Shown: positions 1 through 64,000, counted from the stretch's first letter. The stretch: 64,000 bases of DNA from Gracilibacter sp. BRH_c7a (GCA_001516055.1 LOEZ01000019.1:124001-188000), one strand, 5' to 3'. Notes: generated by a model from the sequence alone, not told the origin. Numbers and translations are program-made.

Positions 1-473
1 GAAGCATCACTTATGACAAATAACCAGTCAACTTGGGGAATGGTCTTGCGGCTGATATGTTCTAAGCCTGCTTCGGTATCCACTACCACATAGTCATAAC
101 CACTGCTTAACCGTTCTAGGTATTTGCGAAGCAAGTCATTGGGATAGCAGTAGCAGCCTGGACCTTGGGGATTTCCCATTACTAATAAATCAAGGTCATT
201 TGATTCAACAAGTGATTGTTGCAGCTTATATTCAATAAATACTTCTTTGCTCATGCCCACGGGCACAGATTTCGGGTCCTTGGTCTGGTTTAAAAGTTCA
301 CTGATTGTTGTTTTGACTTCCATCCCTAATACTTCACTCAAGTTCGCATTGGGATCAGCATCAACAGCTAGAACTGAACCCTTTTTGTTCTGGACCAGGT
401 ATTTGACTACTAAAGAAGCAAAAGTCGTTTTACCTGTTCCTCCTTTTCCCGCTACAGCAATATATTTTGGCAT
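1..473 (-). CDS. CooC/AcsF-type nickel-insertion ATPase, 3' part beyond window
   Basis: MinD-family P-loop ATPase of the CooC type, thought to drive nickel loading or maturation of CODH/ACS using ATP. The start codon is at 473, the first residues read MPKYIAVAGKGGTGKTT, and the deviant Walker A (GKGGTGKTT) is followed by the AVDADPNANL switch. A CYCYP pair near residue 108 matches the CXC-type metal site of CooC proteins. The reading frame is still open at base 1, so about the last 100 residues are missing. It lies 6 bp downstream of the corrinoid activator gene and is surely in the same operon. It is a different gene from the CooC at 8081, so the cluster carries two such ATPases. Confidence 0.88.
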   Translation of the reverse strand, partial: MPKYIAVAGKGGTGKTTFASLVVKYLVQNKKGSVLAVDADPNANLSEVLGMEVKTTISELLNQTKDPKSVPVGMSKEVFIEYKLQQSLVESNDLDLLVMGNPQGPGCYCYPNDLLRKYLERLSSGYDYVVVDTEAGLEHISRKTIPQVDWLFVISDA

Positions 474-478
474 AATGA

Positions 479-2365
479 TTACTCCTTTTTTATCAATGAT
501 GGGAACAAGGTCAAGTCAGTATGAGGAATAAATGTCGCTGACACAAACTCCTCCATAAAAGTATTGCCTACAGAAAGCTCCAAATAAGTCATGTTTCTGC
601 TTAGCTCCAAGGACTGCTGATAAGCCTCAGTCGAAAGGATTATCGCTTGAGCACCTTTTACTGATGTATTACCCACAAACTGATATCTAGTCCTGTCAAG
701 GTCAGGCAGCATCCCGATTTTAATCGCATCATCTAAATTAAGATAGTTACCAAAACCGCCTGCTATCAGCACCTTTTCAATAGATTCCATTTCCAGGGCA
801 ACAAGCTCCAACATGGAGCGTATCCCTGCAAATATTGCAGCTTTGGCCCGCAGCAGATTTTTGATATCACTTTCTGTAATTATAATGTCTTTATCAATTC
901 CGCTCTCTTTGGCCCAAACCAATACAAATTCCGGTCCGTTAGTTCCCTGGCGCAGCCTGTTAGTTGAGATATCGGTTTGAAACTTGCCCGTTCGATCAAT
1001 AATTCCAGCAGAGTGAAGCTTGCTCAGACCATCGATTAAGCCTGATCCGCATATTCCGACCGCTTTAGCTTTTTCAATGGTCTCCAATCTCACTTCAAAA
1101 TTGCTGTCAATATCGATTCGTTCGATTGCCCCTTTCATGGCTCGCATCCCAAAGGTAATACCTCCACCTTCAAAAGCAGGCCCGGCGGAACAGGCACAAC
1201 TGACAAGCCATTCCTTGTTGCCTAACACCATTTCACCGTTTGTTCCGATATCAATAAACAATGTCAACTCTTCTGATTTCTCAATTCCGACAGCCAGAGC
1301 ACCAGCTACAATATCCCCGCCCACGTAGCTTGCTACCGAAGGGACATTGATTACCAACCCTTCCCCATAAAGGGGCAACTCCAAATCTTTTATCTTGGCC
1401 ATTGGGAATTGAGAGGCAGTGGGTATATAGGGCTCACGCCGAATATATTTGGGATCCAGGCCAAGTAACAAATGAGTCATTGTGGTATTACCGGCACAGA
1501 TCACCATCTTGATAGAATCTCGTTGAACATCAGCAACATTTATGAGTATTTCATCTATCAATTCATTGATTGAGTCAAATACTGCCTGCTGAAGCTCTTC
1601 GAGACCATCTTCCTCTTCCTCAGCGTGAATCATCCGGGTAATGACATCATCTCCATATTTGGCTTGCTTGTTATACGTACCTCTTTTATCTATTACATTC
1701 CCCGTTAAAAGATTAATAAGATAAACTACCACAGTCGTTGTCCCGATATCAACAGCAAGTCCATAAAGAGCTTCTTCACTTTTTCCCGGAAGAATATCAA
1801 TAATTTCCCCGCAGCCTTCAATATGTGCTATATCTACGCTGATGTTCCAATCCACATCACGTAAAGCATGGGGCAACTTCCTGAGTATCGGTAAAGATAT
1901 TTTGATTTCATTACAGGAGACACGTTTATTAAGTTCAGTTAACAATCTGTTTGCATCCGTAGCGTTTTCTGTTAGTGTCGGTTCAGGCAAAGTAATCTCA
2001 TATCTCCTAACTAGGGGGGAGAAATTATAACCAGCCAGCAGATCCAGCTCTTTTTCAGCTAGAAGGTTACCTTTTTGAATTAAAACCTTATGCTTTGCTA
2101 GTTTTGTCTCTTGGGGAATCTCCACTTCTATATCTGATAATATAACTGCCTGACAAGCTGGTATCTTATCTGTCTCACCTCGGATAACCCCGTCCTTGAG
2201 TAGATAATCCCCTTTCAACACCCGTACCAGACATTTACCGCATGTACCCTTACCTCCGCAGGTAACATTTAGCGGCAGCCCTGCTTTATGTGCAGCCTGT
2301 AATAATGTATTCTGGGCTTCTACTTCAACAACGATGTTATCCGGTTGAAAAAGGACCTTGAACAT
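479..2365 (-). CDS. acsV: Corrinoid activation protein: N-terminal 2Fe-2S ferredoxin plus ASKHA ATPase domain (AcsV/RACo type)
   Basis: Reductive activator of corrinoid proteins: it couples ATP hydrolysis to re-reduction of inactive Co(II) in the corrinoid iron-sulfur protein. The 628-residue product starts with a plant-type 2Fe-2S ferredoxin domain (C36-x5-C42-x2-C45-x25-C71) and continues with the DUF4445-type actin-fold region, visible as LAVDIGTTTV and LFIDIGTNGE phosphate-binding loops and GGFGNYLNL near the C-terminus. The start is supported by AGGAG upstream at about 2378. It follows acsC by 13 bp. The domain order and operon context fit AcsV/RACo; the exact partner (acsC/acsD complex) is inferred from context. 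Confidence 0.9.
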   Translation of the reverse strand: MFKVLFQPDNIVVEVEAQNTLLQAAHKAGLPLNVTCGGKGTCGKCLVRVLKGDYLLKDGVIRGETDKIPACQAVILSDIEVEIPQETKLAKHKVLIQKGNLLAEKELDLLAGYNFSPLVRRYEITLPEPTLTENATDANRLLTELNKRVSCNEIKISLPILRKLPHALRDVDWNISVDIAHIEGCGEIIDILPGKSEEALYGLAVDIGTTTVVVYLINLLTGNVIDKRGTYNKQAKYGDDVITRMIHAEEEEDGLEELQQAVFDSINELIDEILINVADVQRDSIKMVICAGNTTMTHLLLGLDPKYIRREPYIPTASQFPMAKIKDLELPLYGEGLVINVPSVASYVGGDIVAGALAVGIEKSEELTLFIDIGTNGEMVLGNKEWLVSCACSAGPAFEGGGITFGMRAMKGAIERIDIDSNFEVRLETIEKAKAVGICGSGLIDGLSKLHSAGIIDRTGKFQTDISTNRLRQGTNGPEFVLVWAKESGIDKDIIITESDIKNLLRAKAAIFAGIRSMLELVALEMESIEKVLIAGGFGNYLNLDDAIKIGMLPDLDRTRYQFVGNTSVKGAQAIILSTEAYQQSLELSRNMTYLELSVGNTFMEEFVSATFIPHTDLTLFPSLIKKE

Positions 2366-2378
2366 CTTACTTCAACTC

Positions 2379-3716
2379 CTATGCGCCATAACGACTTTTG
2401 GCAAATGCTGGAATACCTGCTGCTTCTCGGGGCCCTACTATTACCTTCCATCCTGATTTTTCCTCAAGTTTTCCGCTTAGTACAGCAACGTAGCCAGGAA
2501 GGATTATCTCCCGATGATTTACTTTGTCTGCGATACCAATTGTATTGATTGCTTCAGCAATTTTTTCTGCGGAGTATTTCCCCGCAGCCCAAGCGGTCAA
2601 TACGGAAGTGCCGTCTGTATCAACGGGAATAATATACGACGGTACCTTACTTCCTTCAACCTCACCTTCAACACTGAAGTAAGTAAGGGAGAAGTTAGTT
2701 GTTAGATATACTGGAGAGTCTGCTGTAACATTTCCTACTTCATAAATCTTAGTTTCAACCTGGATAGGTTTCTGGGGATCAGTATAAAGGTTTTGTCTCC
2801 AGGTTAGGAGGGGAAGCACAAAATGTTTAGCAGTAGTTTTCAGTACTACCACACTGGCATACTTTGTCAGATAAACCTGAGCCTGCATGATCTCTTCCAT
2901 AGGGTCTTCAGCAGTTGCAAATGCTACTGTTGGGTAACCAAAGGGGCGATATTTCTTTTTAATCGCTGCTCTGCGCACTTCTGTTAAGTCAGCCAGAACC
3001 TGGGATGTACCCCTTGCTCCACTATCTAGAACAAGTTCCTTATAACCTAGGGCGGTTATCTTCTCCACTAAATCAGAAAGGGCAAAAATATTCTCTGCTT
3101 TTACTCCAAGAGGTACACTATATTTCTTGGCAAGCTCCGTCATTTCACTATAATTGTTGGCTGTAGCCCCATATAGGAGAGGATTTCTGCCTTTACATGC
3201 TTCCAGGGCTTGTTCTGCCGAGGCTACATCTTCAGTAATTAATACCAAAGACAACTTTGTTCCTGCCTCAATCTTTTGAACTGCGGCCTTAAATTGAGCT
3301 GCATCAGCGGTTTGTTTGACTGCAACCATATCTACTTCATAGTGCAGACCTACACGGTCAAATTCTAACTCATTTATTTCTTTAAGCTTTTGGGTTAGTT
3401 CTGCGTCATTTAAGCTGTCCTCAACCTCAAAAGCAATTCCTGTAGGATGGAAAAAGGTTTTATCATGGCGGAAAAGAACCGTCTCATCTCCAAGCTCAAC
3501 AGTCTTATCACCTGAACCAATTTTAATTAATTTAATAGGTGGTGCTGATGCTGCCCCTAAAGCTTCTTTCGCCTCATCGCTGACATAAGGGCATAAGTCA
3601 AGGGTTGTTTTTGCTGCAGCAAGGCTCATAGCAAAAGCCAAGCAAGTTGGAGGACCACATTCTCCACAGTTCTTTTTTGGAAGTAACTTATAAATTTCAA
3701 GACCTGTTAATGCCAT
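2379..3716 (-). CDS. acsC: Corrinoid/iron-sulfur protein large subunit
   Basis: Large (gamma) subunit of the corrinoid iron-sulfur protein, which carries the methyl group from methyl-tetrahydrofolate to acetyl-CoA synthase. The N-terminus MALTGLEIYKLLPKKNCGEC carries the 4Fe-4S ligands C17, C20, C25 and C42. A TIM-barrel and a C-terminal cobalamin-binding region follow. The length of 445 residues matches the family. I chose the ATG at 3716 over an upstream codon at 3725, because AGGAG at 3728-3732 is correctly spaced for 3716. It lies 25 bp after acsB. The small subunit gene acsD is not in the window. Confidence 0.95.
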   Translation of the reverse strand: MALTGLEIYKLLPKKNCGECGPPTCLAFAMSLAAAKTTLDLCPYVSDEAKEALGAASAPPIKLIKIGSGDKTVELGDETVLFRHDKTFFHPTGIAFEVEDSLNDAELTQKLKEINELEFDRVGLHYEVDMVAVKQTADAAQFKAAVQKIEAGTKLSLVLITEDVASAEQALEACKGRNPLLYGATANNYSEMTELAKKYSVPLGVKAENIFALSDLVEKITALGYKELVLDSGARGTSQVLADLTEVRRAAIKKKYRPFGYPTVAFATAEDPMEEIMQAQVYLTKYASVVVLKTTAKHFVLPLLTWRQNLYTDPQKPIQVETKIYEVGNVTADSPVYLTTNFSLTYFSVEGEVEGSKVPSYIIPVDTDGTSVLTAWAAGKYSAEKIAEAINTIGIADKVNHREIILPGYVAVLSGKLEEKSGWKVIVGPREAAGIPAFAKSRYGA

Positions 3717-3741
3717 TATTACCAAACTCCTTTCATTAAAT

Positions 3742-5922
3742 TTAGAATATTGGGTCCATCGTCAATGCAGGATGCCCTTTTTCTTCTATGAATGGTGTTA
3801 TCTCTTCAACGGTTACACCAATAGTTTCATCCGCTATCTTATCAATAAAGTCTTCTCCTAAGCCTTCTTCTACGCTGCGGGCTACAAAATCATCCCGCAA
3901 GAATTCCTTAAGCTCTTTAGGCATCCAAAGGATACGACCTATACCGCCATCTGCAGGAATATATTTTTTACTTACCAGATATAAGCGACCTATACCCATA
4001 AATCCAGGGGTTTGTACACCGCCCCCAACCATACCGGCTAAGGTGGAGAAGGACATACCTACCGGCGTCATACCACTGTGCTCGCGGGTAGTAATCATGA
4101 TACCGTTGAGTTCAGGAACGAGAGCCATGATCGCCTCGAAGCATCCGCAGGAAGTCATCGGTCTATCCATCATGGTATATATATTGACCTCTTCCAAGCT
4201 GCGGTTTGATGCCTGATAAACATATTCGTTTACACTCTTCCACATACCCCGATATTCATCAATAGCCTCACCCTTTATAATAGGTCGACAAGGTCCGGTT
4301 GGGTTAATCTCATAAGAAGCTCTTGAATCCAACCAACTGACCGCACCACACAAGCCTACACGTTGGGGTGTGACTATGCACACGTGGTTTGGGGCAAAAG
4401 ACTGACATAACAGACATGAATAGAAGGTATCTACCGCTTCGTCAGTTAAGCCTCGCAGACGAGCATCTCTGGCAGCATACTTCTCACGGGCAACCTGAAT
4501 CATCTCATCTACTTTTGCCTGATCTGTATAGATAGTAACCTGAACACGGTCTACAATTGCCGGAAACTCACTTTTATACTTGGCAATTAACAGTTCCCCG
4601 TAATGTTTTAGCTTAAAACCTTTGGCTATAGCTTCTTTGCTGACACGAAGCCAAGCTAGATCACGCTGAGCCACGTGCCATAAACCTTCACCGTAGTTAA
4701 TAAAGTAGTGAACACGGCGCTCAAGCACACCTTCAAAATCATCCTGCATCTTTCTGCCGTAAATATCTATTACCAGACCAAAGGGTAAGCGATCCCCTTC
4801 GCTGATATCATCGATATCGGGACCAATCACTTCTATCTTACCATCTTCGATTTCATCTGCCTCAACCATACGTACCATTTCAAAAGCAGGAGTCTTGCCT
4901 CCACCCATCTCCAGATAGGTTTCCGCTTTACGTATAGTTTCGCCTTCAAATGCAGGTCCGTGGTTAATAGGTACATCAATCTCAATATTGGTAAGCTTAA
5001 TACCTCTTATTTCCAGAGCTAGCTGTACAATCTTGTCATAATCAGGTTCTGATACATACCAATCCTTAATCTGCTCATCTTCAGCAAGAACCTGATCGGT
5101 AATGGTAGGGAAACCAAGAAACATGCAGCCCATTTCAGCAGCTGTCTTAACAGTATCTCGTTCACCTAAGTGAAGTACAAAAGCTAAAACCCTGCGTCTC
5201 TGATAGTCTCTGTGTTCTTCCCGTAAACCAGGTTTAATACCACCAAAAGCCATCCCCGCTCTTAAAGCATAATTAGCAGCATGAACTACCTGGGTGAAAT
5301 TACCCACTGGAAAAGCAATATAGTCAATACCCAGTTTTACGTTCTCTTCTAATAATTGCTCGATTATTTCATCGGCAAGGAAGATCATCATGCCTTTACC
5401 CATGAGGTCATCGACAAGCTTTCTGGCAGCTTTGGAGTCTTTAGCCCGACCTAAGATTACAGCAACACCCGGAATGGTCCAGTCAACCATTTTAATCCCG
5501 TACTTACGTAAAACAGGGTCGCCCAGGAATCCAGTCCAAGGTTCTACATGAGGATTAGGGTTCTTCACATATCTTAATGCTTCAATTATTTCTGCTGCAT
5601 AAAGAGTTGCTTCACCTGCTAACAGCACATTCTCTAAGTTTAAATTACTTTTTAGCTTACCTCTCATCCTATTTAGGATTGGTTGTAAATCTTTAAGAGT
5701 TTTTACCTCTTCACCACTTAAAGAACGAATGACAGGCAGAAAATATGCCGTATCAGGATACTCAACCTTTTGATTAGGACCGTATTTTTTAATAGCTTTA
5801 CTTAAAAGAATCTCCGCATAACTAGTAGCAGTGATTGCTCCTTCGTAAGCATGTTTAAAAAGTTTTCTAGGTTCTTTACCAGGCTCGATTGCCCCTTCGT
5901 AAATTTGATCAAAATTAGTCAT
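3742..5922 (-). CDS. acsB: Acetyl-CoA synthase (CODH/ACS alpha subunit)
   Basis: Catalyses condensation of CO, a corrinoid-bound methyl group and CoA to acetyl-CoA. The 726-residue length is essentially that of the Moorella-type bacterial ACS, including the N-terminal CODH-docking domain. The A-cluster ligands are visible: C503, C506, C515 and C525 in CLLCQSFAPNHVC...GLC, and the CGC motif (C592, C594) that holds the nickel site in MTSCGCFEA. A GAAGGAGGG ribosome site lies just upstream of the start. It sits between acsA (17 bp upstream) and acsC (25 bp downstream). Confidence 0.97.
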   Translation of the reverse strand: MTNFDQIYEGAIEPGKEPRKLFKHAYEGAITATSYAEILLSKAIKKYGPNQKVEYPDTAYFLPVIRSLSGEEVKTLKDLQPILNRMRGKLKSNLNLENVLLAGEATLYAAEIIEALRYVKNPNPHVEPWTGFLGDPVLRKYGIKMVDWTIPGVAVILGRAKDSKAARKLVDDLMGKGMMIFLADEIIEQLLEENVKLGIDYIAFPVGNFTQVVHAANYALRAGMAFGGIKPGLREEHRDYQRRRVLAFVLHLGERDTVKTAAEMGCMFLGFPTITDQVLAEDEQIKDWYVSEPDYDKIVQLALEIRGIKLTNIEIDVPINHGPAFEGETIRKAETYLEMGGGKTPAFEMVRMVEADEIEDGKIEVIGPDIDDISEGDRLPFGLVIDIYGRKMQDDFEGVLERRVHYFINYGEGLWHVAQRDLAWLRVSKEAIAKGFKLKHYGELLIAKYKSEFPAIVDRVQVTIYTDQAKVDEMIQVAREKYAARDARLRGLTDEAVDTFYSCLLCQSFAPNHVCIVTPQRVGLCGAVSWLDSRASYEINPTGPCRPIIKGEAIDEYRGMWKSVNEYVYQASNRSLEEVNIYTMMDRPMTSCGCFEAIMALVPELNGIMITTREHSGMTPVGMSFSTLAGMVGGGVQTPGFMGIGRLYLVSKKYIPADGGIGRILWMPKELKEFLRDDFVARSVEEGLGEDFIDKIADETIGVTVEEITPFIEEKGHPALTMDPIF

Positions 5923-5939
5923 ATTTTATCCCTCCTTCT

Positions 5940-7955
5940 CTAGTAATTTTGGCAGAGGGCTGTATTGAATTTTTCTGCCGTCTGTTTATGAACGCCCAAC
6001 TTCCAAGTGCGATATTCAAGTGCATCGAGTATCTTTTGGGCAGCAATTTCCGGATCCATCTCAAACATGAAGTACCCGCCATAAACATCAGATGCAATTT
6101 GAGTTGCAATGCTATAGAACAATTCACTGCCTTCTAGAGGAGGCATGGACCCAACGTGGGTAGGGACACCGAGAGTTACAAACCACGAACCGATCGAGAC
6201 TGCTTTTCCGCTCATAGCTTCCGGTGCTGAGGCTACAAAGGGAACCTTTGGTGTATCTACTCCTAAGTCCTTAGCCATAGCAACTAATACATCTGAAGCC
6301 CGGGTATTGTCAACGCAGGAACCCATGAAAAAGGCTGGGGGCAGTTGACCTTGTATACCTGATTTTTCTTCTAATGTTTTAACAAAAGACTTAAGCCCTT
6401 CCCCTGCATATTGTTCAAGGGCTTCCGGATTTAAGAAACCATGCTTGGCAAAGGCTTGGGCTGAACATCCTGTGGCTAATACTAAGACATCATTTTTCAG
6501 CATTTCTTTCAAAATGCCAATATGGCTCTCATCTTGCGGCCTTTTGATGTTGTTGCATCCGGCAAAAACTACTACTCCTTTTAACTGTCCCGAAAGGATA
6601 GCGTCATTTAAGACACGGATTGGGTTATCAGGATTAACAGCAGCAAACAGTTCAATGAGTGCTTCATAGCTGAATCCCGCTACAACTTTGTGTTTAACAT
6701 TGGGGATTTGGATAGTCTGGCCATTCCGTCCTTTATATGATTCAATACCTAAACGGATAATTTCTTTGGCTTGTTCTAAGGCAGTCTCTACTTCGAATGG
6801 GATGTGGTAAGAACCCGGAAGTTTTGCAATATTTGAGGTGGTGATTATTCTTGTGTGGTAACATTCTGCAACCTGCTTGATACCAGGCATAATACATTGA
6901 ACGTCGACTACCATTGCATCCACTGCACCCGTAACAATTGCCAACTCAGAGGAGGCAAAAGATGTAGCCAAATGAATACCTTTACGCATCAATACTTCAT
7001 TACCTGTACAGCACATGCCAACGATGTTAATACCTGCAGATCCCGCGGCTTTAGCTTCAGCATCCAACAGTTCTGCAGCTTCTACAACCTTTTCACTTAA
7101 GAGTGGATTATGACCATGAACGGCAATATTAATTTTGCCCGCGTCAAGTACACCCAAATTTGCTTCTGTAACAACCGGTTTGGGTGTTCCAAAAAGTATA
7201 TCGGAAAGGTCTGTAGCCAGATGCATACCAGCATAATCTACAAGAGCTACTTTTAAAGCATTAAAAATAATGTTAACTGGATCATCGTCATTGCCAATAT
7301 GGGCTTCTGCCAAAAGATCGGAAATCTCAGCATAAATGCCTGCTGGCATGATATTACATTCATCATATTTATCTAAGCGCTCTTGGTTTAATGTACTTTT
7401 AATCCACAGATTTTCTCCGAAACCTGGAAGCCGAGAAAAATCTTCAAATGCTTTAACTGAGACTTCTTTAACCAAAGTTTTATCGTCTTTGCCTTCAACA
7501 TCCAGCCCAATCATTTTCCCAACTCTCCGCAATTTATCCGGGTCAGTTACCTGATAGTCAGGTGCCTTACCTTCAGATAAATCCATCAAAGCATGAGCTA
7601 TATGACGGGCATGCTCATTGTGAGAAGATGCACCCGTAAGTATCAGCGTACCTACACCTCGGGCAACAATAGTCCATGCTGAAGCTCCACAAATACCCTT
7701 ACTATTTGGATCATCTGTCTTTAATCGACAAGGACCCATCATACAGAATCTACAGCAAAGTCCCTTGTAGCCAAACTGGCATTGTGGCTGCATTTGTGTA
7801 AAACGATCAAAAGCAGTTTTGACCCCATCATTTTCTGCTTTAACTATTAATTCCAGGGCAGCGGGGTCGATAGTTCGTTTGTTAACTTTTGGATCTTTGA
7901 CACGCACTGCATCAGAAGGTTTAGCAGTGTGGGTTAAATCCCTAAACCTTGGCAT
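5940..7955 (-). CDS. acsA: Carbon monoxide dehydrogenase catalytic subunit (CODH/ACS beta subunit)
   Basis: Ni-Fe CODH interconverting CO2 and CO and feeding CO to acetyl-CoA synthase. The 671-residue product has the N-terminal cysteine-rich segment for the B and D clusters (CQFGYKGLCCRFCMMGPC, near residues 59-76). It also has the C-cluster segments GMCCTGNE, FAGCNN, ATGCSAQ and MGSCVDN in the usual order. The ribosome site AAAGGGGG lies about 9 bp before the ATG. The 5' leader contains an odd repeated region (see 7956-8083). Placement next to acsB shows it is the ACS-linked enzyme rather than a free-standing CooS. Confidence 0.97.
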   Translation of the reverse strand: MPRFRDLTHTAKPSDAVRVKDPKVNKRTIDPAALELIVKAENDGVKTAFDRFTQMQPQCQFGYKGLCCRFCMMGPCRLKTDDPNSKGICGASAWTIVARGVGTLILTGASSHNEHARHIAHALMDLSEGKAPDYQVTDPDKLRRVGKMIGLDVEGKDDKTLVKEVSVKAFEDFSRLPGFGENLWIKSTLNQERLDKYDECNIMPAGIYAEISDLLAEAHIGNDDDPVNIIFNALKVALVDYAGMHLATDLSDILFGTPKPVVTEANLGVLDAGKINIAVHGHNPLLSEKVVEAAELLDAEAKAAGSAGINIVGMCCTGNEVLMRKGIHLATSFASSELAIVTGAVDAMVVDVQCIMPGIKQVAECYHTRIITTSNIAKLPGSYHIPFEVETALEQAKEIIRLGIESYKGRNGQTIQIPNVKHKVVAGFSYEALIELFAAVNPDNPIRVLNDAILSGQLKGVVVFAGCNNIKRPQDESHIGILKEMLKNDVLVLATGCSAQAFAKHGFLNPEALEQYAGEGLKSFVKTLEEKSGIQGQLPPAFFMGSCVDNTRASDVLVAMAKDLGVDTPKVPFVASAPEAMSGKAVSIGSWFVTLGVPTHVGSMPPLEGSELFYSIATQIASDVYGGYFMFEMDPEIAAQKILDALEYRTWKLGVHKQTAEKFNTALCQNY

Positions 7956-8083
7956 ACTCTTTTACCCCCTTTAATTACTCTCTCTAATAACTTATATTCT
8001 CTCTCTAATAATTTCTTTTCTCTCTCTATTAATTCTAATTCCCTCTATAAAGAGCTCTTTGTATACTCTTCTTACCCCCTTTA
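7956..8083 (-). repeat. Repetitive acsA leader with a duplicated, decayed ribosome site
   Basis: Between cooC and acsA the plus strand holds three near-copies of CTCTCTCTAATAA/TTAAT-like units (about 7979-8030), flanked by two copies of TACTCTT(T/C)TTACCCCCTTTA (about 7954-7972 and 8062-8083). Read on the minus strand, each copy is AAAGGGGGTAA(A/G)... followed by AGTAT. The acsA-proximal copy ends in the real ATG, while the other ends in ATA. It looks like a duplication of the acsA ribosome site followed by loss of the start. A GAGCTC-centred palindrome (AAGAGCTCTT) also occurs twice, near 8050 and 8100. Confidence 0.6.
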
Positions 8084-8842
8084 TTTCTTTATAATTTTTA
8101 AGAGCTCTTGGTATATATTTTCAATCCCCGCATTAAGTGCAGGAACATCATCAGCACCCTTAATACCCATAGCCATATCCAAAACTTCTTCTGAAAATGG
8201 AATACTTCCAATTAGCTTCTCACCTTGAAGATTAGATTTAAGGAAATTGACTTCCTCTTCCTTACGAATCTTATTCGCCACGAAGAAGACGTTCTTTACT
8301 CCAATTTCCCGAGCTAATTTGGAGATAACTTTGGCAGTAGTTACACTTACTATTGATGGCTCAGTAACAATAAGCATCCCATCCACTCCCTGTGCAGTAC
8401 CGCGAGTAAGATGTTCAATACCTGCTCCCATATCTAAAATGACAACTTCTTCGCTAGAAATAATAAGGGATTTTAATAAGGCATTTAAAAATGTATTCTC
8501 TTTACAATAGCAAGCTGATCCACCTTTTTTAACTGCACCCATTTTCAGAAAACGAATATTACCGTGTGTTATCGAATATTTTCCCAGTACGTCATCGACC
8601 TTGGGATTTAGAGAGTAATAAGCTCCGTCGCCTCCTAATTTTTCGTTTATCAAATCCTTCATCTCAACAATTGGTTCCAAAGCAAGAACCCTATCTTCAG
8701 GAATTCCTAACACACTACCTAAACTAATATCCGGATCGGCATCAACGGCAAACACATGAAAATCTCGAGCAAAGCGTTTTATTATGGCAGCTGATATAGT
8801 GGTCTTCCCCACACCGCCCTTCCCGGAAACAGCTATTTTCAT
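8081..8842 (-). CDS. cooC: CooC-type nickel-insertion ATPase
   Basis: MinD-like ATPase that assists nickel insertion into CODH (and possibly ACS). The start is taken as the ATG at 8842, with AAGGAAGG upstream, giving MKIAVSGKGGVGKTT (deviant Walker A) as the N-terminus; the longer frame has no better ribosome site. AVDADPDISL and ILDMGAGIEHLTRGTA are the switch regions. CYCKENTF near residue 110 holds the CXC nickel-binding pair. It is the first gene of the acs operon as seen here, with 393 bp of AT-rich DNA upstream. Confidence 0.93.
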   Translation of the reverse strand: MKIAVSGKGGVGKTTISAAIIKRFARDFHVFAVDADPDISLGSVLGIPEDRVLALEPIVEMKDLINEKLGGDGAYYSLNPKVDDVLGKYSITHGNIRFLKMGAVKKGGSACYCKENTFLNALLKSLIISSEEVVILDMGAGIEHLTRGTAQGVDGMLIVTEPSIVSVTTAKVISKLAREIGVKNVFFVANKIRKEEEVNFLKSNLQGEKLIGSIPFSEEVLDMAMGIKGADDVPALNAGIENIYQELLKIIKK

Positions 8843-9166
8843 TAATATTCCTTCCTTTCTGAATAAATACATCAATAAGTTTTCTGCTAATATAAAAAAT
8901 GTATATTTATATTGTGTTACTTTTCACTATTAACATAATATTCTTAATTTTCTAATAATCGATTATTATGATAGTATCATATTTTATGAAGCCCGTATAT
9001 AATAAGGATTGTATTAACTTTCACATTCGTATAATCCTTGTGGCATATAAATACAAATTTCACTGATTAACAATATGCATTATTTTGTACTTTATTTCAC
9101 TAATAATATTACCAATTTTTTCTAGGTTCGTATATACTTCTTTTGTGAAATTTAAGACATAAAGAA
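8843..9166. promoter_or_regulatory. AT-rich region upstream of the acs operon, with a 16-bp palindrome
   Basis: This non-coding stretch must hold the promoter of cooC-acsABC on the minus strand. I could not settle on one -35/-10 pair. The one clear feature is the perfect palindrome TAATAATCGATTATTA at 8953-8968, about 110 bp upstream of the cooC start, a possible operator. No ORF with a convincing ribosome site was found. Confidence 0.45.
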
Positions 9167-9199
9167 CATAACCTCCAAGGAAAAAACCTGGAGGTTATG
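9167..9199 (-). terminator. Terminator after the pur-metF operon
   Basis: CATAACCTCC (9167-9176) pairs perfectly with GGAGGTTATG (9190-9199), and an inner AGG/CCT extends the stem. It lies 37 bp beyond the metF stop on the minus strand. The following T-rich stretch is modest. Confidence 0.7.
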
Positions 9200-9235
9200 A
9201 TTTGACTGTAGAATCCCCTTATTTAAATTGGGGAA

Positions 9236-10123
9236 TTAAGTATTAATAGTATAAAAAAGTGATCCTAAATTACGCATCATTTCTTTGGCTACCTGAGGAC
9301 GGTTCATGGTATAGATGTGCACCCCTCTTACATCATTGGCAAGTAATTCTACAATCTGCTCGGTGGCGAAGGCAATCCCTGCATCTTTTATGGCCTCACT
9401 ATTATGTTCAAATTTATCAAGAATACGAATCAACTTCTCAGGAATTTTTGCATTCGACATTTGTACAATTCTTTCAATCTGTTTGCGATTTGTAATGGGC
9501 ATAATTCCTGCTTGAATTGGAACATTTATATTATGTTTTTGAACTTTCTCCATAAAGCGGTAAAAAACTTTATTATCAAAGAATAACTGTGTTATCAGAA
9601 AACTCACACCTGCTTCTACTTTAAAACGGAGGTTTTGAACATCTTTCTCTAAATCGGGACATTCAGGATGGCCTTCCGGATAACAAGCCCCACCTAAGCA
9701 GAATTTATGGTTGTCATTAATATATCGGGCTATATCCGAGGCATATTGAAAATCACGAGGCTTGGCATCGTAATCATCCGGTGCCCCTTGTGGCTTATCT
9801 CCCCGGAGGGCAAGAATATTACAAACTTTTTCTTCTCCTAGCCGTGTGAGTATTTCATCAATCTCTACTTTTGTGGAGTTATAGGACGTAAAATGTGCCA
9901 AAGAGCTGATATTATACTTTTTCTTAATAATAGAAGCAATCTCAACCGTAGTCTTGCTCGTACTCCCTCCAGCTCCATAAGTTACACTGATATAATCGGG
10001 CCTCAAAGGCGCAAGGGCATCAATTGTATCATAAATAACATCAATAGATGTTGTTTGTTTTGGTGGGAATATTTCGAATGAAAGTACCGCTTTTTTTTGT
10101 TCAAATAGTTTATCGATATTCAA
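9236..10123 (-). CDS. metF: 5,10-methylenetetrahydrofolate reductase
   Basis: Reduces methylene-THF to methyl-THF, supplying the methyl branch of the Wood-Ljungdahl pathway and methionine synthesis. FEIFPPK near the N-terminus, SVTYGAGGS and the ALRGDKP segment are standard MetF flavin/folate-site motifs. The best start is a TTG at 10123, preceded by GAGGAG 8 bp upstream (the family usually begins just before this FEIFPPK segment). The ATG-like codon at 10150 has no ribosome site. The product is about 295 residues. There is no adjacent metV, unlike many acetogens, where a MetV partner is needed. It is the last gene of the purine operon, 28 bp after purD. Confidence 0.93.
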   Translation of the reverse strand: MNIDKLFEQKKAVLSFEIFPPKQTTSIDVIYDTIDALAPLRPDYISVTYGAGGSTSKTTVEIASIIKKKYNISSLAHFTSYNSTKVEIDEILTRLGEEKVCNILALRGDKPQGAPDDYDAKPRDFQYASDIARYINDNHKFCLGGACYPEGHPECPDLEKDVQNLRFKVEAGVSFLITQLFFDNKVFYRFMEKVQKHNINVPIQAGIMPITNRKQIERIVQMSNAKIPEKLIRILDKFEHNSEAIKDAGIAFATEQIVELLANDVRGVHIYTMNRPQVAKEMMRNLGSLFYTINT

Positions 10124-10151
10124 TGCGTACACTCCTCTATAGAAAAACAAT

Positions 10152-11453
10152 CTAGTATTTTAAACCTTTCAACCCAATATCCGTTCTAAAATGTGCTCCT
10201 GGGAAACCAATTTCCTTAACCAATTCATACGCTTCTTCTCTAGCAGAAACAAGGGAATCACTCCTAACTGTTACCCCCAGAACCCGCCCCCCTGAACTTT
10301 CTACTCTATCAGTATTCAATATGGTTCCAGCATGAAAAATCACTTTGTTTTCTTCAGTATTCTGCGGAAGGCTAATCGGTATACCTTTCTGGTAACTACC
10401 TGGATAACCCGGAGCCGCCATGACTATACATAAAGCTGTTCCCTCAAACCATTCTATCTTTATTTCCTCAAGGCAACCCTCGATACAAGCCTCAAGAACA
10501 GGAATTAAATCAGACTTAAGTAAGGTCATGACTACCTGAGTTTCTGGATCACCAAACCGAACATTATATTCCAATAATTTAGGGCCTCGGGAGGTAAGCA
10601 TAATCCCCAGGAATAATACTCCGGTAAAAGGTGTCCCCCGCTTGTGCATAACTTCAAGTGTAGGTAAAGCAATATTATCTATTACTTCTTGCTCTAGTTT
10701 CTTTGTCCAGAAAGGAGGTGGGCAATAAGTACCCATCCCACCCGTATTCAGGCCCAAATCACCATTCAATGCTCTTTTATGATCTTGGACAGCAACCATA
10801 GGCACAGCTGTCATGCCATCACAAAAACAGAGTAAGCTTACTTCTTCACCTTCGAGATACTCCTCGATAACAACCTCATTTCCAGCAGATCCAAAGGCAC
10901 CGCCCATAATCTTTTCTACACCTTCCATGGCCTCATCAAATAAATTTGCGACAATTACGCCTTTCCCAGCCGCCAAGCCGTCTGCTTTAATTACGATTGG
11001 TGCACCGATTCGACCCAAGTATTTCAAGGCCTCTTCTTTGTTCGTAAATGTTTGATATTCGCCAGTTGGGACCTTAGCTTCATCCATGATTGTTTTAGCA
11101 AATACTTTACTGCTTTCCAATTTAGCAGCTTCTTGTGAGGGGCCGAATATTTTTAGTCCTTGTGCCTGAAATCTGTCTACGATGCCGATACTTAAGGGAT
11201 CCTCCGGCCCAACTATGGTTAGGTCAATCTCTTTTTCTGTTGCGAAGCTTACCAGAGCATCGATGTCATCAACTTGTAGTGGTATATTCCACTTTTCGGT
11301 CCCGGCGTTGCCTGGGGCGACATATAATTCCTTGCACAGCGGACTTTGGGAGACCTTCCAAGCAAGTGCATGTTCCCTTCCCCCTGATCCCACTATGAGA
11401 ATCTTCTTCCCTTCAGTTATAGCCTTTTCCAGGACGTTGCCAGTCATCAGCAT
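10152..11453 (-). CDS. purD: Phosphoribosylamine-glycine ligase (GAR synthetase)
   Basis: ATP-grasp enzyme joining phosphoribosylamine and glycine, step 2 of IMP synthesis. ILIVGSGGREHALAWK is the N-terminal glycine-rich motif. IKADGLAAGKGV and EYLEGEEVSLL are the ATP-grasp loops, and GVLFLGIML...LLEYNVRFGDPE is the metal/substrate segment. The 433-residue length is normal. AAGGTGG precedes the ATG. It is separated from purH by 210 bp with a terminator-like hairpin, so its expression with metF may be partly uncoupled from the upstream genes. Confidence 0.96.
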   Translation of the reverse strand: MLMTGNVLEKAITEGKKILIVGSGGREHALAWKVSQSPLCKELYVAPGNAGTEKWNIPLQVDDIDALVSFATEKEIDLTIVGPEDPLSIGIVDRFQAQGLKIFGPSQEAAKLESSKVFAKTIMDEAKVPTGEYQTFTNKEEALKYLGRIGAPIVIKADGLAAGKGVIVANLFDEAMEGVEKIMGGAFGSAGNEVVIEEYLEGEEVSLLCFCDGMTAVPMVAVQDHKRALNGDLGLNTGGMGTYCPPPFWTKKLEQEVIDNIALPTLEVMHKRGTPFTGVLFLGIMLTSRGPKLLEYNVRFGDPETQVVMTLLKSDLIPVLEACIEGCLEEIKIEWFEGTALCIVMAAPGYPGSYQKGIPISLPQNTEENKVIFHAGTILNTDRVESSGGRVLGVTVRSDSLVSAREEAYELVKEIGFPGAHFRTDIGLKGLKY

Positions 11454-11597
11454 AAAACCACCTTATTTTTTATTTTTATATATAATAATATCATAAGAGT
11501 CCTAAATCTTTTAAAAAAACTTAAGTTTCAACAAAGAATTCCTAATATCACGTTAATATTCGTGCCTTTTATCAAGCACTATATTACCTGATTAAAA

Positions 11598-11627
11598 GAC
11601 TCAACTCCATTAATTAAGAGCTGAGTC
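11598..11627 (-). terminator. Hairpin with T-run between purH and purD
   Basis: Minus-strand GACTCAGCTC pairs with GAGTTGAGTC (one G-T), loop of 10 nt, followed by TTTTAAT. It lies 37 bp after the purH stop, inside the operon. It probably acts as a partial terminator that lowers purD-metF transcription. Confidence 0.7.
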
Positions 11628-11663
11628 TATTTATATTATTTAAACCTTCTTTAAGCTAATTAC

Positions 11664-13205
11664 TTAATGCTTGAAGTGCCGTTTCCCACTAAACACTAGC
11701 ATAATTCCTAATCTGTTTGCAGCCTCAATGACTTCCTTATCTCGAACAGAACCTCCAGGTTGAACAATAGCCTTTATCCCATGACTATAAGCAAGTTCCA
11801 CAGAATCAGGAAACGGGAAGAAGGCATCAGATGCCAAATAAGCACTCTTGCTCCTATCCCCTGCTTGCTCCAAAGCAATTCTAGCCGAACCAACTCGATT
11901 CATCTGACCTGCTCCTACTCCAATAACCTGCCTTTTGTTTGAGACCACGATAGCATTTGATTTGACATGCTTACAGGCTTTCCAAGCAAATTCCAGCTCT
12001 GCCAAATCATCCTCATTTGGTTTCTTATCTGAAACGATTTTCCACTCGGCAATAGGTGTGGTACCTTTGTCTTCCTCCTGGATAAGGAAGCCTCCATTCA
12101 CCGTTCTTACTTTCCACCCTCTAGTATCACAACACGCTTCCCTGCCAACCACGAAAAGACGGAGATTGGTCTTGTCAGCTAATATCTCCTTCGCTCTGGG
12201 GCTAAAGTCAGGCGCAATTACTACCTCATAGAACTTTTCCCTTATTGCTGTGGCTGTCTCTTCATCAACAACCCTATTAAAAGCTATAATCCCACCAAAT
12301 GCTGATATAGGATCTGCTTCCAAGGCTCTGGTGTATGCCTCAAGAGCATTACTACCTAAGGCCACACCACAGGGATTGGTATGTTTGATGATAACACAGA
12401 CAGTATCTTGATACTCCGAAGCAATTTCCCAAGCTGCATCCATATCCATCCAGTTATTATAGGATAGCTCTTTCCCTTGTAGTTGTTTTCCATATACCAA
12501 TGTTCCCTTCTCTGCCTCTGGGTCGGCATATAGGACAGCTTGCTGTTGTGGATTCTCACCATAACGGAGATCCTGTACTTTAGAAGCAAATAAGCGAAGG
12601 TTCTGAGGAAAGTAAACCTCGGTATCGATCTGGCCTTCCAAGTATCCTGCTATCAAACGATCATACTCTGCAGTATGGGCAAACGCCTCAGCAGCTAACC
12701 TCTTGCGCAAAACCAAAGGTACTGACCCCTTCTCTCGAATACTACTGAGTATTTCTTCATAGTTGACTGGGTTAACTACTATGGTCACCCTACTGTGATT
12801 CTTGGCTGCTGAGCGGACCATAGTAGGTCCTCCTATATCAATATTCTCGATGGCCTCCTCAAAGGTGACCTGTTCCTTAGCTATAGTTTCCCTGAAAGGA
12901 TAAAGATTGACACACACCAAGTCTATCAAGTCTATACCTGTCTCTGCACATTGTCTTCTATGCTCATCCGTATCCATAGCTAATATCCCTCCATGGATTT
13001 TTGGATGCAAAGTCTTAACTCTACCATCGAGTATCTCCGGAAAACCAGTTATCTCACTCACATAACTTACCGGGATATCAGCTTCTTTTAAAACTTTAAA
13101 TGTTCCGCCGGTAGATATGATTTGGTAACCTTCCACAGATAATCCTCTGGCAAAATCCACAATTCCGGTTTTATCCGAAACACTTATAACAGCTTTCTTA
13201 ACCAC
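11664..13205 (-). CDS. purH: Bifunctional AICAR formyltransferase / IMP cyclohydrolase
   Basis: Last two steps of IMP synthesis, using 10-formyl-THF. The N-terminal MGS-like IMP cyclohydrolase domain (ISVSDKTGIVDFARGL, ISTGGT) and the C-terminal transformylase (RYGENPQQ, IIKHTNPCGVALG, DAFFPFPDSVE) are both complete over 513 residues. The start is a GTG at 13205 behind AAGGGGAAGG. It follows purN by 100 bp without visible structure. Confidence 0.97.
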   Translation of the reverse strand: MVKKAVISVSDKTGIVDFARGLSVEGYQIISTGGTFKVLKEADIPVSYVSEITGFPEILDGRVKTLHPKIHGGILAMDTDEHRRQCAETGIDLIDLVCVNLYPFRETIAKEQVTFEEAIENIDIGGPTMVRSAAKNHSRVTIVVNPVNYEEILSSIREKGSVPLVLRKRLAAEAFAHTAEYDRLIAGYLEGQIDTEVYFPQNLRLFASKVQDLRYGENPQQQAVLYADPEAEKGTLVYGKQLQGKELSYNNWMDMDAAWEIASEYQDTVCVIIKHTNPCGVALGSNALEAYTRALEADPISAFGGIIAFNRVVDEETATAIREKFYEVVIAPDFSPRAKEILADKTNLRLFVVGREACCDTRGWKVRTVNGGFLIQEEDKGTTPIAEWKIVSDKKPNEDDLAELEFAWKACKHVKSNAIVVSNKRQVIGVGAGQMNRVGSARIALEQAGDRSKSAYLASDAFFPFPDSVELAYSHGIKAIVQPGGSVRDKEVIEAANRLGIMLVFSGKRHFKH

Positions 13206-13305
13206 AATTACCTTCCCCTTTAGCTTTTTTATTCTTTGACTCAGTAATAATACTATTTATTTTGTTCATTGCTTAGCGAGCCTTTAGAACCGATAAAAAT
13301 ATCCC

Positions 13306-13914
13306 TTACGAGTCAGTCTGAATAATCACTTTCCTACCCTCACGTTTGATCTTCCCATTCATAATGAGCCTGACTGCCTCAGGGTAAATCTTATGCTCTA
13401 CCCTCAGTATCCTTTGAGCCAGTGTTTGCTCATTATCCTCTGAGTAAACAGGTACTGGCTCCTGAAGTATTATCGGTCCACTATCCATTCCCTCATCGAC
13501 AAAATGAACTGTGCAACCACTCATCTTAACTCCATAATCTACAGCTTGCTTCTGTGCCCTTAGACCCGGGAATGCGGGCAATAATGAAGGATGAATATTA
13601 ATGATAGGATAGTCTGACTTACGAATAAACTCTTGGCTCAATACCCTCATATATCCAGCTAAGACCAACAGTTCTACACCGAGCTCTTCTAACCAATTGA
13701 GAATATCGGTTTCTTGAGCTTCTCGATCCTGATAATTATCTCTAGGGAAAGCCCTGGTAACAATTCCTGCGTTTTCGGCTCTTATTAATGCATGTGCTTT
13801 TACTTTATCTGAACCTACACCGACAAATTCAATCGGCAAGGAACCATTTTGCCACTCATCTATTAAGGACTGGAGATTACTTCCTCTGCCTGAAGCAAGA
13901 ACTACTACTTTCAT
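13306..13914 (-). CDS. purN: Phosphoribosylglycinamide formyltransferase
   Basis: Transfers formyl from 10-formyl-THF to GAR. The N-terminal [15 protein letters not shown], catalytic [12 protein letters not shown], and [13 protein letters not shown] are diagnostic of PurN. It has 202 residues. Its ATG overlaps the purM stop (ATGA), so it is translationally coupled. Confidence 0.96.
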
Positions 13915-14927
13915 ATATATCTCACTCCTTGTCCTCCTCTAACCCTACCGATTCTAATAGGCTTTTCTTGTTGTGCCATAAGTACTTCAATAGTCTTTTC
14001 TTCATCTTCTGGATGAACGATAAGTATGAACCCTATCCCCATATTAAAAGTTCTAAACATTTCTGTGTTTTCCACTCTACCCATTTTCTGAATAAGCTTA
14101 AAAATCTCTGGAATCTTCCAACTTGCGGACTCAATATCTACTCCCAAACCTTGGGGAAGAACACGAGGGATATTTTCAGTTAGGCCCCCACCCGTAATAT
14201 GTACCATTCCTTGAACTGATACTTTAGCCAACAGATTTAAGATAGACTTCACGTATATTCTCGTAGGAATTAATAAAGCTTCGCCAAGAGGCTTCCCTAG
14301 TTCAGGAAATTCTTCAGCAAGAGAGTGAGCCTCGAAAACCTTTCTCACCAGAGAAAAACCATTACTGTGCAAACCACTTGACTCCAACCCTAGAAGGATG
14401 TCACCTTCCCTAATATCAGAACCATCAATAATTTTATCTCTATTCACCGCTCCCACAGCGAATCCGGCAATATCATATTCCTCTTCTTCATAGAACCCAG
14501 GCATCTCTGCAGTCTCCCCTCCGAGTAAGGCACAACCAGCCTGACGGCATCCTTCAGCAACTCCCTCTACAATTGCTGCTACCTTTGAAGGGCTAAGCTT
14601 TCCTACCGCTAGGTAATCTAAAAAGAAAAGTGGTTCAGCACCCTGTACCAATATATCGTTAACACACATAGCGACAGCATCCTGGCCAATAGTATCATGT
14701 ATATCCAAATCAAAAGCCAAACGCAGCTTCGTACCCACTCCATCAGTTCCTGACACAAGAACCGGATCAGGGTACTTCTTCAAATCTAGATTAAATAGTC
14801 CCCCAAATCCACCCAAACTTCCCATAACTCCCTGACGGAAGGTACTCGCAACAGCAGGCTTAATCCTCTCAACAGCTTCATTACCAGCTTGAATATCTAC
14901 TCCAGCATCTTTATACGTGTAACCCAT
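13911..14927 (-). CDS. purM: Phosphoribosylformylglycinamidine cyclo-ligase (AIR synthetase)
   Basis: Forms AIR from FGAM with ATP. I chose the ATG at 14927 ([16 protein letters not shown]), because GGAGGG sits 5 bp upstream and this is the family N-terminus; an in-frame start at 14978 has no such site. [33 protein letters not shown] and [13 protein letters not shown] are the PurM motifs. It is about 338 residues. It lies downstream of purF across a hairpin-forming spacer (14999-15099). Confidence 0.96.
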
Positions 14928-14998
14928 ACTTACCCTCCTATCATACATTAATGCCAAATCGTTCATCCCTGTGTCCAATACCCAAAGTCATATAAACA

Positions 14999-15099
14999 GT
15001 ACCGCAGTAAGAACGGAGCCCAAACTCGAAGTTCGTGTTTCGAGAATCGACGAACATCGAGCGGACCGAAGAGAGCTTACTACTGTGCAGTTCTGGTAC
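14999..15099. repeat. GC-richer imperfect inverted repeat between purF and purM
   Basis: CTCGAAGTTCGT (15025-15036) pairs with ACGAACATCGAG (15050-15061) at 11 of 12 positions. Outer segments GTACCGCAGTAAG (14999-15011) and CTTACTACTG...GGTAC (ending 15099) also pair with interruptions. The whole 100-bp block can fold into one long stem. It is more GC-rich than the flanks and has no coding potential or T-run. It could be a small mobile palindromic repeat or an mRNA-processing structure. Confidence 0.6.
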
Positions 15100-15103
15100 G
15101 AGG

Positions 15104-16504
15104 TTAACGCTCCAAATCTTGCTTATTAAACTTCTGCGGTATTTCTACAGGATAGTCTCCGTTAAAACAAGCTAAACACACCTGGTTGTCACCCAGCGCT
15201 CTCCTTAATCCTTCTTCAGACAGATAATGGAGGGTATCTGCCCCAACAAACTTACGAATCTCCTCCGTACTCATCTTATTGGCTACCAGTTTTTCTCTTT
15301 CTGCCGTATCTATCCCATAATAACAACAATAACAGACCGGAGGAGAACTAATTAATAGATGCACCTCTTTAGCACCGCAATTCCTTACCATCTCTACAAG
15401 CTTGGAACTGGTGGTTCCTCTGACAATGGAATCATCTATCATCACTACCCTTCGTCCTTTTATTACTCTAGAGTTGGCATTCAATTTGATTCTGACAGCT
15501 ACCTCTCTCATTTCCTGAGTTGGTTGAATAAAGGTTCTGCCTACATACCTGTTCTTGAGTAATCCTTCTTCAAACGGTATCCCCATAGCATGGGCATAAC
15601 CAATAGCTGAAGGTGTGCCGGAGTCAGGCACAGCAAGAATAACATCTGCGTCTACGGGACACTCTCTAGCCAGTTCTACTCCCATCTGATGACGAGCTTC
15701 CCACACGTTAACGTTATCCATTGTACTGTCAGGGCGTGCAAAGTATATATACTCAAAAGCACAGAACGCAGTCTTGGCACAGGGCAATCCCTGCCGGGAA
15801 TGCAACCCCTTTTCATCTATGGTTACCACCTCACCTGGTTCCACGTCCCTTACGAATTCTGCACCGATAGTATCTAAGGCACAGCTCTCTGAAGCAAGAC
15901 AAAATCTTTCGCCAAGACGACCTATACAAAGAGGTCTTAGTCCGTATGGATCTCTTACCCCAATTATTTTGTCTTCAGCCATAATAAGAAGACTATAAGA
16001 ACCTTTGAGATCAATCATTGTTTTGATTACAGCATCTTCCAAGTTATATCTTCTGTAACGAGCAATCATGTTCAGGATAACTTCACTATCAATAGTAGTC
16101 TGGAAAACCGTCCCTTGACCTCCCAGTTCTTCCCTTAATTCACCTGCATTAGTAAGATTTCCATTATGAGCTAATGCCATCATGCCCTTCTGAAAATAAA
16201 CAACTAAAGGTTGAGCATTAGTCAAAAGACTCGAACCTGTCGTCGAATAACGAACATGTCCTATAGCCATCTTTCCCTGTAAATGATCAATTGTTTCATC
16301 AGAGAAAACCTCTGTCACCAAACCCATGCCCTTATAGTGCTGAATCTTACGTCCGTCGGAGACAGCAATCCCTGCACTTTCCTGTCCTCTATGTTGGAGA
16401 GCATAAAGACCATAGTAAGTCAGCCGGGCGATCTCCTGTTCAGGTGCATAGATTCCAAACACACCACATTCCTCTTTCGGTTTGTCATCTCGGAGCATAT
16501 CCAT
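15104..16504 (-). CDS. purF: Amidophosphoribosyltransferase
   Basis: Committing step of purine synthesis, making phosphoribosylamine from PRPP and glutamine. The start at 16504 is preceded by GAAAGGGG and gives MDMLRDDKPKEECGVFGIY. The 12-residue leader before the N-nucleophile Cys13 is a propeptide of the Bacillus type. GHVRYSTTGSS is the glutaminase motif and VVMIDDSIVRGTTS the PRPP loop. The C-terminal cysteines in CYCCYYG and CLACFNGDYP match the 4Fe-4S ligands of the Bacillus-type enzyme. A longer frame to 16654 runs into purL and lacks a ribosome site. Confidence 0.96.
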   Translation of the reverse strand: MDMLRDDKPKEECGVFGIYAPEQEIARLTYYGLYALQHRGQESAGIAVSDGRKIQHYKGMGLVTEVFSDETIDHLQGKMAIGHVRYSTTGSSLLTNAQPLVVYFQKGMMALAHNGNLTNAGELREELGGQGTVFQTTIDSEVILNMIARYRRYNLEDAVIKTMIDLKGSYSLLIMAEDKIIGVRDPYGLRPLCIGRLGERFCLASESCALDTIGAEFVRDVEPGEVVTIDEKGLHSRQGLPCAKTAFCAFEYIYFARPDSTMDNVNVWEARHQMGVELARECPVDADVILAVPDSGTPSAIGYAHAMGIPFEEGLLKNRYVGRTFIQPTQEMREVAVRIKLNANSRVIKGRRVVMIDDSIVRGTTSSKLVEMVRNCGAKEVHLLISSPPVCYCCYYGIDTAEREKLVANKMSTEEIRKFVGADTLHYLSEEGLRRALGDNQVCLACFNGDYPVEIPQKFNKQDLER

Positions 16505-16574
16505 GTCAAGAGCCCCTTTCCTAAGATAAGATGTATATTTCAATCGAGATAATAATTCTAAAAACATTGAAAAA

Positions 16575-18764
16575 CTATTCCATTTTGTCACGGATAGTTC
16601 TCTCATAAACCCGGCGATAGGTACTGATAGGGATATCCAAACATTGTGATCCATTAAGAGAAATTTGTAAATTTGATCCTCCGCTTACTCCTAAGTGATG
16701 AAGTGGAATAGCCCCAGCTTTCGCAATACTTTCTACTCGTGTTCTATTCTCTTTAGCAACAGAAATAATAATTCTTCCTAACCGTTCTCCAAATAAGGTT
16801 TTAAGCTCATCATCCGTATCAATATTCAATATCGCACCTGTGTCGACTGTCATCTCAGCCAGAGCAACGGTCAGTCCACCTTCTGTAATATCATGAGCTG
16901 CTAGAACATGTCCTGCACTATTCAGATCTAAGAGAAAATCTATACGATTCCTGATTGCCTTAAGGTTAAGCTCAGGCAACTCACCTGCTTCTAAGTTCTC
17001 CCATTGGGCAAGATATTCGGAACCGGCTAATTCACCATTTAATTCACCAAGAAGATAAATCTCTTCTCCTTCGGATTTGAAATTATTCCTGAGAACATTA
17101 TTAAGATCATCAATCAGACCAATCATACCAATCATTGGAGTTGGATTTATCGCTCTACCTTGAGTTTCATTATAGAGGCTAACATTACCTCCTGTGACCG
17201 GAGTATCCAGAACCCGACAGGCTTCAGCTACACCTGCACAAGCCTGTTCAAATTGCCAGAAGATTTCTGGTTTCTCAGGATTACCAAAATTCAAACAATC
17301 TGTTATAGCCAATGGTCTTGCTCCTACACAGGCTATATTCTGAGCAGCTTCGATAACAGCCAGAGCACCACCAATATAAGGATCCATATAAACAAACCGC
17401 GAATTGCAATCCGTAGTCATAGCTATCCCTTTATTAGTTCCGCGTACTCTTATTATTGCTGCATCTCCTCCAGGTATAACAGCTGTATTCGTCCCCACCT
17501 GATGGTCATACTGCCTATAAATCCATTCCTTACTGGCAACGGAAGGATTAGCGAGTAGTGTTAAGAGTACCTTCTCCACGGAATCTTTTAATCTTAGCCC
17601 GTCTAATTTCTTACTCTTTAACGTTTGATAATACTCAGGTTCCTTAGACGGTCTATTATAGACTGGTGCTTCATCGGTAAGTGCGTCGACCGGAATCTCT
17701 GCAACCATTTTACCGTCTTCCAGTAAGCGGAGCTTACCATCATCGGTTACTTTCCCTATGACAACAGCCTCCAGCCCCCAGCGGGTGAAGACTTCTTCCA
17801 CTTCTTTCTCTTTACCCGCTTTAGGAACAACTAGCATTCTTTCTTGTGATTCAGACAGCATGATCTCATAGGGAGTCATCCCCGTTTCCCGTCTGGGAAC
17901 GAGACTGAGGTCCATTTCAATGCCACTGCCACCCCGGCTGGCCATTTCGGAAGATGAGCTGGTAAGTCCGGCAGCACCCATATCCTGGATACCAACTATG
18001 ATATCAGCCCTAATCAATTCCAGACAGGCTTCCATAAGGAGTTTTTCCATGAAAGGATCTCCGACCTGGACTGCAGACCGTTGGGATTCAGATTCTTCAC
18101 TAAGTTCCACCGAGGCGAAAGTGGCCCCATGGATACCATCCCTACCTGTACGGGCCCCTACAGCCATAACCGGATTACCCACTCCCGAGGCTACACCCTT
18201 AGCAATATGCTTATGCTCCAAGAGACCTACAGCCATTGCATTAACCAAAGGATTACCACTATAACTCTTATGAAAATAGACATCTCCCCCAACAGTCGGG
18301 ATGCCTATAGAATTTCCGTAACCACTGATACCTGCTACCACACCACTTAACAAATACTTGTTATTACCTTCATCTAACGGACCAAAGCGTAAAGCATCAA
18401 GTACTGCAACAGGACGTGCTCCCATAGTAAAGACATCTCTTAGAATGCCTCCAACTCCAGTAGCAGCACCTTGATAGGGTTCAATAGCCGAGGGGTGATT
18501 GTGTGACTCCATCTTAAACACCACAGCTAACTCATCACCGATATCCACAATCCCGGCGTTTTCTCCTGGCCCCTGCAACACCTGTGGTCCTTCGGTAGGA
18601 AATTTCCTCAGAATCGGCTTGGATGTCTTGTAGGAACAATGCTCCGACCACATCACAGCAAAGATTCCTACTTCAAGGAAATTAGGTTCTCTACCCATTA
18701 ATTCTTTAATCTTCTCATACTCATCATCAAATAAACCCATTGAACGCCATACTTTAGGCTCCAT
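16575..18764 (-). CDS. purL: Phosphoribosylformylglycinamidine synthase subunit PurL (small type)
   Basis: ATP-dependent FGAM synthetase subunit that works with PurQ and PurS. At 729 residues it is the small PurL of Gram-positives rather than the 1300-residue fusion. The motifs [49 protein letters not shown] and the second-half GGDAAIIRV and HDITEGGL are intact. Its start overlaps the purQ end by 11 bp and is preceded by AGAGGAGG. Confidence 0.97.
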
Positions 18765-19461
18765 GTTTCATCCTCCTCTCCCAATGATTCAGGATAGAAA
18801 GAAACATCCCTCTTCCATCAGTTCCACCGATAATTTCTTCTACAACTCTTTCTGGATGAGGCATCATACCCAAAATATTTCCTTCCTTATTAACAATTCC
18901 GGCGATGTTATCACGAGAACCATTAGGACTGCCTTGATCATTAACCTCGCCTTGGGCAGTTACATATCGAAATACAATCTGGTTGTTAGCCTTAAGTTCT
19001 TTAAGCCCTTCGTCATCAATTGTATAGTTCCCCTCACCATGATTTACCGGAATCTGAATTATATCGCTTTGTTTATATTGGTTGGTATAAGCCAAATCAT
19101 CGCGTTCCACCCTCAAGTACTGAGGACCACAGATAAAATGCAATTCTCTATTACGCAAGAGAGCACCCGGCAAAAGACCACATTCGGTTAGTATTTGAAA
19201 TCCATTACAAATCCCCCATACTAACCCGCCATTTTTAGCAAATCTTATAACATCTTCCATAATTGGTGAGAAGCGAGCAATCGCCCCTGTTCGCAAATAA
19301 TCACCATAAGAGAATCCACCAGGAAGCACAATAAGATCATACCCTTGAACAGAGGTTTCCTGATGCCAGATCATCTTAGGATCTTCCCCTAATACTCTCC
19401 AAGCCTCGAAACAATCTACCTCACAATTTGATCCTGGAAAACGTACAATTCCTATCTTCAA
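18754..19461 (-). CDS. purQ: Phosphoribosylformylglycinamidine synthase glutaminase subunit PurQ
   Basis: Class I glutamine amidotransferase supplying ammonia to PurL. The start is best read as the second of two TTG codons (19461): GGAGG is 7 bp upstream and the N-terminus becomes [16 protein letters not shown], the family pattern; the TTG at 19467 is too close to the ribosome site. The nucleophile is the Cys in GICNGFQIL, with the His/Glu pair in [10 protein letters not shown]. About 235 residues. Confidence 0.95.
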
Positions 19462-19463
19462 GT

Positions 19464-19706
19464 TCAACCCTCCAGTTCAAATGAATAGTCTTCGATAACT
19501 GGATTAGACAATAGTTTGCGGCAGATCTCATGCATAATCTCCTCCGCTTGATCTCTGGCTTCTTCAGGTAAGTTGACTTCCATAAACTTCCCTATTCGTA
19601 CCGATTCCACAGGATAATCCATACTTCTCAAGGCTTTTTCTACGGCACTACCTTGAGGATCAAGAATACTATTTTTCAAGATTACAGTTACTTTGGCTTT
19701 AAGCAT
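19464..19706 (-). CDS. purS: Phosphoribosylformylglycinamidine synthase subunit PurS
   Basis: 80-residue structural subunit that links PurQ and PurL in the Gram-positive FGAM synthetase. The sequence [24 protein letters not shown] is the typical PurS start. It overlaps the end of purC by 8 bp and abuts purQ. Confidence 0.95.
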
Positions 19707-20418
19707 TCTCTACAACCTCCTTGAGACGAGTGTAAACTTCAACGTATGCTTCCTCTACTTTTCCAAGGTCTCGACGAAAACGATCCTTATCCAATTTTTC
19801 TTTGGTCTCCGTATCCCAGAAGCGACAAGTATCAGGAGATATCTCATCTCCGAGCATCACTGTACCTTCACTTAGACCAAATTCTAACTTATAATCAACC
19901 AACTGGATTCCCGCTTTGGCAACTACCTGAGTTAGCAATTCATTTACTTTTAAAGCCATCTGTTTCATGCTCTCTAATTGTTCCATGGTAGCCCAACCCA
20001 TAGCTTGTGCATGAGTTTCATTGACCATAGGGTCTCCTAAATCATCATTTTTGAAATAAAACTCCAGAACAGGAGAAGTTAACTTATATCCTTCATCCTC
20101 ACCAACACGCTTAGCCAGGCTCCCTGCAACAATATTTCTTACAACTATTTCCAAGGGAATCATCTTCAAGCGCTTTACAATCTGTTCTCTATCATTGAGG
20201 ATTTCCACAAAATGTGTGTCCACATTATTTTGCTGCAAATAAGTAAACATCATCGCCGACATCTTATTGTTGATTATCCCTTTGTTAAGGATGGTTCCTT
20301 TTTTGAGCCCATTGAAAGCGGTAGCATCATCTTTATATTCCACCCAGAAATAACTCTTATCATCGGTATCAAAAATCTTTTTTGCCTTACCTTCATAAAG
20401 CATAGACAGCTTTTTCAT
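19699..20418 (-). CDS. purC: Phosphoribosylaminoimidazole-succinocarboxamide synthase (SAICAR synthetase)
   Basis: Joins CAIR and aspartate. [32 protein letters not shown] and LVDYKLEFG are the family motifs. It has 239 residues, with AAGGGAGG upstream of the ATG. It lies 49 bp after purB. Confidence 0.97.
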
Positions 20419-20467
20419 CTGAATCCTCCCTTTACTTAGTAGAAATATAATCCTTGGCTAACGAAAT

Positions 20468-21766
20468 CTATTTCAGCAGCCCTACACGTTTGAAGATATA
20501 GTCTATATTCTTCGTGTGATAACTGTAGTCAAACAATTCTTCTACTTCTTCTAAACTTAGTATGCTCATAATGCCCTTATCTTCCAAAACTATATCCTTG
20601 AAAGATCTTTTTTTATCCCATGCTTCCATCGCATTCTTTTGTACCAAAGCATAAGATTCTTCTCGGCTTATCCCTTTATCTACCAGAGACAACATAAGCC
20701 TTTGAGAAAAGATTAAACCATAAACCTTCTCCATATTTTCCAGCATCTGTTCTGGGTAAACTGTCAGGTTATCAAGCATCTGAATAGCCTTTGCCAGCAT
20801 ATAATCCAAGGCAATCGTGCTATCAGGGAGGATTACCCGTTCTGCAGAAGAATGAGAAATATCTCTTTCGTGCCAAAGAGCTACGTTTTCCAGAGCTACT
20901 TGAGCATTTCCCCTAAGAATCCTAGCCATACCGCAAATCCTTTCAGCGATAATTGGATTCTTTTTATGGGGCATCGCCGAAGATCCTTTCTGACCTTTAG
21001 CAAATGCTTCTTCTACTTCGTGAACATCAGTTCTTTGAAGATTACGGATTTCGGTTGCAATCTTATCAAGACTGGAAGCAATCCCAGCAAGTGTGGTCAC
21101 ATAGAAAGCATGTCTATCCCTTTGGATTATTTGAGTGGACACAGGTTCAGGTTTGAGCCCAAGACTTTTACATACCCATTCTTCAACTTCTGGATCGACA
21201 TTAGCAAATGTTCCTACCGCCCCGGAAACTTGGCCGAATCTTATCTCTTCTTTAGCAAAGGCCAACCTTTCCTTTTGACGCCTAATCTCGTCATACCAAA
21301 GAGCGAACTTTAAACCAAAGGTAATCGGTTCTGCATGAATACCATGTGATCTGCCCATTTGCAGAGTATCTTTATACTCCAAGGCTTTCTCCCCTAAAAC
21401 TTTTATCAATCGATCCATCTTCTCTAAGAGGATATCAGAAGCTTCAATCAACTGTAGAGATAAAGCCGTATCCAAAACATCGGAAGAAGTAAGTCCCAAA
21501 TGAATGTACTTAGCCTCATCGCCAACATTCTCAGCTACATTAGTCAGAAAAGCCAGAACATCATGCTGCGTGGTTTCTTCAATCTCTTGCACTCTTTCCC
21601 AAGAAAAATCCGCTTTTTCTTTGATTACTTCCACTGCTTCCAGCGGTATCTTCCCAACTTTGGCCCAACCTTCACAGGCCGCAACTTCAATCTTTAACCA
21701 TAATTCCAAACGATAATCATCTTGCCAGATTCTTCCCATAGCTGGAAGGGTATATCTTTCTATCAC
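20468..21766 (-). CDS. purB: Adenylosuccinate lyase
   Basis: Fumarase-superfamily lyase acting on SAICAR and adenylosuccinate. The signature GSSAMPHKKNPI near residue 264 and the TTQHDVLAFL and GLTSSDVLDTALSLQL segments are clear. The start is a GTG behind AAGGAGATA. It has 432 residues. It is the second gene of the pur operon. Confidence 0.97.
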   Translation of the reverse strand: MIERYTLPAMGRIWQDDYRLELWLKIEVAACEGWAKVGKIPLEAVEVIKEKADFSWERVQEIEETTQHDVLAFLTNVAENVGDEAKYIHLGLTSSDVLDTALSLQLIEASDILLEKMDRLIKVLGEKALEYKDTLQMGRSHGIHAEPITFGLKFALWYDEIRRQKERLAFAKEEIRFGQVSGAVGTFANVDPEVEEWVCKSLGLKPEPVSTQIIQRDRHAFYVTTLAGIASSLDKIATEIRNLQRTDVHEVEEAFAKGQKGSSAMPHKKNPIIAERICGMARILRGNAQVALENVALWHERDISHSSAERVILPDSTIALDYMLAKAIQMLDNLTVYPEQMLENMEKVYGLIFSQRLMLSLVDKGISREESYALVQKNAMEAWDKKRSFKDIVLEDKGIMSILSLEEVEELFDYSYHTKNIDYIFKRVGLLK

Positions 21767-21792
21767 TGTTATATCTCCTTTTAAATAGATTG

Positions 21793-22284
21793 TTATTTAA
21801 TTGATTTTTCCTGCAGTATCTTATCTTTTTCCATTACCTCAGATGTCATTTTATGGCGAAAATCCTTTAAGGCAACTCTTAAGCCTTCATCATTGATCCC
21901 TAGTACAGCTACTGCCAGCAGGGCAGCGTTACGGGCCCCGTTAATTCCCACAGCAGCAACCGGAGAACCTTGTTGCACTATGTTAAACAGAGAGTCGATA
22001 TCTTCTGACCCATTATGCCTGATTGGAACAGCAATAACCGGAACTGTTGTTAATCCGGCTATTTTTCCAGCGAAATGTAAATCCTTAGCGTTACCAGCTA
22101 TGATAACCTTGCCTCCGAAGTTCTCAAATTCCTCCAACCATTCAACTGTCCTCTCCAATATATTATTATCTGTAGAAGTAAGTTTAATCTTGTAAGACAC
22201 TTCGAACTGCTGAAGAACTTTCACTCCTTCATCCATAATTATATAATCTGAATCACTACCCATAATAACACCAACAGTAGACAT
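21793..22284 (-). CDS. purE: N5-carboxyaminoimidazole ribonucleotide mutase
   Basis: Class I PurE, converting N5-CAIR to CAIR. GVIMGSDSDY is the phosphate loop; AGNAKDLHFAGKIAGLTTVPVIAVP (in part) is the substrate site. It has 163 residues. It is the first gene of the operon, preceded by AAAGGAG and the promoter at 22345-22373. No purK is visible in the window, though a class I PurE normally uses the PurK product, so purK should be elsewhere. Confidence 0.95.
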   Translation of the reverse strand: MSTVGVIMGSDSDYIIMDEGVKVLQQFEVSYKIKLTSTDNNILERTVEWLEEFENFGGKVIIAGNAKDLHFAGKIAGLTTVPVIAVPIRHNGSEDIDSLFNIVQQGSPVAAVGINGARNAALLAVAVLGINDEGLRVALKDFRHKMTSEVMEKDKILQEKSIK

Positions 22285-22344
22285 AGCTAAATCTCCTTTG
22301 CATGATAGGCATTTTCAGCATTATTTTCAATACGTCTTATAGCT

Positions 22345-22373
22345 ATTTTAACCGACATAAAAGCTAGGGTCAA
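22345..22373 (-). promoter_or_regulatory. Promoter of the pur operon
   Basis: Minus-strand TTGACC (22368-22373), a 17-bp spacer, and TAAAAT (22345-22350). It lies about 60 bp upstream of purE and directly downstream of the two PurR-type boxes. Confidence 0.75.
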
Positions 22374-22376
22374 TTG

Positions 22377-22423
22377 AAAATCCGAACATTTTTTAAAAAT
22401 GTTACTTTATTGTTCGATTATTT
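22377..22423. promoter_or_regulatory. Two inverted PurR-type boxes upstream of purE
   Basis: AAAATCCGAACATT at 22377-22390 and its inverted partner ATTGTTCGATTATTT at 22409-22423 fit the Bacillus PurBox pattern (A/T-rich, then CCGAAC, then A/T). The CGAAC cores face each other with 24 bp between them. The pair sits immediately upstream of the -35, as in the Bacillus subtilis pur operon, where PurR represses and PRPP relieves. No purR gene is in the window. Confidence 0.7.
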
Positions 22424-22439
22424 AATGGGTAATAAAAAT

Positions 22440-22462
22440 AACCGTTTATTTTTAAAACGGTT
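22440..22462 (-). other. Stem-loop upstream of the pur promoter
   Basis: AACCGTTT (22440-22447) pairs with AAACGGTT (22455-22462) across a 7-nt loop. On the minus strand it is followed by ATTTTTATT, like a weak terminator. It lies upstream of the purE promoter and so is not a purE leader attenuator. Confidence 0.4.
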
Positions 22463-22583
22463 TCGAACCATAAGTGCAAACATTGGAACGGGAGAGCAAC
22501 AATAAAATTTCTGTTTATGTCAAATGCCAACAATATGATACAATCGTGTTAAGAGAACACTTTTGTTTCATAGGAGGTAAGGA

Positions 22584-23027
22584 ATGGAGAAGATTAGATT
22601 AGGAATCATCATTTGTGACAGATATCGTACCTGTGCAGGAGGTAAATGTTTTAAAGCTCTTCATAACAGAGAAGGTGCGTTTGCGAGATATCTTGGAAAA
22701 GATGTCGTACTTGTTGGCTACACCACTTGTAATGGTTGTCCGGGTGGAAATATGGAGTATACACCAGACGAGATGGTTAAAAACGGGGCGGAAGTGATTC
22801 ACCTCGCGACAGGTATGTTAGTAGGTTATCCTCCTTGCACAAGAATCAACTACTTCAAAAAATATCTTGAGAGTAAGTACTCTTTGCAAGTTGTTCTAGG
22901 TACTCATCCAATTCCAGAAAAATATTATATTGAACATCAGAAACTTGGGACTTGGAATACTGAAAGTTGGCAGGAAATAATTAAACCTCTGGTTCAGAAT
23001 AAAAAGGAATGTCTTGATTATAATTAG
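22584..23027 (+). CDS. CGGC domain-containing protein
   Basis: A 147-residue cysteine-rich protein of the CGGC (PF08821-like) family, with a presumed metal or Fe-S role that is not established. Conserved cysteines are seen in CDRYRTCAGGKC near residues 11-22, in TTCNGCPGG near residues 48-56, and in GYPPCTRI. GGAGG precedes the ATG. It is monocistronic, divergent from purE and convergent with the HD-GYP gene (9-bp gap). An extended -10 (TGATACAAT near 22534) could be its promoter. Confidence 0.8.
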   Translation: MEKIRLGIIICDRYRTCAGGKCFKALHNREGAFARYLGKDVVLVGYTTCNGCPGGNMEYTPDEMVKNGAEVIHLATGMLVGYPPCTRINYFKKYLESKYSLQVVLGTHPIPEKYYIEHQKLGTWNTESWQEIIKPLVQNKKECLDYN

Positions 23028-23035
23028 CCAGTCAA

Positions 23036-24109
23036 TTATCTATTCTCTACTTTTGTAATCATCAAAGAGAGATGTTTCGCCAAATCAAAATCAATAAATC
23101 CTTGCAATGGTTCATTACCATTAAATACAGCTCTTACTATAGGCCTATTCGGTAGAGATTTATTCTGCTTGATTACATTGCCTCTTAATCCATTACTCAG
23201 TTCTACACCACTACCTGTAGGATACACTGCTACATTCTGAGTAAATACTTTCACTATCTCGGGGTCAAACTGGAATCCAGACTGAGCTACAACATATTCG
23301 TAAGCCTGATATGGCTCTAAGGCATCTCGATAAGGTCTCTTGCTAGTTAAAGCCTCGTAAACATCTGCAACCGCAGCGATGCGTCCAAATTCGTGGATAT
23401 CATCACCAATTAGCCCTCGGGGATAGCCTCCCCCATTCCACTTCTCATGGTGCTGAAGAGCCACATGGGCTGAATGAAGACTAAAATCTTGATTATTTTT
23501 GATAAATTCATATCCATATGAACTATGCTTTTTGATTTCTTCGAACTCTTCTTTTTTTAATGACCCTTTAATATTAAGTATCTCTTTAGGCACTTTCGTT
23601 TTACCTATATCATGCATCAGAACTCCCATTCCCAGTTCAAGAAGCCTGGAATGGTTATAGCCTTTACCCATGCCTAAAAGTAAAGCAAGTACTGTGGTAT
23701 TCACAGAATGATGATACGTATATTCGTCATATCCCATTATATCAGTTAAATTACTCAAGATATCAGAGCTATAAAGAAGGTCCTCGATAATATTCACTAT
23801 AGCATTACGTACAGAACCACCATCGATAGCCTTCGGATTCAAATTATCTTTCTCTAAACTAGTCGTAACATTTTGGATAGTATCGTAGACGATCTCTTTA
23901 GTTTTATCCGATATAATCGGATTAATTTCCACATCCAGAAATCTTTCATCTTGGACAAAAAGCATATCAAAACCAAGATAACGTAATTTTGTCAAGTATT
24001 GTCTGTTTAATACTATGCCCTCACCAAGAAGGACTTTCCCATTGGAATTCCTTATATGGCGGGCCAGAACTGAGCCTTCCTTCACAAAGCTTATGTTTAC
24101 AAGTCGCAT
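23036..24109 (-). CDS. HD-GYP domain protein (probable cyclic-di-GMP phosphodiesterase)
   Basis: The N-terminal 110 residues are a poorly defined input region. From about residue 115 an HD-GYP domain follows: YHHSVNTT, LMHDIGKTKVP (HD pair), HSAHVALQHHEKWNGGGYPRGL (GYP) and ADVYEALTSKRPYR. Such domains hydrolyse c-di-GMP. The start is set at the second ATG (24109), 7 bp after GGAG. There is no membrane segment, so it is cytosolic. It could act with the diguanylate cyclase at 48712; that link is inference. Confidence 0.88.
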   Translation of the reverse strand: MRLVNISFVKEGSVLARHIRNSNGKVLLGEGIVLNRQYLTKLRYLGFDMLFVQDERFLDVEINPIISDKTKEIVYDTIQNVTTSLEKDNLNPKAIDGGSVRNAIVNIIEDLLYSSDILSNLTDIMGYDEYTYHHSVNTTVLALLLGMGKGYNHSRLLELGMGVLMHDIGKTKVPKEILNIKGSLKKEEFEEIKKHSSYGYEFIKNNQDFSLHSAHVALQHHEKWNGGGYPRGLIGDDIHEFGRIAAVADVYEALTSKRPYRDALEPYQAYEYVVAQSGFQFDPEIVKVFTQNVAVYPTGSGVELSNGLRGNVIKQNKSLPNRPIVRAVFNGNEPLQGFIDFDLAKHLSLMITKVENR

Positions 24110-24206
24110 ATTCATTCTCCGTACAGTTTATTTCCCAAGTGATTAATAGGATTTTTTTTGTTATAAACCTATTCTAACATGTTATCGACAAATTCCAATC
24201 GGAAAA

Positions 24207-24232
24207 AAGACCTATTTTATTAGATAGGCCTT
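24207..24232 (-). terminator. Terminator after the lipoprotein gene
   Basis: Minus-strand AAGGCCTAT and ATAGGTCTT pair (one G-T) and run into TTTTTT. It lies 74 bp past the stop at 24306. Confidence 0.8.
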
Positions 24233-24305
24233 AAATTGCTTTAATTATCTATAAAAGGCTAATTTTGGAATATCTGAAATAATCTCAAGTTTAACCAATG
24301 TAATT

Positions 24306-24794
24306 CTAGATTCTTGATATTTCAAAAATCACTCCTTGATTATGCTCATTAAGAGTATATTTGAATTTTATTACTTCGTTAGTTTGCAGATTTAGGCCGT
24401 CAAAATTATCTTTTAGCTCCTCAGAAAGCATGAAGACTTTATATGACATTTCTTCCGGAACACCACTTATCTTGATTTCAATAGAATTGCTATCAGCTCT
24501 ACCTGAATATCTTCCACTTTCTACATGAAAATCACTATATCCATTATTGTTCTCGTGACTTTGAGCAACATCTGGCTTGGATACACCGCCTTTGTTACCA
24601 TCCTCAATTGATTCATCTTGATCAGTATCCACTATACCCTCTCCCCCTTGCTCAACACTTGAAGCCTCATTTTGTTGTTCAGAGGGTGTTTGACTAGAAT
24701 TATCCGCCTTAACCTGTGGTGCTGTTAAGCTAGAACAACCTATTACCACAAGTAATGATATAAAAAGAATAATAATTGTCATTAGTCTCTTCAC
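24306..24794 (-). CDS. Putative lipoprotein of unknown function
   Basis: A 162-residue product beginning at a GTG behind AGGAGG. A type II signal peptide is clear: MKRLMTIIILFISLLVVIGC, with lipid-attachment Cys20. A low-complexity acidic/Gln/Ser linker (residues 25-90) leads to a small C-terminal domain of about 70 residues with no recognised family. It is probably exported and membrane anchored. It is monocistronic with its own terminator and divergent from the MarR gene. Confidence 0.75.
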   Translation of the reverse strand: MKRLMTIIILFISLLVVIGCSSLTAPQVKADNSSQTPSEQQNEASSVEQGGEGIVDTDQDESIEDGNKGGVSKPDVAQSHENNNGYSDFHVESGRYSGRADSNSIEIKISGVPEEMSYKVFMLSEELKDNFDGLNLQTNEVIKFKYTLNEHNQGVIFEISRI

Positions 24795-25055
24795 TTTTCG
24801 TTCCTCCTACTTGGTATTCTAACATTTAGTATATTTTACTTAAGATAAGTTACATGCTTCTTTCCAGAAATATTATTTGTACAAAATTATAAATATGATA
24901 TATACTTTGGTTATCAAAGCTTAATATTTGCTTTCCTAATATTATTCTAATAAATCATTTTGGATTATTACATTTTTTAACTTTGATTAGGGGCTAATAC
25001 GGTTCCTAGTAGCAGTAAGCTATCAGATAAATGTAATTTTGGAAGGAGCATTACG

Positions 25056-25520
25056 ATGATAGAAAATCGTGAAAAGTTAATCCTACCTCTTTTAAGAGAG
25101 ATTCGATCTTTAATTGATAAAAGCTTAAAAGTCAAACTCAATCTCGGTGATTTCACTATGCCTCAAACAATGATAATCTATAACTTAGCAAATCACGGCA
25201 AGATGAAGATAAGTGAACTGAGCGAAAAAATGGGCCTTACTAATAGTACAGTCTCCGGTATTGTTGACAGACTAGAAGATCAAGGCATCGTTTTCCGAGA
25301 AAGAAGCACCCAAGATAGAAGAGTGGTCTATGTTCAGTTTACAAATGAGCATATACAAAAATATCAAGATCTTAATGACAACCTGGATAAGCATTTCAGC
25401 GAATTGTTAGCCTCTATTCCTCCTGCTCAAATGGAAAATATTATAATAAGTTTGAATATCCTCAAGGATACTTTAGCTAATCAGCAGGAGATGAATGTAA
25501 CAACTATATTGTCAAAATAA
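25056..25520 (+). CDS. MarR family transcriptional regulator
   Basis: A 154-residue winged-helix protein: LANHGKMKISELSEKMGLTN is the recognition-helix region and IVDRLEDQGIVFRERSTQDRRVVYVQFT the wing, with the conserved DRR. AAGGAGC precedes the ATG. It stands alone, and the ligand and target are unknown. The 260-bp divergent region towards the lipoprotein gene has no obvious palindrome. Confidence 0.88.
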   Translation: MIENREKLILPLLREIRSLIDKSLKVKLNLGDFTMPQTMIIYNLANHGKMKISELSEKMGLTNSTVSGIVDRLEDQGIVFRERSTQDRRVVYVQFTNEHIQKYQDLNDNLDKHFSELLASIPPAQMENIIISLNILKDTLANQQEMNVTTILSK

Positions 25521-25522
25521 AT

Positions 25523-25603
25523 CCCATGACTTATGCAGTGGATATTTCTAGAGAAATGTCCTTAGAAGCACTCACTTGACGCTTCTATTCTGCAAGCCAT
25601 GGG
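25523..25603. ncRNA. Candidate three-way-junction RNA or structured element
   Basis: Three helices close a compact junction. The outer stem is CCCATG...GCAG (25523-25538) with CTGC...CATGGG (25590-25603), with one mismatch and a 2-nt bulge. Hairpin 1 spans 25540-25561 (10 bp with one G-T). Hairpin 2 is AGAAGC/GCTTCT at 25564-25586 with an 11-nt loop. Joining segments are only 1, 2 and 3 nt. It lies between convergent genes. Strand and function are unknown, and it could be the end of a small mobile element. Confidence 0.45.
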
Positions 25604-25669
25604 TCTTAATAGAAACCGTATTAAATTCCAGAATTACTCTTAGTTATGAAGTATTCTTCATGATTATAT

Positions 25670-26032
25670 CTAATCTTGCAAGACTTTTGCTAAAGCCATC
25701 TCTACTCTTTCCGGATTAAAAGGCTTAACGATAAAATCCTTAGCTCCATTCTTAAGGGCCTGGGTTACCATTTGAGTCTGTCCCATGGCAGAGCACATTA
25801 TTATCTTGGCCTCAGGAAATTGAGAACATATTTTCTCTACGGCGTCGATACCATCCATTTCGGGCATGGTGATATCCATCGTAACCACATCTGGTTTAAG
25901 ACTTGAGTACTGGATAATAGCTTCAAATCCATTACCAGCCTCTCCCACTACCTCATGTCCGTTCATTTCTAACGAGCGTCTTAAAGTAAGTCTCATGAAC
26001 CTCTCATCATCCACAATTAATATCCTAGCCAT
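25670..26032 (-). CDS. CheY-like single-domain response regulator
   Basis: A 120-residue receiver domain with no output domain. The acidic pair is D8-D9, the phospho-acceptor D53 (in TMDITMPEMDG), a Ser/Ala switch is at CSAMGQ, and K103 is in IVKPFNP. The start is the ATG at 26032, 5 bp after AGGAGG; the upstream frame is non-coding leader. It is typical of CheY-type chemotaxis regulators, but no chemotaxis gene adjoins. Confidence 0.9.
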   Translation of the reverse strand: MARILIVDDERFMRLTLRRSLEMNGHEVVGEAGNGFEAIIQYSSLKPDVVTMDITMPEMDGIDAVEKICSQFPEAKIIMCSAMGQTQMVTQALKNGAKDFIVKPFNPERVEMALAKVLQD

Positions 26033-26167
26033 CTCATCCTCCTTAAACATTCTTTTCATTAAAAATTTCACAAATCTCTACGAAATTAAGTACATATGTA
26101 AAATAATAGAAAATTATGTCATTATAAAGATATCATCCTAAGTATCTTTTTTCAATGATATTGTCGA

Positions 26168-26197
26168 AAAGTAAAGTCAGGGACGGTTCTTTACTTT
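26168..26197. repeat. REP-like palindrome with the GGGACGGTTCTT core
   Basis: AAAGTAAAG (26168-26176) and CTTTACTTT (26189-26197) form a perfect 9-bp stem around TCAGGGACGGTT. The GGGACGGTTCTTT core resembles dispersed repeats associated with REP-type Y1 transposases in Clostridia. No transposase is in the window. Confidence 0.55.
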
Positions 26198-26237
26198 ACA
26201 ATATTAATTGGTCTGACTTGATTAATTCCAAGTTCAA

Positions 26238-26270
26238 AACCCCACATATCATCACTTCATATGTGGGGTT
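26238..26270 (-). terminator. Terminator after the GntR/ABC operon
   Basis: A perfect 12-bp stem AACCCCACATAT/ATATGTGGGGTT, followed by TTTTG on the minus strand, 16 bp past the permease stop. It may work in both directions. Confidence 0.85.
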
Positions 26271-26286
26271 CTTTCGTATGAAAAAA

Positions 26287-27060
26287 TTAAATATCCATTT
26301 TCTTATCCAGTAAATATGCTGAAAGAGCAAACATCGCCGCTCCAAAAATTATTTGCAAAATAGTAGTAAGGTTCAGATAATGGATTCCATTTGTAAAAAT
26401 ATCTGCTTGATTAACTATATTTACTACCAAGCTTGTGATCTTACCATTCACCCAAATCAGCAGAATAAAGATAATCGTACTTATCAACGCTCCGTATCTT
26501 CTTTCTGCCAAGATACTTTTTCTAATAGTTTCTGCTGCAAAGATAGTAAGAACAAGCGTTACTATTGAGACAAATGTAGTCACGAGCACTGAAATCAAAT
26601 AAGGCAGGAATTCTCCGACACTCATATTAATTTGACCGAAGAATTTATTAAATGGCTCACTATTTATCATATCCGAAAGGGGCTGAGAAAAAAAGCCTAG
26701 GTAGTTACCAGCCATTAGTAAAGAGAATAATCCCAAGAAAATAAAGCCTTCTAGGATACCTGTAAGAACTTTAGCACCAAGAATCTTATAGCCACTATTA
26801 GGTGTAAGGAATATCATATACCCTGACTTATTATTCAAGTCCCGGCTATACATATGAGTAACATTAATAATGAACAGGATGAAAAATACTGATACCAATC
26901 CTCCAAAGAAGACTCCCAAGGCAGCCATTTGTTCCATACTTGAATTCTGCCACTTTAAAACCCTATACAATACATTTGCATTGATTACCAGAACGATAGA
27001 GAGAAAGATTAGCAGTATTCGCCATTTTCTTATAAACTCATATTTCATCAGTTTAAGCAT
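26287..27060 (-). CDS. ABC transporter permease of the YtrA-regulated type
   Basis: About 257 residues with six hydrophobic segments (for example FLSIVLVINANVLY, VSVFFILFIINVTHMY and IFILLIWVNGKI). The start at 27060 lies inside the last codons of the ATPase gene and is preceded by AGGAGG, so the two are translationally coupled. It is probably the membrane half of an ABC exporter for cell-envelope stress or antibiotic resistance; the substrate is unknown. Confidence 0.82.
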   Translation of the reverse strand: MLKLMKYEFIRKWRILLIFLSIVLVINANVLYRVLKWQNSSMEQMAALGVFFGGLVSVFFILFIINVTHMYSRDLNNKSGYMIFLTPNSGYKILGAKVLTGILEGFIFLGLFSLLMAGNYLGFFSQPLSDMINSEPFNKFFGQINMSVGEFLPYLISVLVTTFVSIVTLVLTIFAAETIRKSILAERRYGALISTIIFILLIWVNGKITSLVVNIVNQADIFTNGIHYLNLTTILQIIFGAAMFALSAYLLDKKMDI

Positions 27061-27751
27061 GATAAACCTCCTTGTATAATTCCTCAATAGAACATTTCCT
27101 CTCGAGTCGGAACTGTTCACTATTACCAGCAAGAACAACTGACCCTTTATCCAGAAAAATTACCTCATCCATCAACGCCTCGAGTTCACTTACAAAGTGG
27201 CTGGATACTATAACGGTACAATTCTCATGTAATGAAGATACAATCACCTTCATAATTTTATCCCTGGAAATAATGTCAATACCATTGAGAGGTTCATCAA
27301 GTAAATATATACTGGCTTTTCTAGCCATCGTTACCACCAGCTTTAGTCTAGCCTTCATCCCTGTAGATAGATTTTTCACTTTCATGTCTTCTTTTAATTC
27401 CATCTGCTCTAAAAAATCCCTAGCTTGATCTATATTGAAGTCCTCATACATATCTGCGTAGAAGTTTAAGAGCATCTTAATTTTCATCCATTTGAAAAGA
27501 AAATCTTCAGTAGGCATAAAAGCAGTAATCTTTCTGGTCTCAACACCAACATGACGCCCATCGATTAGCATTGATCCTGATGAAGGCTTATAGAGACCGG
27601 CTGCAATCTTAAAGAAAGTTGTCTTACCGCTGCCGTTAGGACCAAGGAGACCGTATACCTTCCCTTTCTCAATCTCCAGATTGAGATTTGCTAAAGCTTT
27701 ATTGCGAAAAAAACCTTTGTTAAGATTATCAGTTTTTAATAATACTGTCAT
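27053..27751 (-). CDS. ABC transporter ATP-binding protein
   Basis: 232 residues with Walker A GLLGPNGSGKTT near residue 35, signature LSTGMKARLKLV, Walker B IYLLDEPLNGID and the switch His in IVSSHF. It pairs with the permease downstream and the GntR regulator upstream (4-bp overlap with each neighbour's coding end or start), the standard three-gene layout of YtrA-type operons. Confidence 0.93.
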   Translation of the reverse strand: MTVLLKTDNLNKGFFRNKALANLNLEIEKGKVYGLLGPNGSGKTTFFKIAAGLYKPSSGSMLIDGRHVGVETRKITAFMPTEDFLFKWMKIKMLLNFYADMYEDFNIDQARDFLEQMELKEDMKVKNLSTGMKARLKLVVTMARKASIYLLDEPLNGIDIISRDKIMKVIVSSLHENCTVIVSSHFVSELEALMDEVIFLDKGSVVLAGNSEQFRLERKCSIEELYKEVYHA

Positions 27752-28116
27752 TGCACAGCCTCCTTTTCCAACCTAAGTTTAATGAGATCAATCATGTCCT
27801 TAAAATCAAACCCCAGTTCCAGCATTCCATCAATGAAATTCCTTATTATGTCTTCTGCCATTTCCTTTTTCATTATCTCTACCTTCTCCTTCGATTCAGT
27901 AATGAAAGTGCCTACTCCACGTTTCGTAAAAGTGACCCCTTCTCTTTCAAGTTCATTAAAAACCCTTACCATAGTATTGGGATTAACCTTTAGCTCTTGA
28001 GCGTATTCCCTAGTCGAGAGAATCTTTTCCCCCAGTTGAAGCTTACCAGATATAATGTCCTTCTTGATAATGTTCATTATCTGGATATATATTGGCACAG
28101 TGTTATCAAAAATCAT
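27748..28116 (-). CDS. GntR family (YtrA subfamily) repressor
   Basis: A 122-residue short GntR protein: an N-terminal winged helix (VPIYIQIMNIIKKDIISGKLQLGEKI in part, then STREYAQELKVNPNTMVRVFNELEREG) with only a short dimerisation tail, as in YtrA. The start is the ATG at 28116 behind GGAGGAGGGG. It probably represses its own operon through the inverted repeat at 28136-28177. Confidence 0.9.
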   Translation of the reverse strand: MIFDNTVPIYIQIMNIIKKDIISGKLQLGEKILSTREYAQELKVNPNTMVRVFNELEREGVTFTKRGVGTFITESKEKVEIMKKEMAEDIIRNFIDGMLELGFDFKDMIDLIKLRLEKEAVQ

Positions 28117-28135
28117 TAACTCACCCCTCCTCCAC

Positions 28136-28177
28136 CTATGCACTAGTGTTATATTTAGATAGTACACTAGTGCATAG
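28136..28177. promoter_or_regulatory. YtrA-type operator: perfect 14-bp inverted repeat
   Basis: CTATGCACTAGTGT (28136-28149) and ACACTAGTGCATAG (28164-28177) are exact inverse copies 14 bp apart. The right arm lies inside the promoter spacer, so bound repressor would block RNA polymerase. Confidence 0.85.
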
Positions 28178-28187
28178 GTATTGTCAA
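28159..28187 (-). promoter_or_regulatory. Promoter of the GntR/ABC operon
   Basis: Minus-strand TTGACA (28182-28187), 17-bp spacer, TACTAT (28159-28164), overlapping the operator. Confidence 0.8.
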
Positions 28188-28247
28188 CATGTTGTCAGAA
28201 AGAAATCTTAAGATTTTTGCTTTCATCTCACATATTGAACGGATACC

Positions 28248-28286
28248 AAAAAGCTTTCGAGAAACTTCAGTCTCGAAAGCTTTTTT
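28248..28286. terminator. Bidirectional terminator
   Basis: AAAAAGCTTTCGAGA (28248-28262) pairs with TCTCGAAAGCTTTTT (28271-28285), with runs of A and T on both sides. It ends the minus-strand gene at 28350. Confidence 0.85.
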
Positions 28287-28349
28287 AATCCTTTACTCAA
28301 ACCTTCTCCTGTTTAGTAAGCCTTAACTTATATCATAAGCCTACGATTT

Positions 28350-29267
28350 TCATTCGACATATAACAGCTCGAAACTCTCTGTCATATCATCCCACTCGAG
28401 GTCGAGAGAATAGGAAATTTCCGGCGTGTAATACCCCTGTCTGGAACCAGAATCTATTACAGAGTAACCGTCTTCATGGAGATTCCTTCCGTAAGTATAG
28501 TCTCCACTAGAACTTCCTCCTGGTCTTTTACAAGCAACCTTCATATCCATATACTCTTGCTCACCCATATCACCCTTGTATTTGATTCTTACAACCTGGT
28601 GAACCAATGTTTCAAAATGGGTCTTACCCTCACTATCTTTCCATTCATATATGTATTGCTTTATATCTGCCTTACCCAGCCAGTTTTCGCTCTCTCCTTC
28701 GAAGCGAAGATGTTCGGCATTGTTCAGTTCATCCAGCCATATCCGCGTAATTGCCTTTAGATTCGGTGCTTGATACTCCCTAACAACTTCTAACGTATTC
28801 TCCTTGGAGAGTTCCAATAAGTGTTCTGGACTGTACTGATAGACGTAACCGACTATGATATTTTTAACATCAAAAAGATAGTACAATAATTGATTTTCTT
28901 CGTTCTTTAAAGATTCAAATGCTTCGAAGTCATCCAAATAATAAAAGTCTCTATGCTCTTGCAAAACCAGTTTTCTATCCTCAATTGATGGAAATTCATA
29001 AATCAGTATTTTTTCATTGTAGATTCTATCATCTTTACTTTCGATATCATAGACTTTGGGGATTATACCTTCTGCGGCAAGATCCTTTATGGATAAGGAT
29101 GGTTGAAAATTCAGCTTTAATCCTTCATTCTGGAAGGCTTTAATAATATCAGATGTTTTTACTCTAGAATCCTGTTTGAGATCTGTAGTATTAGAAGTAT
29201 ATCCCCAGAAAACTATGGTCAGTAAGACTATGACACTGAAACCAATAAGATAACGAATTCTCCCCAT
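28350..29267 (-). CDS. Membrane-anchored protein of unknown function
   Basis: About 305 residues. An N-terminal signal anchor (YLIGFSVIVLLTIVFWGY, residues 6-23) is followed by an exported soluble region with no family that I recognise. Acidic and aromatic residues are frequent, and KTSDIIKAFQNEGLKL resembles the start of DUF4830-like stress lipoproteins, but this is weak. The start at 29267 is preceded by GGTGGAG. It is monocistronic with its own terminator. Confidence 0.7.
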   Translation of the reverse strand: MGRIRYLIGFSVIVLLTIVFWGYTSNTTDLKQDSRVKTSDIIKAFQNEGLKLNFQPSLSIKDLAAEGIIPKVYDIESKDDRIYNEKILIYEFPSIEDRKLVLQEHRDFYYLDDFEAFESLKNEENQLLYYLFDVKNIIVGYVYQYSPEHLLELSKENTLEVVREYQAPNLKAITRIWLDELNNAEHLRFEGESENWLGKADIKQYIYEWKDSEGKTHFETLVHQVVRIKYKGDMGEQEYMDMKVACKRPGGSSSGDYTYGRNLHEDGYSVIDSGSRQGYYTPEISYSLDLEWDDMTESFELLYVE

Positions 29268-29476
29268 TAATCTCCACCTCCCCATTGTTATCTATTCTCT
29301 TGATTGCTTAATATTCCTTTTATTTGGCTAAAGGATTCTTTGATGTTATCCTAATAAAACAATGAGATTAACATCGACTTAAGTCCGGGATAAAAAAAAC
29401 CTAGATTGATAAATACTAACGACATAAGTACTTATCTATTAGTAGTAGTAAAGGAAGTTTAACTTAAGGAGGCCAT

Positions 29477-30868
29477 ATGGATCAATTCAAGGAAACCGTG
29501 AGTTCAGCAAAAGATGAAATGATTAAAGCTCTCCAAGATTGTTTGAAAATAAAAAGTACTACTGGCACTGACGGAGTACATAAAGCTTTGGATTTCTATC
29601 TTAATCTTGCAAAAGATATGGGCTTTACAGTTAAAAATATCGAGAAACTGGGAGGGTTGATAGAATTTGGTCAAGGTCCAAAAACAATAGGCCTAATCGT
29701 CCATCTCGATACAGTTCCGGAAGGATCAGGGTGGAGCTTCCCTCCTTTCGAAGGCCAAATTCAAAATGGAAAAATCTATGGTAGGGGTGCCATCGATGAT
29801 AAAGGTCCTGCAATAGCTACGCTATATGCTTTAAAGGCTATTAAGGATTCTGATTCACAACTCCAAAACAAGTTTCAGATTATAGTCGGTATTGACGAAG
29901 AGGATGTCTGGACTACCACTCCTCAATTACTTAAGAAAATCAAAGAACCAGATTTCTCTTTCGTCCCTGACTCAAAATTCCCCTTGGTTATCGCTGAGAA
30001 AGGACTCATCTGGTTGGAGTTAGCACATGATTTCAACAAACAAGCCATCCCAAAAAAATCCCTCTCTATGATTATTAAGAATATGCAAGGCGGAGGATCT
30101 CTGAATATTGTACCTGAATCCTGTGAAGCTTTATTGACAGGTGATATACAGCTCCTTAGTCAGGTTAAAACAAAATTGGCTGACTACCTTAATAAAACAA
30201 AATCTAATATCCGAATTGAAGAAAACGGATCGGATATTAAACTTGTATCTCAAGGAAAGTCAGCCCACGCTTTTAATTGCCAAGAGGGCATAAATGCCAT
30301 CGCTCAGCTTATCCTTTTCCTGAATGAACTCGATATCAACACGCAGCAAAAAGAATTCCTTAGCATTTATTCCAAAAAAATAGGGATGGAGTGTTTCGGT
30401 GAGTCTCTGGGGATACAGATGGAAGATAAAGTCTCCGGCAAACTAACCATCAGCCCAGGTGAGGTCCTCATGAATGATACCATGGTAAAACTTAAAGTCG
30501 ATCTGAGATTTCCTGCTACATCCACATTAGATTCTGTTAAACGCAAAGTACTTCAAGCCTTCCAGGAATTCAGTGGAGATATCAAGATACTTGACTCTCT
30601 GGAATCTTTAAGCTTTCCCGAAGATGATCCCCACATCACAAAGCTAATGCAAGTATATAAAGACTACACTGGTGATACTGAGGCAAAGCCCTTAGGTATG
30701 GGAGGCACCACCTTTGCCAAAGCTTTTAAGAATGCCGTTGCCTTCGGCCCAACTTTCCCCGGGATGGCTAAGGTTGAACACCAACCGGATGAATATATGG
30801 AAATAGATCACCTTATACGCTGTACTGAGATTTATGCTCTAGCGATCAATGAACTGGGAAAATCATAG
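29477..30868 (+). CDS. M20 family dipeptidase (PepV/Sapep type)
   Basis: A 463-residue metallopeptidase of the dinuclear zinc M20A family. HLDTVPEGSGW carries the first metal His/Asp, GRGAIDDKGP the bridging Asp, and GIDEEDVW the catalytic Glu pair. GGGSLNIVPESC and MGGTTFAKAF complete the site, and a lid domain is inserted at about residues 190-360. TAAGGAGG precedes the ATG. It is predicted to be cytosolic and to hydrolyse dipeptides or Xaa-His peptides. Confidence 0.9.
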   Translation: MDQFKETVSSAKDEMIKALQDCLKIKSTTGTDGVHKALDFYLNLAKDMGFTVKNIEKLGGLIEFGQGPKTIGLIVHLDTVPEGSGWSFPPFEGQIQNGKIYGRGAIDDKGPAIATLYALKAIKDSDSQLQNKFQIIVGIDEEDVWTTTPQLLKKIKEPDFSFVPDSKFPLVIAEKGLIWLELAHDFNKQAIPKKSLSMIIKNMQGGGSLNIVPESCEALLTGDIQLLSQVKTKLADYLNKTKSNIRIEENGSDIKLVSQGKSAHAFNCQEGINAIAQLILFLNELDINTQQKEFLSIYSKKIGMECFGESLGIQMEDKVSGKLTISPGEVLMNDTMVKLKVDLRFPATSTLDSVKRKVLQAFQEFSGDIKILDSLESLSFPEDDPHITKLMQVYKDYTGDTEAKPLGMGGTTFAKAFKNAVAFGPTFPGMAKVEHQPDEYMEIDHLIRCTEIYALAINELGKS

Positions 30869-30887
30869 TAGAATAAGTAACAAAAGA

Positions 30888-30941
30888 AAACTCAGCTGCT
30901 TATATTTCTGACGATAACAAGGAATATAAGTGACTGAGTTT
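30888..30941 (+). terminator. Terminator after the M20 peptidase gene
   Basis: AAACTCAG/CTGAGTTT (30888-30895, 30934-30941) encloses CTTATATT/AATATAAG (30899-30906, 30923-30930). T-rich sequence follows. Confidence 0.75.
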
Positions 30942-30994
30942 ACTCTTTCTAATTCGTTTGTTAATTAGGTTGACCGAAAAATATTTTACTAACT

Positions 30995-32074
30995 CTATTT
31001 TCTGATTAGATCAATATTTCCATGCTCTGCCTCTAGCTTTATCCTAGGTGCCGCAGTGCCTATTGTTTCCACCCATTGTTGTTTATTGGGTTCTGTTTCA
31101 GTTGATAAGCTAGCTCCCAACCCATCCAGGCTAATTTCACCAAACTTAGTTATTGCCTGGAATGATCCCTGCTGATCATTAGCAAGTTCAGCTGTTATAC
31201 TTCCGAATTTGCTTATTAGGATTATGTCTTGGGAAGAAATATCTTTATTGCTATAAAAGATATTACCATGCTCATTATTGATTTCTACTCTTCCTGTTAT
31301 ATTCCTTACCTGTATCTCGCTATGGGAATTCTCTATCTGGACATCCCCTGTCGTATCTTTGACTTTTATTTGACCGAAAGAAGACTCTAGCTTGATATCT
31401 CCTTCTAAATTTTCCAAGACAGTTTCTCCAAACTTATTCTTAATGTCATAAGTCAGTTCTTTGGGAACCTTTATATAGTAGTCGACGGATACTTGCTCGT
31501 TATCGGTAAGTAACAGGCTTTCATTTTTAGTGCTGATTACCGTCGTCTCTCCTTCAATGACTTCGACTACGTTCTCCGCTATTCCGGCCGCATGAACCTC
31601 ATCATTACTCTTGACTAATATAACGGCTTCAATCTTAATACTGTCTCCATCATATTTTGATACATTTACATCCCCATGACTATTGTTGATATCTAGTCGC
31701 TTCACCTCAGCGGAGTTCACCTCGAAAGATTTGTCAAAGACTGATTCATATTGATAGAAGCCTACTTCATTAAAGAATCTATTGGAAAGATCACTCGTTA
31801 GGAAGGTATGGGTAGCATAGATTCCTGAACTGACTAGCACTATAAGTATAGTAAGAAAAATGCTAAGTCCATCAAACTTTATCTTTGGTTGATCTTCCTT
31901 GGACAAAAAGATGAATCCTAGGATTTCAACACCGAGAACAATAAGTATTACAGGCCACCACCGTAAGATTAGCATCGCTCCGCTAATGCCCTTTATTTCA
32001 CCCAATAGGAGCAATATCCCTGTAGCAACCAACAATATCCCCATGGAAATAGTTCCAACTCTCCATTTTCTCAT
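30995..32074 (-). CDS. DUF4097 (LiaG-like adhesin/toastrack) membrane protein
   Basis: 359 residues. Three N-terminal membrane segments (residues 8-26, 34-54 and 70-92) resemble the LiaF transmembrane region. They are followed by a long repetitive beta-helix-like domain with units such as NSHGDVNVSKY, NKFGETVLENL, SSFGQIKVKD and NEHGNIFYS, typical of DUF4097. It is likely an envelope-stress sensor or effector. It is the last gene of the ECF sigma operon, 22 bp after the previous gene. Confidence 0.85.
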   Translation of the reverse strand: MRKWRVGTISMGILLVATGILLLLGEIKGISGAMLILRWWPVILIVLGVEILGFIFLSKEDQPKIKFDGLSIFLTILIVLVSSGIYATHTFLTSDLSNRFFNEVGFYQYESVFDKSFEVNSAEVKRLDINNSHGDVNVSKYDGDSIKIEAVILVKSNDEVHAAGIAENVVEVIEGETTVISTKNESLLLTDNEQVSVDYYIKVPKELTYDIKNKFGETVLENLEGDIKLESSFGQIKVKDTTGDVQIENSHSEIQVRNITGRVEINNEHGNIFYSNKDISSQDIILISKFGSITAELANDQQGSFQAITKFGEISLDGLGASLSTETEPNKQQWVETIGTAAPRIKLEAEHGNIDLIRK

Positions 32075-32096
32075 GATTCGTTACTCCTTCAATCAC

Positions 32097-32936
32097 CTAT
32101 TCTCTATTTGATTCTGCAGTAGAACTACTTTCTGTCGGAGTTATTTGACTAACGACAGTTTTCTCTTTACTACCTATCATCAATTTAACCCCACCTCCAA
32201 TAAACAGAAGTGCTAAGATACCTGTACGAAGATACTCTCTTATCTGATCACCAAGCATTATGGCTATCTGAGGCATGACTATTTTGTCAAAGATCATAAT
32301 GAATCCTACCACTATTAATCCGACACCTAAAATCTTTCCAACTTTACCTGACAATTGATTCTTTTTAAAGAACTCTCCGAAAATAGCTTCACCCTGGTTC
32401 TCATTAGGATTGGATATTCTGTGAAAGATATCGAAGATACTATAAAACCACAGAATGGGAGCAAACATCAGTAAAAGGGATATATGCAGAAAATCACTCA
32501 AGTATAAGGTTAGAAATAGTGCAACCATTAGTTGGATTCCCTTTTCCATCTGTCCTAGATACATATGTCCTGCACCCGGTACCATGGAGAAAGTAAGTGC
32601 TAGTATTTTATGGTTTTGGTTCTTTAGTTCATTCTCAAGGTTTTTCCAGGTATCGCTTAAACTTATTCCTGTTGCTTCAGATTCACTTATGCTTCGATTA
32701 ATCCTGCCTGCAAATATCAAGCTGTCAACTACTGCAGCCAGCCAAATGAACGGTAAAGCAACGAAAGGAATCGGATCATAGAAGATGCCCATCATGCTAA
32801 AGAACATCCCGGCGAGAAAAACGAAACCAGTTGCCAGAAAGAAAACTAAACCTCTCTGCATCAAGCCTAGGTACATATGCCCTAGACCAGGTATGAATGA
32901 CAGTAAAAATGTTAAGAACTTGCTTTTCTTTTTCAT
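32097..32936 (-). CDS. Polytopic membrane protein with internal duplication
   Basis: 279 residues. Two copies of a PG(L/A)GHMYLG(L/Q)M motif occur, at about residues 16-27 and 120-131, each followed by paired hydrophobic helices. The protein thus arose by tandem duplication of a TM2/DUF6677-like unit. Two further membrane helices and a polar tail end it. It lies 4 bp after the anti-sigma gene. Function unknown, probably envelope related. Confidence 0.78.
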   Translation of the reverse strand: MKKKSKFLTFLLSFIPGLGHMYLGLMQRGLVFFLATGFVFLAGMFFSMMGIFYDPIPFVALPFIWLAAVVDSLIFAGRINRSISESEATGISLSDTWKNLENELKNQNHKILALTFSMVPGAGHMYLGQMEKGIQLMVALFLTLYLSDFLHISLLLMFAPILWFYSIFDIFHRISNPNENQGEAIFGEFFKKNQLSGKVGKILGVGLIVVGFIMIFDKIVMPQIAIMLGDQIREYLRTGILALLFIGGGVKLMIGSKEKTVVSQITPTESSSTAESNRE

Positions 32937-32939
32937 AAT

Positions 32940-33482
32940 CTACTCCTTTTTAGGTATTATGGTGTCAAAAAAAGATGGATGGTTTTCCTGAATAACCTTT
33001 TGAGACCATCCTGTTTGGATTAATCCTCGCTGAGGTTCGACCACCTTCTGAGAAATCTCAACCTTATCGATGTACTGGATACCCCTAGATAAGCCTCCCG
33101 CAAGATCTTCAAAATAGCCTCCACCCCAAAAGAACAAAGCCATACTAGCCGCTGCACAATAGGATATAAGAATTGTCACCTTGCTTGTTAAGAAATTCTT
33201 TTCCTTTCTGGCAGGAAGGTTTACGACCTGACAGTCTTCATTGAGTCGTTTTTCTTGCTCTATGGCCTCCATAACATGATTTGTAAAGTCCTTACTTACC
33301 ATTGGAATTGATTTATCATTAGAGTCTGCTTCAATAATGCTGAGGTAAATTGACAGGCAGCTATCACAGATCAATAAGTGCTCTTCCATCTCCAAACGTT
33401 TTGCTTCACTTAACAGGCCTGAATGGTAGGCTGACCAATTTTTTTCTTCATAACAGTGAATGCTTATTATTTTATTTTTCAC
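32940..33482 (-). CDS. Anti-sigma factor with zinc-finger (zf-HC2) domain
   Basis: 180 residues from a GTG start. The ZAS motif is visible as HCYEEKNWSAY...HLLICDSCL (H-x3-C-x2-C type). One membrane helix lies at about residues 107-124 (ILISYCAAASMALFFWGGGY) with a short external tail. It overlaps the sigma gene end by 4 bp, so it is the cognate antagonist. Confidence 0.87.
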   Translation of the reverse strand: MKNKIISIHCYEEKNWSAYHSGLLSEAKRLEMEEHLLICDSCLSIYLSIIEADSNDKSIPMVSKDFTNHVMEAIEQEKRLNEDCQVVNLPARKEKNFLTSKVTILISYCAAASMALFFWGGGYFEDLAGGLSRGIQYIDKVEISQKVVEPQRGLIQTGWSQKVIQENHPSFFDTIIPKKE

Positions 33483-34045
33483 GGTTTACTCAACTCCTCA
33501 AAGCATTCTCTCAAAACCTTTTTCCCTCGGTAAAGTCTTGTCTCGACAGTCCTAATACTTAGGTTTTCTTCCTCAGCTATCTGTTTACAACTTTTATTCT
33601 CCTGATAGCTTTTTCTCAGTACCGTCCCGTAGTGTTCCGGTATCTTATAAAGGCATTCACCTAGGAGCGCATTTTCCTCTTCTTGGATAATGATATCCGA
33701 AACTGATAATCTGTCATCTGCTACGTTCTCTATCTCAGTAAAATCCACACTCTCGACCACAACTCTGTTCCTAGCCCGTTTAAAATCCAGTGCTTTGTTC
33801 ATCGCTATCCTACTCAGCCACGTTTTAAAACCCCGGTATTCATACTTAGGAAGGGATTTATAGACCTGAAGGAAGGTTTCCTGAGAAAGGTTCTCGGCTT
33901 CGTAATGATCGTTGACTACATTTAGACAGATTACATAAACAAGGTTCTTATACTCTTCAACTAAGGAACGGAAGGCTTCTTGATCGCCGTTTACTGCCCT
34001 TTGGACAATGATATCATGGTCTATCTTATTCCCCTCCTTCCTCAT
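33479..34045 (-). CDS. ECF RNA polymerase sigma factor
   Basis: Sigma-70 family ECF protein: region 2 (ENLSQETFLQVYKSLPKYEYRG in part, TWLSRIAMNKALDFKR) and region 4 (LRKSYQENKSCKQIAEEENLSIRTVETRLYRGKKVLRE in part). As listed it starts at an ATG (34045) with no ribosome site. A very strong AAGGAGGGG (34031-34039) lies inside codons 3-5. It is ideally placed for an ATA codon at 34024, giving MDHDIIVQRAVNGDQEAF, the usual ECF N-terminus. The true start may therefore be the non-canonical AUA. Confidence 0.92.
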   Translation of the reverse strand: MRKEGNKIDHDIIVQRAVNGDQEAFRSLVEEYKNLVYVICLNVVNDHYEAENLSQETFLQVYKSLPKYEYRGFKTWLSRIAMNKALDFKRARNRVVVESVDFTEIENVADDRLSVSDIIIQEEENALLGECLYKIPEHYGTVLRKSYQENKSCKQIAEEENLSIRTVETRLYRGKKVLRECFEELSKP

Positions 34046-34050
34046 AACTA

Positions 34051-34134
34051 TAGACGAAAGTAATTCTTAAACTACTTCAAAAATTAATAAAAATTAATAA
34101 ATTAAATAAATCACAGTCTTTCATTAAGATTATA
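34051..34134 (-). promoter_or_regulatory. Possible promoters of the ECF sigma operon
   Basis: An ECF-like -10 (CGTCTA, 34051-34056), with TGAAGT 17 bp upstream, would start transcription near 34044 and give a 20-nt leader to the ATA codon at 34024. Farther up, a perfect TATAAT lies at 34129-34134, but its -35 is poor. The first would imply autoregulation. Confidence 0.4.
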
Positions 34135-34178
34135 CACCAATTTGTTTATAATCAGTCACAAGATACACCATTATTAGC

Positions 34179-34282
34179 AAGCGAACAGCTTCGGCGCATG
34201 GTACGTTGGTCTCCTGCGGAGATAAACGCCGAAGCCGCAAACCACTAAGAATCGCTTATCGGCGCACGGACAAGTAATGCGC
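34179..34282. repeat. GC-rich nested inverted-repeat element
   Basis: Nested stems: AAGCGA/TCGCTT (34179-34184 with 34252-34257), GCTTCGGCG/CGCCGAAGC (34188-34196 with 34227-34235) and TCTCC/GGAGA (34210-34222). A further GCGCA/TGCGC stem follows (34262-34282). TCGGCGCATGG and TCGGCGCACGG also repeat directly. It is markedly richer in G+C than its flanks, with no ORF. It could be a palindromic mobile repeat or RNA. Confidence 0.55.
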
Positions 34283-34309
34283 AAATATTTAGAAACCAAC
34301 ATAAAAAAG

Positions 34310-34330
34310 GAGACCGTTTCACACGGTCTC
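34310..34330 (-). terminator. Terminator after the ferredoxin gene
   Basis: Minus-strand GAGACCGT and ACGGTCTC stem with 5-nt loop, followed by CTTTTTT. Confidence 0.88.
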
Positions 34331-34343
34331 AGTTAAACTTCTA

Positions 34344-34532
34344 TCATTCTATTGTTATTGCTTCCACAGGACATTCAGTTTGTGCCTGCTTAGCTTCCTC
34401 TAAGACTTCCTGGTCTATTTCAGCTTTTATTGCCTCGGCAAGTCCTTCATCATTCATCTGAAACACTTCCGGACAAACACCTTCACATACTCCGCAACCA
34501 ATACAGAGTTCTTGATCAACAGCGGCTTTCAT
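34344..34532 (-). CDS. 4Fe-4S ferredoxin
   Basis: 62 residues with one full 4Fe-4S motif C-x2-C-x2-C (CIGCGVCEGVCP) and the remote Cys in TECPVEAI, a single-cluster ferredoxin of the Desulfovibrio/Thermotoga type. The start is the ATG at 34532, with AGGAG 9 bp upstream. It is the second gene after the two-cluster protein, 63 bp apart. It is likely an electron carrier. Confidence 0.92.
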   Translation of the reverse strand: MKAAVDQELCIGCGVCEGVCPEVFQMNDEGLAEAIKAEIDQEVLEEAKQAQTECPVEAITIE

Positions 34533-34595
34533 AATTCTCATCTCCTCTTAGCGCACACGTTGTGCGTTTCATTTCCGGTTTACTATTTCTCCATT

Positions 34596-35360
34596 CTAAC
34601 AACCCACCTGATTGATAATCTCGCCGTTGGCACTTACTGTTACTTCACTATAAGGTACCACTATTCCAGCCTTAAGCATAGCGTCTTTCACTGCTCTCAC
34701 CATTCCTCCACAGCATGGTACTTCCATTCTGATGAGTTTAATACTTCTAGGATTATTGATTTTTATCATTTGAGCAATTTTTTCGGTGTAATAGTTGTTA
34801 TCATCCAGCTTTGGACAGCCTATCATCGTAATTCTGTCTTTCATAAACTTCTCATGGAAAGAAGCGTAAGCAAAAGCCGTACAATCAGCGGCAATAAGCA
34901 AATCGGCTTCCTGTAGATATGAAGCATTCGGGTTGACTAGGTTGAGCTGGATAGGCCATTGTCTGAGTTGGGAAGGGCGTTCTTCATCTACTGTAACCGT
35001 AGTCGTTTTTGGAGTGTTAACCGCTTTTTGTATAGTCTGAGCCCTTGTCCCTGGACAACCACAAGGTGATGGCTCTGGCTTTGCTTCTAGCTTGACACTT
35101 TGCACGGATTCTAGTTCTTGTAAAGCCTTCTGTCTTTCTTGGACAAGCTCGACATCGAACTCGGCAGCTTCTCTTTCGATAATATTAATAGCATCAGTAG
35201 GACATTCAGGCAGACAATCACCTAAACCATCACAATACTCATCACCAATAAGAACAGCCTTACCATTAACCATTTGGAGTGCACCTTCATGGCAAGCATT
35301 TACACACAGACCGCAGCCATTACATTTTTCTTGATTGATCTCTATGATTTTTCTTTTCAT
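34596..35360 (-). CDS. Two-cluster 4Fe-4S protein with cysteine-rich C-terminal domain
   Basis: About 254 residues. The N-terminal 60 residues form a dicluster ferredoxin (CNGCGLCVNACHEGAL, then CDGLGDCLPECPTDAI, where the first motif has lost compact spacing). After a linker there is CGCPGTRAQ, and a C-terminal region with ADCTAF, MIGCPKLDD and VPCCGGM cysteines. This last arrangement is common in uncharacterised Clostridial Fe-S proteins annotated only as ferredoxins. A GTG at 35369 is a poorer start than the ATG at 35360. The upstream CRP/FNR-type site suggests redox or nitrosative control. Confidence 0.85.
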   Translation of the reverse strand: MKRKIIEINQEKCNGCGLCVNACHEGALQMVNGKAVLIGDEYCDGLGDCLPECPTDAINIIEREAAEFDVELVQERQKALQELESVQSVKLEAKPEPSPCGCPGTRAQTIQKAVNTPKTTTVTVDEERPSQLRQWPIQLNLVNPNASYLQEADLLIAADCTAFAYASFHEKFMKDRITMIGCPKLDDNNYYTEKIAQMIKINNPRSIKLIRMEVPCCGGMVRAVKDAMLKAGIVVPYSEVTVSANGEIINQVGC

Positions 35361-35415
35361 TATAATCACCTATTTCTAAAATATTTTTTCGTATTTTTAT
35401 ATTGTTTACATTTAT

Positions 35416-35457
35416 ACTATAAATCATCATTGAAAAGACAGCGGTAACCTAAGTTAC
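35416..35457 (-). promoter_or_regulatory. CRP/FNR-family operator at -41.5 with -10 element
   Basis: GTAAC (35444-35448) and GTTAC (35453-35457) form a palindrome with a 4-bp spacer. A -10 TATAGT lies on the minus strand at 35416-35421, putting the transcription start near 35409 and the palindrome centre at -41.5, the class II activator position. The GTAAC-N4-GTTAC form resembles sites ascribed to HcpR-type regulators, from memory and not verified. Confidence 0.6.
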
Positions 35458-35585
35458 AAAATGAAAATACCCCCTTCGAGTAGTAGCGTTAATTACTTAA
35501 CCGTCTACCTGGGAGCATATCACTTTACGAGAACCTTTTATATAATTTTATTGGTTACGTCGAATGACTTCCGTGCCGATGTACG

Positions 35586-36209
35586 TCACTTCTTTTTAAT
35601 ATGCCAATGTGTGCCATCACAGAATGGAGTATGTTTGGTGTTCCCACAGCTACAGAGACTATACCTTTCTGAATCGGCCGGGGTGGGGTCATTATCTCCG
35701 CTTAATTCAATCCCACCTTCGATATTATACTCCCCTCCTCTATAGACGGTTATCTTCGCCGCTCTTGCAGGAGGTTCGTACATCTTACCATTTACAGAAT
35801 AGCTTAAAGCTCCGGAAGGGCATTCTTCGATAACCTGCATGACTCGCCTGTAGTCTGCACCGTCAGGATTAACCCAAGGCCTTTTTTTAAGGTTAAACAC
35901 CTCTGGTAATTTCCTTAAACATATGGCCGAATGTGAACAAACACTCAAATTAAAATAAACTAAAATATCCTTACCTGTATATTCTTTCCATCTATTCGTA
36001 TCGTCGTCAGGGTTAGTGTCGTTCTTAAATCCTGATTCAATATGCGAGCAATCACAGTATGGTTTGTTTCCAGAATTTCCACACCTGCACAAATTCATAA
36101 CAGGTTTTACAGATAATTGTTCACCCTTACTATTCGCTAGATTCTCAACATTTCTCACCTCATACGGTCCTGTTTCAGAAAAAATTATCTGAGGTTTCTT
36201 TTTCTCCAC
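35586..36209 (-). CDS. Twin CDGSH / divergent ferredoxin fusion protein
   Basis: About 207 residues. An N-terminal CDGSH-like motif (CRCGNSGNKPYCDCSH, near residues 40-55) has Cys in place of the usual Gly. A central Fer4_19-type segment follows (FNLSVCSHSAICLRKLPEVF...CPSGAL), and then a C-terminal canonical CDGSH (CSCGNTKHTPFCDGTH). Each CDGSH motif should bind a redox-active 2Fe-2S cluster by three Cys and one His. The best start is a GTG at 36209, 7 bp after GAGGAG. It is monocistronic. Confidence 0.88.
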   Translation of the reverse strand: MEKKKPQIIFSETGPYEVRNVENLANSKGEQLSVKPVMNLCRCGNSGNKPYCDCSHIESGFKNDTNPDDDTNRWKEYTGKDILVYFNLSVCSHSAICLRKLPEVFNLKKRPWVNPDGADYRRVMQVIEECPSGALSYSVNGKMYEPPARAAKITVYRGGEYNIEGGIELSGDNDPTPADSERYSLCSCGNTKHTPFCDGTHWHIKKK

Positions 36210-36324
36210 ATCAACACTCCTCATTATCAATTATTATTTATATTTTCATAATTTTACCAGTCGTTAAGAGGTTCTACAATAATATACCGTTCTCTCTATT
36301 CTATTCATATTTCATTTTATGCCC

Positions 36325-37413
36325 TTAAGTATTATCTTCGCTCTTCAAAACTTCCCTTATTATTCCCCCACCAAGAACTTTATCTTCCTCATAGAAGACT
36401 ACTGTCTGGCCAGGCGTGATAGCTCTCTGAGCCTTCTCGAATATAACTTGAAGATTCCCATCAGATAGAACAGTTATCACTGCCGCTACTTTAGGAGCAT
36501 TATACCTGATTTTCGCCTTAACATTAATAGGTTGTTGCGGTAACTCTCCGGAAATAAAATGAGCGTTTTCAGCAATCAATCCTGTATGAAACAATTCTTC
36601 ACTTTTACCAACATGAATAGTATTCGTAGCCGCATCTATCCGCGTGACATAGACAGGATAGCCTAAAGATAGACCTAACCCTTTATGCTGACCGATAGTA
36701 TAACGATAAATACCTTTATGCCGGCCCAAATAATTCCCTTGGGAATCTACTATATTACCTTGATTATCTGAAATATTTCGATACTTTTCCAGAAAATCAC
36801 TATGTGTTGTTTCTACAAAACAGATATCTTGGCTTTCTTGTTTTTCAGCCACAGCTAAACCCGCTTCTTTTGCTATCTGTCTAATCTCCGTTTTTTTATA
36901 TTTTCCTAAAGGAAAAAGGGTATGCTGCAGCTGTTTTTGATTCATGTGATATAAAGCATAGCTTTGATCCTTACTCTCATCTAAACCTGTTTTTAGAATA
37001 TATTGCTGAGTCTTCTCATCATATTCCCTTCTGACATAATGTCCTGTAGCAATATATTTGGCACCCAGACCCAACGCTTTATTAAGTAAAGACTCAAATT
37101 TTATCATCTTATTGCAATTGATACATGGATTAGGAGTTCTACCTTTAAGGTATTCATCAACAAAATCGCCGATTACTTTTTCTTCAAATTCCTGTCTGAA
37201 ATTCATCACATAGTAAGGAACATCTAACCTCCAGGCTACCCTACGAGCATCGTTAACAGCTTCCAAGCTGCAACACGCTTTAGCCTTATCCTCTTCCTGA
37301 GGCCAGATCTGCATGGTTACCCCGATCACATCATAACCTTCGTTCTTAAGAAGTACGGCAGCAACTGAGCTATCAACTCCTCCACTCATAGCAACTATCA
37401 CTTTTTCTTTCAT
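36325..37413 (-). CDS. mnmA: tRNA-specific 2-thiouridylase MnmA
   Basis: Inserts sulfur at U34 of Glu/Gln/Lys tRNAs. MSGGVDSSVAAVLL is the PP-loop. Catalytic cysteines lie in PNPCINCNKMIKF (near residue 100) and SQDICFVE (near residue 200). The C-terminal beta-barrel (RYTIGQHKGLGL, ITPGQTVVFY) is present. Its 362 residues are full length. It stands alone here; no adjacent cysteine desulfurase gene. Confidence 0.97.
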   Translation of the reverse strand: MKEKVIVAMSGGVDSSVAAVLLKNEGYDVIGVTMQIWPQEEDKAKACCSLEAVNDARRVAWRLDVPYYVMNFRQEFEEKVIGDFVDEYLKGRTPNPCINCNKMIKFESLLNKALGLGAKYIATGHYVRREYDEKTQQYILKTGLDESKDQSYALYHMNQKQLQHTLFPLGKYKKTEIRQIAKEAGLAVAEKQESQDICFVETTHSDFLEKYRNISDNQGNIVDSQGNYLGRHKGIYRYTIGQHKGLGLSLGYPVYVTRIDAATNTIHVGKSEELFHTGLIAENAHFISGELPQQPINVKAKIRYNAPKVAAVITVLSDGNLQVIFEKAQRAITPGQTVVFYEEDKVLGGGIIREVLKSEDNT

Positions 37414-37614
37414 ATCTTAAATCCTTCCGTTAAAAAACTATAATCTTTAAAACATGTGTTTTTTTTGTTCAATTACATTATACCTTATTTTTACCAAAAA
37501 CTTGAACGTAGATTCTATAATATCAAATTTCACATTTTGTTTACAAACAAGTAAAAGTTTGAACAACTCTTTAGATTAGAATGGTATTAATAGGAACTAG
37601 GAGGACTCTTTCAG

Positions 37615-37797
37615 ATGAAAAGTAAGCTTTTCCACATCTTAATGATGATTTGCTGCGTGGTACCCATAATCGCAATTCTCTTTTTTCTTCCCCAACTCAA
37701 ATCTAATGCAAATGGTTCTAATTTATACTGGCTTATATTACTTCTCTGCCCCGTTATGCACATAGCTATGATGAAATATATGCATAAAAAAGATTGA
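37615..37797 (+). CDS. Small membrane protein, DUF2933-like
   Basis: 60 residues with two hydrophobic segments (ILMMICCVVPIIAILFF and LYWLILLLCPVMHIAMM). The CPxMHxxM arrangement near the C-terminus is the DUF2933 hallmark and suggests metal binding. GGAGGAC precedes the ATG. It heads a run of three tiny membrane genes. Confidence 0.78.
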   Translation: MKSKLFHILMMICCVVPIIAILFFLPQLKSNANGSNLYWLILLLCPVMHIAMMKYMHKKD

Positions 37798-37836
37798 AAA
37801 TATATCTTATTGCTAATAAAAGGAGGGTGAAAAACG

Positions 37837-38016
37837 ATGGAATTGTTACAAAACTATTTACCTTATATCGTTATAGGCCTTGTAATTTTCTTTATGTTTA
37901 AACGAGGCGGATGTTGTGGTGGACACAGTAACACAAAAAATCATGATAACCATGACGACCATGATTACAACGAAAATAAAGATGATAGAGATAACTCACG
38001 AAAAAGCTGTCACTAA
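37837..38016 (+). CDS. Small membrane peptide with His/Asp/Asn-rich tail
   Basis: A 59-residue product: one membrane helix (YLPYIVIGLVIFFMF), then GGCCGGH and a hydrophilic tail rich in His, Asp and Asn (NHDDHDYNENKDD), ending SCH. AAAGGAGGG is 9 bp before the ATG. The CC and His cluster suggest metal binding. No family assigned; such proteins often accompany DUF2933 genes, which fits its position 39 bp downstream. Confidence 0.7.
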   Translation: MELLQNYLPYIVIGLVIFFMFKRGGCCGGHSNTKNHDNHDDHDYNENKDDRDNSRKSCH

Positions 38017-38104
38017 TATATTGTTTGAATCAAATCAATCATAATTCCAAATAATAAATTACAGAAAAATACTAAATTTATAAGAAAGAAGGAGGTAGTT
38101 TATA

Positions 38105-38362
38105 ATGATGCATGGTTGGTATGGACCTGGCTGGATGGGCCAAGGTGATTACTGGTGGATGGGATTAGTAGCTATGCTCATCCAAATTCTTTTTTGGGGT
38201 GGAATTATCTATCTTGTTTTCAGGTTATTAAAGAATTATTCAAGACCAAATTTTCCCGAGAAAGGTAGTGATAGCTCTTTATCAATTATTAGGGAAAGGT
38301 ATGCTAGAGGAGAGATTGATTTAGAAGAGTATAACGCTCGCAAAAGAGAACTCGAAAAATAG
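38105..38362 (+). CDS. SHOCT domain membrane protein
   Basis: 85 residues: a Trp/Gly/Met-rich N-terminus (MHGWYGPGWMGQGDYWW), one membrane helix (about residues 20-42), and the C-terminal SHOCT motif RERYARGEIDLEEYNARKRELEK (in part). GAAGGAGG precedes the start. It is the last of the three small membrane genes and is followed by a strong structured terminator. Role unknown. Confidence 0.88.
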   Translation: MMHGWYGPGWMGQGDYWWMGLVAMLIQILFWGGIIYLVFRLLKNYSRPNFPEKGSDSSLSIIRERYARGEIDLEEYNARKRELEK

Positions 38363-38382
38363 CTTAATTATATAGATAAAGC

Positions 38383-38477
38383 AAAAACACTCAGTTTAAT
38401 GTTATGCTCCTCTTAAAGTAGACGGTTACAACCTACTACTGTAAAGGGGAGCATATCATCATCCTAAGTGTTTTTTT
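38383..38477 (+). terminator. Long nested hairpin terminator
   Basis: AAAAACACT (38383-38391) pairs with AGTGTTTTT (38467-38475). Inside it, ATGCTCCTCTT (38404-38414) pairs with AAGGGGAGCAT (38444-38454), and inside that AGTAG and GGTT elements pair. A run of seven T ends it. It is unusually long for a terminator, about 90 nt. Confidence 0.75.
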
Positions 38478-38635
38478 ATATTTCTTTAGCGTAACCTGGG
38501 GTGGATTATGTATCGTTCACATTTATTTCACAATTCGATAAATCTCTGTTCACTTCCCGGTTAATCTTTCTTCACGCTGAGATAGTAAAATATACAAATA
38601 ATTGATTTATGCCGTCCATGCTTAGGAGGAAATGT

Positions 38636-40894
38636 ATGAAAACTAAATCCCTACCAGTGATTATAGGAATATTTCTAATTGGTCTCACTCTTTTTATGTA
38701 TCAAATTACTCTCACCCGTTTATTCTCTACAATTCTATCTTATCATTTCGTATTCATGGTGATATCTCTATCCATGCTGGGATTAACGCTGGGAGGAGTC
38801 TATGCCTTCAAATGGTTTAAAAATCAAAATGAATTGGCTGATACTCTTCTTGGGCGTAAAAAACTCTCTGTTCTAAGTCTATTAAGTCTTGCCTTACTAA
38901 TCACCATTATATTTCTTTACAAAATTCCCTTTCATCCTTTCAACATACCAATTTATTTATTTTTAAGCACCTTACCATTTATTTTCGGCGGCTATTATTT
39001 ATCGTTGGCTTTTAAAGAATGGGTAAATAAAAGCAATATCTTGTATTTTGCAGATTTAATCGGGTCTGCAATTGGCGCAATCTTAATTGTACTGTTATTA
39101 AACCACTTTAGCATCTTACGCGTTGGGTTTATATTAAGCTTAATCCCTCTTTTCGTTCTAACCTTCAATATCGAGAATAAATCACGAAAAATTGCAGGAA
39201 TCGTAGTTTCTCTATCTATTATTTCGTTACTCGTGACTCAAGGAACAATTATAGATAACTGGTCCAAAGATTTTGGTGCTTTTAAGGGTAGTCCAAAGAT
39301 GTTAGCTTCCCTGTCCGAAGATAAACCTCGCATAGCCTATACCTTCTGGAACTCACTTGCTAGAACAGATGTAGTCGAGACAGATCTTGATCAGGATAAA
39401 ATCATACTGGTTGATGGTGGAGCCGCCTCCAGGATGATACCCTTTAATGGTGACTTAGATTCAGTCGAGTACCTTAAAGGAAATTTAGGCTATTTTCCAT
39501 TTTCATATAAAGAAAACAAATCTGCACTCTTAATTGGACCTGGTGGAGGAAGAGACATCCTTCTGGCGAAATTGGCTGGCATCGAATCAATCACAGCTGT
39601 TGAGCTTAACCCAGGTTCCTTAATGGCGGCAGAAGCCTTCAAAGAATTCAACGGCAACATTTATGGAACAGATAACGTAACAACCTATATTGATGATGGG
39701 CGCAGCTTTATTTCCAGCGATTCTAACAAATATGATGTAATATTCCTAGCTTTAGTCATGACCCAAGCTTCGGAAACTTTGGGATATGCTCTCTCTGAGA
39801 ACTATATATATACCAAAGAAGCCTATGAAACATATCTTAACCATTTAAACCCTGGGGGGACGTTGGCCTTTGTCTTACACGGTGAGAATGATCTATATAA
39901 GGCCACGACTACAATTCTTAAAATTTTTGAAGAAAAGGGTATTCCTAGAGAAGATGCAGTCAAATATATAACCGTTGTCAATAGCCCTAGTACCCATGGT
40001 ACAACATCAGATCATACACTTCATGTCATGTATCCGCTCCTCATGGTGAAGAACACACCCTTTGAGAAAGTGGAGAGCGAAGAAATTATCGGATTAGCCT
40101 TGAATGCCGAAGCAAAAATACTAAGTTTACCTAACTTCCATGAAAAACTTTTAGATTTTACTCCACCAAAAAACATGGAAGGTTCTTATCTTGTTACTGA
40201 TAATTATCCTTTCTTCTATAATCAAGGTCGGACCGCACCTTTTCTTGTAATCTTCATGCTTATCGTCACTCTATTATTGGGTAGATACTTAACAAGAAAA
40301 TCTCTAATCACAAAGAACGAAGATGTCACTTATTTCAAAACCTATTACTCCTATATAGGGTTAGGTTTCATGCTTATAGAAATACCTCTTATTCAAAAGT
40401 TGATCCTCTTATTTGGACATCCTACCTTAACTTTTTCTGTGGTAATTCCCATCTTATTGTTGGCTGCTGGTCTGGGTAGTCTTTCCAGCAAGATTATAAC
40501 TACAAAGGTTACTATGAGAACTATAGGTATTATTATCTTTGTCTATACCGGCATACTCTTTGTCTATCTTCCTAGGTTCATCGATACATTTCAAGGAGCT
40601 GATCTTTCATTGAAAATCCTAGCTACCTTCCTACTCTTATTACCTCTCGGTTTATTTATGGGTATTCCCTTCCCCTCCGGACTTAAAATTATGAAGGATA
40701 GAGGTATAACCGATTATGTTCCCCTGATGTGGGGAATAAACGGTTGGATGTCGGTTGTCGGCTCTATTCTTTCTTTAGTGCTGGCCATGTCTCTAGGCTA
40801 TAATATAACTCTTCTGGTAGGAGCAAGTTTATATCTTCTATTTGCCTTTCACAATAGGAAGATACGTGCATTTTTGGAAGATAAACACTCATAA
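38636..40894 (+). CDS. Membrane-embedded spermidine synthase-like protein
   Basis: 752 residues from the ATG at 38636 (AGGAGG 5 bp upstream; the longer frame from 38609 lacks one). The N-terminal region has six membrane helices, and a Rossmann methyltransferase/spermidine-synthase-like domain lies at about residues 270-480 (LLIGPGGGRDILLAK, AVELNPGS, YIDDGRSFI). About seven more helices follow. The acidic catalytic Asp of true spermidine synthases is not clearly present (FLALVMTQ in its place), so aminopropyl transfer is doubtful. The substrate is unknown. Confidence 0.82.
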   Translation: MKTKSLPVIIGIFLIGLTLFMYQITLTRLFSTILSYHFVFMVISLSMLGLTLGGVYAFKWFKNQNELADTLLGRKKLSVLSLLSLALLITIIFLYKIPFHPFNIPIYLFLSTLPFIFGGYYLSLAFKEWVNKSNILYFADLIGSAIGAILIVLLLNHFSILRVGFILSLIPLFVLTFNIENKSRKIAGIVVSLSIISLLVTQGTIIDNWSKDFGAFKGSPKMLASLSEDKPRIAYTFWNSLARTDVVETDLDQDKIILVDGGAASRMIPFNGDLDSVEYLKGNLGYFPFSYKENKSALLIGPGGGRDILLAKLAGIESITAVELNPGSLMAAEAFKEFNGNIYGTDNVTTYIDDGRSFISSDSNKYDVIFLALVMTQASETLGYALSENYIYTKEAYETYLNHLNPGGTLAFVLHGENDLYKATTTILKIFEEKGIPREDAVKYITVVNSPSTHGTTSDHTLHVMYPLLMVKNTPFEKVESEEIIGLALNAEAKILSLPNFHEKLLDFTPPKNMEGSYLVTDNYPFFYNQGRTAPFLVIFMLIVTLLLGRYLTRKSLITKNEDVTYFKTYYSYIGLGFMLIEIPLIQKLILLFGHPTLTFSVVIPILLLAAGLGSLSSKIITTKVTMRTIGIIIFVYTGILFVYLPRFIDTFQGADLSLKILATFLLLLPLGLFMGIPFPSGLKIMKDRGITDYVPLMWGINGWMSVVGSILSLVLAMSLGYNITLLVGASLYLLFAFHNRKIRAFLEDKHS

Positions 40895-40967
40895 TAGCTG
40901 ACTATCAAATTTCAGGGAAATAGTGTACGTCATCTGTGCACAACCGATATTCTTAAATATGCCTCAC

Positions 40968-41001
40968 AGAGTCGTATGAATCTCTCGATTCATACGACTC
41001 T
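40968..41001. terminator. Strong terminator between convergent genes
   Basis: A perfect 14-bp stem AGAGTCGTATGAAT/ATTCATACGACTCT with 6-nt loop. It ends the spermidine-synthase-like gene and probably the RND gene from the other side. Confidence 0.85.
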
Positions 41002-41025
41002 TATCAATTCACCCTATGGTATTAT

Positions 41026-43470
41026 TTAGAGAGAACACTTCTTGCTATCGTAATCTAAAACTATTGGTAATACAGTCAAGGATACGACCATACAGAAGAA
41101 TACACCTAAGAATAATAAAACTCCTAAACCTGAAACCAATGGATCATTTACAAAGTATAATGAGCCAAAGCCAATCATCGTTGTAAAAGATGTTATCATC
41201 ACTGACTTCCCTGTAGTTTTTAGCATATAGTCTATATTCTTATCCGCACCTAAGTATTTATGAACCATATGGATTCCATCATCTATCCCGATACCTATTA
41301 TTAGAGGTAAGGCCGCAATATTCGCAGCATTAAATTGAATTTTTAATAATGACATTGTTCCCACAAGCAACAAAGACCCTAAGGTTACCGGTAAAATTAC
41401 AAAGATTACTGATTTTAAATTTTTAAAATCCATACTTACCATAATAATTAAAATAACGATTACGAGCAATGACCCATTTATCAAATCGGATTTTAAGTAA
41501 TCGACTATTTTCACCCACATAAACGGGGTCCCGGTTCCTTCGTCTGAAATATCTTCTATTGTTGAAACTAGCGATTTCATTTCTTTTTCTTCCCAACTAT
41601 TAGGATTTCCAAAGATAAATGTTGCGATAGAACCATCTCTAGATATATATTTGTCTTTAACGATTTTTGGTAAATCATCAATAGTAATCAATCTATGAGA
41701 TTCTGACAGAGCTACTCTTTCTATTTGTCCTATCATTCCTTCTATAAGGTTCTCAGCCTTTTTTCTTTCTATGGAGTTCAACCCTAAAGGATTTTCTACT
41801 TTTATAGTTTTAAATAGTTCAAGTTCTTCATTTGTAAGTTTATATGTATCTCTATCTAATTCTTTTATTAGATTTGATTTTGTCTTCTGTTCGGTTGGTA
41901 GAATCCTAACAACACTATCGATGTAGCCAATATCCTTCTTACTACTTAATTCATCCACCAAACCCTCAACATCTGTAATATTACTTGACTGAACGATACT
42001 ATACTCCAGTGATATCCCTAAATTATCTATAAGTTCTTCCTGAGTATTCACTGAAGGTATATCAGGTAAAAGTGAAAAAGCATTATAATTAAAGCTCAAA
42101 TTAAAATTCGTAGCAAAAGGATAAATAATTAAAATTAAGAATACAGCTATAATTACAAATCTAAACTTTATTAATCCCTTATAATAACTTAGCCAATTAC
42201 TTTCAGAGTTGTCATTTGCTTTCTCTTTGTATCTAAACTTTACATTTGGTACGATTAGTAGCATAAATACTAATACTGCCGTAAAACTTAAGAGTATACC
42301 AACACCAGCTACAAACGCTAATTCGTTTAAACCTTTAAACTTGGATATTCCCAGGGCAAAAAAAGCTACTGATGTTGTTAAAGCTCCCGCAAATATGCTT
42401 CTAAAATATTTATTTATAATCGGAACTACTTTATTACCAATAGCTCCTTCTTTTTTTATGCTTGCAAAAAGAGGAGTTAAAAAATGTATTGCAAAATCAA
42501 TGCCTAGTCCTAGCATAATGACTGAGAAAATACTTGTGACAAGATTTAATCTTCCTATGACCAAATAGTTTATTCCTAATGTCCAAATAATCCCAATAAC
42601 TACCGGTATTGCTGCCATAATACTTGAACCTATTCTTTTATAGAATAATGAAAACATGAATATTATTGCAAGTAAAGAGATGACAGTTACATAAAGAATT
42701 CTATCGTTCAAAACCTCCTGTTGTTCTTCCATCATCTTAGCCATGCCAGTAATTTCGATGTCAAGATCTTCATCATAATTATTTTCAGTAATTACACTTT
42801 CTACCTTGTTTACCATATCTTTAAAAAATAACATATCATGATTCGGATTGGTTGGTCTAATGAATATTAAGTATTGATTTGTATCTTCAACCTTATAAAA
42901 ACCATTTTCTATCACAATCCCATTTTGTGAAGGGTATTCAGATAGATAGTCTTTAAACTTCTCCCTTGAATCAGTTAAATAGTAAGACAATCTCTCTTTA
43001 TCATCTTCCATTAATATACTGTCAAGAATATCTAAGTTATTTTCAAGTTTCAATATATCAATTAAGTTTGCATTTTCCTTAAAAAATTCAATAAGCTTTT
43101 CAAACGCTGATAAATCAAGATAATAGAGCCAATTATCTTCTATGAAATCAATAGGTATTTTATAATCAGTACTCCTGACTACTGTTTCAAGTTCATTGAT
43201 GTCTTTCGACAAGTTAGTTATCCTTCTTTGTACATTCTTTTCGTCTTCACCAGATACTAAAAGAATCAGATTATCAAATCCTCCGAATCTCTTTGAGACC
43301 TCATTGAACTTCACTACAGTTTCATCATCGGTAGGTAATAAAGTATAGGTTCCCATGTCTATCTTAGTTTGCATTGCAAAGTATCCTAAGATTATTGTTA
43401 TTACAAGTAATATAAGGATATACATTACTTTTCTTTTCTGAAAATTATTATAAATACTTTCCCATTTCAT
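41026..43470 (-). CDS. RND superfamily (MMPL-type) exporter
   Basis: 814 residues with the classic duplicated layout. One helix opens it (YILILLVITIILGYFAM), followed by a large external loop (residues 45-235), five or six helices including VIMLGLGIDFAIHFLTPLF, a second helix and loop (430-640), and again helices with LIIGIGIDDGIHMVHKYL. The GxGxDxxxH motifs are the proton-relay signatures of MMPL/Patched-like RND proteins. GGAGGGGG precedes the start. There is no periplasmic adaptor gene, fitting a Gram-positive lipid or drug exporter. Confidence 0.87.
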   Translation of the reverse strand: MKWESIYNNFQKRKVMYILILLVITIILGYFAMQTKIDMGTYTLLPTDDETVVKFNEVSKRFGGFDNLILLVSGEDEKNVQRRITNLSKDINELETVVRSTDYKIPIDFIEDNWLYYLDLSAFEKLIEFFKENANLIDILKLENNLDILDSILMEDDKERLSYYLTDSREKFKDYLSEYPSQNGIVIENGFYKVEDTNQYLIFIRPTNPNHDMLFFKDMVNKVESVITENNYDEDLDIEITGMAKMMEEQQEVLNDRILYVTVISLLAIIFMFSLFYKRIGSSIMAAIPVVIGIIWTLGINYLVIGRLNLVTSIFSVIMLGLGIDFAIHFLTPLFASIKKEGAIGNKVVPIINKYFRSIFAGALTTSVAFFALGISKFKGLNELAFVAGVGILLSFTAVLVFMLLIVPNVKFRYKEKANDNSESNWLSYYKGLIKFRFVIIAVFLILIIYPFATNFNLSFNYNAFSLLPDIPSVNTQEELIDNLGISLEYSIVQSSNITDVEGLVDELSSKKDIGYIDSVVRILPTEQKTKSNLIKELDRDTYKLTNEELELFKTIKVENPLGLNSIERKKAENLIEGMIGQIERVALSESHRLITIDDLPKIVKDKYISRDGSIATFIFGNPNSWEEKEMKSLVSTIEDISDEGTGTPFMWVKIVDYLKSDLINGSLLVIVILIIMVSMDFKNLKSVIFVILPVTLGSLLLVGTMSLLKIQFNAANIAALPLIIGIGIDDGIHMVHKYLGADKNIDYMLKTTGKSVMITSFTTMIGFGSLYFVNDPLVSGLGVLLFLGVFFCMVVSLTVLPIVLDYDSKKCSL

Positions 43471-43506
43471 AAGTTCCCCCTCCTAGACTTTGTGAGCGCA
43501 ATTGTA

Positions 43507-43541
43507 AACAGCCTGTCGCTAATCTCTAGCGACAGGCTGTT
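43507..43541 (-). terminator. Terminator after copZ
   Basis: A perfect 15-bp stem AACAGCCTGTCGCTA/TAGCGACAGGCTGTT, 5-nt loop, followed by TTTACAATT on the minus strand. Confidence 0.82.
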
Positions 43542-43567
43542 AGTATAATTGTATTTAATCCTAGAGA

Positions 43568-43783
43568 TTATAACTTTTCGATTCCTACCACTGCATAACC
43601 TACGTCATCTATAGTAGCTTTTATGTCTTCGTCACTGACATCTCCACTAGCTTCAAGTACTGCGGTCTTGGTATCCAAATTAACATCTACCCCGGTTACT
43701 CCCTCAAGTTCACTTAAGGCCTCTTTAACATGTTTAACACAGTTTCCACAAGTCATTCCTTCAATTCTAATGTTCTTTTTCAT
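43568..43783 (-). CDS. copZ: Copper chaperone CopZ (HMA domain)
   Basis: A 71-residue heavy-metal-associated domain with GMTCGNCVKHV (C-x2-C copper site) near residues 9-19. It delivers Cu(I) to CopA. It lies 75 bp downstream of copA in the same direction and is followed by a terminator. Confidence 0.95.
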   Translation of the reverse strand: MKKNIRIEGMTCGNCVKHVKEALSELEGVTGVDVNLDTKTAVLEASGDVSDEDIKATIDDVGYAVVGIEKL

Positions 43784-43858
43784 AATTATTCTTCTCCCTT
43801 TATAAAGTATATTTTATTATTACCTGCAAGTATTTGCAGAATAATTTCTTCTCACCAA

Positions 43859-46321
43859 CTACAATTTAACCGGCTTAAACCCTTTTAACCTCAGGGCATT
43901 CAATAATACTGATACTGAGCTAAAGCTCATTGCAGCAGCTGCTATCATCGGGTTTAATAATGGTCCTCCGAATATAAAGAGCAAACCCATAGCAACCGGT
44001 ATACCAAGAGTATTGTATCCGAAGGCCCAGAATAAATTTTGTTTGATATTTCTTATCGTTTTTTTACTTAACTGGATAGCAGTCGGAACATCCATTAAAT
44101 CACTTCTCATCAGAACAATATCGGCTGATTCCATGGCAACATCTGTCCCTGAGCCTATCGCTATTCCAATATCTGCTTGGGCCAGAGCCGGGGCATCGTT
44201 GATACCGTCCCCAACCATCCCGACCTTCCTACCTTCAGCTTGTAGTTTTTTAACTTCTTCTGCTTTATCCTCTGGTAAGACCTCCGCCAGGGTTCTGTCT
44301 ATACCTACTTGTCGAGCTATGGCTTCAGCAGTTCTCTTATTGTCACCGGTGATCATAACTACTTCAATACCCATTTCATGTAGCTTTTCTATTGCTTTCT
44401 TACTATTTTCTTTCAGGGTATCAGCCACCGCAATAATCCCTGCCATCTTGTTATCTATGGCTATATACATTGGTGTCTTCCCTTCACCTGCTAACTTATC
44501 GGAAGTTTCCTCTAAACTTTCTAAAGATATCTTTCTTTCCACCATCAACTTTCTATTTCCAAGCAGAATATCTTTACCATCTATCTTAACTTCAATTCCA
44601 TGACCTGGGATAGCATTAAATGAATCTAGTTTTTTAAACTCCAGTTCCTTTTCTTCTGCACCTTTGACAATAGCTTCACCCAAGGGATGCTCCGAGCCTT
44701 TTTCCGCTGAAGCAGCTATTTGCAATAAACCATTTTCTGTTATTCCATTTACAACAACCACATCAGTAACAATAGGCTTGCCTTCTGTGATTGTACCTGT
44801 CTTATCGAAGACTATCGTCCCTATCTTATGAGCAGTTTCTAAGGCCCCACCGCTTTTTATTAACACGCCATATTCAGCACCCTTGCCTGTACCGACCATA
44901 ATAGCTGTTGGGGTTGCTAATCCTAAAGCACAAGGACAGGCAATTACAAGTACTGAGATAAATATCGTTAAGGCAAATACTGTTGACTGCCCACCAAAGA
45001 AGTACCAAGCCAAGGCTGAAGTAATAGCAAGCATAATAACTACAGGAACAAAGTAACCCGAAATCACATCGGCAAGTCTAGCAATCGGAGCCTTAGAGCC
45101 TTGGGCTTCTTCAACCAATTTTATAATTTGAGCAAGTGCTGTATCTTTACCAACCCTAGTCGCTTTATATTTTATGTTGCCGTTTTTATTGATACTTGCG
45201 CCGATAATCTTATCACCGGCATGTTTTTCTATCGGTATACTTTCACCTGTCAACATCGATTCATCTACAGAAGTAATTCCCTCTACCACTTCGCCGTCCA
45301 CGGGCATCTTCTCGCCAGGCTTAACAACGATTACATCTCCCACTTCAACTTCATCTATACTAACTTCTACTTCTTTATCATCCCTTATAATGATAGCTGT
45401 TTTAGGAGCGAGCCCCATAAGTTTCTTGATAGCTTCCGAAGTCTTACCTTTGGTAACTGATTCTAAATATTTTCCTAATGTTATAAGGGTTATAATTACA
45501 CCAGCGGCCTCAAAGTATAAATCATCCGCATATCCTGAATTACCTCCATAAATCTGGACTATAGCAAATATTCCATACAAAAATGCTGCTGAAGTCCCCA
45601 TGGCTATCAAAGAATCCATATTAGGACTTCTTCTGAATAAGGCCTTAAAACCAACTGTAAAGAATTTATTTCCTGCTATCATAACAGGTGTCGTTAATAA
45701 TAACTGAACGAGCGCAAAGGTTAGAGGATTCAACATAGGGTCTATAAACTCTGGAAGCTTTAAACCTATGGTTTCACCAAACATGTGCCCCATAGCCATA
45801 TATAACAATGGTACTGTAAAAATTGCCGATATGACAAACTTTTTCCAGAGCAGTTTCATTTCTTTTTCTTTTCTTTCTTTATCTGTATCGACAGTAGTTT
45901 CTTCTTCTATAGCTTTATAGCCAGCTTTCTCTACTGCGTTCTTGATGTCCGATATTTTTAATTGGGAAGGATCATAGCTCATACTTAATTTTTCCGTAGC
46001 AAAGTTAACATCCGCTTCTGTTACACCCTCAAGTTTACCAATAGCCCTTTCCACAGCCTTGACACAGGATGCACAGGTCATTCCTTCAATCCTAAAAGTT
46101 TTGCTAACAATATCAGAAACCACATTATACCCAGCTTTTTCAACAGCAGCCTGGATATCACTTAGAGAGACCTTGGCCTCATCAAAATCGATACTTAACT
46201 TCTCCGTAGCGAAATTAACATTAGATTCTGTTACACCTTCAATTTTTTTGGTGGCTCTTTCTACAGCCTTGGCACAAGATGCACAGGTCATTCCAGAGAT
46301 TGTTAATGATTTAGTTGCCAC
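43859..46321 (-). CDS. copA: Cu(+)-exporting P-type ATPase
   Basis: 820 residues from a GTG start. Two N-terminal HMA domains each carry GMTCASC (C13/C16 and near residue 84). Transmembrane CPC is at C462-C464, phosphorylated D506 in DKTGT, HP motif in SEHPLGEAI, and VGDGINDAPALAQAD hinge motif. Copper(I) specificity is supported by the CPC and by the CsoR/CopZ neighbours. It exports copper from the cytosol. Confidence 0.97.
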   Translation of the reverse strand: MATKSLTISGMTCASCAKAVERATKKIEGVTESNVNFATEKLSIDFDEAKVSLSDIQAAVEKAGYNVVSDIVSKTFRIEGMTCASCVKAVERAIGKLEGVTEADVNFATEKLSMSYDPSQLKISDIKNAVEKAGYKAIEEETTVDTDKERKEKEMKLLWKKFVISAIFTVPLLYMAMGHMFGETIGLKLPEFIDPMLNPLTFALVQLLLTTPVMIAGNKFFTVGFKALFRRSPNMDSLIAMGTSAAFLYGIFAIVQIYGGNSGYADDLYFEAAGVIITLITLGKYLESVTKGKTSEAIKKLMGLAPKTAIIIRDDKEVEVSIDEVEVGDVIVVKPGEKMPVDGEVVEGITSVDESMLTGESIPIEKHAGDKIIGASINKNGNIKYKATRVGKDTALAQIIKLVEEAQGSKAPIARLADVISGYFVPVVIMLAITSALAWYFFGGQSTVFALTIFISVLVIACPCALGLATPTAIMVGTGKGAEYGVLIKSGGALETAHKIGTIVFDKTGTITEGKPIVTDVVVVNGITENGLLQIAASAEKGSEHPLGEAIVKGAEEKELEFKKLDSFNAIPGHGIEVKIDGKDILLGNRKLMVERKISLESLEETSDKLAGEGKTPMYIAIDNKMAGIIAVADTLKENSKKAIEKLHEMGIEVVMITGDNKRTAEAIARQVGIDRTLAEVLPEDKAEEVKKLQAEGRKVGMVGDGINDAPALAQADIGIAIGSGTDVAMESADIVLMRSDLMDVPTAIQLSKKTIRNIKQNLFWAFGYNTLGIPVAMGLLFIFGGPLLNPMIAAAAMSFSSVSVLLNALRLKGFKPVKL

Positions 46322-46365
46322 TTTCTTTTCCTCCTTATAAGCTTATAGCCCTACTAATATAAGTT

Positions 46366-46629
46366 TCACTTTATAACTTTTGATAATATATCTATAATTT
46401 CATCAACTTTTTCACTTCCATTGCCATGTTCAAAAGCTTCGACAACGCAGTGATCCATGTGTTGTTTTAGAATTAATAAATTAGCTTTTTTTAAGAGTGA
46501 TTGAGTTGCGATAATTTGGTTAGATACATCGACACAATATCTTCCTTCCTCTAACATTTTAATACTTGCCTCAATTTGGCCTTTCGATGTTTTCAACGCT
46601 TGTAAAGCTTGTTTTTGCTGATTATTCAT
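46366..46629 (-). CDS. csoR: Copper-sensing repressor CsoR
   Basis: An 87-residue DUF156 four-helix repressor. The Cu(I) triad is present as C32, H57 and C61 (in GRYC and KQHMDHC), separating CsoR from RcnR and FrmR. It is the first gene of csoR-copA-copZ, with AAGGAG upstream and a G-tract operator at 46649-46672. Confidence 0.94.
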   Translation of the reverse strand: MNNQQKQALQALKTSKGQIEASIKMLEEGRYCVDVSNQIIATQSLLKKANLLILKQHMDHCVVEAFEHGNGSEKVDEIIDILSKVIK

Positions 46630-46648
46630 GACTCACATCTCCTTTAAT

Positions 46649-46707
46649 CCCTCCCCCTATAGGAGGGGGTATAGTTTTATGCTAATACTCAGCTTTAAAA
46701 ATGTCAA
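46649..46707 (-). promoter_or_regulatory. csoR promoter and CsoR-type operator
   Basis: Minus-strand TTGACA (46702-46707), 17-bp spacer, TAGCAT (46679-46684). The transcription start falls next to a G-tract dyad at 46649-46672 (ACCCCCTCCTATAGGGGGAG on the minus strand), the type of site bound by CsoR. It is placed to block transcription until copper binds the repressor. Confidence 0.75.
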
Positions 46708-46793
46708 CCCTTTTTTTAAATTACCTTATATTAAAGTTCATTCTTAAAGTTCATTTTATCTTAACACTATAGAAGTAAACTATACTTGCTTAC

Positions 46794-47060
46794 TTATAAT
46801 CTCAACAACTTAATGATTTGAGCTTTATTATCTACAAATCCTAATATAGCCTTGTCTCCAATTATGATTGTAGGAACTGCCATCCGACCATGTTTGTTTT
46901 TAAGCTCTTCTCTATTCTTCTCCTCAGCAATATTCTTATAATTAACATCTATCCCGCGTTCACTAAAGAATCTCTTTGCCGCCTGACAATCTGTACAGGT
47001 ATCTGACGTATAGATTGTTATATTGATTTCTTGGCCTAAAAACTTATTGATTAAATCCAT
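46794..47060 (-). CDS. Glutaredoxin-family protein
   Basis: An 88-residue thioredoxin-fold protein: redox motif CTDCQAAKRFF near residue 22, cis-Pro loop AVPTIIIGD, and GFVD near the C-terminus. It resembles NrdH/YruB-type glutaredoxins. AAGGAGG precedes the ATG. It is monocistronic, between the cop operon and the CcdA pair, suggesting thiol-disulfide handling linked to copper stress (inference). Confidence 0.87.
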   Translation of the reverse strand: MDLINKFLGQEINITIYTSDTCTDCQAAKRFFSERGIDVNYKNIAEEKNREELKNKHGRMAVPTIIIGDKAILGFVDNKAQIIKLLRL

Positions 47061-47386
47061 TTACCTATCCTCCTTGTTCGCTCTATCCCTGAAAGCACAT
47101 TAGCTATCATTCCTGAAAAGTTGCTTTTAGTATCTCTTAGGAAACTTTTTATTATTCTCCAACATCGTTTTAACAAACCAATCACAAAATCATAATAGTT
47201 TAGACAATCTAGTGTTTTACAATATGTTTACTTTGTATTTTCACCAAATCATCCTCTCTTAAATAGCATGTGCTGGTTTCACAGCGCATGCTATCCATTG
47301 TTAAACTGAGGGATCCTAGATTGCCTGGTTCGGACTCATTGAACAAAGAAATTACTATACTCAAAAGAAAGTAGGAGTTGATTACA
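47061..47386. promoter_or_regulatory. Regulatory region containing leader block A
   Basis: Non-coding. A 52-bp block at 47179-47230 is 46/52 identical, without gaps, to 51006-51057. It is followed by a stem-loop ATAGCATGTGCT (47263-47274)/AGCGCATGCTAT (47283-47294) that also has a counterpart in the second copy. Block A lies about 155 bp upstream of the gene starting at 47387. AGACA...TTTACAATA-like promoter elements are inside but not decisive. Confidence 0.65.
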
Positions 47387-47842
47387 TTGAAAAATAACAA
47401 ATGGGTATCGGTTTTTGGAATTGCTCTTCTAGTATTAGGAAGTATAATTGGTATCTATATCTACGCAACGGAAAATAAAAGTAGCGATACTGTACCAACC
47501 AAAGCAACTAGTCCGATTATTGATGATCAGGGCGGCATCCAAGTTGTTGCCATTTGGGAAAAATCAGATTCCCTCCAGCAAAAATTTCAACTACAGTTAA
47601 ATAACCATAGCTGGGATTTGAATGACTATGAATTTAAGAATAATATTCTTCTGAAGAAGAACGGAACGGAAATATCTTTTTCTGTTATCTCTGAGAAGAG
47701 AAATCCAGAAGGACATCACGTAGCAAGTGAGATTGTCGTGGAAAGTCCGGAGTTTGTCGGTCTGCAAGATGGCGATGAGCTTACCATGATTGTTAAAAAT
47801 ATCTTTGATACTCCTGAGCGAACCTTTACTTGGTCCTATTAA
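47387..47842 (+). CDS. Exported or membrane-anchored protein of unknown function
   Basis: 151 residues from a TTG at 47387, 9 bp after AGGAG; an in-frame TTG at 47378 directly abuts that site. The N-terminal helix (VSVFGIALLVLGSIIGIYIYA) acts as a signal anchor. The remaining 120 residues form a small beta-rich domain. No family recognised. It is 22 bp upstream of ccdA, so it may be the exported partner of that thiol transporter, though it has no cysteines. Confidence 0.7.
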   Translation: MKNNKWVSVFGIALLVLGSIIGIYIYATENKSSDTVPTKATSPIIDDQGGIQVVAIWEKSDSLQQKFQLQLNNHSWDLNDYEFKNNILLKKNGTEISFSVISEKRNPEGHHVASEIVVESPEFVGLQDGDELTMIVKNIFDTPERTFTWSY

Positions 47843-47864
47843 ATATTTAGAAAGGAGATAACCA

Positions 47865-48617
47865 GTGAGTACAGATATACTTCTCCTTCCATTCCTAGCG
47901 GGATTACTTTCATTCCTTTCTCCCTGCATCATTCCTATGTTAGGGGTATATTTCTCTCTTATAACTGGCCTTACTTCAGAACAGCTCAAGTCAGAAACGC
48001 TAAGAAGTAATTTGCGTCGCAAAGTGCTGATAAACACCTTCGCCTTCGTAGCTGGATTCGGGTTAATATTCACTGCAGCAGGTTCCATAGCAGGTTCACT
48101 TGGCAGTGTCCTAGGGCAGTGGCTGAATATATTTAGCATTATCGGCGGTTTTATGATATTAGTCTTAGCTTTAAAACTCTTGGGAATCTTTGAACTTTCT
48201 TTTTTGAGTAGACTCCACTGGGAACCAAAATTCTACAATGAACTTCGGCAAAGACCTTCCACAGGCCCTGTTATTGCTTTTATAGTAGGTCTGATCTTTG
48301 CCATAGCCTGTTCCCATTGTATAGCTCCAACTCTTTATACGATTTTATTTATGGCCGGGGCAAGTCAGAGCTGGGTGAGTGGAATGCTCATTATGGGAAT
48401 ATTCTCCCTTGGTTTAGCAATACCTTATGTAATTACAGGATTGTTCTACCACAAAGTCTTGAAATTATTAAAACGTTATCAAACTCAGCAGGTTTATATT
48501 CGACGGGTACTTGGCCTATTGATGCTGTTCTTTGCCTATATCCTGTTTACAAATCAGCTTACAGAAGTCACAGGTTTCTTATCAAGATTTTTACCAAACC
48601 TACCTTATGGAATGTGA
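47865..48617 (+). CDS. ccdA: CcdA/DsbD-type transmembrane thiol-disulfide transporter
   Basis: 250 residues from a GTG behind AAAGGAG. Six membrane helices are visible. FLSPCIIPMLGVYFS and ACSHCIAPTLYT contain the two conserved intramembrane cysteines that shuttle electrons from cytosolic thioredoxin to the outside. Such proteins serve cytochrome c maturation or extracytoplasmic thiol repair. It forms a pair with the upstream anchored protein. Confidence 0.9.
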   Translation: MSTDILLLPFLAGLLSFLSPCIIPMLGVYFSLITGLTSEQLKSETLRSNLRRKVLINTFAFVAGFGLIFTAAGSIAGSLGSVLGQWLNIFSIIGGFMILVLALKLLGIFELSFLSRLHWEPKFYNELRQRPSTGPVIAFIVGLIFAIACSHCIAPTLYTILFMAGASQSWVSGMLIMGIFSLGLAIPYVITGLFYHKVLKLLKRYQTQQVYIRRVLGLLMLFFAYILFTNQLTEVTGFLSRFLPNLPYGM

Positions 48618-48711
48618 TAATCAAACAGCAAAATTTTACAAGTGAAATAATTCTCATCATAATAAGCATATACTGAACACTAAATTTGAATTATAGATTC
48701 CAGGAGATGCT

Positions 48712-49416
48712 ATGAAGAAAAAGTATATGCCAGGATTGCTTATAAGTATGCTAACAGCAGGGATTATATTTGGTGCATCGTTTCATTTGGTTTTAATGCC
48801 TTTGTTTGATGGGCAACTATTACATTGTATATTTAGTGGTTTGTTATTTGGTCTCATTAGTTATTATTTCGCCTATTTTTTCTTTAACAGATATTGGTTA
48901 TTGCAAAAAGAAAATATGCAATTAACTAATTCTTCCCGAGTAGATCAACTTACAGGAGTCTTTAATAGAAAGGCCTTTGAAAACGACATTCTTAACCTAG
49001 GCTATAACCATTTTTATTCAATAGTTTTTATAGACATAGATAACTTTAGAGAATTTAACAATCTTTATGGCCATCAGGTTGGTGATACTGTTTTAAGTAA
49101 TGTAAGTGACATCCTTAAATCAAGTATCAGAAGCTGTGATACTGTATATAGATACGGTGGAGAAGAATTGGTTATTGTCTTAAAAGACTGTAAAAAAAAT
49201 CAGGCCTTCACGATAGGAGAAAAAGTACGGGAAAAAATATGTATGCTGGATAATTCTCCTTATCCGCCTATTACCGTTTCAGTAGGAGTAGCTTGCACTG
49301 TAAATGATGGCAGTAGAATTATTGATATAATCAAAGCAGCTGACATCGCTATGTTATACGCGAAGAGACAAGGAAAAAACCGGGTCGAAGTCTTCGATAA
49401 ATCGATTGCTCTCTAA
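48712..49416 (+). CDS. Diguanylate cyclase (GGDEF), membrane bound
   Basis: 234 residues: two N-terminal helices (residues 7-30 and 38-60), then a complete GGDEF domain with FIDIDNFREFNNLYGHQVGD and the active-site RYGGEEL. The inhibitory RxxD site (RSCD) lies five residues before the GGEE. It should make c-di-GMP from GTP. CAGGAGATG precedes the ATG. A terminator follows directly. Confidence 0.92.
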   Translation: MKKKYMPGLLISMLTAGIIFGASFHLVLMPLFDGQLLHCIFSGLLFGLISYYFAYFFFNRYWLLQKENMQLTNSSRVDQLTGVFNRKAFENDILNLGYNHFYSIVFIDIDNFREFNNLYGHQVGDTVLSNVSDILKSSIRSCDTVYRYGGEELVIVLKDCKKNQAFTIGEKVREKICMLDNSPYPPITVSVGVACTVNDGSRIIDIIKAADIAMLYAKRQGKNRVEVFDKSIAL

Positions 49417-49430
49417 ATATCAACACTAAA

Positions 49431-49471
49431 AATCCACCCAGTACTTTTGTTACTGGGTGGATTGCTTTTTT
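49431..49471 (+). terminator. Terminator after the diguanylate cyclase gene
   Basis: A 13-bp perfect stem AATCCACCCAGTA/TACTGGGTGGATT with 7-nt loop, then GCTTTTTTT. Confidence 0.92.
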
Positions 49472-49510
49472 TATCAAGCCTAAGCAGGGATATAGTTTAC
49501 ACCGTTTACT

Positions 49511-50857
49511 TTACTGAAGATAGGCTAAAGGATTACGTGATAAGCCATTTACCCTCACCTCGAAATCTAAATGCGGACCTGAACTACGCCCTGTAGATCC
49601 TACCTGGCCGATAATCTCACCACGCCGCGCCTTAGTTCCTACGGATACTGTCATAGCGGATAGGTGAGAATAGCGCGTCGTAAGACCATTACCATGATTA
49701 AGTACAATACTATTACCATAATTACCTTGCCAAGCGGCAAAAGTAACAACACCATCCTCCGCTGCCTTTACAGGGGTACCCGTGACACCTGAGATATCAA
49801 TAGCATTATGAAATTCTCTTCCTCGATAGCCGTAGCCAGAGGTAATTACCCCCCGGATGGGCCACTCTAATCCAACGATATTCCCACCCCCACGAGATAC
49901 TTCAATTGGTTTTGTTCCACGTATAACGATTCGATTTTGGGGTTTAAGCATAATCTTTTCCGCCAAAGTTTCTCTAGCCTTTTCTCTCCCATTAATTTCA
50001 GTAATTCGATAAGTTACTTGACGAGATCCATATGTTCCTGCTTTTTTCACTATCATTTGTCCCTGATATAAGCTGGGATCGTACTCATATACAGTAGTAT
50101 ACGGCATACTTTCTTCAACAGTCTTTTGTATCATATACACAACAGATAACGGCGGCTCAGATTTGATCAGGTTAATATAGTCTCCTACCTTGATGAAATC
50201 CTTCACCTCAGGATTAGCCTCTTGCAATTCATCGAACGTAATATTATTATCGCTCGCAATAGTCCACAATGAATCCCCTTCTTTTACCTCATATTGGACC
50301 TTTTCAAACAACCCTTGGGTCAGAATTTCTGCTGCTTTTTCTGAAGTCATAAGTTGTTTCAGAGAGATATAAGCGTCTACGATTTGTACCTCTTCCTCAA
50401 AAGCTACATCCTCAACCGTTACTTGCTCGTTGTCTACGGATAAGTACTGCTTCATTACCAATTCCAAGGCACCCTCGGCACTTTCATTTGATGCTAAGTG
50501 GACTACAGGTTCACCATTAATAGTTATAGCCCAACTTTGCGCCTCCCAATTCAGCTTCTCTTTCAAAAGAGTAACCAGTTGTTCATCATTTATAACAGTA
50601 TCTTTGTTCTCAATCTTTTTTTCATCATATTCTAATATGTTTCCAAAGCCATTTATACTAACAGGATATTCATTAACAAGCTCATTCTTTGCTTTGTTTA
50701 ATGCAATATCAACCTGACTTTTATCTTTAACAAAGACCTGAGACTGCCCATCGATTATTAGCACAAAAGCTTTGTCACCAGATAATATGTTGAATACAAC
50801 AGCAGGAAACAATAATAGACATAAAAGACTTAGAATATATACTGTTTTTCTCCGCAA
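49511..50857 (-). CDS. Cell-wall endopeptidase with LysM, G5 and M23 domains
   Basis: 448 residues as listed. The product has a signal anchor (residues 5-25), an N-terminal region to 195, LysM (YEVKEGDSLWTIASDNNITF in part, about 197-243), G5 (about 245-325) and a peptidase M23 domain. In M23, HNAIDIS, HLDFEV and the GNGLTTRYSHLS motif hold the zinc ligands. It cleaves peptidoglycan outside the cell. The listed TTG start at 50857 is 22 bp from its ribosome site. An ATT at 50872 is 7 bp from GGGAGG (50880-50885), so the true start may be AUU, adding five residues. Confidence 0.9.
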   Translation of the reverse strand: MRRKTVYILSLLCLLLFPAVVFNILSGDKAFVLIIDGQSQVFVKDKSQVDIALNKAKNELVNEYPVSINGFGNILEYDEKKIENKDTVINDEQLVTLLKEKLNWEAQSWAITINGEPVVHLASNESAEGALELVMKQYLSVDNEQVTVEDVAFEEEVQIVDAYISLKQLMTSEKAAEILTQGLFEKVQYEVKEGDSLWTIASDNNITFDELQEANPEVKDFIKVGDYINLIKSEPPLSVVYMIQKTVEESMPYTTVYEYDPSLYQGQMIVKKAGTYGSRQVTYRITEINGREKARETLAEKIMLKPQNRIVIRGTKPIEVSRGGGNIVGLEWPIRGVITSGYGYRGREFHNAIDISGVTGTPVKAAEDGVVTFAAWQGNYGNSIVLNHGNGLTTRYSHLSAMTVSVGTKARRGEIIGQVGSTGRSSGPHLDFEVRVNGLSRNPLAYLQ

Positions 50858-50872
50858 TATTCGAAGAAGAAT

Positions 50873-51189
50873 CCCCTCACCTCCCTTGGAGTTCAGAATC
50901 TGTGCCTATCCTATTTTAAAATATAAAAATGATAATTTTTTTGTAAATTGGTGAAGAAACTGTGAACAACCTAAGACATAACTTAACAGTCCAATCTTCA
51001 CAGAACAATCACAAAACTATAAAAGTTTAGACAATCTAGTGCTTTATAATATATTTAACACAAATAAATCAGCCAAAATTTGTTTTTGTGTTCTGTCCCT
51101 CCTATGTAATAGCATGTGCTTTTTACGGCACATGCTTTTGTTATAAGGTTCACTATTGTTACAGCTAATTTATCAACTGGAGGTATATA
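50873..51189. promoter_or_regulatory. Regulatory region containing leader block B
   Basis: Non-coding. It contains the second copy of the duplicated block (51006-51057) and the matching stem-loop AGCATGTGC (51111-51119)/GCACATGCT (51128-51136), here followed by TTTTG like a terminator. An extra hairpin AACACAAA/TTTGTGTT (about 51057-51064 with 51085-51092) lies between them and is absent from copy A. The block lies 133 bp upstream of the gene at 51190. Confidence 0.65.
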
Positions 51190-51834
51190 ATGCATTTTCT
51201 AGATAGTAATCTATATGGATTATGGGGAACGGTGCTATTTAATATTCTAATTTTTGTTATCTTTACCTATGCAGTCTTTAAACCTACGACAAAAAGAGAT
51301 TGGCGTACGTTAGGAGCATTCACTGCGTTTTTAGTCGCTTTATTCAGTGAGATGTTTGGATTCCCTTTAACAGTATATTTTCTAACATCTGTCCTTGGGA
51401 ACAAATACCCTGTTCTTGATCCTTTCACTCACCTCAATGGTCATTTATGGGTTGCTCTAGCAGGGGGCTCCCCACTTCTATACTCAATCTTGCATCCGCT
51501 TAGCAGTATCATGATTTTTGGTGGTTTGTTAGTAATCGCAATTGGCTGGAGAGGAATACATTCAGGTAATGGAGAACTGGTTACAGAGGGCATTTATAAT
51601 TATGTTCGACATCCGCAGTACAGTGGATTTATATTAATGATAATTGGATTTCTTGTACAATGGCCCACAATTATAACGTTAGTCACCGGACCAATTTTAT
51701 TGATTATGTATACCAGGCTAGCCAGAAAAGAGGAATTAGTAATGATAGACCTTTTTGGTGAGGAGTATAGCGATTACAGAGAAAAAGTGCCTGCTTTTAT
51801 CCCTTTTTCAAAAATTAAAAAGGCAAACATCTAA
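51190..51834 (+). CDS. Isoprenylcysteine carboxyl methyltransferase-like membrane protein
   Basis: 214 residues, five to six membrane helices. The C-terminal ICMT/PEMT-type SAM motif is clear: TEGIYNYVRHPQYSGFILMIIG (in part), followed by RLARKEELVMIDLFGEEYSDYREKVPAFIPF (in part). Such proteins methylate small or membrane-bound substrates; the true substrate here is unknown. CTGGAGG precedes the ATG. It is the only gene of its unit and lies behind leader block B. Confidence 0.88.
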   Translation: MHFLDSNLYGLWGTVLFNILIFVIFTYAVFKPTTKRDWRTLGAFTAFLVALFSEMFGFPLTVYFLTSVLGNKYPVLDPFTHLNGHLWVALAGGSPLLYSILHPLSSIMIFGGLLVIAIGWRGIHSGNGELVTEGIYNYVRHPQYSGFILMIIGFLVQWPTIITLVTGPILLIMYTRLARKEELVMIDLFGEEYSDYREKVPAFIPFSKIKKANI

Positions 51835-51843
51835 TGTTTGCCT
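51821..51843 (-). terminator. Terminator after the DUF326 gene
   Basis: Minus-strand AGGCAAACA/TGTTTGCCT stem followed by TTTTTAATTTTTG. It overlaps the 3' end of the ICMT-like gene. Confidence 0.8.
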
Positions 51844-51862
51844 GAAACCTTGTGATATTCAA

Positions 51863-52243
51863 CTAACTCATTGCAAAAGCTTTGCATTCTCTTGCACAAC
51901 TCAAACAAATAGTAGCACAATGCTGGGACTCTGGATCTGGGAACCGTGAACATTCACTTCCACAATTCTCGCAGACAGTAGCACAAAGGCTAGCAATTCC
52001 TTTAGCGAAAATACTATTACGTGCAATGTATTTGGCAGTAAATGTACAGATGTCGGCACAATCTCTGAGAAGCAGTAATTGTCTGGTTCTCATATTGATA
52101 TCAGGCTTCTTGGCTATCATCGTGATCATGTGTTCACAAGTTATCTCGCACTCTTGGAGAGTTTTCAGGATATGATGGTGATGGTGCATATGATGGGGAG
52201 ACAATTCTATCATCCTTTCTTTTTCTATATAACTATTCCCCAT
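51863..52243 (-). CDS. Four-helix-bundle copper-binding protein (DUF326, Csp-like)
   Basis: 126 residues as listed. The cysteine spacing CEITCEHM, CADICTFT, CATVCENCGSEC and CATICLSCARECKAF is that of the DUF326/Csp family, whose Cys-lined helices store Cu(I). A His-rich N-terminal stretch (HHMHHHHH) adds likely metal ligands. The start is uncertain: the ATG at 52243 has no ribosome site, while an internal ATG or TTG near codons 11-14 follows GAAAGG. There is no signal peptide, so it is a cytosolic copper store. It is 23 bp downstream of the methyltransferase gene. Confidence 0.9.
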   Translation of the reverse strand: MGNSYIEKERMIELSPHHMHHHHHILKTLQECEITCEHMITMIAKKPDINMRTRQLLLLRDCADICTFTAKYIARNSIFAKGIASLCATVCENCGSECSRFPDPESQHCATICLSCARECKAFAMS

Positions 52244-52266
52244 CAGGATTTTTGTGTTTGTACATT

Positions 52267-52890
52267 TTATTTATTGGGAGACGCATGAATTAATTTGACA
52301 ATGTCCCCAAATAGTTTTTCAACTTTTATGATCTGCATATTAGCCAATATTATATTTCTTTCCGTTCTTCGATTAATATTGACGCCACTATGTTTTACTG
52401 TTAACGGGTTAGCCCAATCCATTATTTTACCTAAAACTGCACTTTCACTGCGAACATGTTCAAGAAAGTATAGCTCTCCATCCGGCTTTACAACCCTTCT
52501 TAATTCTTTAAAACCCTTTTGGGCATCAGGTACAGAACAAAATACACAAGCTGTAATCACTGTATCAAAGGTATTATCAGGAAAAGGAAGATCCTGTATA
52601 TCTGCTAATTTCAGTTCAATCTCCGCCTGAACCTGAGGGAGTTTTCGTGTAGCAATCTCCAACATTTTCGAACTGAAATCCACCCCTATTACTTTTACAT
52701 TGGGATAATAATGAATTAAGTTGGCACCTGTGCCTACTCCTGCTTCCAATACTAACCCTTCAGCCTTAGCTACTAAGGCTTTTCTCCATTTTTGCATCCC
52801 GATTTTCTCCATTGGAGCCATCATCCTATCATATCCTTTTGCTTTTTTATCATACTTACTCATAATTTCAGCAGTAGAATTGCTCTTCAT
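52267..52890 (-). CDS. Class I SAM-dependent methyltransferase (UbiE-like)
   Basis: 207 residues with a Rossmann SAM site: VLEAGVGTGANLIHYYP (motif I), VIGVDFSSKMLEIA (motif II) and LPFPDNTFDTVITACVFCSVPDA. Small-molecule C- or S-methylation is likely; the substrate is unknown. GGAGGAA is 10 bp before the ATG. It is co-transcribed with the DUF326 gene, giving an odd methyltransferase plus copper-store pair. Confidence 0.88.
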   Translation of the reverse strand: MKSNSTAEIMSKYDKKAKGYDRMMAPMEKIGMQKWRKALVAKAEGLVLEAGVGTGANLIHYYPNVKVIGVDFSSKMLEIATRKLPQVQAEIELKLADIQDLPFPDNTFDTVITACVFCSVPDAQKGFKELRRVVKPDGELYFLEHVRSESAVLGKIMDWANPLTVKHSGVNINRRTERNIILANMQIIKVEKLFGDIVKLIHASPNK

Positions 52891-53006
52891 AATAAATAAT
52901 TCCTCCTAAACATTTATGTCTTAATCTATATATTAAACATTTCCTTTTCGTCATTAAATCATTCTAATCTCATTTTATAGAATTAGTACTATTAATAATG
53001 TACTTT

Positions 53007-53044
53007 AAACGAGAAGCCTACCTAAATAGGTAGGCTTCTCGTTT
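53007..53044. terminator. Terminator after the multicopper oxidase unit
   Basis: An 18-bp perfect stem AAACGAGAAGCCTACCTA/TAGGTAGGCTTCTCGTTT with a 2-nt loop. T-runs on both sides are moderate. Confidence 0.8.
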
Positions 53045-53069
53045 AGGTATTTTTTCGTCTTGCCCAGGA

Positions 53070-53132
53070 CTAAATCTTATGTCCTTCTTTGCAATGAGCA
53101 ACCTCTCGTAACATCCAATGTTTAGTAAACAT
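53070..53132 (-). CDS. Possible 20-residue peptide downstream of the multicopper oxidase
   Basis: An ATG at 53132 follows GGAAGGGGGAA by 5 bp, an excellent ribosome site. The frame encodes MFTKHWMLREVAHCKEGHKI and stops at 53070. The terminator stem begins 26 bp later. The product is basic, with three His and one Cys. It lies 115 bp after the oxidase stop in the same direction. No homology is claimed; the site could be fortuitous. Confidence 0.45.
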   Translation of the reverse strand: MFTKHWMLREVAHCKEGHKI

Positions 53133-53246
53133 AAAGGTTCCCCCTTCCATTAATGATTTGGTTATTTACCTTCTACTAAATTTTACTAATAAAATGTGCA
53201 CAATTTATGTTTACTTTATGAACTATCATTGAAGTTTTAGTGATAA

Positions 53247-54125
53247 TCAAATATATTTTATAGTCGTGAACATCCCGCCAATACCTTTGGTTAAATTATT
53301 TGAATTATGATGAGGTATATGACAATGGAAGGGCCATGTCCCCGGATTATATGAATCAAACTCAATATCCCAGGTTTCGCCCGAAGCTACCAGAACTGTG
53401 TTTTTTAAGAGTGGACTGGATAAAGAATTACCGTCTGATGCAGTAACCAAGAATTGGTGTCCATGAATATGAATTGGATGAGCATCCCTTCCTGAGTTTG
53501 CTAACCTTATCCGAACTTTTTCTCCTTGACATGTAACTAAAGGAGTTGTGTTGGGAAAAGATCTCCCATTCATTGTGAAGAAATTAAATTCATGGCTTAA
53601 GGGATCTATTTCATACACTCCAGGTTGAAGTTCTCCTTCCTTTAAACCTTTTAGTTTAAATTCACTAAGCATAACAAAGTAGTCTCTATTCATCTTGTCA
53701 TTGGGATCAAGAATAATAAAGCCTCCGCTTAGACCCATCATCTCTTGTTTGGCTACGTTGAAGTGGGTGTGATACATATGGGTACCAGGAGGATTTATGA
53801 CCTGAAATCTGTAATCAAAATAACTTCCTGGTTTTATCCTGGGTGTCGGTTCCACTTCACTAACGCCATCCATACTATTTGGTATATCTAATCCATGCCA
53901 ATGAATGGTTGTGTCTTCATCAAGCCGATTATGTACCCTGATGCTTACCCATTCACCTGGATAGACAAGTATGGTAGGACCTGGGATACTACCATTATAA
54001 CCCCATCCCTTGTAAAAGACATTGCGCAGAATTTCTCTCTTGACAGGTTGAGCAACTAATTCAAAATATCTTACATTACCTTGAACCCTTGACGGCAAAT
54101 TCGGGACATCTGGTGTAATTAACAT
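53247..54125 (-). CDS. Two-domain multicopper oxidase (laccase-like)
   Basis: 292 residues with two cupredoxin domains. Copper motifs are HWHG and HTHF in the first domain, and HPIHIHGH and HCHIPHHNSNNL in the second, i.e. the trinuclear cluster plus the type 1 site. No signal peptide or Tat motif is seen, so it looks cytosolic, unlike most family members. AAAGGAG precedes the start. With the cop genes and the DUF326 store it suggests copper detoxification or oxygen scavenging in an anaerobe (inference). Confidence 0.9.
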   Translation of the reverse strand: MLITPDVPNLPSRVQGNVRYFELVAQPVKREILRNVFYKGWGYNGSIPGPTILVYPGEWVSIRVHNRLDEDTTIHWHGLDIPNSMDGVSEVEPTPRIKPGSYFDYRFQVINPPGTHMYHTHFNVAKQEMMGLSGGFIILDPNDKMNRDYFVMLSEFKLKGLKEGELQPGVYEIDPLSHEFNFFTMNGRSFPNTTPLVTCQGEKVRIRLANSGRDAHPIHIHGHQFLVTASDGNSLSSPLLKNTVLVASGETWDIEFDSYNPGTWPFHCHIPHHNSNNLTKGIGGMFTTIKYI

Positions 54126-54203
54126 TTTCTTTACTCCTTTTAGATTTTTTATATATTAATATGTTAGATAGGAATAAAGGATGAAAATGATAAGAACCAT
54201 CAT

Positions 54204-54244
54204 AAAGAACTAGGATGCAGATTAGTTCTGCATCCTAGTTCTTT
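54204..54244 (-). terminator. Terminator after the cysK-metY operon
   Basis: An 18-bp perfect stem AAAGAACTAGGATGCAGA/TCTGCATCCTAGTTCTTT with a 5-nt loop, 55 bp beyond the metY stop. Confidence 0.85.
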
Positions 54245-54298
54245 AGTTTAAGTCCCCAATTATATACGAATCCAATAGGTTAACACCCCAGAATAAAA

Positions 54299-55582
54299 CT
54301 ATATTTTGCTTAAAGCTTGATCCAGATCAGCAATAATATCCTCTGCATCTTCAATTCCAATTGATAATCTAATAAGATCAGGAGTTACTCCCGCATTAAT
54401 TTGATCTTCTTCAGATAACTGGGCATGGGTCGTACTTGCCGGGTGAATTACTAGAGACTTAGCATCGGCTACATTCGCCAGTAAAGAGAATAACTCAAGA
54501 TTGTTTATAAATGTCTTTCCAGCCTCTACCCCGCCCTTAATTCCAAAAGTAAATATGGAACCAGGTCCTTTTGGAAAGTACTTTTGGGCTAAGTCATAGT
54601 ATTTGCTTCCTTCAATACCTGGATAGTTAACCCAAGAAACATTTGGATGATCTTTCAGAAAGTCTACCACTTTCTTCGTGTTGGAGACATGCTGTCTCAC
54701 TCTTAGAGAGAGAGTCTCAAGACCCTGTAGGAAAAGAAAAGAGTTTTGCGGACTCAGGGCAGCTCCAGTATCTCTAAGTAGTTGGACTCTGGCCTTGAGG
54801 ATATAGGCTAAAGGCCCAAAAGCCTCGGAGTATATAAGGCCGCTATAGCTGGGATCGGGTTCGGTGAATCCTGGGAAACGACCACTGTCCGCCCAATCGA
54901 ATTTTCCAGCATCGATGATTAATCCGCCAATCGAGGTACCATGCCCGCCGATAAATTTGGTTGCAGAATGTACAACCACGTCTGCACCATATTCAATAGG
55001 TTTCAATAGGTAGGGAGTCGCGAAAGTATTATCAATAATTAGAGGCAGTCCATTCTCATGGGCGATATTCGCAACAACTTCAATATCAATAATATTGGTT
55101 CCTGGATTGCCAATCGACTCGATAAATACTGCTTTCGTCTTTTCATTAATCACTTTACGGAAATTTTCAGGATTATCAGGGTTGACGAAATGGGTCTTAA
55201 TTCCCAGCTTGGGTAAAGTAATGGCGAACAAATTATAGGTTCCACCGTATAAGGTGCTTGCTGCAACGATTTCATCTCCTGCTCCAGCGATATTCAAAAT
55301 CGCATACGTAATAGCAGCTGATCCAGAAGCAACCGCCAACCCTCCTACTCCGCCTTCTAGAGCTGCTATCCTCTGCTCCAATACATCTGTGGTAGGATTC
55401 ATTATCCGTGTATAAATATTACCAAATTCTTTAAGTCCAAAGAGGTTAGCTGCATGATCAGTCCCTTTAAACACATAAGAAGTAGTCTGATAAATCGGCA
55501 CTGCCCTAGAACCTGTCGTTGGATCAGGCACCTGCCCGGCATGTACCTGCAGCGTATCAAATTTCCAATTGTCTTTACTCAT
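54299..55582 (-). CDS. metY: O-acetylhomoserine sulfhydrylase
   Basis: A 427-residue PLP enzyme of the Cys/Met metabolism family that adds sulfide to O-acetylhomoserine, making homocysteine. The length of about 430 and the inserted segment after [13 protein letters not shown] distinguish the MetY type from the 380-residue CGS/CGL type. The PLP lysine is in [11 protein letters not shown], and [14 protein letters not shown] is the phosphate-binding segment. It lies 106 bp after cysK, probably as one operon. Confidence 0.93.
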
Positions 55583-55688
55583 ATACGGCTCCTTTCTTAC
55601 TCAGGTCTTTCTTCTCGCAAGCTATTGAACTTATTTATATTCTTCATTTACACTCATATGGTTTCAGCATAAAGGTTTTTTTGGCTTA

Positions 55689-56618
55689 CTAGCTTTCTTG
55701 GAATAAAACGGTGCTTAAATATCTTTCTCCAGTATCGGGAAGTATTACTACAATAACTTTACCTTCATTCTCAGGACGTTTGGCAACTTCCAAAGCAGCA
55801 AAAGCGGCAGCTCCTGAGGAGATTCCCACTAGCATCCCTTCTTGTCTGGCAAGATTTCGAGCGGTTTCAAGAGCCTGATCGTTAGTGACACGGAATATTT
55901 CATCAATGTTTTCGGTATTGAGTACTCCTGGTATAAACCCTGCGCCAATTCCCTGAATTTTATGCGGACCAGGGTTACCTCCCGAAAGAACGGGAGATTC
56001 ATCAGGCTCAACAGCGATCACCTTTACATCGTTTTTGCGTGCTTTGATTACCTCACCTACACCAGTTATGGTTCCGCCGGTTCCTACTCCACCAACAATA
56101 ATATCAATTTTCCCATCCGTGTCAGCCCATATTTCTTCAGCAGTGGTTTTTCTGTGTATCTCAGGATTGGCTGGGTTTTCAAACTGCTGCGGAATGAAAG
56201 AATTAGGAATCTCTTCTGCCAATTCTAAAGCTTTTTTGATAGCACCTTTCATTCCTTCAGCTCCCGGAGTAAGAACTAGTTCTGCACCATAAGCTTTAAG
56301 GAGATTACGTCTTTCCATGCTCATAGTATCAGGCATGGTAAGAATTAGTTTATATCCTCTGGAAGCAGCGACAAAAGCTAGACCAATACCAGTATTCCCG
56401 CTCGTAGGCTCGATAATGACCGAGCCTTGTCCAATTAGACCTTTGTCTTCAGCATCTTTAACCATATTGAAACTTATCCTGTCCTTAACACTTCCACCAG
56501 GATTAAAAGATTCTAACTTACTGATTACGCTAGCCTTTAACCCTGCTGTGACTTTATTTAATTTTACTAAGGGAGTACGTCCGATTAAATCTGTCACACT
56601 CTCATAAATGTTTCCCAT
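55689..56618 (-). CDS. cysK: O-acetylserine sulfhydrylase (cysteine synthase)
   Basis: About 309 residues, fold-type II PLP enzyme. The PLP Lys lies in [11 protein letters not shown] near residue 40, with [12 protein letters not shown] and [13 protein letters not shown] as the substrate and phosphate loops. It makes cysteine from O-acetylserine and sulfide. The start is the ATG at 56618 with GAGGTG upstream; the GTG at 56627 is less likely. Confidence 0.95.
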
Positions 56619-56676
56619 TTCTAACACCTCATTATTAAATATAATAATCCCTATAGATTTAGTGGCCTTTTAACTT

Positions 56677-56710
56677 ATATTAGTGTCTATACACTTATTT
56701 TGTCAAGTGT
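56677..56710 (-). promoter_or_regulatory. cysK promoter with overlapping dyad
   Basis: Minus-strand TTGACA (56701-56706), 18-bp spacer, TAATAT (56677-56682). ACACTT/AAGTGT (56691-56696 and 56705-56710) is an inverted repeat with an 8-bp spacer that overlaps the -35. It is a candidate operator for a cysteine-metabolism repressor such as a CymR-type Rrf2 protein, which is inference only. Confidence 0.6.
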
Positions 56711-56793
56711 TTTAATCAAATATTTATAATGTTAACATATTATTCTTATTTAACAATAATCACTAATATTTTTCTCTGTTGCTTAGACCAATG

Positions 56794-57049
56794 ATTGAAA
56801 AGCTAAGATACTATATATAGAACACTCTTACGCTTTGCTTCTTCCTTATTAACCCCACGCACTGTAACTAGTCCTTCCATTACATTCTCTAGGGCAGTCA
56901 TATTTTTAAACAAATGGTAATGTTGAAATACCATGCCTGTATTCATACGCAGGTTAGCAATCTCCGCTTTTTTTGGTTTTTCTGTATCGACATAAATAGA
57001 ATCTATTTTTACCAGACCGCTGGTCCGTCTAAAAGTTATTAGATTTAAC
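56794..57049 (-). pseudogene. Remnant of an amino-acid ABC transporter ATPase (MetN/GlnQ type)
   Basis: An open minus-strand frame encodes about 80 residues reading ...RRTSGLVKIDSIYVD...LRMNTGMVFQHYHLFKNMTALENVMEGLVTVRGV..., the segment from just after Walker A through the Q-loop of a polar-amino-acid ABC ATPase. Walker A, the signature, Walker B and both termini are missing, and no start codon or ribosome site exists. The remnant lies between cysK and the S-box unit, suggesting loss of a transporter from this sulfur cluster. Confidence 0.8.
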
Positions 57050-57067
57050 TATTTATTGTGAAAGTAC

Positions 57068-57096
57068 TTGACTAAATAAATACGAAATTATATACT
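57068..57096 (+). promoter_or_regulatory. Promoter of the S-box metI-metC unit
   Basis: TTGACT (57068-57073), 17-bp spacer, TATACT (57091-57096), leading into the riboswitch about 30 bp downstream. Confidence 0.8.
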
Positions 57097-57133
57097 TTTG
57101 AGAAAACACTACTAATTTTATAGGAATACTATT

Positions 57134-57232
57134 CTTATCAAGAGCGGTGGAGGGACTGGCCCTATGATACCCGGCAACCGACCGAAAGGCACGGTGCTAA
57201 TTCCTGAAGGATTTACAATCCTAGAGATGAGA
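57134..57232 (+). ncRNA. SAM-I (S-box) riboswitch aptamer
   Basis: The conserved S-box core is clear: CTTATCAAGAG, GGTGGAGGGACTGGCCC, ATGA-ACCCGGCAACC, and GGTGCTAATTCCTG, closed by GATGAG pairing with the start. It binds S-adenosylmethionine and then allows the downstream terminator to form. It controls metI-metC. Confidence 0.95.
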
Positions 57233-57238
57233 TTGACT

Positions 57239-57268
57239 GCCTCTTTCTTTCTAGGAAGAGGCTTTTTA
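57239..57268 (+). terminator. S-box expression-platform terminator
   Basis: GCCTCTTT (57239-57246) pairs with GAAGAGGC (57255-57262; one G-T), followed by TTTTT. It lies 7 bp after the aptamer. Confidence 0.88.
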
Positions 57269-57348
57269 TATCTATACTTCAGCAGTCATAAATAAATGGT
57301 TCTAATCGCCCTATTCTTTCGTAATAATTATTTTGAAAGGAGCCTCTT

Positions 57349-58491
57349 ATGAAAAATCTAGATATTCTAACTGAACTCGCCCAACTGGGTAACAAATTAG
57401 ATCCTACTGGTGCCGTGAGCTTCCCTATCTATCATTCTGCTACCTACGCACATCCGGAGCTCGGTAAAAGTACAGGATATGACTACTCGAGAACTGCCAA
57501 CCCTACCCGGTCTGTATTAGAAAGTGCAATTGCCAACTTGGAACGAGGTTGTAAAGGTTTAGCTTTCGCTTCCGGGCTGGCTGGAATAACCACCGTGCTT
57601 TCCCTGTTCAAACAGGGAGATCACCTCATTGTTACCGAAGACCTATACGGAGGCACCTTTAGACTTTTTGAACAAATCTACAAAGAGTTCGGTATAAGTG
57701 CAACTTATGTTGATACAAGTGATAATGACCTTATTACCCAAGCAATCCTACCTACGACTAAGGCAATTTTTTGTGAAACCCCTACCAACCCTGTTATGCG
57801 TATAGCTGATATCAAGGGAATCTCCAAGATAGCACGCTTCCACGGCCTTTTGACTATTGTCGATAATACTTTCCTTACTCCATTCCTCCAAAGACCTTTA
57901 GAGCTGGGAGCAGATATAGTCGTTCACAGTGCCACGAAATATCTGGGCGGTCACAATGATGTGGTGGCTGGCCTAGTAGTTACTAACAGTGAAATTTTAG
58001 CGGAAAGATTGAGTTTTCTCCAAAATGCTCTAGGTACTATCCTAGGCCCTCAGGACTGTTGGCTTCTTCTTAGGGGCTTAAAGACCTTAGGCCTTCGGAT
58101 GGAACGGCAGCAGCAGAATTCTATCGTCATCGCCGCTTGGCTTTCTAACCATCCCCTCGTAGATCAAGTATTTTATCCAGGCCTACCTCATCACCCTGGT
58201 TATGAAGTTCAGCATGCTCAAGCTGCTGGACCCGGTGCGATTATCTCTTTCTCTTTAAAAAACAAGGATGATATAACAAAAGTACTGAAAAAAGTAAAAC
58301 TTATTTCTTTCGCCGAAAGCCTCGGCGGAGTTGAAAGTCTGATAACCTATCCTTTTATTCAAACTCACGCTGATATTCCTCAAGAAACAAGAGAAAAAAT
58401 AGGAATCAACGAGAGAGTGCTTAGACTCTCCGTTGGAATCGAAAGCATCCAAGATCTCCTTGAAGACCTTAATCAGGCTCTGGAAAGCTGA
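57349..58491 (+). CDS. metI: Cystathionine gamma-synthase / O-acetylhomoserine thiolyase (MetI type)
   Basis: A 380-residue PLP enzyme of the CGS/CGL family. YDYSRTANPTRSVLE binds the phosphate, and the PLP Lys lies in HSATKYLGGHND. Its position directly under an S-box and before a paralogue matches metI-metC of Bacillus subtilis, so MetI is the best call. Methionine gamma-lyase or gamma-lyase cannot be excluded by sequence alone. GAAAGGAG precedes the ATG. Confidence 0.88.
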   Translation: MKNLDILTELAQLGNKLDPTGAVSFPIYHSATYAHPELGKSTGYDYSRTANPTRSVLESAIANLERGCKGLAFASGLAGITTVLSLFKQGDHLIVTEDLYGGTFRLFEQIYKEFGISATYVDTSDNDLITQAILPTTKAIFCETPTNPVMRIADIKGISKIARFHGLLTIVDNTFLTPFLQRPLELGADIVVHSATKYLGGHNDVVAGLVVTNSEILAERLSFLQNALGTILGPQDCWLLLRGLKTLGLRMERQQQNSIVIAAWLSNHPLVDQVFYPGLPHHPGYEVQHAQAAGPGAIISFSLKNKDDITKVLKKVKLISFAESLGGVESLITYPFIQTHADIPQETREKIGINERVLRLSVGIESIQDLLEDLNQALES

Positions 58492-58538
58492 TCTTGTTTG
58501 CTTAATTACTTAACAAATGTTAGAAAGGATTTTTAGAT

Positions 58539-59684
58539 ATGAAACAAGATTATCATGATTTTAATACCCTTCTCCTTCATGGTTCAAGTGACCGCGACCC
58601 GCTGACCGGGGGTCTGAGTACTCCTATCTATCAAGTTTCAACTTTTCATAGGGATTCAGATAAGCCATCAAAATATGATTACTCACGCTCGGCAAACCCT
58701 ACCCGTGATGTTTTGGAAGACCATATCGCCCAGCTGGAAATGGGAATTCAGGGGTTTGCCTTCTCTTCAGGTATGGCTGCTATAAGTACAATACTACTTC
58801 TTTTCTCTCCAGGGGATCATCTGGTGGTCTCCAAAGATATCTATGGAGGTGCCTATCGCCTTTTTACTCAGGTTTTCAATCAGTGGCAATTAGAAGTAGA
58901 CTTCGTCGATATCACCAATACCGAAGAAATTAAAACCGCTATCAAAGATAATACGAAAGGAATCTATTTCGAAATCCTTTCTAATCCTTTTCTTAGAGTT
59001 GCCGACCTCAAAACAATCGTCGATATCTGTAAACAAAATAATCTGGTAAGTATTGTCGATAATACATTTTTACCGCCATATTATTGCCGCCCCCTAGAAT
59101 TCGGTGCAGATATCGTACTCCATAGTGCTACTAAATTCCTTAACGGACATAGCGATGTTATTGCCGGAGTCTCAGCAGTTAACTGTCCAAACCTAGCCAA
59201 AAGATTAGCATTCTTGCAAAATGCCATAGGTGCCGTACTCGGACCCCAAGATTCATGGCTTCTCTTAAGAGGAATGAAAACACTCGGTATACGTCTGGAA
59301 AGACAGACCAAAAGTGCCGAAGAAATAGCAAAATGGCTGTCTGAACAGCCGTGGATAAAGAAATTATATTATTCTGGATTAGCGAGTCATCCCGGGAAAG
59401 AAATCCTAGATAACATTTCGTCAGGACCAGGTATGATAATCACCTTCGAAGTAAAAGATTCTGTAACAAAGGAGAACCTCATGAAAAAGCTCTCGCTTCC
59501 GGCTGTTGCAGTCAGTCTGGGTGCCGTAGAGAGCATACTCACTCACCCTGCCACTATGTCTCATGCCGGGATGCCAGAGGAAGTACGAGAAGCACAAGGA
59601 ATAACAGATAGAATTTTCAGGTTTTCCGTAGGGTTAGAACATCCATTGGATCTTATGAATGACTTCTCAAATAGTATTTCATAA
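58539..59684 (+). CDS. metC: Cystathionine beta-lyase (MetC type)
   Basis: 381 residues, clearly paralogous to the preceding gene and 47 bp downstream. YDYSRSANPTRDVLE and HSATKFLNGHSD are the PLP-site segments. As the second gene of an S-box pair it most likely cleaves cystathionine to homocysteine. AGAAAGGA precedes the ATG. Confidence 0.86.
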   Translation: MKQDYHDFNTLLLHGSSDRDPLTGGLSTPIYQVSTFHRDSDKPSKYDYSRSANPTRDVLEDHIAQLEMGIQGFAFSSGMAAISTILLLFSPGDHLVVSKDIYGGAYRLFTQVFNQWQLEVDFVDITNTEEIKTAIKDNTKGIYFEILSNPFLRVADLKTIVDICKQNNLVSIVDNTFLPPYYCRPLEFGADIVLHSATKFLNGHSDVIAGVSAVNCPNLAKRLAFLQNAIGAVLGPQDSWLLLRGMKTLGIRLERQTKSAEEIAKWLSEQPWIKKLYYSGLASHPGKEILDNISSGPGMIITFEVKDSVTKENLMKKLSLPAVAVSLGAVESILTHPATMSHAGMPEEVREAQGITDRIFRFSVGLEHPLDLMNDFSNSIS

Positions 59685-59698
59685 GGTTTTAAATGTCC

Positions 59699-59725
59699 AA
59701 AAAAAACGACTTAATAGTAAGTCGT
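59699..59725 (-). terminator. Terminator after the molybdoenzyme operon
   Basis: Minus-strand ACGACTT/AAGTCGT stem with 6-nt loop, followed by a run of eight T. It lies 65 bp past the nrfD-like gene. Confidence 0.88.
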
Positions 59726-59789
59726 AAAGAGGAAGATGTATATTTAAAGGAGTAAAAATACTTTCCTGATACTATAAGGCATTTTTACA

Positions 59790-60728
59790 TCAGGGAATTG
59801 TTTGACCATCCCAGATTGGAAGAGCGGCAAAGATGATTAATGCTCGGAGAGCAAATCCTCCGATAAGTACTGAAATGTCAGTGCCTATCGTAAGATAAGA
59901 ATGATGTCCTTTTTGGATAGTTGCTGCAGATTCCCCGGTTTTAACACTTGGTTCAGTAACAACCTGTTTCGCTGCTTGTATGAAGAGCAGATTCTGAATG
60001 ATAAATACCACAACTGGAAATAAAAGTCCTAGCCCGATAAAGCATCCCCAGAATATTATTGCGTAAGTTCCGGATACAACCAGTGCTGCAGATTCCTGAC
60101 CTGCCGGTCCGTTTGCCCCGGAAATCATCGTCCCAAGAAAGATAGCTACAATAATCAATTCTGCCCCAACCAGCAATATATGAGCTTCGCCCTCACGCCC
60201 TTCACCGAAGTCACCTTCATCAACCAGTGGAGTTAGAAGAGATGTAAGAGATAACCCGGTGGATAAAGCAGAAACCACGAATAGAATAGGCATGATTCCT
60301 GTGCTCCAGAAAGGAATAGCTTTAACAACAGCTAATAGAATACCTGTATAAGCTCCGGTCGCCAAAGCCAGAATTGCTCCAGCTAAGGTTAATCCTTGAG
60401 GTACGGGTTTGTTTCTAAGTGTCAAATAACCTTTGAAAAGCCCGACTATGATAAAGGCGGAGAGAATATACACACCCCAGGTCATCACAGAACTAAAATT
60501 GGAAAGAAGTCTAATTAGCAGCCAAGGCTTATGCAATCCTTGTCCAAGGTCGAACACCAAAAGTAATGTACCAAAGGCTACGATGGGTGCAGCGATATAA
60601 TACCCTGCCTTGTTAAGCCTGGATTTCTTGCCTAACCATCCTTTTTCTGCTGCGAAGGAAGTTAGATAGGCTCCTGCTCCAAGTCCGCCCAAAAATAAAT
60701 AGATTACTATTAACCAATGCCAATGCAT
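59790..60728 (-). CDS. NrfD/PsrC-type membrane subunit of a molybdopterin oxidoreductase
   Basis: 312 residues, eight to nine membrane helices. HWHWLIVIYLFLGGLGAGAYLTSF (in part) at the N-terminus is the NrfD signature. It is the quinone-interacting anchor that passes electrons to or from the ferredoxin subunit encoded 13 bp upstream. AGGAGG precedes the ATG. It carries no haem-ligand pattern, as expected. Confidence 0.92.
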   Translation of the reverse strand: MHWHWLIVIYLFLGGLGAGAYLTSFAAEKGWLGKKSRLNKAGYYIAAPIVAFGTLLLVFDLGQGLHKPWLLIRLLSNFSSVMTWGVYILSAFIIVGLFKGYLTLRNKPVPQGLTLAGAILALATGAYTGILLAVVKAIPFWSTGIMPILFVVSALSTGLSLTSLLTPLVDEGDFGEGREGEAHILLVGAELIIVAIFLGTMISGANGPAGQESAALVVSGTYAIIFWGCFIGLGLLFPVVVFIIQNLLFIQAAKQVVTEPSVKTGESAATIQKGHHSYLTIGTDISVLIGGFALRALIIFAALPIWDGQTIP

Positions 60729-60741
60729 TATTCAATTCCTC

Positions 60742-61401
60742 CTATGCTTTCGGAATAATCACCCAAGAAGGTATTGTTAATTCGGAGTTGGGCAATCCCG
60801 TAATTTGGGTAATCCCACCCTGGGTTTGTCTAAGCTTAGTGAGATTTCCATAGGTTAAAGCTCCTGTAGGACAAATTGATACACATGCAGGATTCTCCCC
60901 ATTATCCTGAAGCTCATAACAGAAATGACATTTGGTGATTCTGCCTGTGTCATCACTGAATTGGGGTGCATGGTATGGACAAGCATACATACAATACTTA
61001 CATCCTACACACTTGGTTGAATCATGAATGATAACTCCATCCTTTTCTCGCTTTGTATAGGCACTAACTGGGCACACGGTAACACAAGCCGGTTTATCAC
61101 AATGATTACAGCTTATAGACAAAAAAGCCTTTGTCTTCTCGCTGGTTAAAACTCGGCGCCACTCTGCACCTTCTTCCCATTTATTGGCACTTTTGCAAGC
61201 CGCCTGACATGCTTTGCATCCAATACACTTTTTCTGATCATACATAAAGCCTACCTGACTGGGGTTACTGGGTGCATCTTTTACAGTGTCTGCTTTTACC
61301 ATCCGACCAGGGAATATCCCCAAAGCCAGCGCGGCAGATGCCACAGCGCTGACTTTTATTACTTTACGACGACTAATCAACATGCTTTTTGAATTATCCA
61401 C
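60742..61401 (-). CDS. Four-cluster ferredoxin subunit of the molybdoenzyme (PsrB/PhsB type)
   Basis: 219 residues from a GTG. A Tat-like leader (SRRKVIKVSAVASAALALG) precedes four 4Fe-4S motifs: CIGCKACQAACKS, CNHCDKPACVTVCP, CVGCKYCMYACP and CHFCYE...CVSICP. It carries electrons between the Mo subunit and the NrfD anchor on the outer face. A subunit with its own Tat motif, rather than hitch-hiking on the catalytic one, is common in this family. Confidence 0.94.
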   Translation of the reverse strand: MDNSKSMLISRRKVIKVSAVASAALALGIFPGRMVKADTVKDAPSNPSQVGFMYDQKKCIGCKACQAACKSANKWEEGAEWRRVLTSEKTKAFLSISCNHCDKPACVTVCPVSAYTKREKDGVIIHDSTKCVGCKYCMYACPYHAPQFSDDTGRITKCHFCYELQDNGENPACVSICPTGALTYGNLTKLRQTQGGITQITGLPNSELTIPSWVIIPKA

Positions 61402-61470
61402 TTATTAGGAATCTCCTTCCTTCTCCTCAAATAATTCGGCCGTTTTCGTTGCTTGAAGTCATCAACAAGT

Positions 61471-61505
61471 CGTTAATTGTTGGGGTTACGCCCCAACAAT
61501 TAACG
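61471..61505 (-). other. Perfect 15-bp intercistronic stem-loop
   Basis: CGTTAATTGTTGGGG (61471-61485) and CCCCAACAATTAACG (61491-61505) with a 5-nt loop, between the catalytic and ferredoxin genes. No T-run follows, so it probably stabilises or processes the mRNA and sets subunit ratios rather than terminating. Confidence 0.7.
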
Positions 61506-61529
61506 GATTATTAATAGATTGTATTGTAG

Positions 61530-63764
61530 TTATGCCTTTTTCACTTGACAAAGTCCTTCTTTGAAAGCAGGGAAACCGAGAATTGGATCAAAATGCCTTG
61601 GTACGATTAGATTGATATTCGCCTTGGCCCATCCATGGTAAACATCAATCACACCAGGCATCACTATATTGGTTATACCAGCTGTCATTATTACAGAGCC
61701 ATGCTGCGTACTTATTTCTACTGAATCACCCTTTTTAAGGCCGCGCTCTTCAGCATCTTTGGGATTTAAGAATACGACTGGCTCAGGCATAAATTGGTTA
61801 AGCCAAGGTAGATCACGCAATTTACTATGGGTATAGAAAGGCAAACGTGCACCAGTATTTAAGATCAGTGGATACTCTTTGGCTAAATCAGGTGTAGTGA
61901 CAGGACTTTCTAACGGCTCTTTATATACAGGCAGGGCGTCAAATCCATGCTTTTCACAGAGACTTGAAGTAAATTCCATTTTGCCACTTGGGGTTTGGAA
62001 ACCAGGCTTACCATCTTTGCGCAGTAATCCCAATTCATATTTTTTGAATTTAGGCGGCCCTTCTGTGGGGATATTGAAACCTTCTGGATGGGCTCTGAGA
62101 TCATCAATCGTAACAGGAACATTTAAGGTACGCAATACTTCTTTAATGCCCTCTTCTTCGCATTTTTCGCCACCGCCCCAGAATTCTTTTGTAAAGCCTA
62201 AAGCATTACCGATTTCAAAGCAGGTTCTCCAGTCCGAACGAGCTTCTCCCGCAGGCTCAACAATGGGCTCTCTCAGATAAATTGTCCTGCCGAAATTACC
62301 TAGAGCAGCCATTCTTTCGTAACACATAGCCGCTGGTAACACCATATCCATAAAGTTATGCGTCCATGGGCGGATATAATAGTCAGCAGCCACTGAGAAG
62401 TCCATTTTTTCTATGGCTTTTTGGTACAGTTGTGACTGCGGCCACATCATGGCATTGCCACCGACCATAACCATTGCTCTGATGGCTCCAGTATCTACAT
62501 ACTCAACTAGGCGATTTGCTTGGATGGTATTCTCGATTTCAGCCCAGACGGGAAAATAATCAGTATCTACGCGTTTGTCTTTAATTTTCGGGAATAAATC
62601 GGCTTCCCTTAAAAAAGCAGTGGTGGCTGAATCGTTAAAGCTAATTGACTCAGTAGGCATGGTAACGGCACCCTCTACATCATAATTGCCAACCAACCCA
62701 ATTAAGCTCACAATAGCACGATGGTTATTGTGAGAATTAGAAGAATGAGCTGTCCCGCATGCACTGCCAATCCAAGTACTGGGACGGTCGGTAGCCCATA
62801 ATATAGCGGCTTCCTCAATTAGACTGGCTGGAACACGCGTAATTTCTTCTACTTTTTCGGGAGTAAATTCCTTGACATATTCTGCATATTCCTCAAAACC
62901 ATGCGTCCAATTCTCTACGAACTCTTTGTCATAGAGGCCGTCACGGATTATAACATGAGCAAAGCCCAAAGCTAAGGCACCATCACTTCCAGGACGTAAT
63001 TGCAGATGAATATCGGCAAGAGAGCTTACTGTAGGTGTCACTTTAGGATCTACGACAATAAACTTAACCCCTTTTTCCTTAGATGCCAGTAGCTTATGGA
63101 AACCATAAGGCCCGGAATGAGCAGGGTTACTACTCCAAATCAAACAAACTTTTGTTTTATCTGAAGGAGCACTACCCATAGTAGGACGGCCGTAAACTAT
63201 CTGAGTAGTTAATTGGGGAGCTTTGGCACAGGTAGAACTCTCGCAACCATAATTAGGGGAACCAAAAGTATAGGCTAAGCGTCGAATTGCCGGACGGCCT
63301 TCTTTAGGGTCACCAGCGTAGAACATGACTTTTTCTGCACCATATTCCTTTTTGATTTTATTTAAGTTTTCTGCGATAGTCTTAAGTGCTTCATCCCACG
63401 TGATTCTTTCCCAACCTGGATCTGAAGATCCCTTAGGCGTTGTTCTTTTCATCGGGTAGAGCAAGCGATGTGGATCATACAGCTCTTGCAAGGAAGCAAT
63501 CCCTTTGCTACACAAAGGAGAATTTGGATAATTTTCGCGAGATTCGACTTTAATAATCTTATTATCTTGAATAGTAGCTTTAACCCCGCATTTTGGCACG
63601 GTATTGCACATATCACAGAAAGAGTAGCCATAGGTCACTGGCGCATCGCTGTCAGCTGCAAGTACATTCTCAGGGAAAACGAAACTCCAAGGCTGAGCTA
63701 CAAGTGTAGCTCCAGCTGCAGCGGAGCCCTTTAAAAAGTCACGTCTTGAAACCTTTCTGCCCAT
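61530..63764 (-). CDS. Molybdopterin-dependent polysulfide/thiosulfate reductase-type catalytic subunit
   Basis: 744 residues. Tat signal SRRDFLKGSAAAGATL; 4Fe-4S ligands C50, C53, C59 and C85. The Mo region CESSTCAK has C174 and C179, one of which is the likely Mo ligand. The C-terminal molydopterin-dinucleotide domain (LILNTGARLPFYTHS, DAEERGLKKGDSVEIST) is intact. It is exported and faces outward. The PsrA/PhsA/SrrA-like set is the closest fit with the FeS and NrfD partners. Tetrathionate, arsenate or dimethyl sulfoxide cannot be ruled out. GGGAGGTG precedes the ATG. Confidence 0.9.
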   Translation of the reverse strand: MGRKVSRRDFLKGSAAAGATLVAQPWSFVFPENVLAADSDAPVTYGYSFCDMCNTVPKCGVKATIQDNKIIKVESRENYPNSPLCSKGIASLQELYDPHRLLYPMKRTTPKGSSDPGWERITWDEALKTIAENLNKIKKEYGAEKVMFYAGDPKEGRPAIRRLAYTFGSPNYGCESSTCAKAPQLTTQIVYGRPTMGSAPSDKTKVCLIWSSNPAHSGPYGFHKLLASKEKGVKFIVVDPKVTPTVSSLADIHLQLRPGSDGALALGFAHVIIRDGLYDKEFVENWTHGFEEYAEYVKEFTPEKVEEITRVPASLIEEAAILWATDRPSTWIGSACGTAHSSNSHNNHRAIVSLIGLVGNYDVEGAVTMPTESISFNDSATTAFLREADLFPKIKDKRVDTDYFPVWAEIENTIQANRLVEYVDTGAIRAMVMVGGNAMMWPQSQLYQKAIEKMDFSVAADYYIRPWTHNFMDMVLPAAMCYERMAALGNFGRTIYLREPIVEPAGEARSDWRTCFEIGNALGFTKEFWGGGEKCEEEGIKEVLRTLNVPVTIDDLRAHPEGFNIPTEGPPKFKKYELGLLRKDGKPGFQTPSGKMEFTSSLCEKHGFDALPVYKEPLESPVTTPDLAKEYPLILNTGARLPFYTHSKLRDLPWLNQFMPEPVVFLNPKDAEERGLKKGDSVEISTQHGSVIMTAGITNIVMPGVIDVYHGWAKANINLIVPRHFDPILGFPAFKEGLCQVKKA

Positions 63765-63822
63765 TTAACGACACCTCCCATAGCTCTTTGAGGAAACTTT
63801 TTTATGTTTAAAATGTTTTTTA

Positions 63823-64000
63823 TTACTCATTATCATTGTCTCCTCCTTTGGAAGATTTTTTTCTGCTAATCCCGACTCCAACAGCTACTGCAGCGACACC
63901 AGCTACGGCTATGCCTGCAGGTACCGCATATTTTCCAACAGAACTCTTACTCTCTGCTGGTTTTGCTGAAGCGGATGCACTCATTACTGCCGCTAACGGT
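63823..64000 (-). CDS. C-terminus of a membrane-anchored protein
   Basis: The last 59 residues of a gene that enters from beyond the right edge. The visible part has an Ala/Ser-rich linker, a C-terminal membrane helix (VPAGIAVAGVAAVAVGVGI) and a positively charged tail (SRKKSSKGG), i.e. a tail-anchored exported protein. It is upstream of the molybdoenzyme genes in the same direction, so may be part of that operon. Its family cannot be told. Confidence 0.7.
   Translation of the reverse strand, partial: PLAAVMSASASAKPAESKSSVGKYAVPAGIAVAGVAAVAVGVGISRKKSSKGGDNDNE

Follow-up and report, generated by a model that had tools for sequence, protein, structure and literature searches.

Two similar intergenic blocks of Gracilibacter sp. 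BRH_c7a as members of a family of fixed-spacing promoter units that suggests a copper and envelope stress regulon

Why should two separate gene groups of one bacterial contig be preceded by nearly the same intergenic sequence? The question is raised by a 64,000-nucleotide stretch of Gracilibacter sp. BRH_c7a (GCA_001516055.1 LOEZ01000019.1:124001-188000; hereafter the window, with positions counted from its first letter, and its contig C19), in which the blocks at 47179-47230 and 51006-51057 are identical at 46 of 52 positions without gaps. A sequence-only reading had reported this match and had proposed a shared promoter, operator or RNA leader in front of unrelated genes, and a regulon that the gene names do not reveal. 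With BLAST the match grew to 47170-47230 (61 bp, 85%, E 3e-13), and the genome-wide search that this reading had called for turned up no third sequence of comparable similarity in the 4.1-Mb assembly; here and below, genome-wide statements come from pattern searches. Exact matches to the 17-bp core GTTTAGACAATCTAGTG are likewise confined to the two blocks genome-wide, and with up to 3 mismatches allowed shuffles yield 0.22 matches in the window. Across 80 relatives the number of core matches was close to that of a reversed control, because the core is not the conserved part of the blocks.

The repeated block is a promoter unit, comprised of four half-sites in 11-bp steps and a -10 box at a fixed distance. 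The half-sites follow one another as TTMACA, WTCACA and then two weaker versions, and the -10 box starts exactly 48 bp after the first half-site. The units of the window and the genes behind them are as follows.

37529..37582 (+): promoter unit of the DUF2933/CCGGH/SHOCT operon; TTCACA-N5-TTTACA, -10 box TAGAAT at +48
37615..38362 (+): DUF2933 protein (37615-37797), Cys/His-rich membrane peptide CCGGH (37837-38016) and SHOCT protein (38105-38362)
38516..38591 (+): extended site before the 761-aa gene; TTCACA-N5-TTCACA
38609..40894 (+): 761-aa protein with a weak spermine-synthase-like domain, below the Pfam cut-off
47170..47223 (+): promoter unit of the anchored protein and ccdA, holding most of the first block; half-sites TTAACA (47170-47175), ATCACA (47181-47186), ATAATA (47192-47197) and GACAAT (47203-47208), -10 box TACAAT (47218-47223); kept in the sister species
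47387..47842 (+): anchored protein, no Pfam or NCBIfam family
47865..48617 (+): ccdA (DsbD_TM)
48712..49416 (+): gene for a GGDEF protein, downstream of ccdA; related clusters retain a GGDEF homologue
49511..50857 (-): M23 peptidase with G5 and LysM domains
50913..50966 (-): promoter unit of the M23 peptidase, back to back (divergent) with the next; TTCACA-N5-TTCACC, ACAAAA, ATCATT, -10 box TAAAAT at +48
50997..51050 (+): promoter unit of the ICMT-like gene, holding most of the second block; TTCACA, ATCACA, ATAAAA and GACAAT in 11-bp steps, -10 box TATAAT (51045-51050); kept in the sister species
51190..51834 (+): ICMT/PEMT-like membrane methyltransferase

The start of the anchored protein is more likely 47387 (TTG), where the sister species has ATG, than 47378, judging by the sequences. 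Seven units can be aligned with half-sites at 0/11/22/33 and the -10 box at exactly +48: those at 37529 (+, TAGAAT), 47170 (+, TACAAT), 50966 (-, TAAAAT) and 50997 (+, TATAAT) of the window, and those at 195950 (-, TATACT), 196382 (-, TATATT) and 196415 (+, TAGAAT) of C19. All seven fall inside 35 kb of this one contig, and two further sites are weaker or extended. The weaker one, at C19 192924 (PWM score 16.5), precedes a regulator gene. The extended one, at 38516, carries extra half-sites in 11-bp phase (TTCACT at +33, TTCACG at +55) and a -10 box TAAAAT at +70 (48+22), and it fits the fixed-spacing model poorly (PWM score 10.5). The two blocks are thus the most similar members of a larger set, being alike at 46 of 54 positions, against 21 to 38 of 54 for any other two units of the genome. 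The proposal of a regulon unnamed by its genes was supported by this family of same-spacing units, with those at 37529, 38516 and 50913-50966 (minus strand) added to the original pair.

The confinement of the layout is apparent from several searches. A first pattern, WTCACA-N5-WTCACA, built from the two blocks, the site at 50966 and orthologous sequences, matches exactly at three places in 4.1 Mb, all of them inside 34 kb of this contig; two of its exact matches lie beyond its sources, both at most about 21 kb from the blocks. Its one-mismatch matches are enriched locally, 8 of the 57 non-seed ones falling inside one 50-kb stretch (1.2% of the genome). A full-unit pattern including the -10 box has six exact matches in 4.1 Mb, all at C19 171170-196468 (within 25 kb), and its reversed version has none in the same 4.1 Mb; this pattern was written after the sites were seen and hence shows confinement, not independent discovery. 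The 37529 unit has one mismatch to it, as does a site at C30:57417, which has TTAACA repeats and lies upstream of genes of uncertain relevance. Leave-one-out PWM scores of the seven units range from 18.6 to 40.5, and the best score in 1.2 Mb of Markov-shuffled sequence was 12.7.

Two further sites of this contig deserve mention in their own right. The high-scoring minus-strand unit at C19 195790-195950 (L126:7790-7950) lies just past the stop of a Met/His-rich gene and faces a geneless gap, with a very stable, GC-rich, terminator-like hairpin about 80 nt downstream of it; this unit could drive a small regulated RNA. TTCACA repeats (PWM score 20.9) also occur at L126:18303-18314 (-) (C19 206303-206314) upstream of a permease/ABC-ATPase operon, which is a possible further target, with no clear -10 box at +48.

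Conservation indicates which parts of the blocks matter. In the sister species (G001, the other searched genome of the genus) both promoters stand before the orthologous genes, as expected of the shared promoter or operator that had been proposed. The features kept there are CAATCACA, the TTMACA half-site 11 bp before ATCACA, and the -10 box, and the intergenic region of the M23 peptidase shows TTCACA-N5-TTCACC with TAAAAT at the equal distance. The layout is also found upstream of anchored-protein/ccdA or ICMT orthologues in G012, G034, G053, G058, G069 and G029. Among the relatives, the triple TTCAYA repeat is far over its reversed control in family f2, whose genomes we infer to belong to Desulfitobacteriales, and near background in f1 and f4. 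In 289 kb of f2 clusters, 74 pairs of half-sites are spaced by 11 bp, 28 by 22 bp and 6 by 33 bp; no spacing outside the multiples of 11 has more than 5 pairs, and shuffles give 0.4 at 11 bp. The 11-bp excess is partly due to selection, as these clusters were chosen for holding repeats. The +48 position was not selected, and there a -10-like hexamer follows 38 of 56 triplets, the next best position having 4.

The genes behind the units point to copper. Beyond the genes listed above, units of this genome are found in front of lgt and of the gene for a secreted Met/His-rich protein, and a weak one in front of the gene pair for an OmpR-type response regulator and its kinase. Copper genes present in the window include copA, copZ, csoR and a multicopper oxidase, for which the PWM scan found no units of their own, and a Csp1-like copper storage protein that scores below its cut-off. 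The description of the genes behind the two blocks as unrelated did not hold, since homologues of CcdA, the anchored protein, Lgt, ICMT, the Met/His protein and the GGDEF protein adjoin in G034. Similar company is kept on a Paenibacillus plasmid, where heavy-metal ATPases, a CopZ-type cation transporter, glutaredoxin and a four-helix copper protein occur together beside lgt, a spermine synthase homologue and CcdA, and on a Nocardia plasmid, which unites a multicopper oxidase, DUF305, ICMT, a four-helix copper protein, a P-type ATPase, SHOCT and DUF2933. In the copper island of Enterococcus faecalis, lgt is found with cusRS, cueO and tcrYAZB (PMC4511184), and CzcN of Cupriavidus is an ICMT-like protein (PMC7563307). 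In genomes of the Desulfosporosinus type, units stand in front of csoR with copA behind it, of a CopZ-like gene, of lgt, and of genes for PspA, TerD, FtsH-like and SigI-like proteins; NlpC/P60 genes are among the other envelope targets.

Two recurrent gene types were observed in passing. Units also stand before secreted proteins with many GYGMMGG repeats and before other Met-rich secreted proteins that lack a Pfam family, some with Met/His motifs (L219, L222, L224-L226 and other Desulfosporosinus-type clusters); these are possible extracellular copper binders. A GGDEF (diguanylate cyclase) homologue recurs in copper clusters (window 48712-49416, L141, L145, L147, L148, L151, L220, L223), which hints at a link between copper stress and cyclic-di-GMP.

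What might read the units? Two properties of OmpR/PhoB-type operators are present in them, namely a half-site repeated in direct orientation about once per helical turn, and a fixed position relative to the -10 box that overlaps the -35 region. An OmpR-type regulator is indeed associated with the sites: outside the window, some 18 kb further along than the second block and flanked by other units, lies a response regulator/histidine kinase pair (C19 193322-195783, L126:5322-7783). The regulator (about L126:5298-6008) has both Pfam domains, the receiver and Trans_reg_C, and the kinase (L126:6011-7780) is a HAMP/PAS protein of 590 aa. The pair is syntenic in G001 (94% and 85% identity), a pair of 68%/55% is found in G012, and in the G034 and G045 clusters the regulator identity is 47%. 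A unit precedes the regulator in G001 and G069 and, in the weak form at C19 192924, in the present genome (G000), the G001 copy being stronger with identical spacing; upstream of the regulators in the G034 and G045 clusters no unit was found. The regulator stays below the cut-offs of three specific models: TIGR01387 for the heavy-metal regulators CopR/CzcR/SilR (167.2 vs 279.2 bits), TIGR02154 for PhoB (200.9 vs 296.2) and NF040534 for WalR/YycF (204.1 vs 340). In the sensor region of the kinase, Cys, His and Met residues are kept in three genomes (VH, Q[VL]C, [TP]H, FDTQM) and, as far as sequence can tell, are candidates for metal-binding residues.

We therefore consider it probable that the two blocks are activator promoters of a copper-island regulon, read by the response regulator of the island itself. 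In the mechanism we envisage, the phosphorylated OmpR/PhoB-type regulator, most likely that of the pair described above, would occupy all four half-sites in a head-to-tail arrangement between about -60 and -22, on a single face of the DNA as they are 11 bp apart. It would thereby recruit RNA polymerase to a promoter without a good -35 box, which the -10 box at +48 would complete. This would switch on the anchored protein and ccdA, ICMT, the M23 peptidase, the DUF2933-CCGGH-SHOCT operon, lgt and the Met/His-rich secreted protein, and perhaps, on weaker support, the regulator's own gene. The signal would be copper, or a related metal or envelope stress; judging from the gene content of the islands and of the units in relatives, a copper-responsive, envelope-protecting regulon is the reading that fits best.

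The same kind of promoter might instead be read by another OmpR-type protein, ResD-, PhoP- or WalR-like, in response to redox, phosphate or cell-wall stress and not copper. The targets do include a redox gene (ccdA) and wall or envelope genes (M23, NlpC/P60, PspA, FtsH, SigI-like), the best scores of the kinase are with the WalK and PnpS/PhoR models, below their cut-offs, and a second Desulfosporosinus regulator group with a nearly identical recognition helix likewise has TCACA repeats upstream. However, the units of this genome are confined to a single 35-kb stretch that also holds the regulator/kinase pair, the gene families behind them match those found in copper islands, a relative has a unit before csoR-copA, and the PhoB, YycF/WalR and copR-type models were not reached. 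We regard this alternative as unlikely, although it retains an appreciable chance.

A more distant alternative is that the shared element is an RNA leader, with a hairpin acting as an attenuator or a protein-binding site. Stem-loops of the form GCATGTGC...GCRCATGC do follow both blocks, about 34 and 53 bp downstream, as had been noted.

47264..47293 (+): stem-loop in the leader of the ccdA operon; missing from the leader of the sister species
51111..51136 (+): stem-loop in the leader of the ICMT-like gene; flagged by the scan as resembling a terminator, and retained in the sister species

The exact pattern occurs at these two sites only, genome-wide; each leader is more stably folded than its shuffles (z about -3.8 in both cases), and the sole stem difference between the copies is A-U versus G-U, so that pairing is kept in the RNA. 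Nevertheless, the 52-bp block lies upstream of the predicted start and is hence not transcribed, a scan with Rfam at the gathering score gave no match in either leader, and the hairpin is missing from the ccdA leader of the sister species. Its lack there marks it as optional and dispensable in evolution, and the claim that it is part of the shared signal has to be given up; an RNA leader as the shared element is accordingly very improbable. The ICMT hairpin might still attenuate or stabilise its transcript. The only Rfam match in the whole window is a SAM riboswitch at 57132-57233 (+) (RF00162, 83 bits), before the gene at 57349.

Less credible again is a repressor bound to the palindrome TAGACAATCTA between -35 and -10: it is exact in both blocks and inside the promoter, but it is broken in both units of the sister species, which reads TTTGGACATTCTAG and TTTGGTCAATCTAG at those places, and the other units of this genome lack it; on the former ground this operator was rejected. 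That the blocks are a functionless recent duplication, gene conversion or mobile repeat might be suggested by their being more alike than any other two units, but can be dismissed with near certainty, given just two copies, the lack of random copies elsewhere in the assembly, which the sequence-only reading had named as the sign of a mobile repeat, and the similarity of the two units to their orthologues (54/60 and 52/60), which is no lower than that between the pair inside this genome (51/60) and makes the pair older than the species split.

With the activator promoters of a copper-island regulon thus favoured, two similar intergenic blocks become a readable regulatory code, and its presence before most gene groups of a copper-handling island, here and in related bacteria, suggests an undescribed copper and envelope stress regulon. 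Several genes known by family name only, such as those for the anchored protein, the ICMT-like, DUF2933 and SHOCT proteins, the spermine-synthase-like membrane protein and the Met/His-rich proteins, acquire a copper and envelope-stress context, and the code provides a list of testable targets in Desulfosporosinus and relatives. A bolder proposition, which we put forward tentatively and with more doubt than conviction, is that a Desulfitobacteriales-wide code (TTCAYA-type half-sites at 11 bp, -10 box at +48) unites copper detoxification (csoR-copA, CopZ-like and Met-rich secreted proteins, lgt, ccdA, ICMT) with envelope repair (M23, NlpC/P60, PspA, FtsH-like, TerD, SigI-like factor) and, as part of the same reading, constitutes an undescribed Gram-positive counterpart of the Cpx response. 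Within the literature searched, no description of such a regulon in Desulfosporosinus was found, and a search for ResD (TTCACA) or PhoP (TTAACA) boxes returned nothing on point.

Comparison with known systems places the units as an operator of a known kind with an apparently undescribed code. The pho box of PhoB and the PhoP box of Bacillus are tandem direct-repeat operators of OmpR/PhoB-family response regulators. Like them, the units line up half-sites of some 6 bp in one orientation, 11 bp apart and immediately before the -10 box, with a winged-helix OmpR-type regulator nearby; unlike them, the half-site is TTCACA/TTCAYA and the targets centre on copper-island and envelope genes. ResDE of Bacillus uses TTGTGAA-type sites, and has a similar recognition helix and a kinase of similar size. 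The TTCACA half-site and the presence of the redox gene ccdA among the targets may, by analogy, recall that system, whereas the genomic context here is copper. The Rex operator, TTGTGAA-W4-TTCACAA (PMC2883068), also contains TTCACA but is an inverted repeat, and a Rex site was rejected, as all half-sites here run in the same direction in 11-bp steps. Finally, copper-responsive two-component systems are known from copper islands, as with CusRS in E. faecalis (PMC4511184) and CopRS in Corynebacterium glutamicum (PMC3140484). The present system shares with them a regulator/kinase pair in an island with lgt, a copper ATPase and a multicopper oxidase, but it differs in that its regulator falls below TIGR01387 (167 vs 279 bits) and its operator is made of tandem direct repeats.
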